Shown one piece after another: positions 1 through 32,256 of a DNA stretch of 32,256 nucleotides. The notes beneath the pieces were generated by a model. The model was not told the DNA's origin and did no database searches. It saw nothing but the letters and a program-made list of their open reading frames with translations. The translations under genes were made by a program, and so were the position numbers. Source of the DNA: Geoalkalibacter ferrihydriticus DSM 17813 (GTDB lineage Bacteria; Desulfobacterota; Desulfuromonadia; Desulfuromonadales; Geoalkalibacteraceae); assembly GCF_000820505.1 (NCBI RefSeq), contig NZ_JWJD01000001.1, positions 919,593-951,848 on the forward strand, in the 5' to 3' direction. Numbering within the stretch: position 1 is the stretch's first letter; each line of letters begins with the position of its first letter.

Positions 1-479
1 ACCTGATCAACGTGCACAGCAGCGATTTCCACATCACCCATCCCATCGCCGCGCGCACCAACCAGCAGTTGTGCGCCAGCTGCCATGAGCCGAGCTTTTG
101 CAGCGACTGCCACGGGGATTTCCGCGGCCGTTCGGGACGCGCCGGTGGGCCTTCCCACGCGCGTACCTTCGGCCTGGGCTTCAACGGCGACATCGACGCC
201 ATCCACGCCGGCATGACCGCCGGAACCAACTGCGACGCCTGCCACCTGCAGGGCTCGGTGGCCTCCAGTTTCCACGACTGGTCGGTGGATCACGCGCGCG
301 AGGCGCGCAGAAATCTCGCCACCTGCCAGGCCTGCCACCCCAGCGGCGATGTCTGTATCAGCTGCCACAGCGCCAAGGGCGGCGCGGTGGGCTTCAACCC
401 CCACGGCAAGGATTGGGATGATCGCAAGAACCGACTCGATAGAGCAAGCAACGGCAAAACCTGCAGAATTTGCCACTAG
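1..479 (+). CDS. Multiheme c-type cytochrome, 5' end outside window
   Basis: The reading frame is open to the left edge (L-I-N-V-H...), so the gene begins upstream; 158 residues are visible. They hold six CxxCH heme-attachment motifs (CASCH, CSDCH, CDACH, CQACH, CISCH, CRICH), about one per 26 residues, so this is a densely heme-packed electron carrier matured outside the cytoplasmic membrane. The protein ends exactly on the histidine of the last motif (CRICH then TAG), with no C-terminal tail. The next cytochrome gene starts 38 bases downstream on the same strand, so the two are probably one operon. A periplasmic or conduit-associated partner of the downstream lipoprotein is plausible, but the missing N-terminus hides its export signal and family. 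Cytochrome identity is certain; the exact family is unknown. Confidence 0.9.
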   Translation, partial: LINVHSSDFHITHPIAARTNQQLCASCHEPSFCSDCHGDFRGRSGRAGGPSHARTFGLGFNGDIDAIHAGMTAGTNCDACHLQGSVASSFHDWSVDHAREARRNLATCQACHPSGDVCISCHSAKGGAVGFNPHGKDWDDRKNRLDRASNGKTCRICH

Positions 480-517
480 AGGGATTTTCCCGCCACACAC
501 ACAGAGGAGGTAACACA

Positions 518-2827
518 ATGCAAACAAGGAAACTCGCTTTTCTCACCGCATTGCTGCTCAGCGCGGCAATGCTCTGGGGCTGCGGCAGCAGCGGGTCGGG
601 GGGGACGGATGTTCAGCCTATTGATCCGGCGGATGTGCAGACAGTTGGTATTTTCAACTGTTCGACCTGCCATGCCGGCGGGCCGCAGGTTGCCAAGTGG
701 CTGGATAGCAAGCATGCGGCGGGCAGCTATGGAGGTTCCACCGGAGCCTGCCTGGCTTGCCATGATCCCGATGGTGATGGCGCCGAAGTCATGCAGGCAT
801 TTGGCCTTGCCGGAACCAATGTCGTAGGTTGCGAAGCCTGTCACGGTGGTGGCAGCGCTCATCGCGGCTTAGGGCCTTTGCCCTTTCCGGAGCCGGGCGT
901 GGCTCAGTGCGCGCAGTGTCACACCGAACTGTCACCGCGTTTGGCAGGTCATCTTGCGAACAATCCATTTTCGAACCTGATTTCTGAGCGGTTTCTGGAT
1001 AGTCGCCATGCGGGAACGAACGTCAATACCCAGACTCGGGCCAATAGCTGCGCCGCCTGCCATAGCCATGAAGGCGCTGTGCTTTATTTGAATGCTATCG
1101 CACAGGATGGCTCCCGCGACCTGATGGTACGGAGTGGTGTTCTGGGGTTGGAAAGCCGGCTTACCGCTCTAGGAACTGCAACTGACCTTAGCGTAAAGAC
1201 CTGTACCTCCTGCCATGATGCCCATAGCGGTGAATTGTTGGGCCTGGGCGAGGTCATTGCCACACCGGCTGGGGCCACTAGCGGCACTGGTCCAGCACAA
1301 CGCACTGTTTTTTCTGCTGAATTCAATCTTTGCACCGCATGCCATCAGGTGAATCTTGATTTTGAGTTCGTCCCAGGCATTGGTTACAACGAGGGCGGCA
1401 TGTATGTCTACACCTTGGCCGACACCTATCACGCCGGTGAGACTTATGATGCCGATGCCAACAACTTTCACGCAGGCGGTGCGGTCAGGGTGCAGCGCTC
1501 AATTGTCGACACCCATTTCCAGGGACTGCTCAACAAAGAGATTTTCACTAACGCTGCCGACCTGCCTTTGTTTGCGATGTACGAAGAGGATGAGGACGGC
1601 CTGAATTACGTTGTCCCCGGTTACAATATCAACCCCGCCAGTGAAAATGCCTGTACTGCTTGCCATGACCCGCACAGCGCGAGCAAGTTCGGCGAGAATT
1701 TTCTGACAGACGCAGACAGCTTTTTCCAGGCTGTTGCCTATGCTCAGGGTGTTGGAGAAACCCACGGCAATTATATTTCTGACTCTTTCTCACGTGAGCA
1801 GTCGGCAAATAGCTGTACTCCTTGCCACACAGGCCGTCAATTGCCGAATGTGGTTAACGGGCTCAGCAGAGCTGACCTAGGCAGTGTACGCTGGAATCCT
1901 CTAGGCTGCGTGACCTGTCACCCGATGACTGAGATTGAGGGGCCGGCAACCGTTGCTGATACCGCACCACGCGAATTTGTCGCCAACTATGAGTTCGCGT
2001 TCAACAGCGGTGAGGTTGTTCCGGTTGAAGAACTTGGTAGAAACCAGGTTTGCTTCGAATGTCACAAAGGGCGCACACCTGGCGTGGATGTGTCGTCACT
2101 GCCCGAAGGCCCGACCAACCACTTCAACATTTCTTATCTGCACTACAGCCCCATTTTTGCGACATATTATGGGGATGAGTCGGGGATGGTGGCCACCTAT
2201 GAGGGCATTCTCGAAGGTGTGACCTACCGCGGTAAGAGCACCACCCACAGCGCCAACCCGGCGAATGATGTAGGCGGCGGGTTTACCTATGGAGTTGAAG
2301 GCGGTGCGACCTGTCTTGATTGCCATGACGTGCATACCAACAGCATCCGCGAGAGCAATCCGAACATTCGCAACGGCATCACCTGCGTGACCTGTCATGG
2401 CGAGGACTGGAACCAGCGTGCCGCCAAAGGCAATGTGACGGCCTTGGCAGATCTGCTGATTGACGTGGTTTATGACGAGCTGATGGCCACCGTCAACGCA
2501 GGGTTCAATGCCAATTTGACAGCGTTCCTGGACGCCCTTCATGCGGAACTCGATGAGGTTGTCGGTAAGGACATGGTCAAAAGCCGCATCAAAGAGCGCA
2601 CCATTGCGGGCGGTTGGCCGACCAGGGAACTGGCGCACGCGGTAACCACCTGGAAGGTTTTTTACTATGAAGATAGGGCTTCCTGGGCGCACAACCGCAA
2701 CTTTGCCTATCAGATGTTCCGCGATGCCATTGAAAGTCTGGGGGTTGAGTATCAAGACCCACCCGGATTTAACCTCGGCAGTTTCTCAAGTTGGACAAGC
2801 TTGGACAGGCCTGAACCGATCAATTAA
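518..2827 (+). CDS. 13-heme lipoprotein c-type cytochrome
   Basis: The protein has 769 residues. The start at 518 is chosen because AGAGGAGG lies just upstream and the product begins with a lipoprotein signal: basic MQTRK, a hydrophobic stretch, then LWGC with Cys22 as the lipidation site, followed by a Gly/Ser-rich linker. An in-frame start at 470 would overlap the previous gene and bury the signal. Thirteen CxxCH motifs run from Cys48 to about residue 630. The last ~130 residues are heme-free, look helical, and include WAHNRNFAYQMFRDAIESL, a pattern like the HN-x-x-Y/F-A helix near the end of several multiheme cytochromes. An outer-membrane location facing the cell surface or periplasm is expected from the lipoprotein signal. 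It resembles the large outer-membrane cytochromes of Geobacter relatives, but I cannot assign a named one. It follows another cytochrome gene by 38 bases. Confidence 0.92.
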   Translation: MQTRKLAFLTALLLSAAMLWGCGSSGSGGTDVQPIDPADVQTVGIFNCSTCHAGGPQVAKWLDSKHAAGSYGGSTGACLACHDPDGDGAEVMQAFGLAGTNVVGCEACHGGGSAHRGLGPLPFPEPGVAQCAQCHTELSPRLAGHLANNPFSNLISERFLDSRHAGTNVNTQTRANSCAACHSHEGAVLYLNAIAQDGSRDLMVRSGVLGLESRLTALGTATDLSVKTCTSCHDAHSGELLGLGEVIATPAGATSGTGPAQRTVFSAEFNLCTACHQVNLDFEFVPGIGYNEGGMYVYTLADTYHAGETYDADANNFHAGGAVRVQRSIVDTHFQGLLNKEIFTNAADLPLFAMYEEDEDGLNYVVPGYNINPASENACTACHDPHSASKFGENFLTDADSFFQAVAYAQGVGETHGNYISDSFSREQSANSCTPCHTGRQLPNVVNGLSRADLGSVRWNPLGCVTCHPMTEIEGPATVADTAPREFVANYEFAFNSGEVVPVEELGRNQVCFECHKGRTPGVDVSSLPEGPTNHFNISYLHYSPIFATYYGDESGMVATYEGILEGVTYRGKSTTHSANPANDVGGGFTYGVEGGATCLDCHDVHTNSIRESNPNIRNGITCVTCHGEDWNQRAAKGNVTALADLLIDVVYDELMATVNAGFNANLTAFLDALHAELDEVVGKDMVKSRIKERTIAGGWPTRELAHAVTTWKVFYYEDRASWAHNRNFAYQMFRDAIESLGVEYQDPPGFNLGSFSSWTSLDRPEPIN

Positions 2828-2861
2828 AGAAAAAACAAGCTAAACTTAATAATTGTTAGGA

Positions 2862-2896
2862 ATTTCAGGAGGAGGGAGCCTCCCTCCTCCTGAAAT
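2862..2896. repeat. 35-base perfect inverted repeat after cytochrome gene
   Basis: Two perfectly complementary 17-base arms (2862-2878 and 2880-2896) are separated by one base. The left arm contains AGGAGGAGGGAG and the right arm CTCCCTCCTCCT. It lies 34 bases after the stop codon at 2827 and 16 bases before an ordinary terminator, and has no T-run of its own. As RNA it would make a very stable hairpin that could protect the 3' end of the cytochrome message. Confidence 0.85.
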
Positions 2897-2912
2897 GAAA
2901 GATTGCAAAATC

Positions 2913-2938
2913 AACCCGCTTTATAGGCGGGTTTTTTT
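2913..2938 (+). terminator. Intrinsic terminator of the cytochrome pair
   Basis: AACCCGC (2913-2919) pairs with GCGGGTT (2927-2933) across a short loop and runs directly into seven Ts. It is well placed to end transcription of the two cytochrome genes. Confidence 0.85.
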
Positions 2939-3466
2939 GTGCGCCGGGGAATGGTGAAATCAAAAGAGAAGTGCTTCTTGCCGGAACTCTTTCGTATACA
3001 AATAATTTTTTGCTGGGCAAGAGAGTTGTATATATTGTCAGGGCGTTTGCCAGTTATGCCCTGATACGACCTGAGCATACAAGGGAAGAACTTTTGGGCA
3101 CGCGTCTTTTTTCACCTCGACCAGGGGGAATGCAATCTGAACCGCAAGTTGTTACAGGCAACGGCAGGGTCTGAAGGGCGCAGCAAGAAGTGTCCTTCTC
3201 ATTGCGTAATATAACCTGCTTTGCCTTTCAGCAATGCCGAGATTGCTAACATTCGGTAGAGTTGTTTCGCCATATTGAATGAAAACCACTTCTTATGACC
3301 GGAATGCTTATCAACCCTACACCGTTCTCCGCCAATTCACTGCAGCTTAGCCAAGGCGATACCCAGTGGTGAATGCGGCCAAATGGGTCTGGTATGCAGC
3401 CAAACGATGAGATGCGCGTTTTCAATTGTAGGCAATCGATTGCCCCTCGGTATATGGCTGGAAAAT
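2939..3466. other. Gene-free stretch between converging cytochrome genes
   Basis: About 530 bases without a convincing gene. An open frame of 67 codons at 2971-3174 lacks a ribosome site and has no recognisable protein character. A perfect 14-base palindrome GGCAATCGATTGCC lies at 3431-3444. The composition is more AT-rich than the flanking genes. I see no complete mobile element or recognisable RNA. Confidence 0.6.
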
Positions 3467-3499
3467 AAAAGCCCCACTTCCTAGGAAGCGGGGCTTTTT
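3467..3499 (-). terminator. Intrinsic terminator, probably working both ways
   Basis: AAAAGCCCC (3467-3475) pairs with GGGGCTTTT (3491-3499), with an inner CTTCC/GGAAG stem. On the minus strand it lies 55 bases after the stop codon of the decaheme cytochrome and is followed by a T-rich run. The plus strand also ends in Ts. Confidence 0.85.
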
Positions 3500-3554
3500 A
3501 CTGCACTGGTCTCGCTGCCCCTTCGATGCGGGCTCGCGGTTTTTAGGTGTCAGC

Positions 3555-5807
3555 TTACCAGTGGCAAAGGCTACAGGTTTCGGCACGCTGGCCTTCGAAG
3601 TACTCGGCGTGATTTGCGTTGCCGAGCATATTTGCCGACATACTCAGGAAGTGCGCACGGTAGGTTTCGTTGTCATCCTGGTGGCAAGAGTAGCATACGG
3701 ATGCATAGGGTGAATTAACACCCTGGCCATCCAGGAAGAGGTCTTTGCCTTCGTTGGCAATGACGCCAAGACGTTTAGCATAATCAACCTCTTTATGGCT
3801 GTCGCCGACATGGCACGCTGTGCAGTCGGTCACCGTGCTGGGGTAGGTGACATAATCGTAGCCATGGTCTCTGCGGCGGTCGAACTTGCTGCGCTTTTCC
3901 CCGACGCCGTGGATGGCATGCACGATGTACATGAAATCAACCGTGCCCTGTTCCACACTGGCGTCGCGGCTGAGAGAGCCGGCGTTGTGGCAGGTGACGC
4001 ATGAGGTGACGCCAGAGGCGACATCGGCGTAGGTGCCGTGTCGGCCAATGGTGGCGTGGCAGGCCAAGCAGCTTTCGGTGGATACGATTTCGCGGCGGTT
4101 GCCAAGTTCCGCATCGCCCGCGCCTAGGATGAAGGTTTTCACGGCGCTGCTGGCGTTGATGCCTGACGGCCCACGTTCCACCACGGCAAAGCCGTTGCGT
4201 CCTTCGGATGCTGCCGCTGGAAGTGCAGGAAAGGTTGTGACCGCATAGGTGTTGTCGGTACCCTGGGCGGTATTCGTAGCGTTCGCAGTGGCCTGGAAGG
4301 GACGGCCCGCATCGCCGTTGCTGATGGCCCCGGACCCATCATTGGTCCAGTCGTCGCCATAGCCCCAGCCGATACCGAGGCGAACGGCGTCTTGGAGATA
4401 GGTGTCGCCGCCAGTGAAAAGGTTTTGGTAGTCACCGTCTTTTTGTACGCGCCAGGTTACCTGAGCGGCTTGGCCGGCGACGGCGTTTTCCACGCTGACA
4501 ATTTCCATGAGATAGCTGCGGGCCGTATCCAAAGCATCAATGCGCGGCGAAATGCCATGATATGTGTCGGCCGTCCATGTGCTATGGCAGTCGGCACAGT
4601 TATGGACGTCATCGTCGCCATGGGGGCCGCTGCCGACCAAACTCGGGTAAGCTTCCGCCAGAGTGTCACCAACATGACACGATGCGCATGTGAACACCGA
4701 ATGCGTTATGTTCCACTCCTGGCCATCCGCAGGCACAGCGCCCTTATGGCAGGCGGTGCAGTTTTGTGTGCCATTGACGCCACTCCCGGAGCGGCCGAAA
4801 AGCCAGTCGGGAAAGTTTGCGCCGCTGTAATCGGTGACGGCGATCATGTAGCCATCGATTCCGGCATGGATCTTGTGGACGATGCTCATCATGTCGGCAT
4901 GGGCCCAGCCATTGACCACGGATTCAGAGTTGTGGCTGTCATAGGTGTAGGCGTTGTGGCAGCTGGTGCACAGTTGCGGATCGTGGCGACGGTTGCTGTG
5001 CGCACTGAATGTTGTCTGGTCATTGCCGCGATCACCGTGGCAGTCCAGGCATGAAAGAAGCGTATCTGCGCTGATCTGTTGGGGGGCATCTTCAACTGCT
5101 ATCGGTGTGCCGTCACCGGTTACATAAGCAATGGCGGTGAATCGTTCGCCTTGGCGGCTGGTGACGCCGACGCGATAGACGGCGTCTTCATCCCAGTCAC
5201 CATTGGTGGCGATGCTAGTTAGAATTCCCTGAACAAACGCGTTGTAGGCAGTGTCAGGAGTGTCTGTGGGGGGAGGATTGTGGGTCCAGTAGGCGCCAGC
5301 GGTAAAGTCTATGTTGTTGCCACCATGGACGAAGGTATAGCTGAACGACCCATCAGGGTTTGCAGAAATAAAATTGGCACCTTCCACCCGCAGATTGCCG
5401 GCGCGAACCACATTCGTATCGCCGGTGGCATAAATCCGATTGCGCTGCAGCATGCTGATCCAGGAATTCTCAGCTTCAACCCATTTTGCAATGGTGAATT
5501 CGGCCTGCACGCGGCTGGGATCCGCCAAGCCATCGACTGTGAAGTCAAGGGTGAATTCACCGTTGTTAATTGTGATTTCTTCAACGGTTGCAGGAATGGG
5601 CGCGGTGATGCTAAGAGCGTGCGCGGGTACGTCAAATGCTTGCGGGATGCCAGGCCCGGGGAGAATGGTGGTCGCATCTTCGCCGGGTTCACCCTGCGGT
5701 CCTTGCGGCCCCATGGACCCATCATCGCCCGAGCAGCCGGCCAACGCCAGGCTGAGCGCGAAAAACGGGATCAGCAAATAGCGATTCAATGTCCAATACT
5801 TCTTCAT
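3555..5807 (-). CDS. Decaheme OmcA/MtrC-family outer-surface lipoprotein cytochrome
   Basis: The protein has 750 residues. Signal and lipobox: MKKYWTLNRY, hydrophobic core, LALAGC with Cys25 lipidated, then a short collagen-like linker GPQGPQGEPGEDA. Ten CxxCH motifs fall in two groups of five: Cys253, 280, 350, 374, 404, then 580, 603, 662, 705, 745. Heme-free regions at 50-250 and 409-579 precede each group. This beta/pentaheme/beta/pentaheme plan is that of Shewanella MtrC and OmcA, which pass electrons from an outer-membrane conduit to minerals, shuttles or electrodes. The final motif is CSLCH followed by one Trp. Unlike MtrC/OmcA, the middle heme-free region contains no cysteine, so the CX8C disulfide of those proteins is missing. 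No MtrA/MtrB-like conduit genes lie beside it. The start is supported by GGAGG seven bases upstream. It is transcribed alone, from a likely sigma-54 promoter at 6024-6039. Confidence 0.93.
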   Translation of the reverse strand: MKKYWTLNRYLLIPFFALSLALAGCSGDDGSMGPQGPQGEPGEDATTILPGPGIPQAFDVPAHALSITAPIPATVEEITINNGEFTLDFTVDGLADPSRVQAEFTIAKWVEAENSWISMLQRNRIYATGDTNVVRAGNLRVEGANFISANPDGSFSYTFVHGGNNIDFTAGAYWTHNPPPTDTPDTAYNAFVQGILTSIATNGDWDEDAVYRVGVTSRQGERFTAIAYVTGDGTPIAVEDAPQQISADTLLSCLDCHGDRGNDQTTFSAHSNRRHDPQLCTSCHNAYTYDSHNSESVVNGWAHADMMSIVHKIHAGIDGYMIAVTDYSGANFPDWLFGRSGSGVNGTQNCTACHKGAVPADGQEWNITHSVFTCASCHVGDTLAEAYPSLVGSGPHGDDDVHNCADCHSTWTADTYHGISPRIDALDTARSYLMEIVSVENAVAGQAAQVTWRVQKDGDYQNLFTGGDTYLQDAVRLGIGWGYGDDWTNDGSGAISNGDAGRPFQATANATNTAQGTDNTYAVTTFPALPAAASEGRNGFAVVERGPSGINASSAVKTFILGAGDAELGNRREIVSTESCLACHATIGRHGTYADVASGVTSCVTCHNAGSLSRDASVEQGTVDFMYIVHAIHGVGEKRSKFDRRRDHGYDYVTYPSTVTDCTACHVGDSHKEVDYAKRLGVIANEGKDLFLDGQGVNSPYASVCYSCHQDDNETYRAHFLSMSANMLGNANHAEYFEGQRAETCSLCHW

Positions 5808-6023
5808 GCACTTGCCTCCATGTGTGGGTTGAATCTCTTTTTGTCCTCTTCAAAAGCTGACAAATCAGCGTGCAACCCGCGCAGTTGTGAGAATGGTCCG
5901 AACACGCGGGGTGGTTGGGGGAAAAGCAGTCGCGACTCACCTCCTTTTGTTTGACAGTCAGGTTGTTTACCTTTAAGCCAGCGGTCAGGTAAATAGCGTT
6001 TATGATAGAACTAAAATTAGAAA
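5808..6023 (-). other. Long 5' leader of the decaheme cytochrome gene
   Basis: The predicted start of transcription from the sigma-54 promoter is near 6013, giving an untranslated leader of about 205 bases. It holds the true ribosome site GGAGG just before 5807. It also holds a second, stronger Shine-Dalgarno match, AAAGGAGGTGA on the minus strand at 5947-5937, that is not followed by an ATG at usable spacing. I recognise no known riboswitch. Confidence 0.5.
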
Positions 6024-6039
6024 AGCAAGTGGGGTGCCA
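6024..6039 (-). promoter_or_regulatory. Sigma-54 (-24/-12) promoter of decaheme cytochrome
   Basis: The minus strand reads TGGCACCCCACTTGCT, matching the sigma-54 consensus TGGCAC-N5-TTGC(A/T), with the required ten bases between GG and GC. Transcription should begin near 6013. Sigma-54 promoters need an ATP-driven activator bound upstream; an NtrC-type activator gene lies at 7470-8852. Confidence 0.85.
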
Positions 6040-6205
6040 AAGAAAAAACCCCACAAAACCAGTAGTTTAGAGACATTTGGGCAGGGATGGCTGATTAGAA
6101 TGTTCAGAAATGGGCGGGAGAGGCGAGCGCATTATTGCAAATTCAGGAAAAAACCTTAACCTTTCCGTGTCAGGCGGCTTTTGGGCTTTTGTTCAGAATC
6201 CGACA

Positions 6206-6240
6206 GCGTTTGTGCACACCATCCAGGTGCGCACAAACGC
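6206..6240. promoter_or_regulatory. Long inverted repeat, candidate activator-binding site
   Basis: GCGTTTGTGC (6206-6215) and GCACAAACGC (6231-6240) are perfect 10-base inverted arms. Inner CACC/GGTG arms extend the pairing after one mismatch. The centre is about 185 bases upstream of the -24 element of the sigma-54 promoter, a normal distance for an enhancer site. No T-run follows, so a terminator is unlikely. The binding protein is not shown by the sequence. Confidence 0.5.
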
Positions 6241-6311
6241 ATGACGCGAAGAAGTTAGGATTGTTCAAGATCCGGCGACGGCAGGAGACCTGGCCCCCCC
6301 TGGAGAAGCTA

Positions 6312-6332
6312 AGGACGTTGTTAAACTGTTGA
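6312..6332 (+). repeat. Transposase-end-like short repeat, copy 1
   Basis: Reads AGGACGTTGTTAAACTGTTG plus A, differing from the copy at 7407-7427 at four of 21 positions. Same orientation as copies 2 and 3. The shared core GGACGTTGTT is the core found at both ends of the Y1 transposase gene at 11427-12395. Confidence 0.55.
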
Positions 6333-6448
6333 CTTTCCCTTCCCTTCAGTAAATGACAAGAGGGGCGTTTTGCGTTAATCTCACAGATTGGATGCACTGA
6401 TAATTCTATCGTTTGACATTCCAACTGTTTTGTCCGAAAACTTAAAGT

Positions 6449-6616
6449 ATGAATGGCTACGAATTCGTCAAAAGGGGTAAGAAGTGCGGCAAAAATAACA
6501 ACGCTACTGTTCGCTTTAACCAGAAATAGGGCAAGGGCAGTCCCGGGACTCTGTACTACGGTGACAGGAAAACCACTGTGAATCGTGCCGAAATCGGCAC
6601 GGTGTTTAATTGTTGA
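6449..6616 (+). pseudogene. Broken hicA-like (YcfA family) toxin gene
   Basis: Translation from ATG 6449 gives MNGYEFVKRGKKCG... VRFNQK, then an in-frame TAG at 6527-6529, then GKGSPGTLYYGDRKTTV..RAEIG, and a stop at 6614-6616. The pattern RF-x3-GKGSHGTLYYG-x-TTV-x-EIG is typical of HicA-type toxins, small double-stranded-RNA-binding-fold ribonucleases that cleave mRNA. Three faults make this copy dead: the internal stop; Pro in place of the catalytic His in GKGS(H)G; and loss of the usual C-terminal part after EIG, where an unrelated sequence resembling transposase ends takes over (6596-6616). No hicB antitoxin is visible. The identification rests on my memory of the family pattern; the homology is short but distinctive. 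Confidence 0.65.
6596..6616 (+). repeat. Transposase-end-like short repeat, copy 2
   Basis: Reads GGCACGGTGTTTAATTGTTG plus A, matching the copy at 7407-7427 at 18 of 21 positions in the same orientation. It begins where the hicA-like homology ends. It also overlaps the right arm of a small perfect hairpin, CGTGCCGA/TCGGCACG (6584-6591 and 6594-6601). Confidence 0.55.
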
Positions 6617-6644
6617 AACGCGTTGCGCTGGTTAAGGATCATCT

Positions 6645-6983
6645 ATGCCGCAGAGCATACCCCCAGTCTTGCCGAAAGCTTTAACGGAACGGGTCGCCCG
6701 GATTGCGCAGGTGCCGGAAGTTGAACGTATTATCCTTTTCGGATCGCGGGCGCGCGGTGATGCGCAAAGCCGCTCCGATATCGATCTGGCCATTAGCGCG
6801 CCCACGATGACTCGCCGCCGATGGCTTGAGATCGTTGATCTGATGGAAGAGGCTGAATCACTCCTGTCAATTGACCTGGTCAGGCTGGATGAGGCCGGAG
6901 AGGGTTTGCAAGCGCAAATTCGCAAGGAGGGAAAGGTTCTCTATGAACGATCAGAAAGCGATTCAGGGACTGGCAAATCTTGA
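6645..6983 (+). CDS. MNT-type nucleotidyltransferase, antitoxin of a MNT/HEPN pair
   Basis: The protein has 112 residues, a minimal polymerase-beta-fold nucleotidyltransferase. The signature GSRARGDAQSRSDIDLAI carries Gly33-Ser34 and metal-binding Asp45 and Asp47; a third acidic residue is probably Asp76 in SIDLV. In characterised MntA/HepT pairs this enzyme adds AMP to a tyrosine near the active site of the HEPN toxin and so neutralises it. The start at 6645 has AAGGA six bases upstream. The HEPN gene begins inside this gene (41-base overlap), so the two are translationally coupled, antitoxin first. It is close to the Haemophilus HI0073 type. Confidence 0.9.
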   Translation: MPQSIPPVLPKALTERVARIAQVPEVERIILFGSRARGDAQSRSDIDLAISAPTMTRRRWLEIVDLMEEAESLLSIDLVRLDEAGEGLQAQIRKEGKVLYERSESDSGTGKS

Positions 6984-7353
6984 GAAGGCGCTCAAGCGGC
7001 TTGACGAAGCCTTGCGTGAACCGGACACCAACTCCTTGGTTGTCGACGGTACCATCCAGCGCTTTGAATTTGTCATCGAACTCTACTGGAAAACACTGAA
7101 GCGGCTTTTGGCTGTTGATGGGATAACCGCCAATACACCACGCGAGGCTTTGCAAAAGGCCTTCGCTGCGCACTGGATCAATGACGAGACCGCTTGGCTG
7201 CAAATGCTGCGCGATCGAAATGGAACCTCGCATCTATATGATGAGGCTGCGGCACGTCGCATCTACGCGCATATCCGCCAATATTTCCCCGAGTTGCAGA
7301 AAACTTTCAGGTTTTTGGCTGATCGTTTCTCTTATCGGGATGGGGAAGCGTAG
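6943..7353 (+). CDS. HEPN-domain toxin, HI0074-like (nucleotidyltransferase partner)
   Basis: The protein has 136 residues and looks all-helical. The start at ATG 6943 has AAGGAGG upstream; a longer frame exists but its extra N-terminus is just the neighbour's sequence in another frame. The key motif is R92-NGTS-H97-L-Y99, i.e. RX4HXY: Arg and His are the HEPN ribonuclease pair, and the Tyr is the residue AMPylated by the MNT partner in studied HepT toxins. The family (HI0074, nucleotidyltransferase substrate-binding) is normally encoded next to a small nucleotidyltransferase, as here. It is probably an RNA-cleaving toxin of a type VII toxin-antitoxin pair with roles in plasmid or phage control. 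The motif is intact, so it looks functional. A 7-base hairpin (7348-7367) spans the stop codon. Confidence 0.88.
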   Translation: MNDQKAIQGLANLEKALKRLDEALREPDTNSLVVDGTIQRFEFVIELYWKTLKRLLAVDGITANTPREALQKAFAAHWINDETAWLQMLRDRNGTSHLYDEAAARRIYAHIRQYFPELQKTFRFLADRFSYRDGEA

Positions 7354-7406
7354 GGGGGAACCTACGCGTGGCGGATTTTCTGGAACCGAAGATGGCATGA
7401 GAAAAA

Positions 7407-7427
7407 GGGACGTTGTTTAATTGCTGA
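7407..7427 (+). repeat. Transposase-end-like short repeat, copy 3
   Basis: Begins GGGACGTTGTTTAATTGCTG, the copy closest to the consensus of all five. It lies 53 bases after the HEPN stop codon and forms a direct repeat with 6596-6616, bracketing the MNT/HEPN pair. Confidence 0.65.
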
Positions 7428-7469
7428 TTTTCTGTGCGTGGCGTTCTGTATCCCCTTCCTTCTGATTCC

Positions 7470-8852
7470 TTAGTGCGGTTTGCGGATGCCGAGCTTTTCC
7501 ATTTTGCTGTACAGGGTGCCGCGCGCGATACCCAGAGCTTGCGCGGCGTGGGAGAGGTGCCAATCCTTTGATTCGAGGACGCGGCGAATCAGGGCGGCCT
7601 CGGCGCCGGCCAGGGAGCTGTCGTGAAGGGTCAGGCTGAATTGGCCCTGGTCGGCGATTCGGATGCTTTCGGGCAGGTGCGCGGGCAGGATTTGACGACC
7701 CTGGCAGAACACCACGGCATGCTCCAGGGTGTTGGCGAGCTCGCGCACGTTGCCCGGCCAGTCGTGGTCGCAGAGCAGCGCCAGGGCGGCCTTGGAGATG
7801 CCGGTGACGTTTTTGCCGGTTTCGCGGCGGTACTTGTCGAGAAAGAAATTAGCCAGCAGGGGAATGTCGGACTTGCGGGCGCGCAGCGGGGGCGCGGTCA
7901 GTGAGACGACATTGATGCGGTAGTAGAGATCCTCGCGGAAGGATTTGTCCTTGATGGCCGAACTCAGGTCGCGGTTGGTGGCGCAGATGATACGCGTGTC
8001 GACCTGGATGGTGTCCGTGCCGCCGACGCGTTGAAAGTTGCCCAGTTCCAACACGCGCAGTAGCGCGACCTGCGTTTGGATGGGAATGTCGCCGATTTCG
8101 TCGAGAAAGATGGTGCCGCCTGAAGCGGCTTCGAAAAAGCCCGATTTGCGTGCGGTGGCTCCGGTAAAGGCGCCTTTTTCATGCCCGAACAGGGCGCTGT
8201 TGATGAGGGTTTCGGTGAGGGCGGCGCAGTTGACGCGAATGAAGGGCTTGTCACGGCGCACGCCGCGGGCGTGAATGGCCTCGGCGATCAGTTCCTTGCC
8301 GGTGCCGCTTTCACCGTGGATCAAAACCGTGGTGTCGGTTTGCGCCAGGTGACCGATCTTTTCGAAAATCTCGTACATGGCCGCATCGCGGCCGACCAGG
8401 TTTTCGAAGCGAAATTTCTTGTCGGGCACCAGGGACGATTCACGCAGCAGCTGTTTGTGCTGAAGGATTTTGTCCAGTTGGCGCCGCAGCATGGTCATGT
8501 CCAGCGGCTTGAGGATGTAGTCGTAGGCGCCGGCCTTGATGGCTTTGACCGCCTCGCTTGTCGAATCGACCCCGGTGAGGATCAGCACGAATGTCTCGGG
8601 GCTGCTTTTGCGGATGCGGCGCAGCAACTCCATCCCGTCCATGCGCGGCATGAGAAGATCGGTGATGACGATGTCGGCGGTTGTTTCGTGCAGCAGTCGC
8701 AAGGCTTCCTCGCCGCTTTCCGCGGTGGTGACGAGAAAGCGGGTGTCGTCGCTCAGGGCGCGGCGAAATAGGCGACAGTAGGCCGGTTCATCATCCACGT
8801 AAAGAATGTGGGTTTTGTCGGGATGTGGCTCAGTGGCCTTCTTGTCGCTCAT
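7470..8852 (-). CDS. Sigma-54-dependent response regulator, NtrC family
   Basis: The protein has 460 residues in three domains. Receiver, about 14-130: acidic pocket around Asp20-Asp21, phosphorylated Asp65 in IVITDLLMP, Lys115. AAA+ activator domain, about 148-390: Walker A GESGTGKE (180-187), sigma-54 contact loop GAFTGA (227-232), Walker B TIFLDEIGD (247-255). C-terminal Fis-type helix-turn-helix, about 418-457: HAAQALGIARGTLYSKMEKLG. When phosphorylated it should form a ring that remodels sigma-54 polymerase. The start overlaps the stop of the upstream receiver gene (ATGA), so it is last in a kinase/regulator operon. The GAFTGA loop is intact, so activation of sigma-54 promoters is expected. 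The decaheme promoter at 6024-6039 is the nearest candidate target, but this is inference. Confidence 0.95.
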   Translation of the reverse strand: MSDKKATEPHPDKTHILYVDDEPAYCRLFRRALSDDTRFLVTTAESGEEALRLLHETTADIVITDLLMPRMDGMELLRRIRKSSPETFVLILTGVDSTSEAVKAIKAGAYDYILKPLDMTMLRRQLDKILQHKQLLRESSLVPDKKFRFENLVGRDAAMYEIFEKIGHLAQTDTTVLIHGESGTGKELIAEAIHARGVRRDKPFIRVNCAALTETLINSALFGHEKGAFTGATARKSGFFEAASGGTIFLDEIGDIPIQTQVALLRVLELGNFQRVGGTDTIQVDTRIICATNRDLSSAIKDKSFREDLYYRINVVSLTAPPLRARKSDIPLLANFFLDKYRRETGKNVTGISKAALALLCDHDWPGNVRELANTLEHAVVFCQGRQILPAHLPESIRIADQGQFSLTLHDSSLAGAEAALIRRVLESKDWHLSHAAQALGIARGTLYSKMEKLGIRKPH

Positions 8853-9265
8853 GAGTCGCCTTTCAGGGAGGGGTGCTTCCGGCCATCGGCCAAAAGTTTT
8901 CTCGCTTGGGTCAGGGCCTGGTGAAGTTCCTCGGCGCGCCAGGGCTTGCGCAAAAACAGGTGCAGGTGGTTGTCTTCTAGGGACTGCCGGACCCTTGCGG
9001 CATCGGCGAATCCCGACAGCATGATGCGCACGGCATCAGGGCGAATGCGCCGCGCTTCGCGCAGGAATTCAGTGCCGCCCATGCCGGGCATGCGCTCGTC
9101 CGACAGGATGATGTGGACGGGCGGCAGACTGCGCAAGAGTTCAAGCCCCTCGCTTGCGCTCAGCGCGGTGTGGATCTCCATGTCCGACGCGAAGAGTTGC
9201 CGCTTGAGGACATTGAGGATGTTGGCCTCATCATCCACGCAGAGCAGGCGCAGCGTCTCAGGCAT
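8849..9265 (-). CDS. Single-domain response regulator
   Basis: The protein has 138 residues, essentially one receiver domain with a short tail. Acidic residues Asp11-Asp12, phospho-acceptor Asp56 in LSDERMPGM, and Lys in FLRKPW near residue 108 are all present. With no output domain it could pass phosphate between the kinase and the NtrC-type regulator, act as a phosphate sink, or bind a partner directly. The SDERMPGM pattern is shared with receivers of RpfG-like proteins. It overlaps the kinase gene by 8 bases upstream and the sigma-54 regulator gene by 4 bases downstream, so the three are tightly coupled. Confidence 0.92.
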   Translation of the reverse strand: MPETLRLLCVDDEANILNVLKRQLFASDMEIHTALSASEGLELLRSLPPVHIILSDERMPGMGGTEFLREARRIRPDAVRIMLSGFADAARVRQSLEDNHLHLFLRKPWRAEELHQALTQARKLLADGRKHPSLKGDS

Positions 9266-11288
9266 GCGCGGGCCTCTGTGCGCGGCGCGGCAGACGGATG
9301 GTGAAGACGCTGCCCTTGCCGGGTTCGCTCTCCACGGAAATATCGCCTCCGTGGTGCTTAACGATGTCGTAGACGATGCTCAGACCCAGACCGGTGCCGA
9401 CGCCGACCTCCTTGGTGGTGAAAAACGGCTCGAAGACCTTGCTTAATTGTTCCTTGGGGATGCCGGCGCCCGTATCGCCGATGGCAACGCAGACCTGAGC
9501 GTCGTCGGCCCAGGTGCGGATGGTGATTTCGCCCCAGTGCTCGATGGACTGGGCGGCGTTGATGAGCAGATTCATGAAAACCTGGTTGAGTTGCTGGGGA
9601 TAGCAGAAGATTTCAGGGATGTCGCCGTACTCCTTTGTGACATCGGCCTTGTAGCGCAATTCATTGCGGATGATGCCGAGGGTGCTGTCCAGACATTCGT
9701 GAAGGTCGGCAAGGCGTCCCTCGGGCGCATCGTGGCGTGAGAAGCCCTTGAGGTTGAGAACGATTTTATTGACGCGCTCGGTGCCTTCCCGGCACTCGGC
9801 CAGGACCGCAGGCAATTCCTCGAACACGTAGTCGACTTTGAGCGACTCACGTTCGGCCGCGACCCGCCCAAGCTCTTCGGGCGTGGCCGCCTCGCGCAGG
9901 GCGCGATCCAGAATGGCGAGATACGCGGAAACTTTTTGCCAGAAGTCGGCAAGCACCTCGATGTTTCCCGCAACAAAGCCGATGGGGTTGTTGATGTCAT
10001 GGGCGACGCCGGCTGCAAGCTGGCCGATGCTGGCCATTTTGTCCTGCTGCAGAATAGTCGCCTGTTGCGCCTGAAGGTTCTTGTAGGCGTCCTCGAGGGC
10101 TTTGCGGCCGGTTTCGAGTTCGAGATTCATGGCGCGCAGTTCGCTGGTGCGCTCGTTTACGCGGTGTTCCAGGTGTTCGTTCAGGCGTGTCAAGTCCGCC
10201 TCGGCGCGGCGTCGCTCGGCCACTTCCTTCTCCAGTTGCGCGTTGGTGCGCGTCTGGTTGTCGAACTCTTCGCGCAGCCTGCGACGCGATTCCGTCAAGC
10301 GCACATCAACGCGCCCCAGCACCCGGTAGGAAAAGGCAAACAGGGCGATGCTCAACAGCAGGCTGAAGGAGGTGATCTGCGCGACGAAGGTGCGAAAGGC
10401 GGCGATTTCTCCGGTCATGTCCTTAAGCAGGATAAAGTCGCCGACGGTGTGCTGCGCCGCATCGGCCAGGGGAAAGGCGCGCCCGCGAAAGATGCGGCCG
10501 TTGGCGTTGATTTGTGCGCCTTGCGCCTGGTAGATCGCATCGCCGGACAGCATCTCGGCTGCGACCGCCGGAGTCACTGGAACCGTTTGGTCGATGAGGA
10601 CTCTGTCGGCGAGCAGATCCCAGTCGGCGCGCCGGCCCAACAGTGCCATGCCTTCCTCCCAGGACGTGCGGTCCAGATATTGTTTATCGAGGGCGAGGAT
10701 GAAGTCGATTTCGGTAATATCCTTAAGCTCCTGGAGGATGGGGTCGATTTCCTGGCCAAGCTCGATGTAGCCGAGCAATTCGTTCTCGACCAGCCAGGGG
10801 AAAACCAGACGCAGGGTAAACGTCCCGTTGCCGCCCAGCTCCAGACCCGCCTCAGGTGTCCCTTGCTCCATGGCACGTCGCAAGGTAAAGCGCTGGGGGG
10901 TGTCCGCGATGTTGTCGGGCTGGTAGACGCGTAAAAAGTTTTGTCCCTGCACATCATGGAAATAAAAATGCGTGATCTGCTGTTGGTTATGGAGGCGCGG
11001 GAGAAGCGCCGCGCCATGCTCTAGAAGGCGCTGGCGATCCCTGGCGAACATCGCGTCTTGAAACCGTCGTTGCTCGGCGATGAATCCCGCCGTGGACGTC
11101 ATCGCCTGAGCACGCGAGGCTACAAGGCCGTCCAGAAGATTTTGCACCCGTTGATGGCGGTGGGCTAACCCGCTGGCGTAGTCCTGCGCGCGGATGCGGT
11201 AGCTGGTATAGAGAAATGCACTGATGAGAATGATGAAAGTGAGGGTGAGGGGGACCAGAACCTGTCTTCGGATATTTTTTTCGAGCAT
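9258..11288 (-). CDS. Membrane sensor histidine kinase with periplasmic sensor domain
   Basis: The protein has 676 residues. A transmembrane helix at about 9-28, a periplasmic region at 30-300 resembling double-Cache sensors (the [18 protein letters not shown] segment is typical), and a second helix at about 301-325. A long coiled coil follows (330-415). The dimerisation/phosphorylation domain has His430 in [16 protein letters not shown]-binding domain: N box [10 protein letters not shown] (571-580), G1 DTGAGI (605-610), F box FEPFFTTK (619-626), G2 GTGLGLS (631-637). All catalytic boxes are intact. It probably senses a small molecule outside the inner membrane and phosphorylates the two regulators encoded next. 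The Shine-Dalgarno before 11288 is poor, but the start is right for the first helix. A sigma-70-like promoter lies at 11335-11363. Confidence 0.93.
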
Positions 11289-11315
11289 AGGGGAGGCCTG
11301 TTGACATAACGAAAG

Positions 11316-11334
11316 TTGTTCGAATGTTGAACAA
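11316..11334. promoter_or_regulatory. Inverted repeat between kinase promoter and start codon
   Basis: TTGTTC (11316-11321) and GAACAA (11329-11334) are perfect arms around seven bases. They sit directly downstream of the -10 element of the kinase operon, where a repressor could block transcription. The binding protein is unknown. Confidence 0.4.
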
Positions 11335-11363
11335 ATTTAAGTCAGCAGCGCTCCCTTTGTCAA
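11335..11363 (-). promoter_or_regulatory. Sigma-70-like promoter of kinase operon
   Basis: On the minus strand TTGACA (11363-11358) is followed after 17 bases by TTAAAT (11340-11335). The -35 element is perfect and the -10 element matches four of six positions. Confidence 0.55.
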
Positions 11364-11373
11364 GGCATCTCCA

Positions 11374-11394
11374 GGGACGTTGTTTATCTGTTGC
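11374..11394 (+). repeat. Left end of Y1 transposase element
   Basis: Begins GGGACGTTGTTTATCTGTTG, 32 bases before the transposase start codon. It is the inverted partner of 12393-12405 at the other side of the gene, and belongs to the same repeat set as 6312, 6596 and 7407. Confidence 0.75.
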
Positions 11395-11426
11395 GCTTAA
11401 AACATATTTGTGCTAACTGTATCCGC

Positions 11427-12395
11427 ATGCCGAGAACTGCGCGATTAGATATTCCAGATATCCTCCAGCACGTCATGGTGCGCGGTGTCAATCGCGGCGA
11501 TATTTTCGTCGACGATGATGACCGGCGAAAATTCCTCAACCGTCTTTCGCAATTGCTGGTGGAGACGCAGACGGTGTGTTTTGCCTGGGCGCTTATGCCC
11601 AACCATCTTCACCTGTTGCTGCGTCCGGGCGCGCGCGGTCTTTCGCATCTCATGCGGCGGCTTTTGACCGGTTACGCCATCTATTTTAATCGTCGGCATG
11701 AGCGTTCGGGGCATTTGTTCCAGAATCGCTACCAGTCTATCGTCTGCGACGAAAACGCCTACCTGCTTGAACTCATCCGCTATATTCATCTCAACCCTCT
11801 GCGTGCGGCAGTGGTCAATGATCTGGAAGCCTTGGATCTCTATCCTTGGACGGGGCACAGGATTCTGATGGGGCAGGGCGAATTCGCCGGTCAGGTGGTT
11901 GATGAAGTGCTGGGGTTGTTTGCCGAGGAACGGTCGCGGGGGCGCGAGAAGTATCGTGAGTTTGTCGCCGATGGGCTCGACATGGGGCGGCGCGCGGAGT
12001 TGGTCGGCAAACGGGCTGGCGGTGATGAGCGCGCGGAAGGCGACGTCCTCAAGGATCAACGAATCCTTGGCGATGAGAAATTTCTGGAAAAGCTGCGTGA
12101 ACAAAAGGCTTTTGCCGTTCAACCGGTCGCGCGCGCACCTGTCGAGGACATTGTGCGGCGGGTCTGTGAGTATTACGGTGTCGATCCAGCGGATATTGGG
12201 AAAAACATCCGGACAACGCAGATCGCCAAAGCGCGCAGCGTCGTTTGTTTTCTTGCCGTCCGTGAGGCGGGGCACAGTGGCGTCCGGGTTGGTGAGCAAG
12301 TCAACCTGGGACGGGCCGGGGTGAGTCGCGCGGCGGTACGGGGCGCCGAGGTTGTGCGGAAAAATTTGGGTCTCTTGGGATTAGTTGACGGGTAA
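11427..12395 (+). CDS. REP-associated tyrosine transposase (Y1_Tnp, RAYT)
   Basis: The protein has 322 residues. The start at 11427 gives MPRTARLDIPDILQHVMVRG, the standard beginning of this family; an upstream TTG would add 12 residues that match nothing. The catalytic HUH motif is His60-Leu-His62 in MPNHLHLLL, and the nucleophile is probably Tyr83 or Tyr86 in GYAIYFNRRH. GHLFQNRYQS and YIHLNPLRA are family landmarks. The C-terminal third (from about 240) resembles the DnaA DNA-binding domain that some RAYTs carry. Such enzymes cut and join single-stranded DNA at REP-like ends without target duplication. Inverted copies of GGGACGTTGTTTA bracket the gene, and the right copy includes the TAA stop. 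It appears intact and may be active. Confidence 0.9.
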   Translation: MPRTARLDIPDILQHVMVRGVNRGDIFVDDDDRRKFLNRLSQLLVETQTVCFAWALMPNHLHLLLRPGARGLSHLMRRLLTGYAIYFNRRHERSGHLFQNRYQSIVCDENAYLLELIRYIHLNPLRAAVVNDLEALDLYPWTGHRILMGQGEFAGQVVDEVLGLFAEERSRGREKYREFVADGLDMGRRAELVGKRAGGDERAEGDVLKDQRILGDEKFLEKLREQKAFAVQPVARAPVEDIVRRVCEYYGVDPADIGKNIRTTQIAKARSVVCFLAVREAGHSGVRVGEQVNLGRAGVSRAAVRGAEVVRKNLGLLGLVDG

Positions 12396-12405
12396 ACAAC
12401 GTCCC
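12393..12405 (-). repeat. Right end of Y1 transposase element
   Basis: TAAACAACGTCCC, the exact reverse complement of the first 13 bases of the left end at 11374. The first three bases are the stop codon of the transposase. Confidence 0.75.
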
Positions 12406-12457
12406 CGGGATCGTCGGGTAATCGCCTCGGGCCTGATTGGCGGAGGCGATTGTTGGT

Positions 12458-13225
12458 TCAGAATCTGAGAAACAGGCCTGCGTAGGGTCCGACGAGTTGG
12501 GTGTCGAGATAGACGTCGTTTTCGTCGATCTGCAGTTCGAAGTGGCGATAGCCGGCGAATGCACCGAAAAAGGGCACCGGTGAAAATTCGACCTGGACAT
12601 CGGCATCAAGAAAGCTGTTGTCGGCGTATTCGATATAGCCGATTCTGGCGGCTACGCCAAGAAAGTCGGCCAGCGCGATGCGCGCGCGAGCGCCAATGGT
12701 CGGCAGTGGCGCCGTGACGGAAACTCTCTCGCTTTGTCCGGCCTGCGGAGAGGTCAGGGACAGGTCGGCGTCCACAACCTTGACGGCGATTTCCGGACCG
12801 AGTTGGATGCGCACCGGCAGGTTGTCGAAATTGATCAGGTACCAGGTCAATCCGACATCATAAAAATCGATGTCCACGTCACTGCGTGCTTGGACGTTTT
12901 CTTCAAAGAGCGTGTTATTGAAGACGATGTCGCGCTGTAAAACGCCATCGCCGCTGAATCTCAAGGGCATATAGCCGGCCGACAGGCGAAAGTTGCCCAG
13001 TTGCAGGGCCGCTTCAAGGGTGATGTTTTTGCTGTCGTCGAGATTGAGATCCTTTTCCATGTCGATGCGGGTGCCGGTACCGCCGGTGTTTCCGGCGAAC
13101 TGTCCGCTGGGACTCAGGACCAGGTAGCCGCCTTTGACGGAAATTAATTCATCGGCCGTAGCGGGGATTGCCGCCAACAGCAAGACCAGGCTCAAGGCGA
13201 GCGTGGAATAAGCGAAGCGCATCAT
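12458..13225 (-). CDS. Outer-membrane beta-barrel-like protein, function unknown
   Basis: The protein has 255 residues. The start at 13225 is chosen because AAGGAG lies seven bases upstream and the product then begins with a clean export signal (MMRFAYSTLALSLVLLLAAIP, cleavage after ATA or ADA). A longer frame to 13300 would run back through the neighbouring terminator. The mature part alternates hydrophobic and polar residues in strand-like stretches (FRLSAGYMPLRF, IDFYDVGLTWYLI, FFGAFAGYRHFEL) and ends in Phe (GLFLRF), the usual signal for barrel insertion. It could be an 8- or 10-strand barrel. It follows the efflux operon but is separated from it by a terminator. An aligned 9-base hairpin (12420-12451) follows the stop codon. 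No substrate can be named. Confidence 0.75.
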   Translation of the reverse strand: MMRFAYSTLALSLVLLLAAIPATADELISVKGGYLVLSPSGQFAGNTGGTGTRIDMEKDLNLDDSKNITLEAALQLGNFRLSAGYMPLRFSGDGVLQRDIVFNNTLFEENVQARSDVDIDFYDVGLTWYLINFDNLPVRIQLGPEIAVKVVDADLSLTSPQAGQSERVSVTAPLPTIGARARIALADFLGVAARIGYIEYADNSFLDADVQVEFSPVPFFGAFAGYRHFELQIDENDVYLDTQLVGPYAGLFLRF

Positions 13226-13280
13226 GGGTCGTCTCCTTGTCATCAGTGAATTGCAGCGTTGATCTGCAATACTCGCACCA

Positions 13281-13314
13281 TAAAAAAAGAGCCTGCGCAA
13301 TTGGGCAGGCTCTT
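13281..13314 (-). terminator. Intrinsic terminator of the efflux operon
   Basis: AAGAGCCTGC and GCAGGCTCTT (13287-13296 and 13305-13314) form a 10-base stem. On the minus strand it runs directly into a seven-base T-run. It follows the RND pump stop codon (13390) by about 75 bases. Confidence 0.9.
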
Positions 13315-13389
13315 GAAGTCTTGGGAGAAAACCGAGGCTCTGTGGGAGGCGCTCGCGTTTCAGTCAGAGGCGGTTTGGCTATATGACGG

Positions 13390-16300
13390 TTAAATCCTTT
13401 TCCCGTGCCCTTTTTCGGCAGGCTTATCTTTTTCCCCTTCATCCCGCGCAATCAGCCATCCCTTAAACTTCTCCAGCAGTGACCAGCGTCCCGCCTGATC
13501 CAGATAGGAGTACATCACCGGCAGCACCGCCAGGGTGAGAAAGGTGGAGGAAAGCAGCCCGCCGGTAATGGCGACGGCCATGGGTTGGCGGCTTTCGCTG
13601 CCTTCGCCAAAGCCGATGGCGACGGGCAGCACCCCGGCAATGGTGGAGATGGCGGTCATGAGAATCGGCCTCAGGCGCGTGGCGCCGGCTTCGACCAGGG
13701 CGTCGTGAACGTCCATGCCTTTACGCCGCAACTGGTTGGTGTAGTCGATGAGCAGGATGCCGTTTTTGGTGACCAGACCAATGAGCAGCACCAGACCGAT
13801 CATGGAAAACAGGTTGAAGGTGTTGCCCATGATCCAGAGCAGCCCGAAAGCGCCGAGGAAGGACAGGGGCAGGCCCATCATGATGGCAAAGGGCTGAGAG
13901 AAACTTTCGAATTGAGCGGCCAGCACCATGTAGGTGAGCAGGATTGCCAGCAGAAAGGCGAACAGGATGTACTGGCCGGTTTCCTGAAAGGTTTCGGCGG
14001 CGCCGGAGAATTTGGTGGTGTAGCCTTCGGGGAGAATTTCGCCGGCGATGGCCATGACCTCGGGCATGGCGGCGCCAAGGACTTTGCCGCCTTCGAGGTT
14101 GGCATAGACGGTGGCTGAGCGCTGGCGGTCGAGGCGGTTGATAACGCTGGGGCCGACACCTTCCTCGATGCTGGCGAAATTGCTGATGTCGCGCAGCGTG
14201 CCGTCGCCGCCGCGAAGGAAAATGCGTTCGATGTCGGTGGGCAGCACGCGTTGTTCGGCCAGCAGGCGCAGACGTACGTCGTAACTGCGACCGCCTTCGC
14301 GATAGGTCGCGACGTCGACGCCGCCGAGCAGCGCACCGACGGCGGTGGCAATGTCGCGCGCGCTGATACCGGCTTCAGCGGCCTTTTCCCGGTCGATGCG
14401 CACCCGCACTTCGGGTTTTCCGATTTCCAGGTCGCGGGTGATGCCCGAATACCCTGCGGTTTCTTCGAGACGATTCATGACCTCGCGCGATATGCGGTCA
14501 ATCTCGCCGAGATCAGGGCCTTGGATGACGAACTGGATGTCCTCGTTGCGCTGACCGCCGCCCAGGGGCGAGATGGGCGTGGCGCTGCCGCGCACATCGG
14601 GCATCTGGCGCAGGATCTGGCGTACTTCGGTCTGAATCTCGCGCTGCGTGCGCTCACGTTCGCTTTTCGGCACCAGGGTGACGAAGGCGGTGGCGCGGTT
14701 GGCACCGCCCCAACCGGTGAAGCTAAAGAAATGGCTGATCTCGGGAATTTCGCGCATGCGCTCTTCGGCCCGCTGCATGACCTCGTCGGTCTTGTCGACG
14801 GCGTAGGACAGGGGCGTTTGCAGGCGCACCACGAAGCGGCTCTGATCCTCTTCGGTGATGAATTCCTTGCCGAGGATGTTGAACATCCAGCCACCGGCGA
14901 CCAGGGCGACCAGGGCCATCAGCATCACCAGCACCCGATGGGCGAGAAAGCGGCGCATCCAGCGCCGGTAAAAATCCGCCGCCCAGGCCATGACGCGATC
15001 GAATACACGGAAAACCTGCAGGTTGGGCGACCCGCGCTTGAGGAAACGCGAACTGAGCATGGGCACCAGGGTCAGGGCGACAAAGGTCGAGCAGGCGATG
15101 GCAAAGGCCACGGTGACGGAGAATTCAAAGAAGAAGCGGCCGATCATTCCGCCCATGAAGGCGACTGGAAGAAAAACGCCGGCCATGGCCAGGGTCGTGG
15201 AGATGATGGCGAAGCCGATCTCCTTTGAGCCATCGTATGCGGCGAGCATCGGCCCTTTGTCCAAGGCCGTGCGGTGGCGGAAGATGTTTTCCACCATGAC
15301 AATGGCGTCGTCGATGACCAGACCCACCGCAAGCACCAGGGCGAGCATGCTCATGTTGTTCATGGTAAAGCCCATGGCGTACATGCAGGCGAAGGTGGCA
15401 ATGATAGAGGTCGGTATGGCGATGGCGCTGATGATGGTGGTGCGGATGTTCTGCAAAAACAGTAGGATGACAAACGCCGCGGCGAGTCCGCCGAGCACCA
15501 GTTGAAATTTAATCTCGTCGATGGATTGCTCGATGAAGCGCGTGGTGTCGGTGGCCACATGAATGGCCATGCCCTCGGGCAGTCCGGCGCGGATTTCGGG
15601 CAGCAGGGCGCGCACCTCGCGGGCGATGGCCACCTCGTTGGCGCCCGAGCGCGGGGTGATGCCCAGGGCTGCGGTACGCTCGACGCCATCACGATTGGTG
15701 AAGCGTCCCGCTGGACGGTCTTCGGTGCGGCCTGCTTCGGCGTAGCCGAGTTGGCCGAGACGCACCGGGGTGCCGCCGCGATGAGCGACAATGACGTTGT
15801 TGAATTCCTCGGGCGTTTCGAATTCGCCGACGGTGCGAATCAAAAATTCTTTTTCGGCCGATTCGATCTTGCCGCCCGGCACTTCCACATGCTGGCGGCG
15901 AATGGCATCGATCACTTCGTCGACGCCGATGCCGTAAGCCGCCAATCGCTCGCGCAGAAGGCGGACATGAACCTGTTTTTCGCGGGCGCCGCCAAGGCGC
16001 ACCTCGCCCACGCCGTCGATTTTCTGCAGGATCGGGCGTACCTGCTCGTTGGCCAACAGGGTCAGATCCTCGATGGCGCGCTGGCCCGTTACCGCCAGCC
16101 ACATGATGGGCTGGGCGTTGATGTCGAGCTTGTCCACCACCGGCACGTCGGCATCGCTCGGCAGGCGCCGCAGGCGCGCGGAGACCTTGTCGCGCACCTC
16201 CTGGGCGGCGATATCGAGATCCTTGTGCAACTCGAATTCCACGGTAATCCGTGAACGGCCTTCCATGCTCTGCGAGATAATGTGCTTGATGCCGCTCACG

Positions 16301-16518
16301 CCGGCGATGGCGTCTTCGAGCTGATCGGTTATTTCATTGTCGACTTCCTCGGGGCGCGCGTTGTCCCACACCGTGGTCACGGTGACCATGGGATAGTCGA
16401 CATCGGGAAACAGAGACACGCCGAGCCGCGAGAGGCCGATGAGGCCGAAAATCACCAGGGCGGCGACCAGCATGGTCGCGGTCACCGGCCGCTTGATGGA
16501 GATGTGGGACAGGAACAT
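13390..16518 (-). CDS. RND efflux pump, AcrB/HAE1 type inner-membrane transporter
   Basis: The protein has 1042 residues, full length for the family. The N-terminus MFLSHISIKRPVTATMLVAA is typical. The first large periplasmic loop lies at about 35-335, and transmembrane helices 2-6 follow. The proton-relay pair Asp403-Asp404 sits in AVGLVIDDAIVMVENIF, matching Asp407/408 of AcrB. The second periplasmic loop lies at about 560-860 and the last helix cluster precedes a charged tail. It should export drugs, solvents or other amphipathic compounds using the proton gradient. The substrate is not readable from sequence. AAAGGA precedes the start, which lies 11 bases after the membrane-fusion protein gene. 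Last gene of the TetR/TolC/MFP/RND operon. Confidence 0.95.
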   Translation of the reverse strand: MFLSHISIKRPVTATMLVAALVIFGLIGLSRLGVSLFPDVDYPMVTVTTVWDNARPEEVDNEITDQLEDAIAGVSGIKHIISQSMEGRSRITVEFELHKDLDIAAQEVRDKVSARLRRLPSDADVPVVDKLDINAQPIMWLAVTGQRAIEDLTLLANEQVRPILQKIDGVGEVRLGGAREKQVHVRLLRERLAAYGIGVDEVIDAIRRQHVEVPGGKIESAEKEFLIRTVGEFETPEEFNNVIVAHRGGTPVRLGQLGYAEAGRTEDRPAGRFTNRDGVERTAALGITPRSGANEVAIAREVRALLPEIRAGLPEGMAIHVATDTTRFIEQSIDEIKFQLVLGGLAAAFVILLFLQNIRTTIISAIAIPTSIIATFACMYAMGFTMNNMSMLALVLAVGLVIDDAIVMVENIFRHRTALDKGPMLAAYDGSKEIGFAIISTTLAMAGVFLPVAFMGGMIGRFFFEFSVTVAFAIACSTFVALTLVPMLSSRFLKRGSPNLQVFRVFDRVMAWAADFYRRWMRRFLAHRVLVMLMALVALVAGGWMFNILGKEFITEEDQSRFVVRLQTPLSYAVDKTDEVMQRAEERMREIPEISHFFSFTGWGGANRATAFVTLVPKSERERTQREIQTEVRQILRQMPDVRGSATPISPLGGGQRNEDIQFVIQGPDLGEIDRISREVMNRLEETAGYSGITRDLEIGKPEVRVRIDREKAAEAGISARDIATAVGALLGGVDVATYREGGRSYDVRLRLLAEQRVLPTDIERIFLRGGDGTLRDISNFASIEEGVGPSVINRLDRQRSATVYANLEGGKVLGAAMPEVMAIAGEILPEGYTTKFSGAAETFQETGQYILFAFLLAILLTYMVLAAQFESFSQPFAIMMGLPLSFLGAFGLLWIMGNTFNLFSMIGLVLLIGLVTKNGILLIDYTNQLRRKGMDVHDALVEAGATRLRPILMTAISTIAGVLPVAIGFGEGSESRQPMAVAITGGLLSSTFLTLAVLPVMYSYLDQAGRWSLLEKFKGWLIARDEGEKDKPAEKGHGKRI

Positions 16519-16529
16519 AAACGATCCTT

Positions 16530-17636
16530 TTACTGCCGGGGTGTCACGGTTTGTGGAGCGACGCGCATGCCGTCGCGCGCCGCGAACTTGCCTTCGAGGA
16601 TCACCGGCGCGCCAGGCGCCAGATCGCCTTCAAGCACCTGTGCCCAATTGGCGGTGATGCGCCCCAGGCGAATCGGAACACGTCGCGCCAGGTTGTCCTC
16701 TACGGTATATACGTAGGTGTCTTCCTCGGTGCGGATGACGCTCTCCCAGGGCACAGTAAGAGCCTGCTCGAAGACGTCGGTGATCACTTCGACCCGCGCG
16801 AACATGCCGGGACTGAGCAGGCGCTCGGCGTTGTCGATCTGGGCTTTGACCTGAAAGGTGCGTGTGCTGATGTCGATCCGCGGGGCGATAAAGCTGATAA
16901 CACCTTCAAACACTTGCTGCGGATAGGCGGCGACGCGCAGACTGACCCCCTGGCCGAGGGAGAGTTTGGGTTTGAGTGCCTCGGGCACCTGGAAGGAGAT
17001 CTCCAGAGGGTCGAGATCGACCACGCTCACCACCGCATCGCCGGGGCGCAGGTAGTCGCCGACCCCCAGGGTGCGCGCGCCGACCACCCCGGCAAAGGGT
17101 GCGCGAATACGAGTGTCGGCCAAGCGGGTGCGTTCCTGGGCGAGATTGGCCTGCACGCCGTCGATCTGTGAGCGCGTTTCGAGGATTTCCGTTTCGAGGT
17201 TGTCGAATTGCAGTTGCGAAATCAGGTTGCGCTCAACCAGGGGGCGATTGCGCTCCAGGGTGCGAAGCTGGTTGTGCAGGCGTGCGTTGAGTTCGGCCAT
17301 GCGCGCCTGCAGGCTGAGGATGGCGGCTTCGATACGCTCGCTGTCGAGTTGCACCAGCAAATCGCCGCGTGCCACCTCGCGGCCTTCCTGAAATGCGATG
17401 TTGACCACGCGCCCTTCGCTCTCAGCGCGCAGAGTCACGTCCTGGTTTGCCGCCAGGGTACCGACCTGCTCCAGGATCAGTTCAACCCTGCGGGTCTGCG
17501 CTTCGCCGAGTATCACCGGCACCGCAGGTGATTCTTGCCGCACGTCCTGGGTGTCACTGTCGCTGCAGCCGGTCGACAGAACTGCCACAGCGACGAGGAG
17601 CAACAGGGGCAGCCGGATTCGATCAGTTTTGAACAT
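16530..17636 (-). CDS. RND periplasmic adaptor (membrane-fusion) lipoprotein
   Basis: The protein has 368 residues. Lipoprotein signal: MFKTDRIRLPLLLLVAVAVL then STGC with Cys24 lipidated. Then a beta-barrel/lipoyl half (about 45-90), an alpha-hairpin coiled coil (about 95-165), the second lipoyl half with IRAPFAGVVGARTLGVGDYL, and a barrel/membrane-proximal region to the end, the usual HlyD/AcrA order. It links the inner-membrane pump encoded just downstream to the TolC-like channel encoded just upstream. It overlaps the TolC-like gene by 14 bases; AAGGAG lies seven bases before its start. Confidence 0.94.
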   Translation of the reverse strand: MFKTDRIRLPLLLLVAVAVLSTGCSDSDTQDVRQESPAVPVILGEAQTRRVELILEQVGTLAANQDVTLRAESEGRVVNIAFQEGREVARGDLLVQLDSERIEAAILSLQARMAELNARLHNQLRTLERNRPLVERNLISQLQFDNLETEILETRSQIDGVQANLAQERTRLADTRIRAPFAGVVGARTLGVGDYLRPGDAVVSVVDLDPLEISFQVPEALKPKLSLGQGVSLRVAAYPQQVFEGVISFIAPRIDISTRTFQVKAQIDNAERLLSPGMFARVEVITDVFEQALTVPWESVIRTEEDTYVYTVEDNLARRVPIRLGRITANWAQVLEGDLAPGAPVILEGKFAARDGMRVAPQTVTPRQ

Positions 17637-19188
17637 GAACCATCTCCTTCAACGCAGGGTCGTGCAGAATGCCGTGACGTTCGAGGTTGGTCCCCATGGC
17701 GCGGTAGAGACCGGCCAGCCCCTGGTGATAGTCGATCCGCGCATTGGTCTTGCGCACCCGCGCTTCGATGACATTGTCTTGAAAATCAAGAATGCGGAAG
17801 GTGTCCGAGAGCCCTTCTCGCAGCCGCTCCGTTTCCTGGGATAGCGTGGTGTCGGCCAGTTGCTGGAAGCGATCGGCTACCTGCACCCGTTCAAAGCTGC
17901 GTACCACGGCGGTGAGCGCATTGCGGATTTCGGCCTCCATGGTGTTCTCCAGGTCCTTCAGGCCGTAGATGGCCTGCCGCTGTTCATGGCCGGCGCGCCG
18001 ATGCCGTGCTTCGGCGGCGCGGTTGCCCAGGGGGTAGATCAGACGCACTCCGGTGAACCATTCATAGCCGTCGCCCCGGCTCATGCGGTCGAGGGATTGC
18101 CAGTAGTCGCCGCGATTGGGATTGCCTTGGTTGCCGTCGGTAAAGGCGACGGCGCGTTCTTCACCCGAGAGGCCATTGATGCCGAAGGTCGCCTCCAAAT
18201 CAAGGCGCGGCAGTTTCTGGTTGGCAAAAAATTCCAGGCGGATGTTGCGGTCGGTGACCTCGAGTTGTTGGCGCTTGAAATCCGGTCGTGCCGCCAGGGC
18301 CGTGGCCAGTGCTTCATCGGCCTCGGGCCAGTCATGGTCGATGGCCTCCAGGGGGTCGGTGGCGGGCTCGATCATGGCCAGAGGATCGCCGCGACCAATG
18401 GCCAGAAGCTGTCTGAGCCGATGGGCCGCCGCTTCAGCCTGCTGGCGGGCAAACACCACCTGCTCATCGCGCCCGGCAATGGCTGTTTCGGCTTCCTGCA
18501 CCTCGGTGACCGGGACAATGCCCGCTTCGAATCGCTCCCGGTTGGCCTCAAGCAGCTCGCGTGCAAGTTCGCGGGCTTCGATGCGCAGTTGCAGAATCTC
18601 CAGAGTGCGGCTCAGGTCGAAGTAGGCAAGCTCAATCTGCTCAACCAGCCGCTGGGCCTGATCGAGATAGTCGAGACGTGCCTGGCGCAGACGGTTGTCG
18701 GCGAGACGCAGGTCGGTCGTGTTCACCTTGGTGCCGAAATCGCGCAACAGCGGTTGGTTGAGGTCGAGAAAGAGAAAGGAGCGGTACTGGGGATTGAGGC
18801 CTTCCACCGTTGAATTGGTGCTCAGGCGCGCAGTCTCCAGGCTCAGGCGTGCATCCAGGCCGCTATGGAATTCCTTGCTCAGCGAGGCTGCGGCGCCGTG
18901 ATCGCGGCGCCGTGCATAGTCGTCGCCGGCCAGAGCCGAGGCGTTGGGGGTGCGCTGCGAACTGGTGCTGAGCCGTGCCTGGGTCACGGGGTCAAAGCGC
19001 GCATCCTCGGTGATGACGTCCTGTTCGCCGATGGGGATGTTGAGCTGCTCCATGAGCAGGTTGAAGTTGCGCTCCAGGCCGCGCGTCAAAGCCTCCTGCA
19101 AAGACAGGTGCTCCGCGGTGACCTCAGCGGTCGCGGCCAGGCTCGGGCTGCCCAGCAGGATCAACAGAATCGTGAGTATTCGCAGCAT
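17623..19188 (-). CDS. TolC-family outer-membrane efflux protein
   Basis: The protein has 521 residues from the start at 19188, chosen because it opens with an export signal (MLRILTILLILLGSPSLA). A longer frame to 19263 would bury the signal and run into the regulator gene. Two repeats of long helices with beta segments between are seen, with family marks such as LSLQEALTRGLERN near the N-terminus, YRSFLFLDLNQPLLRDFG, and LNALTA-like stretches. It is somewhat longer than E. coli TolC because of an insert around LNGLSGEERAVAFTDGNQ. It should form the trimeric outer-membrane exit duct for the RND pump. It starts 44 bases after the TetR gene and overlaps the adaptor gene. Confidence 0.92.
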   Translation of the reverse strand: MLRILTILLILLGSPSLAATAEVTAEHLSLQEALTRGLERNFNLLMEQLNIPIGEQDVITEDARFDPVTQARLSTSSQRTPNASALAGDDYARRRDHGAAASLSKEFHSGLDARLSLETARLSTNSTVEGLNPQYRSFLFLDLNQPLLRDFGTKVNTTDLRLADNRLRQARLDYLDQAQRLVEQIELAYFDLSRTLEILQLRIEARELARELLEANRERFEAGIVPVTEVQEAETAIAGRDEQVVFARQQAEAAAHRLRQLLAIGRGDPLAMIEPATDPLEAIDHDWPEADEALATALAARPDFKRQQLEVTDRNIRLEFFANQKLPRLDLEATFGINGLSGEERAVAFTDGNQGNPNRGDYWQSLDRMSRGDGYEWFTGVRLIYPLGNRAAEARHRRAGHEQRQAIYGLKDLENTMEAEIRNALTAVVRSFERVQVADRFQQLADTTLSQETERLREGLSDTFRILDFQDNVIEARVRKTNARIDYHQGLAGLYRAMGTNLERHGILHDPALKEMVHVQN

Positions 19189-19232
19189 GAACCAAAATCC
19201 CTGTGTGATGAAAAGGTCAAAACCGCCCGCCT

Positions 19233-19811
19233 TCAGCCGGTCGGATCGAGGGCACGCAGGCAAAAAGCCACCGCCGCCTCGCTGAGATCGGGTACGTCGA
19301 GGGGACTGAGCAGTTGCTGGCGGGTCAATCCGGAGAGCAGTCCGCGCAGCAGCAAGGCAGTGGCCCCGGGGTCGCCGACCTGCAAGGAGCCATCGCGGGC
19401 GCCGCGGGCCAGACAGTCCTGCAAGAGCGCAATCATGCGCAATATTTGCTCTCTGACCAGGATGCGTTGCGGGCAGTCGTCCCGCAGCAGATGGCAGGGA
19501 AAATCGCGGATCAGCACCAGCAGTTGTTGGGTGTTGTCGCCGAGAAAACGAAAGTGAAAGCGCAGCATCTTCTCAAGGGTGATCCGACCGCTTTCGGCAG
19601 CGTCCAGGGCCTTTTCCAGTCCCGCCAGATAGGGAGTCATGATGTCCGTGAAAACTTCCAGCAGTACCCCCTCTTTGGATTTGAAGTGATAGAACAGGGT
19701 GCCCTGAGCGACGCCGGCGCGCGCGGCTATTTCGGCGGTGCAGGTTTCGTTGAAACCTTTTTCGGCAAAGAGATCGGTCGCTGCGAGGAGGATGGCGCTT
19801 TTGCGTGACAT
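19233..19811 (-). CDS. TetR/AcrR-family repressor of the efflux operon
   Basis: The protein has 192 residues. The N-terminal helix-turn-helix at about 3-50 (AATDLFAEKGFNETCTAEIAARAG, then VAQGTLFYHFKSKEGVL) is standard for TetR regulators. The rest is a helical ligand-binding and dimer domain with no recognisable ligand. It is the first gene of the efflux operon, with the pump genes following on the same strand, so it most likely represses its own operon until the pump substrate binds. A 22-base palindrome at 19826-19847 overlaps its promoter 15 bases before the start codon and is the obvious operator. Confidence 0.93.
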   Translation of the reverse strand: MSRKSAILLAATDLFAEKGFNETCTAEIAARAGVAQGTLFYHFKSKEGVLLEVFTDIMTPYLAGLEKALDAAESGRITLEKMLRFHFRFLGDNTQQLLVLIRDFPCHLLRDDCPQRILVREQILRMIALLQDCLARGARDGSLQVGDPGATALLLRGLLSGLTRQQLLSPLDVPDLSEAAVAFCLRALDPTG

Positions 19812-19825
19812 GAGGGGCCTCTTGG

Positions 19826-19847
19826 ACTGAGTGACTGGTCAGTCAGT
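19826..19847. promoter_or_regulatory. TetR-type operator palindrome
   Basis: The sequence fits ACTGA-N-TGAC-N2-GTCA-N-TCAGT, with nine complementary pairs in 22 bases. It overlaps the -10 element (19845-19850) of the efflux operon promoter. Confidence 0.8.
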
Positions 19848-19874
19848 ATGGTGAATGGATACCGTTCCTGTCAA
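19845..19874 (-). promoter_or_regulatory. Promoter of the efflux operon
   Basis: On the minus strand TTGACA (19874-19869) and CATACT (19850-19845) are separated by 18 bases. The operator palindrome begins inside the -10 element and runs past the likely transcription start, fitting simple repression. Confidence 0.75.
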
Positions 19875-19892
19875 CAATTTCCGGTCCGCCGA

Positions 19893-19924
19893 TAAAAAAA
19901 GCCCGCCTCTCTATAGAGGCGGGC
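19893..19924 (-). terminator. Intrinsic terminator after speA
   Basis: GCCCGCCTCT (19901-19910) and AGAGGCGGGC (19915-19924) form a 10-base stem with a four-base loop. On the minus strand a seven-base T-run follows directly. Confidence 0.92.
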
Positions 19925-19950
19925 CCTGAGAATTGCCGGCACAGAGCGGC

Positions 19951-21873
19951 TCAGGCGTCGGTTTCGTAATAGGTGTAGCCGCGCAGGCTGGCAGAGAAGC
20001 GTTCGAGAATCTCCTGGCGCTCGCGCACGCTGATGGCGCCACGGCGCACCGCCTTTTCCGCGGTATCGCGAAAACGCTCGAAGATGTCTTTGGGATTGTA
20101 CTGCACGTAGCCGAGAATATCGGCGATGCTGTCCCCCTGGATTTCGCGGGTGACATCGAAGCTGCCGTCCTCATTGACACGAATGCTCACGACGTTGGTG
20201 TCGCCGAAGAGGTTGTGCAGATCGCCCAGGGTTTCCTGGTAAGCGCCGACCAGAAAAGCGCCGAGATAGTAATCTTCATCAGCCTTGATGGGGTGCAGGG
20301 GCAGGGTGTTGCGGGTGCCGTGAAGGTCGATGAAATGGTCGATGCGCCCGTCGCTGTCGCAGGTGATATCGGCGATGATGGCTTCGCGCGTCGGTCGTTC
20401 GTTGAGGCGGTGAATGGGCATCACGGGAAACACCTGATCGATGGCCCAGGCGTCGGGCAGCGACTGGAAGATGCTCAGGTTGCCGTAATAGATATCGGCC
20501 AACTGCTCACGCAGGCCTTCGAGTTCCGGCGGCATTTCGTCGGCATCTTCGAGGGAGACCACGATGCGCCGGAAGATTTCCAGCACCAGGTTTTCCGCCA
20601 GGGCGCGCGACCGCAGAGAAATCTGGCCGCGCTTGAACAGTTCGCGAATTTCATCGCGATAAAAAACCGTGTTGTTGTAGCTTTGCTGGATTTTGGCGGG
20701 TTTGAAGCGCTCCAGCACGCTGTACAGGCTGTGGACCAGGGTGTGCTCTTCTTCTGCCGGGGCCTGTTCCAGAGGTGCGGGTTCGAAGTAGGTGACATCG
20801 AAAATGTTGAACAACAACAGCGAATAATAGGCGACCGTGGAACGCCCCGACTCGGTGACGATGGTCGGGTGGGCGACTTCCTGGGCGTCGAGACTCTGCA
20901 TGATGACCTCGACGACGTCGGCGCAGTATTCATCCATGCTGTAGTTCATGGACAGTACGTTGTTGGTTTTTGAGCCAAGATAGTCGACCGCGAGACCGCC
21001 CCCGAGGTCGAGAAAGCCCATGGGCGCGCCTTCCTGCACCAGGTTGATGTAATAACGGCAGGCTTCCATGACCGCCTGGCGGATATCGCGGATGTTGGGA
21101 ATCTGCGAGCCCAGATGGCAGTGCAGCAGTTGCAGGCAGTCGAGGAGGTTGTGTTCCTTGAGGGCATCGACGATCTCGATGAGCTGGCTGGTACTTAAGC
21201 CGAAAATGCTGCGATCGCCGCTGGTCTTGTTCCAGTGACCGCCGACGGTGGTGGCCAGCTTGGCGCGCACACCGATCAACGGGCGGATGCCCAGGGCGTG
21301 GCTGCGCTCAAGGATGATGGGCAACTCCGTCGGAGTTTCGATGACGAACACGCAGCGGTAGCCGAGCTTGCGCGCGCGCAGGCCGAGATCGATAAATTCG
21401 GGATCCTTGTAGCCGTTGCACACGATCAGCCCTTCGCTGCCGGCGAGGGCCGAAAGCGCGACGATGAGTTCAGCTTTACTGCCCGCTTCCAGCCCGTGGT
21501 TGTAACGCGCGCCGAAGCGGGCGATTTCCTCGATGACGTTGCGCTGCTGGTTGACCTTGATGGGAAAGACCCCCTGGTAGATGCCGCGGTATCCCTGTTG
21601 CGCGATGGCGGCGCGAAAGGATTCGTTGAGCAGGGCGATCTGGCTGTCGAGCAGGTTTTCGATACGCAGCAGCACGGGCATCTGCAAGTCGCGCTGGTTG
21701 ACGCCGGCGACAATATCCATGAGCGACACGCGAACATCGCCGGAGGGAAAAGCCACCTTGACGGCGACATCACCCTTTTCCGTCACATCGAAATAGCCGG
21801 CGCTCCAATCATGGATGCGGTACAGCCGCGCGGAATCTTCATGGGTCCAGGAAGGGGCGGTTTTGGGGGTCAT
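19951..21873 (-). CDS. speA: Biosynthetic arginine decarboxylase, PLP type
   Basis: The protein has 640 residues, normal for SpeA. The start at 21873 is chosen because AAGGAGAG precedes it; a longer frame adds only a basic stretch. PLP is held by the lysine of FPIKVNQQ (about residue 106). The barrel domain carries the conserved RPLIGVRAKL, HFHLG-like LLHCHLGSQIPN and DLGGGLAVDY segments. The C-terminal domain contains MPIHRLNERPTREAIIADITCDSDG, including the active-site Cys. It converts arginine to agmatine, a route to putrescine. No agmatinase or agmatine deiminase is in the window. It is probably cotranscribed with the MscS gene 52 bases upstream and the pyruvoyl arginine decarboxylase before that; a strong terminator follows. 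Confidence 0.95.
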   Translation of the reverse strand: MTPKTAPSWTHEDSARLYRIHDWSAGYFDVTEKGDVAVKVAFPSGDVRVSLMDIVAGVNQRDLQMPVLLRIENLLDSQIALLNESFRAAIAQQGYRGIYQGVFPIKVNQQRNVIEEIARFGARYNHGLEAGSKAELIVALSALAGSEGLIVCNGYKDPEFIDLGLRARKLGYRCVFVIETPTELPIILERSHALGIRPLIGVRAKLATTVGGHWNKTSGDRSIFGLSTSQLIEIVDALKEHNLLDCLQLLHCHLGSQIPNIRDIRQAVMEACRYYINLVQEGAPMGFLDLGGGLAVDYLGSKTNNVLSMNYSMDEYCADVVEVIMQSLDAQEVAHPTIVTESGRSTVAYYSLLLFNIFDVTYFEPAPLEQAPAEEEHTLVHSLYSVLERFKPAKIQQSYNNTVFYRDEIRELFKRGQISLRSRALAENLVLEIFRRIVVSLEDADEMPPELEGLREQLADIYYGNLSIFQSLPDAWAIDQVFPVMPIHRLNERPTREAIIADITCDSDGRIDHFIDLHGTRNTLPLHPIKADEDYYLGAFLVGAYQETLGDLHNLFGDTNVVSIRVNEDGSFDVTREIQGDSIADILGYVQYNPKDIFERFRDTAEKAVRRGAISVRERQEILERFSASLRGYTYYETDA

Positions 21874-21925
21874 GGGCAAAGCTCTCCTTCGGCGCGGGCC
21901 GGCCCGCATTGCCGGATACTATGGA

Positions 21926-22753
21926 TTAAGCGGCGGCGTCGCCGCCTTTGACCTGATAGAGATGGACGTCGCGCTGCGGGAAGGGAATGGAGATATCTTC
22001 CGCGTCGAAGCGCTCCTTGATGGTTTTGTTGAGATGGAAAAACAGGGGCCAGTAATCGCCCGATTTCACCCAGGGGCGTACCGCGAAATCGATACTGCTT
22101 TCGCCCAGGGCCAAGACCTCGATGGTTGGCGCCGGCTCTTCGAGCACGCGCTCGTCCTGGCTCAAAATGTCTTTGAGAACGGCCTTGACCTTGTTCAGGT
22201 CGTCATTGTAGCTGACTCCCACCACCAGATCGACGCGCCGGGTTTCTTTGGCCGAAAAGTTGGTGATGCTGCCGTTGGTGATCTGGTTGTTGGGGATGAT
22301 GATTTGTTTGTTGTCGGGGGTACGCATCCTGGTGGTGAAGATCTCAATATCCTCAACGGTTCCCATGGTCCCGCCGGCGTCGATGAAGTCACCGACTTTG
22401 AAAGGTTTGAAGATGATCATCAGGATGCCGGCGGCAAAGTTGGCCAGCGAACCCTGCAAGGCCAGGCCGATGGCCAGACCCGCGGCACCGAGAATGGCGA
22501 TGAATGAGGTGGTTTGGATGCCGAGTTGATTGAGAGAGGCGATGATCACCATCACCATGAGCAGAGCGTAGGTCATGTTGCCGGCGAAGGACACCAGGGT
22601 CTCTTCAACCTTGGCCCGCCGCATGCCGGCGCGCAGGGAATTGCGCAACACACGCGCCAGAATGCGACCGATGATGAAGATCACGATGGCCATGAGGGCC
22701 ATCAGACCCCATGCCTGGACCAGTTCGATGAGTTTATCCGTCGAAAATTCCAT
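21926..22753 (-). CDS. MscS-family mechanosensitive channel
   Basis: The protein has 275 residues, about the size of E. coli MscS. Three transmembrane helices lie at about 12-35, 57-78 and 83-115. The third, pore-lining, helix has the glycine/alanine pattern AAGLAIGLALQGSLANFAAG, followed by the PFKVGD turn into the beta domain. The cytoplasmic part has the family marks IPNNQITNGSITNFS and RRVDL. It opens on membrane tension to release solutes during osmotic downshock. AGGAG lies eight bases before the chosen ATG; an ATG five bases earlier is out of frame. It sits between two arginine decarboxylase genes on the same strand, an uncommon placing. Confidence 0.93.
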   Translation of the reverse strand: MEFSTDKLIELVQAWGLMALMAIVIFIIGRILARVLRNSLRAGMRRAKVEETLVSFAGNMTYALLMVMVIIASLNQLGIQTTSFIAILGAAGLAIGLALQGSLANFAAGILMIIFKPFKVGDFIDAGGTMGTVEDIEIFTTRMRTPDNKQIIIPNNQITNGSITNFSAKETRRVDLVVGVSYNDDLNKVKAVLKDILSQDERVLEEPAPTIEVLALGESSIDFAVRPWVKSGDYWPLFFHLNKTIKERFDAEDISIPFPQRDVHLYQVKGGDAAA

Positions 22754-22839
22754 TCCATTTTCTCCTGGAAGCTTTGGGAAAACCTGACCGTCGAAGACGA
22801 ATCCTCCGGCGGGAGTTGCCCGTTAAGAGAATGAGAAAT

Positions 22840-23307
22840 TTATGCGTTCCATAGCACCACGGCGGCAAAGGCGCTGCCGATTTTTTCCACGCGGTGCTGA
22901 ACGGCAAGGGAGCGGATTTCGCGAATATCCAGCCCGCGCAGGCGCATGGCTTCTTCGGCCATGCGGCGCACGATGGCTTCGATGTCTTCCTTGTGGCCGC
23001 GCGCGGAATATTCCATGATCACCCCGGGCTGCGCGGCATCGGCGGGATAGGCGACCGCCACGGCTGCGGAAATCACCTCGCCGGGCATCTCCGAGGTGAT
23101 GGCGGCGTAGGCCGCCGGCACCAGCGCCCCGGAGGGCAGCACGGCGGGCGCGGAAAAACGGCAGGCCGGAGGCAGAACGGAGCTGATTTTAAGCAGGTTG
23201 GCGTGGCCGAGGCCGGCCGTCAGCAGGGCAGCGTCCAGGGAATTGAGCCGGGTGGGGGCTTCGGCGGAACCACAGGTGAAAAAGTGAAGGTTCGGCGTAG
23301 TGAACAT
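22840..23307 (-). CDS. Pyruvoyl-dependent arginine decarboxylase
   Basis: The protein has 155 residues. The NLLKISSVLPPAC segment is the self-cleavage site of the family: Ser42-Ser43 would be split, turning Ser43 into the pyruvoyl cofactor of the larger chain. Other marks are FFTCGSA near the N-terminus, SLDAALLTAGL, GVIMEYSARGHKED, and VEKIGSAFAAVVLW at the end. Like SpeA it makes agmatine from arginine but is unrelated in fold and cofactor. AAGGAG lies eight bases before the start. A plausible promoter lies at 23362-23390. It is the first gene of a probable three-gene unit with the MscS gene (86 bases on) and speA. Confidence 0.9.
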   Translation of the reverse strand: MFTTPNLHFFTCGSAEAPTRLNSLDAALLTAGLGHANLLKISSVLPPACRFSAPAVLPSGALVPAAYAAITSEMPGEVISAAVAVAYPADAAQPGVIMEYSARGHKEDIEAIVRRMAEEAMRLRGLDIREIRSLAVQHRVEKIGSAFAAVVLWNA

Positions 23308-23361
23308 AGGGTCGGCTCCTTCTGGGAACAGACTGGGGTTGCAAGGGCGGCAGAACCAGAC

Positions 23362-23390
23362 TTTCTACGACGACGGCCCGCGGAAGTCAA
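23362..23390 (-). promoter_or_regulatory. Candidate promoter of the arginine decarboxylase operon
   Basis: On the minus strand TTGACT (23390-23385), 17 bases, then TAGAAA (23367-23362). The spacing is ideal and each element is close to consensus. Confidence 0.5.
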
Positions 23391-23428
23391 CAGAAAATGG
23401 CGGCCGTCTTGGATCGACGTGCAAGGAC

Positions 23429-23457
23429 TTGACTTCGCTGACCATCGCGGTTTTACT
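23429..23457 (+). promoter_or_regulatory. Candidate promoter of proC
   Basis: TTGACT (23429-23434), 17 bases, then TTTACT (23452-23457), about 54 bases before the proC start codon. Confidence 0.5.
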
Positions 23458-23510
23458 CAAAAACCATACACCCCTCACTTCTCGATTCAACCCAGAAAGG
23501 AAAAAACCCT

Positions 23511-24320
23511 ATGCAACCGGACAGGATCGGCTTTATCGGCGGCGGCAATATGGCCGAAGCCCTGCTCAAGGGGCTGACGGCGGGCACCTTCCCCGCGGAG
23601 CGCATCCTGGTAGCGGAGCCGCGCGAATCGCAGCGCCGCGCCCTGGAAAAAAAATACGGGGTCCGGGTGAGCGACGACAACCTTGAGGTTGCCCGGACGT
23701 GCGATGTTCTGATCCTCGCTGTCAAACCGCAACTGCTTGATGAGGTTCTGCCGCCCCTGGCCATGGCCGTGGGCAGCAAGACGCTGCTGCTGAGCATTCT
23801 TGCCGGTGTTACGACGGCCGCCCTTGAGGCCTGCTTCGATGGTTCGCCGCGGGTGGTGCGGGCCATGCCCAATACCCCCGCGCTGGTCGGGATAGGGGCG
23901 GCGGCGCTGTGCGCGGGACGTTATGCCACCCCGGATGATCTTTTGCTCAGCGAGCGTTTACTGGAATGTGTCGGCATGGTGCGGGTCGTTTCCGAAAAAG
24001 AAATGGATGCCGTCACGGGACTCTCGGGTTCGGGGCCCGCTTATGTCTATACTTTCATCGAGGCGCTGGCCGACGCCGGCGTCGAGCAGGGCCTGTCGCG
24101 TGAAGCGGCCCTGGCGCTGGCCGCGCAGACCGTGCACGGCGCCGCGCGCATGGTCCTCGAAACGGGCGAGCATCCCGCTCAGTTGCGTGACCGTGTGTGC
24201 AGTCCCGGTGGGACCACCATCGCCGGGGTCGCGGCCCTGGAAGAAGGCGGCTTGCGCGCCGCCCTGTTCGATGCGGTGCGCCGCGCCACCCGCCGCTCCC
24301 GGGAGTTGGGGGGAGGCTAA
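23511..24320 (+). CDS. proC: Pyrroline-5-carboxylate reductase
   Basis: The protein has 269 residues, typical for ProC. The N-terminal NAD(P)-binding fold opens with IGFIGGGNMAEALLKGL. Then ILAVKPQ, RVVRAMPNTPALVGIG, the substrate-site stretch AVTGLSGSGPAYVYTFIEAL, and the C-terminal DRVCSPGGTTIAGVAALEEGG complete the family marks. It carries out the last step of proline synthesis in the cytoplasm. AAAGGA lies nine bases before the start. It diverges from the arginine decarboxylase operon and ends in a shared terminator facing the PilB-like gene. Confidence 0.97.
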   Translation: MQPDRIGFIGGGNMAEALLKGLTAGTFPAERILVAEPRESQRRALEKKYGVRVSDDNLEVARTCDVLILAVKPQLLDEVLPPLAMAVGSKTLLLSILAGVTTAALEACFDGSPRVVRAMPNTPALVGIGAAALCAGRYATPDDLLLSERLLECVGMVRVVSEKEMDAVTGLSGSGPAYVYTFIEALADAGVEQGLSREAALALAAQTVHGAARMVLETGEHPAQLRDRVCSPGGTTIAGVAALEEGGLRAALFDAVRRATRRSRELGGG

Positions 24321-24341
24321 AGGGGGAAAGAGAACATAAGC

Positions 24342-24371
24342 AAAGGGGCGGCCGATGACGGCCGCCCCTTT
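24342..24371. terminator. Two-way terminator between proC and the PilB-like gene
   Basis: AAAGGGGCGGCC (24342-24353) and GGCCGCCCCTTT (24360-24371) are perfect 12-base arms with a six-base loop. It lies between the converging stop codons at 24320 (+) and 24376 (-). The T-tracts are only three long, so it may act partly as a hairpin stabiliser. Confidence 0.75.
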
Positions 24372-24375
24372 GTCG

Positions 24376-26640
24376 TTAGAGACACACCCGCAGCACTTGG
24401 TTGAGATCGGTGATTCCCTGGAACACCTTATGGATGCCGTCCATGCGCAGAGTCGTCATGCCGTCGCGGATGGCCTGGTCGCGCAGCTCCTCGGCCATCA
24501 CGCCTTTTTTGATGCCGGCGCGGATCGCCTCGCTGGTCGTGAGCAGTTCGTGAATGGCGATGCGGCCGCTGTAGCCGGTCTGGTGGCAGTCGCGGCAACC
24601 CACGGCGCGCATCAGGGTGAGGTCTTCACTGTAGGCGGGCATCCCGCGGGCCGCGAACCATTCTTCACCGTAGGCATGCACCAGATTGTCGTATTCCGCG
24701 CGGTTCGGGGTATAGGGCGCGCGGCACTGCACGCACAGGCGCCGCGCCAGACGCTGGGCGAGAATGCCGAGCATGGCGTCGGCGAAGTTGTAGGGGTCCA
24801 TGCCCATCTCGATGAGGCGCACCACGGTCTCAGGGGCGCTGTTGGTGTGCAGGGTACTGAATACCAGATGGCCGGTCAGGGATGCTTCAATGGCGGTCTT
24901 CGCGGTTTCCGCGTCGCGCATTTCGCCGATCATGATGACATCGGGGTCGGCGCGCAGGAAGGAACGCAGCGCCTCCTTGAAACCGAAACCGATTTTCGCG
25001 TGTACCTGCACCTGGCGCAGTCCGCTCTGGGTGATTTCCACCGGGTCTTCCGCCGTCCAGATCTTGCGGTCGGGTTTGTTTATATGACCCAGGGCCGAGT
25101 GCAGGCTGGTGGTCTTGCCCGAACCGGTGGGACCGACGCACAGGATGATCCCGTAGGGCTTGGTTAGAATGCGCTCGAACTCTTCGATGTTGCTGTCGCT
25201 GAAGCCCATCTGATTCAGAGGCAGGGGTTTGGATGAGGCGAGGATGCGCAGCACCGCGTCTTCGTTGCCGCCTACCGTGGGGGTGATTTCGACGCGGTAT
25301 TCGATTTTTTTACCTTCATAGCGCAGCAGGATTTTTCCGCTTTGCGGACGGCGATGTTCCGCGATGTCGAGCCGCGACATGATCTTGACGCGGGCGATGA
25401 CCGCGTGACGATAGGCCGGGGAAATCTTGTGCACCACCTGGCAGACGCCGTCGATACGGTAGCGCACTCCCAGAGGCTGCTTGCCCAGGCCCGGCTCGAA
25501 ATGAATGTCGGAGACGCCCTTTTTGTACCCGTCGATGAGAATCTTATTGACCAGATTGATGATCTGCGAATCGGACTCATTGAACTGCGAATCCTCGCCC
25601 TCTTCATTCTCGACTTCCGCGGCCTCGGAAAGTTCGCCGATCAGGTCACGCACCTGGCTTTCGGTCTTGACGTAGAAACTCTCCAGAGCCTGGGTGATCT
25701 GTTCGCTGCACGCGACCACCAACTCGATCTGCAGATCGCTGGTGAAACGCAGATTGTCGCCGATGGTGGGATCCGTGGGCTGGGAGGTCGCCACCGTCAG
25801 TACCCGACCGCGCACCTCGACGGGCAGCACCCGCATGCGCACCGCCACTTCGCGGGGCAGAGCCTCCAGGGCATCGGGGCTCGGCTCGAGGTTTTCGAGA
25901 TCGATGAAACGCAGGCCGAATTTGGTCGCGAGGGCCGAAAGCAACTGCGTTTCGGTAATCAGGCCTTTTTCAATGAGCAGGGTGCCGATGCGCTTTTTCT
26001 TGCCCTTTTCCTGGGTGGACAAGGCTTCTTCGACCTGCTCGCGGGTCACCAGGCCGGCGGCGACAAGGATGTCGCCGACCCGTATATTCTTCGGGACTCG
26101 ACCCATGTCGCCGCGCACTGTATCGACTTCGCGGTCGATGGTGCTCTGGGGGATGTGCTGCTGCTCCGCGATAATCTCTCCGACCCGACGGGTGCGCAGT
26201 TTCTGCTGTTCGAGCAGGGTCAGGTTCATGGTCTGTTCGTCGATGAGACCCTGGTCGCGCAGGATATTGCCGATGGGCCGTTCCTGGGGCTGGGTGCGAA
26301 CGCCGTGAAAAGTGAAAAAAATGCTTTTGAAGGGGCTGTCGCGGTCAATGGGCAAGCCGTAAAAGCCCAGGGGATATTTTTCCCGGCCCATGACCTGAAC
26401 ACGGAATTTTTCTCCCGTGGCGGTTTCCACCTCCTCGGCGGGGTGCGCTCCGGCGTCGGATGCTGATGCGGCCTTACCGTGCAATTTGATGCAGCACAGA
26501 TCATACAATGGATAGGCCAGGCGCAGATCCTGATCGGGCAGCGTGATTTCGATTTCATTTTCGCGCGGTTGAAAAGGACGGGCGAGCCGCGCCGCGGTTT
26601 CGCCGCCGTCCATGAATGTCAGTGTCAGGTTTTGCTCCAT
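24376..26640 (-). CDS. GspE/PilB-family secretion or pilus assembly ATPase with extra N-terminal domain
   Basis: The protein has 754 residues. The first ~115 residues (FMDGGETAARLARPFQP..., ending FFTFHGVRTQ) form an extension absent from ordinary PilB. Residues 120-325 hold MshEN-like repeats (IGNILRDQGLI, VGDILVAAGLV, RIGTLLIEKGLI), a module that binds cyclic di-GMP in some relatives. The ATPase core has Walker A GPTGSGKTT (503-511), Walker B DPDVIMIGEMRD (565-576), His box HLVFSTLHTN, and a zinc-type tetracysteine Cys636/639/682/685. It should drive assembly of a type IV pilus or type II secretion pseudopilus from the cytoplasmic side of the membrane. No other pilus gene is nearby. GAGG precedes the start, and a likely sigma-54 promoter lies at 26740-26755. 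The CRDCH stretch is part of the zinc site, not a heme site. Confidence 0.93.
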   Translation of the reverse strand: MEQNLTLTFMDGGETAARLARPFQPRENEIEITLPDQDLRLAYPLYDLCCIKLHGKAASASDAGAHPAEEVETATGEKFRVQVMGREKYPLGFYGLPIDRDSPFKSIFFTFHGVRTQPQERPIGNILRDQGLIDEQTMNLTLLEQQKLRTRRVGEIIAEQQHIPQSTIDREVDTVRGDMGRVPKNIRVGDILVAAGLVTREQVEEALSTQEKGKKKRIGTLLIEKGLITETQLLSALATKFGLRFIDLENLEPSPDALEALPREVAVRMRVLPVEVRGRVLTVATSQPTDPTIGDNLRFTSDLQIELVVACSEQITQALESFYVKTESQVRDLIGELSEAAEVENEEGEDSQFNESDSQIINLVNKILIDGYKKGVSDIHFEPGLGKQPLGVRYRIDGVCQVVHKISPAYRHAVIARVKIMSRLDIAEHRRPQSGKILLRYEGKKIEYRVEITPTVGGNEDAVLRILASSKPLPLNQMGFSDSNIEEFERILTKPYGIILCVGPTGSGKTTSLHSALGHINKPDRKIWTAEDPVEITQSGLRQVQVHAKIGFGFKEALRSFLRADPDVIMIGEMRDAETAKTAIEASLTGHLVFSTLHTNSAPETVVRLIEMGMDPYNFADAMLGILAQRLARRLCVQCRAPYTPNRAEYDNLVHAYGEEWFAARGMPAYSEDLTLMRAVGCRDCHQTGYSGRIAIHELLTTSEAIRAGIKKGVMAEELRDQAIRDGMTTLRMDGIHKVFQGITDLNQVLRVCL

Positions 26641-26739
26641 GGATACCTCGCATTCAGCCTGTTTGGTGGACGCACCTCGTCCGCCGTCCAGTCGAAAAGT
26701 TGACGCTGGACGAAAAAAGAGGGAATGTGAAAAGGTTAA

Positions 26740-26755
26740 TGCAAAAGTCGCACCA
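26740..26755 (-). promoter_or_regulatory. Likely sigma-54 promoter of the PilB-like gene
   Basis: The minus strand reads TGGTGCGACTTTTGCA. GG and GC are ten bases apart and TTGCA is a perfect -12 element; the -24 element has two departures from TGGCAC. The predicted transcription start near 26729 gives a leader of about 90 bases. Confidence 0.65.
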
Positions 26756-26861
26756 GGGTGTGCGGCCCAGGATCTAACCCCCCGCGATCCCCCCTTGTCA
26801 GGGGATGTTTGAAAGGGCGTTGTCGGGAGAACCTGGGAGCTGGGGGGCGTAAGGAACGCCG

Positions 26862-27941
26862 TCAGCTGTTGGTGGTTGACGGGGCGATGCCGGCATATTC
26901 GAGAAAACTCTGGGGTGGGATGTAGACCGATTGCTCCGCCAGCAGCGCCGCGATTTCCCGCGGTCCGTAATAGCGGGTGTCGAGAGCCCTTCCGCGCAGC
27001 AGTTTAAAGCCGAATTGGGGGATGAAGGTGTTGTGTTTGATGGTTTGATCCAGGGTCAGACCCGCCACCACGAAAATGTTGCGGTCACTGCCATTGAAAA
27101 GATCTGTCAGATAAGCGGCCAGTTGGTGAAACTGACACCAGGTGTTGAGGTCGGCGATGCGGCGGTGGGGGTAGGGGGAGCTGACCGCATCGGGCAGATG
27201 TGGGAATAAGGACAATTCGAGCATTGTCAGGGGATCGCGGCTGCCGGTATCGAGAAGTTTGCGGAAACTGAAGGTTTGCGCATCGAGGAGGTTGCCGATA
27301 GCCGTGCGGGTGTCGGGCCAGCCGGCCAGAGATTCGGCGTGGCGCGCGGCAAAGGCCGGGTTGAGGCGAAAGAAATGACCATGGCCGCTCTCGCCCAGGG
27401 GCTCGCCGGAGACCAGGGCAGGCAGGTGCAGCATGATACGCGCCGTGGTTCCGGCGGCTTTGGGCAGCAGGTATTTGTAGGGGATGTCCAGCACCAGTTC
27501 TCCCGCACGGCGCTCCAGGGTGATCAGGTCCTCCGCACGCCGGTAGGCGCGCAGATAGCCGTCGAGAACCTGGAGCAGTTTGCCGCAGCAATGCGCCATC
27601 TTGCCGTGAACGCGCTGCACGACGCCGATTCCGTTGTGTTCGTGAGCGCCGAGGTGGCTGCCGCCGAGGATGACCAGGTCGCGCCCGTGTTCGGACGCCG
27701 GTCTTACTTTAGAGGGGTCGAGCAGGGCCCCGACCCGGCCGAGATTGAACACCGGACAGTCGAAAAAATAGCCGAACAGGGCTTTCTTGATCATCTGGGT
27801 TTCATCGGAGCACTGCCACACCGCCGGCAGGGTGCCGCTGAAGCCGTGCCTGTCGGCCAGGGAGCGCATGCGGCCGAAAAGATCCATCAGCTCCAGGGCG
27901 GGTTGGTCGAGAAGGTCTGCAGAAGGCGGAGCGATGGACAT
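26862..27941 (-). CDS. LCIB-like beta-carbonic-anhydrase-fold protein (probable)
   Basis: The protein has 359 residues from the start at 27941, supported by AAAGGA eight bases upstream; an open frame continues to 28169 but through a repeat. Several spaced motifs resemble algal LCIB/LCIC proteins, whose core is a beta-carbonic-anhydrase fold: Cys44-x-Asp46 (QCSDET), FNLGRVGAL at 65-73, LVILGGSHLGAHEHNGIGVV around His96, and HCCGKLLQVL with Cys118/Cys119. Cys44, His96 and Cys119 are spaced like a zinc site. The later NIFVVAGLTLDQ...HNTFIPQFGF resembles the closing strand region of the fold. The middle third (PYKYLLPKAAGTTARIML...) has no counterpart I recognise. It is soluble, with no signal or membrane segment. 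The alignment is from memory; enzyme activity is unproven, and conserved-but-inactive LCIB relatives exist. Confidence 0.5.
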   Translation of the reverse strand: MSIAPPSADLLDQPALELMDLFGRMRSLADRHGFSGTLPAVWQCSDETQMIKKALFGYFFDCPVFNLGRVGALLDPSKVRPASEHGRDLVILGGSHLGAHEHNGIGVVQRVHGKMAHCCGKLLQVLDGYLRAYRRAEDLITLERRAGELVLDIPYKYLLPKAAGTTARIMLHLPALVSGEPLGESGHGHFFRLNPAFAARHAESLAGWPDTRTAIGNLLDAQTFSFRKLLDTGSRDPLTMLELSLFPHLPDAVSSPYPHRRIADLNTWCQFHQLAAYLTDLFNGSDRNIFVVAGLTLDQTIKHNTFIPQFGFKLLRGRALDTRYYGPREIAALLAEQSVYIPPQSFLEYAGIAPSTTNS

Positions 27942-27973
27942 AGGCGACATCCTTTGGTTGAAGAATGTCCTAT

Positions 27974-28002
27974 TTTGTAACATTGTTCTAATATTTCCGC
28001 AA
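27974..28002 (-). promoter_or_regulatory. Candidate promoter of the LCIB-like gene
   Basis: On the minus strand TTGCGG (28002-27997), 17 bases, then TACAAA (27979-27974), in a local AT-rich stretch 32 bases before the start codon. Confidence 0.4.
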
Positions 28003-28023
28003 TGGAAAAACCAAAAACGGTCG

Positions 28024-28102
28024 TAACTGTTCAGCTTGCGCCGCAGGCGAGTTTTCACCGCAAGCGATGCCGCCGCGGTCTGCGGCGCAAGCTGAGCAGT
28101 TA
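28024..28102. repeat. 79-base inverted repeat with 23-base arms
   Basis: Arms 28024-28046 and 28080-28102 are complementary at 22 of 23 positions (TAACTGTTCAGCTTGCGCCG plus CAG against its mirror), around a 33-base loop. It starts eight bases after the stop codon of the TRIC-type gene, and on the minus strand a T-rich stretch comes about seven bases after the stem. It could be a terminator, an mRNA-end stabiliser, or a member of a dispersed repeat family. Confidence 0.85.
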
Positions 28103-28110
28103 CCCGGATT

Positions 28111-28716
28111 TTATTCTTTGGCGCGTGGTAGCGCCCAATTGAAGCGGATCGCCAGCAGGCGGACAACAATCACCACCGAAGCCGAACTCAGTGCGGCAAA
28201 GGTCGGTGCAACCTCGAAACGGTGCAGCAGCACCAGTAGCACCGCCCCGGCGATGCACGCCGAGGCATAGACCTCCTTGCGCAGAATCAGCGGTACCTGG
28301 TTGCACAGCACGTCACGGACCACGCCCCCCGCCGTCGCGGTCATCACCCCCAGAACCACCGCCCCGAGAAAACCTGTCTCAAAGGCAAGCGCCTTGCTGG
28401 TGCCGATGACCACAAAGGTTCCCAGTCCCACCGCATCGAAATATAGCAGGGGATGCTGGATGAATTCCATGCGTCGATGGCAGAAAAACACCACCAGCGC
28501 CACAACAATGGAAATGTAAAGGTAGGTTTCGTCTTTAAAGGAAAAAGGCGGGAAGTCACCGAGCAGGATATCGCGCAGGGTGCCGCCGCCGGTGGCGGTG
28601 ACCACCCCCAGGACCAGGACGCCGAGCAGATCCATGCGCCGGCGCACACCGGCCCAGGCTCCCGAGGCGGCAAAGGCGGCGGTACCGATGAGATCGAGGA
28701 GGTAAAGCAGGCTCAT
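28111..28716 (-). CDS. TRIC/UPF0126-family membrane protein
   Basis: The protein has 201 residues, normal length. The start at 28716 has GGAG eight bases upstream; a frame extending to 28842 adds an unsupported stretch. Seven hydrophobic helices arranged as an internal duplication: GTAAFAASGAWAG with VVTATGGGTLRDILLGD in the first half, and GTFVVIGTSKAL with VMTATAGGVVRDVLCNQ in the second. The paired GGxxRD turns are the family signature. Relatives are trimeric cation (potassium) channels; E. coli YadS and YicG belong here. It is transcribed away from the large cytochrome gene. Its physiological role here is unknown. Confidence 0.92.
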   Translation of the reverse strand: MSLLYLLDLIGTAAFAASGAWAGVRRRMDLLGVLVLGVVTATGGGTLRDILLGDFPPFSFKDETYLYISIVVALVVFFCHRRMEFIQHPLLYFDAVGLGTFVVIGTSKALAFETGFLGAVVLGVMTATAGGVVRDVLCNQVPLILRKEVYASACIAGAVLLVLLHRFEVAPTFAALSSASVVIVVRLLAIRFNWALPRAKE

Positions 28717-28815
28717 GGGCGAGTCTCCATGGAAAAATTCGATGGTAATCGGCGGCGAAGCTGAAATCAAGAAACAAGTTGGAAAAAAGATTAAAATGAG
28801 AACATTTGATCGGCT

Positions 28816-28832
28816 TAGGATTGTCTTTTGCA
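28816..28832 (+). promoter_or_regulatory. Weak sigma-54-like site before the large cytochrome
   Basis: GG (28818-28819), exactly ten bases, then GC (28830-28831) within TTTTGCA. The -12 half is good; the -24 half (AGGATT) keeps only GG. If used, transcription would begin near 28843, leaving a leader of about 200 bases. Confidence 0.3.
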
Positions 28833-28961
28833 TTGAAGTCATGCAGGTTTGATGATTTTAATCCCGGCGGGTCGCTCCAGAGCATGCAAGGCAGGAAAAC
28901 CAGGCGATTTTTCGCCCTGCGCGAATGCACGGAAGCGATACCGTGAAATTGCCGACACCTT

Positions 28962-28973
28962 GGCCATATGGCC
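28962..28973. promoter_or_regulatory. 12-base palindrome before the large cytochrome
   Basis: GGCCATATGGCC is a perfect palindrome about 70 bases upstream of the start codon, well placed for a dimeric regulator. No regulator can be named. Confidence 0.3.
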
Positions 28974-29041
28974 GAAATTGTTTCTCAAGAGGGCGGCGCC
29001 TGGATCCGGTGATCGGTTCGGCCGGCAGGAGGTCAGAAAAA

Positions 29042-32000
29042 ATGAATTTGGCTCACGGAAAACTTTTTTGGGGACTGTTGCTCGGACTTTGCTTGTTGGC
29101 GTCGCCGGGTCAGGCGACGGTGGTGCATAATTTCGATTGCAAGAACTGCCATAAAGTCGGGGTGAGCTTCACCGATCTGGGCCAGGGTAGCACGAATCTC
29201 TGCCTGCAATGCCACAAGGAAGGCGCCGGCTCCATCCTCATGCTCGACGGCAGCTACAAATCACCCGGCGGCCGCTTTGCTCCAGGCGATGCCAGCAATG
29301 CCATGGGTTCTTATCCGGACGGACTGGCCGAAGGCGCCCAGACCTCGCATATTTGGGCGAGCCCCGACGTCAACGCCGCCGCCGGTGCCCAGGCGCCCAG
29401 TGATCGACGCTTTTATGGGCGCTACGGCATCTCCACCGGCAAACTCACTTGTCAGCGTTGCCACGACCCCCACAGCCGCGATCCGGAAAACACCAAGATT
29501 CTACGCCTCGGCGCGGGCAGCCGCGACCAGATGTGCATCGAGTGCCACGCGCCCTGGGTGGTGGGCAGCGAGGACCGGGGCCTGCTCACCCATCCCACCG
29601 TGGAGAGCTATGCGGTGGTGGCGGCCGCCCAGCCCGACAAATACCGGTCCGTGGAAGATGTCGAGGCCTGGCCCGGCGACATCCAGCTGCTCGATAACGG
29701 CGGCGTGGGCTGCGCGTCCTGCCACGGCGTGCATTTCGCCGATTCCAGCTCCGAGACGCCCACCGCGCCGGGACAGGCCGGTGTCGGCGATGGCAAGCTG
29801 CTGCGCGGCGACGGACCCCAGTCGGCGGGGACCTATCCCCTGTGCCAGGCCTGCCATACTTACAAGCCTCACGGCAGCGCCGCAGAAGAAATCAGTTGCC
29901 TGGTGTGTCACAGCGGCCATTCCTACAACGCGGGCGAAGTCAATTATTTCGTGCTGCGTAGCCAGACGGAAACCCTGACCTACGGGCCGGTGGGCGGCCT
30001 GCGCTACGCAACGCTGCCCGACGTACACAGCGGCTCCTCGACCATCGCCGCGCAGTGGGCGGGCACTCCCGGGGCGGCAGACGGTTTCTGCGAGCGCTGC
30101 CACGGTGAATTGACCACCATGCCCAACAGTGCGCGCGGGCATATCGAAGGGGAAAACTGCCTGGCCTGCCACAACCACAATGCGGCGGGTATGGAGTTTT
30201 CCTTCGGCGCCAACTGCGCCGACTGCCATGGTTTTCCGCCGTCAGTCAATGTTGCGGGCGGCCCCGACGGCTATGCCTTCGTGGAGGGCGGGCACGACTA
30301 CGCCGCCGACCCCTATTACAAGGATGAAAGCCTCAGTGCCCACACCTCTCACGCCGGTTCTTCAAGTGGTTATGGTTTCACCTGCAATCTGTGCCACAAC
30401 GCCGACGATTTCGCCGCCACCCACAATCAGGGCAGCTTTCAGGATGTGTTTCTGACGGGTAATTCCTTTGACTCCCTGGTCACCGCAGGCGGCATTCTGA
30501 GCCCATCCTATGACCCCTCCGGAGCGGGTACCTGCAGCAACCTCTACTGCCACAGCAGCGGCGGCAAGCACAACCCAGCGGGCAAGACTCTCAGTGATTT
30601 CACCACGGTCAGCGTCTCCTGGGGCGGCGGCAAGGGCACCATCACCAGCTGCAACGCCTGCCACGGCAACGACGCGGCGAGCATGGACGGGCGCAATTCG
30701 AGCGCCCATCTCAAGCATCTGGCCGCGGGCTATGCCTGCAACGTCTGTCATGTAGCCACCGCCGCGAGCGCCATCGGTCTGGTGGATGGCGCCAAAGGCG
30801 CCACCCACGTCGACGGGGTGGTGGATGTGGTGTTTGACGGCGGTTATAACCTGGGCAACGCGCTGCTCGGCGCGGCGACCTATAACAGTGTCGATGGCAG
30901 CTGCGCGGTATTCTGCCATTCCGACGGCCAGGGCAACTACGCCACGCCGGAATGGGGCAATGCCGAAAGCGGTGCTTGCGGCAGCTGTCATGCCGTGGCC
31001 GGGGAAGATTTGAGCGGCAGCCATGCTGTGCACGTGAATGCGGAAGGCGCCAACATCGGCTGCGCGGCCTGTCACGGTGCAGGCGCCGACACGGGCGCCC
31101 ACGCCGGGCACGTCGACGGGGCGCTCACGGTCGATCATGAAACCTGCAACAGCTGCCACGGCGTGGAATCGCCGGAGATCATTCTGGTGTGGGGCAATGC
31201 CGAAAGTGCCGACTGCCTCACCTGCCACACCGGTGCGCAGACCACCGTATATACCGACCGCGACGGTGTGCAACGCACCGCTTCGGCCAAGGGCGTGTAT
31301 TTTTCCGCGGGCCACGGCGCCGCCGCCTTCGCTCAGGTGTGCAACGACTGCCACAGCTTCGAATTCGACCCCGCCCACATGGGCGCGGCCGACACCGCGC
31401 GCCTGCTTACTCTCGACGGCAAGGACTTCAGCAGCGACCCGAGCGGTTTCTGCGGCGTTTGTCACACCTTCGAAGCGCAGGTCCATTACGCCACCAGCGG
31501 CGCCAGCCACGACGCGTCGAGCTGCATCGCCTGCCATGATCCTCACGGTCAGAGCGCAAGCCTTGACGCCATGGTGCGCGCCGAGATCGGCGGGCGTCAG
31601 GTGGTGGGTTTTGCCGACCGCTACGAGCGGTCAAGTTACTATCTGGAGTTGCCCAACCAGGACGGCAACAATCAATACGGCATTTGTCAGGTTTGTCATG
31701 ACGCAGGCAGCGTCAATTATTTCAACCGCACGGTGGAGGCGCCGGCGCACTTTGCCGGAGAATGTCTCAGCTGTCACATGCACGACGGCGAGGAATTCGC
31801 CTTTGCACCCACGGGCTGCAATGGCTGTCACGGCGGCGGCAACAACGATCCGCCCACGGACAATTTCTGGCCCGACGGCGAGCTGCGCGACGGCTACAAT
31901 GTCGCAGATCGCGCAGGCTCCCACGCCCCCCATATCAACGCTATCGGACAGGCTCTTTCAGGGCTCAGCGACGAGGCCTGGGCCGCCTATGGCAACAAAC

Positions 32001-32256
32001 TGACCTACCAGAACGCCGCCTGCATCACCTGCCATCCCGATCCGGGCGGGCGCAACGCCTCGGGCGGTGCCCACTCAGAGCCTGTCGAGGGCCGCACCGA
32101 CGGCGTGGCCGACGTGCATGGCGACGTGTGGAACAACTCCCAGTTCACCGACCTGTACGGCAATGTCGATGTGACCGGCTTCTACAATCCGGTGATTCAG
32201 CGCTGCTCCAACATCGCCTGTCACAGCAACGGCGACTACACCTGGACCTGGTACGA
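29042..32256 (+). CDS. Very large secreted multiheme cytochrome with CxxxxCH motifs, 3' end outside window
   Basis: The frame is open from ATG 29042 to the right edge: 1071 complete codons with no stop. AGGAGG lies nine bases before the start. The N-terminus MNLAHGKLFWGLLLGLCLLA, with SPGQA after it, is an export signal with likely cleavage after Ala24; there is no lipobox. The visible part carries 24 CxxCH motifs, from CKNCH near residue 35 to CITCH, plus three longer-spaced candidates: CSNLYCH at Cys498, CAVFCH at Cys621 and CSNIACH at Cys1055. CxxxxCH followed about 40 residues later by CxxCH (CSNLYCH...CNACH) is the repeat named for Geobacter sulfurreducens proteins (GSu_C4xC__C2xCH). The phrase WGNAES recurs at 30953-30970 and about 31190-31207, before the CGSCH and CLTCH motifs, so internal duplication built part of the protein. 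It is probably periplasmic or extracellular in long-range electron transfer. The partner proteins are out of view. Confidence 0.93.
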   Translation, partial: MNLAHGKLFWGLLLGLCLLASPGQATVVHNFDCKNCHKVGVSFTDLGQGSTNLCLQCHKEGAGSILMLDGSYKSPGGRFAPGDASNAMGSYPDGLAEGAQTSHIWASPDVNAAAGAQAPSDRRFYGRYGISTGKLTCQRCHDPHSRDPENTKILRLGAGSRDQMCIECHAPWVVGSEDRGLLTHPTVESYAVVAAAQPDKYRSVEDVEAWPGDIQLLDNGGVGCASCHGVHFADSSSETPTAPGQAGVGDGKLLRGDGPQSAGTYPLCQACHTYKPHGSAAEEISCLVCHSGHSYNAGEVNYFVLRSQTETLTYGPVGGLRYATLPDVHSGSSTIAAQWAGTPGAADGFCERCHGELTTMPNSARGHIEGENCLACHNHNAAGMEFSFGANCADCHGFPPSVNVAGGPDGYAFVEGGHDYAADPYYKDESLSAHTSHAGSSSGYGFTCNLCHNADDFAATHNQGSFQDVFLTGNSFDSLVTAGGILSPSYDPSGAGTCSNLYCHSSGGKHNPAGKTLSDFTTVSVSWGGGKGTITSCNACHGNDAASMDGRNSSAHLKHLAAGYACNVCHVATAASAIGLVDGAKGATHVDGVVDVVFDGGYNLGNALLGAATYNSVDGSCAVFCHSDGQGNYATPEWGNAESGACGSCHAVAGEDLSGSHAVHVNAEGANIGCAACHGAGADTGAHAGHVDGALTVDHETCNSCHGVESPEIILVWGNAESADCLTCHTGAQTTVYTDRDGVQRTASAKGVYFSAGHGAAAFAQVCNDCHSFEFDPAHMGAADTARLLTLDGKDFSSDPSGFCGVCHTFEAQVHYATSGASHDASSCIACHDPHGQSASLDAMVRAEIGGRQVVGFADRYERSSYYLELPNQDGNNQYGICQVCHDAGSVNYFNRTVEAPAHFAGECLSCHMHDGEEFAFAPTGCNGCHGGGNNDPPTDNFWPDGELRDGYNVADRAGSHAPHINAIGQALSGLSDEAWAAYGNKLTYQNAACITCHPDPGGRNASGGAHSEPVEGRTDGVADVHGDVWNNSQFTDLYGNVDVTGFYNPVIQRCSNIACHSNGDYTWTWY

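Follow-up and report, generated by a model that had tools for sequence, protein, structure and literature searches.

A candidate divergent LCIB-type carbonic anhydrase with an inserted domain in Geoalkalibacter ferrihydriticus

The question whether a bacterial gene carrying scattered motifs of the algal LCIB proteins encodes a true LCIB homologue, and what such a protein might do outside photosynthesis, was addressed for one locus of Geoalkalibacter ferrihydriticus. The window, that is the whole stretch of 32,256 nucleotides analysed, contains a minus-strand frame from 27941 to 26862 with 359 open codons and an ATG start; a second ATG in the same frame, 9 nt before it, is a possible alternative start. 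The encoded protein (P0001) was found to carry all the motifs named in the original prediction, namely C44-S-D46, FNLGRVGAL at residues 65-73, G94-S-H96-L-G98-A, GIGVV at 104-108 and CCGK at 118-121. The gene and its immediate surroundings are as follows.

26862..27941, minus strand: gene for the LCIB-like protein P0001, 359 aa (open reading frame, homologues, profile, predicted beta-carbonic-anhydrase fold)
27951..27955, minus strand: AAAGG, possible ribosome-binding site, 9 nt 5' of the ATG at 27941 (read from the sequence)
169 nt upstream of the P0001 gene: Gly_transporter gene, a neighbour in the window
24376-26640, minus strand: GspE/PilB-like ATPase gene, 221 nt downstream of the P0001 gene; the protein has an MshEN domain and a long N-terminal region

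For this ATPase the scores against PilB and GspE stayed below the curated thresholds. An operon around the P0001 gene was also considered and found unsupported, the promoter and terminator scan of the window staying at shuffle level. Elsewhere in the window MtrC/MtrF-type and c7 cytochrome domains were found, and a plus-strand frame (28862-32254) that holds 24 CXXCH motifs and runs for 1131 codons without a stop reaches its right end; judged by its motifs, this frame probably encodes a very large multihaem cytochrome. Because of these domains and this frame, the surroundings are likely those of a metal reducer. Two multihaem cytochromes with MtrC/MtrF-type domains lie at 470-2827 (plus strand) and 3555-5807 (minus strand). 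The minus-strand open reading frames 29501-30229 and 30362-31546, opposite the 24-CXXCH frame, gave no Pfam match and are probably spurious.

The distribution of homologues confirmed that the frame is a real gene. Matches at E<=0.001 were obtained in 40 of 98 related genomes, the own genome included, covering 24 of 48 genera; 36 of them were near full length and 4 partial or in pieces, and the full-length homologues from other genomes in this set shared 48-71% identity with P0001. Sixty columns were invariant across the 31 homologues of the narrow alignment (31 of 32, the truncated L034 being left out), including C44, S45, D46, H96, C118 and C119. The contig scan with P0001 alone as query revealed no relative, and with the P0001 family alignment it revealed 44 named loci, whose titles refer to Desulfuromonadales (Desulfuromonas, Desulfuromusa, Malonomonas, Desulfuromonadaceae, Geobacteraceae), to unranked Deltaproteobacteria and to one Desulfobacteraceae. 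The phylum sample gave family matches in 11 of 395 genomes, comprising the own genome, one from the same order and nine from other classes (E 3.5e-41 to 5.4e-16), eight of which were aligned and showed 24-29% identity to P0001. Among plasmids, neither P0001 nor a fragment of the diatom protein PtLCIB4 found a match. Two copies of the LCIB-like gene occur in some genomes, as L041 and L061 in one MAG and L018 and L033 in G072.

The relation to LCIB was analysed at the sequence level. P0001 alone gave no Pfam match even at E<=10, neither to LCIB_C_CA (PF18599) nor to Pro_CA (PF00484), and as a single query it found nothing useful in Pfam, NCBIfam, PHROGs or the PDB. The own genome also showed no match to the LCIB_C_CA profile at E<=10, the level at which 5 of 14 control genomes matched. 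Weak matches to this profile at E<=1 were given by 15 of the 31 homologues (best E 1.4e-4); the best scores, 21.7 bits for L033 and 22.0 bits for G465, the highest among the relatives, lay under the curated cut-off of 25 bits, which no scanned relative attained. Over the 98 genomes the profile gave only five matches at E<=0.01, all on P0001 homologues, and none in the 14 control genomes. Among the 395 phylum genomes, 4 of the 11 sub-cut-off matches fell on P0001 relatives and 7 elsewhere, so these weak matches are by themselves not specific and prove little.

The profiles built from the P0001 family were compared with known LCIB sequences in turn. The narrow 31-row profile reached PtLCIB4 in the PDB at E 0.29 only. 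The broad profile of 21 rows, made of 13 closer and 8 divergent homologues (the truncated L090 and L092, the same gene as L091, being left out), matched six PDB sequences of the LCIB family with E values from 5.3e-6 to 2e-4, and the hit after these was unrelated at E 0.65. Proteins over the Pfam cut-off, here called true bacterial LCIB, were present in 9 of the 395 phylum genomes (L118-L126). The alignment of eight of them (L125 left out) gave a profile matching CrLCIC at E 4e-56 and CrLCIB at 3e-55, and the profile-profile comparison with P0001 relatives yielded E 8.8e-7 and a probability of 91% for the broad set, and E 5e-4 and 31% for the narrow set. If the motifs were alike by convergence, with no homology to LCIB, the empty single-sequence searches, the poor value of the narrow profile and the weak LCIB_C_CA matches elsewhere in the phylum would be expected; the broader profile, the profile-profile comparison and the predicted fold all agree on LCIB, which makes convergence very improbable and the resemblance a matter of true homology.

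Membership of the curated LCIB_C_CA family was not borne out. P0001 stays under the cut-off, with no match at the loosest level either, and it is for this reason assigned, on sequence comparison, to a sister branch outside that family. The proposal that the family is hereby extended to a likely metal-reducing lineage stood as regards a divergent homologue; the true LCIB proteins in nine genomes were already in the phylum. The P0001 group is thus a divergent variant of LCIB, the LCIB family itself being already known there. Bacterial LCIB as such is also not new, since theta-type enzymes, a class to which LCIB is also assigned, have been described in a cyanobacterium according to a review. No title on an LCIB protein in Desulfuromonadales stood among the literature matches listed, which take in only a minority of subscription papers, so that this absence carries little weight.

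The predicted structure was in accordance with the sequence profiles. The AlphaFold model of P0001 had a pLDDT of 89.7 and a pTM of 0.89, and the Foldseek matches of this model at E<=0.001 were eight PDB chains, every one an LCIB-family protein. In the structure comparison the model aligned with 5b5y (PtLCIB4) and 6kfs at Z 20.9 over 221-224 residues, followed by LCIC (Z 17.4), LCIB (Z 17.2) and the best classical beta-carbonic anhydrase (Z 10.4). The expectation of a fold like that of beta-carbonic anhydrase was thereby supported, LCIB structures heading the list and beta-carbonic anhydrases coming next (Z about 10), and P0001 is predicted by the model to have the LCIB variant of this fold. 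An iota-carbonic-anhydrase identity was also considered and dropped, the fold found in the predicted model being that of beta-carbonic anhydrase.

The central third of the protein, described as unfamiliar in the original prediction, turned out to be an inserted domain.

27234..27530, minus strand: inserted domain, residues about 138-236, absent from the eight aligned true LCIB proteins

Owing to this insert P0001 departs from LCIB_C_CA, in which one compact domain of about 220 residues is expected. The divergent relatives have a corresponding stretch, in which F224 and F226 do not vary, and by the alignments the insert marks the P0001 branch. Modelled alone it reached a pLDDT of 92.3; against the PDB it gave no Foldseek match at E<=0.001, and in a second structure comparison Z did not exceed 2.5, which is no proof of a new fold. 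It may be guessed that the insert governs assembly or partner binding. It could also reshape access to the pocket, and this would suit a hydrolase of the beta-carbonic-anhydrase superfamily acting on another small substrate; examples are carbonyl sulfide and carbon disulfide, compounds that might be encountered by sulfur-reducing anaerobes. The model does align with the hydrolases of COS (Z 7.9) and CS2 (Z 7.5), but in the same list these values lie below the ordinary beta-carbonic anhydrases and far below LCIB, and the gene neighbours that recur in relatives encode a carbonic anhydrase and a SulP transporter. Such a hydrolase is consequently considered improbable.

The residues of the putative active site were located by alignment and conservation, as listed below.

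27810..27812, minus strand: Cys44 codon, predicted zinc ligand (equivalent to PtLCIB4 C46; alignment, conservation)
27804..27806, minus strand: Asp46 codon of C-S-D-E, active-site Asp (alignment, conservation)
27687..27689, minus strand: His85 codon, opposite CrLCIB H162 and PtLCIB4 H88 in one profile-profile alignment
27654..27656, minus strand: His96 codon, predicted zinc ligand (equivalent to PtLCIB4 H102; alignment, conservation)
27612..27614, minus strand: Arg110 codon, opposite CrLCIB R194 (alignments, conservation)
27585..27587, minus strand: Cys119 codon, predicted zinc ligand (equivalent to PtLCIB4 C126; alignment, conservation)

The proposed zinc-site residues Cys44, His96 and Cys119 aligned with C46, H102 and C126 of PtLCIB4, which a figure legend of PMC6352938 names as its zinc ligands; the PtLCIB4 numbering was checked by a residue count that took the H88A and S47R mutants as reference points. 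C44, D46, E47, H96, R110 and C119 were identical in all 73 covering rows of a set of 74 distinct rows, mostly close relatives, in which the divergent rows carry most of the weight. H85 was kept in 72 of 72 covering rows and S45 in 71 of 73, with Pro in the other two. Since C118 is replaced by Ser in 7 of 73 rows, the conservation points to C119 and not C118 as the ligand. By alignment and residue count, H162 of CrLCIB is the His of 'SHSP' and R194 the Arg of 'SRPG'. R110 stood opposite R194 in the broad-profile alignment and in the broad profile-profile alignment. H85 stood opposite the LCIB His in one of four alignments (the narrow profile-profile one), was three residues off in the HMMER alignments and was not opposite in the broad profile-profile alignment; it likely pairs with the active-site His of LCIB. 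The Ser at position 45 is shared with PtLCIB4, the residue being Arg in CrLCIB, CrLCIC and the aligned true bacterial LCIB, and the S47R mutant of PtLCIB4 was presumably made to copy the algal form.

Taken together, the sequence comparisons and the predicted model are best explained if P0001 is a divergent LCIB-type zinc carbonic anhydrase engaged in bicarbonate handling, a reading given a probability of roughly two in three. P0001 would be a zinc enzyme, probably soluble, that within the beta-carbonic-anhydrase superfamily belongs to the LCIB branch. Cys44, His96 and Cys119 would hold Zn2+ with water or hydroxide, and Asp46, His85 and Arg110 would shape the pocket near the subunit interface, as described for LCIB proteins. 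The protein would interconvert CO2 and HCO3- in the cytoplasm and could serve bicarbonate supply or retention, or pH balance, in CO2-releasing anaerobes. P0001 may thus be a carbonic anhydrase overlooked by current family databases, which suggests that genomes may hold carbonic anhydrases missed by standard profiles, in this case in anaerobes whose CO2 release is probably large.

The gene neighbourhoods of the relatives were analysed for the bearing they have on this role. Neighbours of the beta-carbonic-anhydrase and SulP kinds were sought with the L045 proteins as BLAST queries (E 1e-10, then 1e-4), a search from which distant ones may escape. A beta-carbonic-anhydrase gene was found upstream on the same strand at 14 of the 44 named loci. 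The gap was 4-58 nt in 12 of these pairs and 320 nt at L044, and one gene lay between at L068; the Pro_CA domain was confirmed in the neighbours at L044, L045, L049, L068 and L069. As the beta-carbonic anhydrase of L045 shares only 39% identity with that of L044 and 36% with that of L068, the pairings with the LCIB-like gene seem to be separate ones. The remaining 30 named loci, 7 of them with less than 400 nt of upstream sequence, showed no beta-carbonic anhydrase, nor did the nine divergent loci L098-L106 searched by BLAST with the L045 protein, of which L101 and L105 have little flank. A SulP transporter gene lay at most 2.4 kb away in 6 of the 44 named loci, on the same strand in five, and at the divergent L102 it followed 131 nt downstream in convergent orientation; the family assignment was confirmed on representatives. 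A quick tree of 59 rows (43 of the 44 named loci, 8 of the 9 divergent ones, 7 of 10 further G loci and the window; L081, a fragment, and L101 were left out) placed the beta-carbonic-anhydrase label in clusters, mostly in one Desulfuromusa-Malonomonas clade. The label required at least three changes without the seven short loci and four with them; these may be gains or losses, and three could be one gain and two losses.

A third kind of neighbour is a protein with a helix-turn-helix and a PTS EIIA-2-like part, found near LCIB-like genes at L045:3775-4509, L104:7698-8387 and L106:5836-6522, and also close by in L048, L049, L050, L056, L074 and L081. The gene order at L045 is HTH-EIIA protein, SulP, beta-carbonic anhydrase and LCIB-like protein; at L104 and L106 the HTH_17 and PTS_EIIA_2 protein lies 3' on the same strand with gaps of 65 and 28 nt. 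It is possibly a regulator of the cluster.

A role in bicarbonate or pH balance fits these data because classical beta-carbonic anhydrase and SulP adjoin the LCIB-like gene in some relatives, and the pair of SulP and beta-carbonic anhydrase is known as a predicted bicarbonate system (PMC6458275). Against this role stand the window itself, with neither a beta-carbonic anhydrase nor a SulP gene beside the P0001 gene, and the 30 loci without a beta-carbonic anhydrase. In the own genome the one classical beta-carbonic anhydrase and the SulP gene sit on contigs other than that of the window, and as an enzyme of this kind is already present, the function of P0001 could be redundant or different. The catalytic reading is further opposed by LCIB-family proteins with a good zinc site that are reported inactive in PMC5876011, where the inactivity of algal LCIB and LCIC is put down to a widened intersubunit cleft with disordered His162/161 and Arg194/193. 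P0001 might accordingly be a zinc-binding, non-catalytic LCIB relative, acting as a CO2/HCO3- barrier, a sensor, or a scaffold partner of the neighbouring beta-carbonic anhydrase. The presence of the classical enzyme in the own genome and its pairing with the LCIB-like gene in relatives would agree with this, as would the barrier role proposed in the same text for the structurally intact algal proteins. It is nevertheless held rather unlikely, since the six active-site residues are kept in all covering rows, even at 24-29% identity, and Ser45 is that of PtLCIB4, reported active, and not the Arg of CrLCIB and CrLCIC.

The reading of P0001 as a carbonic anhydrase can be carried further, though only tentatively. 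The P0001 class, with SulP, classical beta-carbonic anhydrase and the HTH-EIIA regulator, might form an inorganic-carbon module in non-photosynthetic, CO2-producing anaerobes, in which separate, unannotated LCIB-type carbonic anhydrases would use the insert to dock or gate partners. If this were true, algal LCIB would have arisen as one offshoot of a more ancient bacterial group that works outside carbon fixation.

The comparison with known systems summarizes what P0001 shares and where it departs. Classical beta-carbonic anhydrases carry the motifs C-x-D-x-R and H-x2-C. P0001 has its predicted overall fold in common with these Pro_CA proteins and differs in its C44-S-D46-E-T48, with Thr48 in place of Arg, and in the 22 residues between H96 and C119. 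The true bacterial LCIB proteins are homologous to residues 17-128 of P0001, with the site Cys, Asp, His, Arg and Cys in register and the His85 counterpart in register in the narrow profile-profile alignment; unlike P0001 they have frames of 237-280 codons, no insert, C-R-D-E and scores over the Pfam cut-off. The can2-sulP cluster of Acidithiobacillus ferrooxidans resembles the loci of P0001 relatives in having SulP beside a beta-carbonic anhydrase, with predicted bicarbonate handling; it belongs to an autotroph, and the available portion of PMC6458275 mentions no LCIB-like gene.

The closest known structure is that of PtLCIB4 (PDB 5b5y), which aligned with the predicted model over 221 residues with an rmsd of 2.9 and shares the C-S-D-E, G-S-H-x-G and C-C-G motifs and, by alignment, the zinc ligands. 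It differs in an identity of only about 18%, in its 237-241 residues in the structure against 359, and in its host, a photosynthetic diatom. On activity the reviews are not in full agreement: PtLCIB3 and PtLCIB4 are apparently active according to PMC9614477, and PMC5876011 reports three homologues of similar structure that lack activity. Chlamydomonas LCIB and LCIC (PDB 5k5w, 5b5x) are like P0001 in its predicted fold (Z about 17), its predicted zinc site, the Arg position and likely the His position; they carry C-R-D-E and are reported inactive, whereas the P0001 family carries C-S-D-E. For algal LCIB, PMC9614477 states that in vitro measurements have not yielded a quantified carbonic anhydrase activity, yet knockouts fail to grow in ambient CO2. 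The working of algal LCIB is thus unsettled, and because the bacterial group combines a complete predicted active site with the diatom-type Ser, the rule that separates active from inactive LCIB proteins would become testable in a simple bacterial system.
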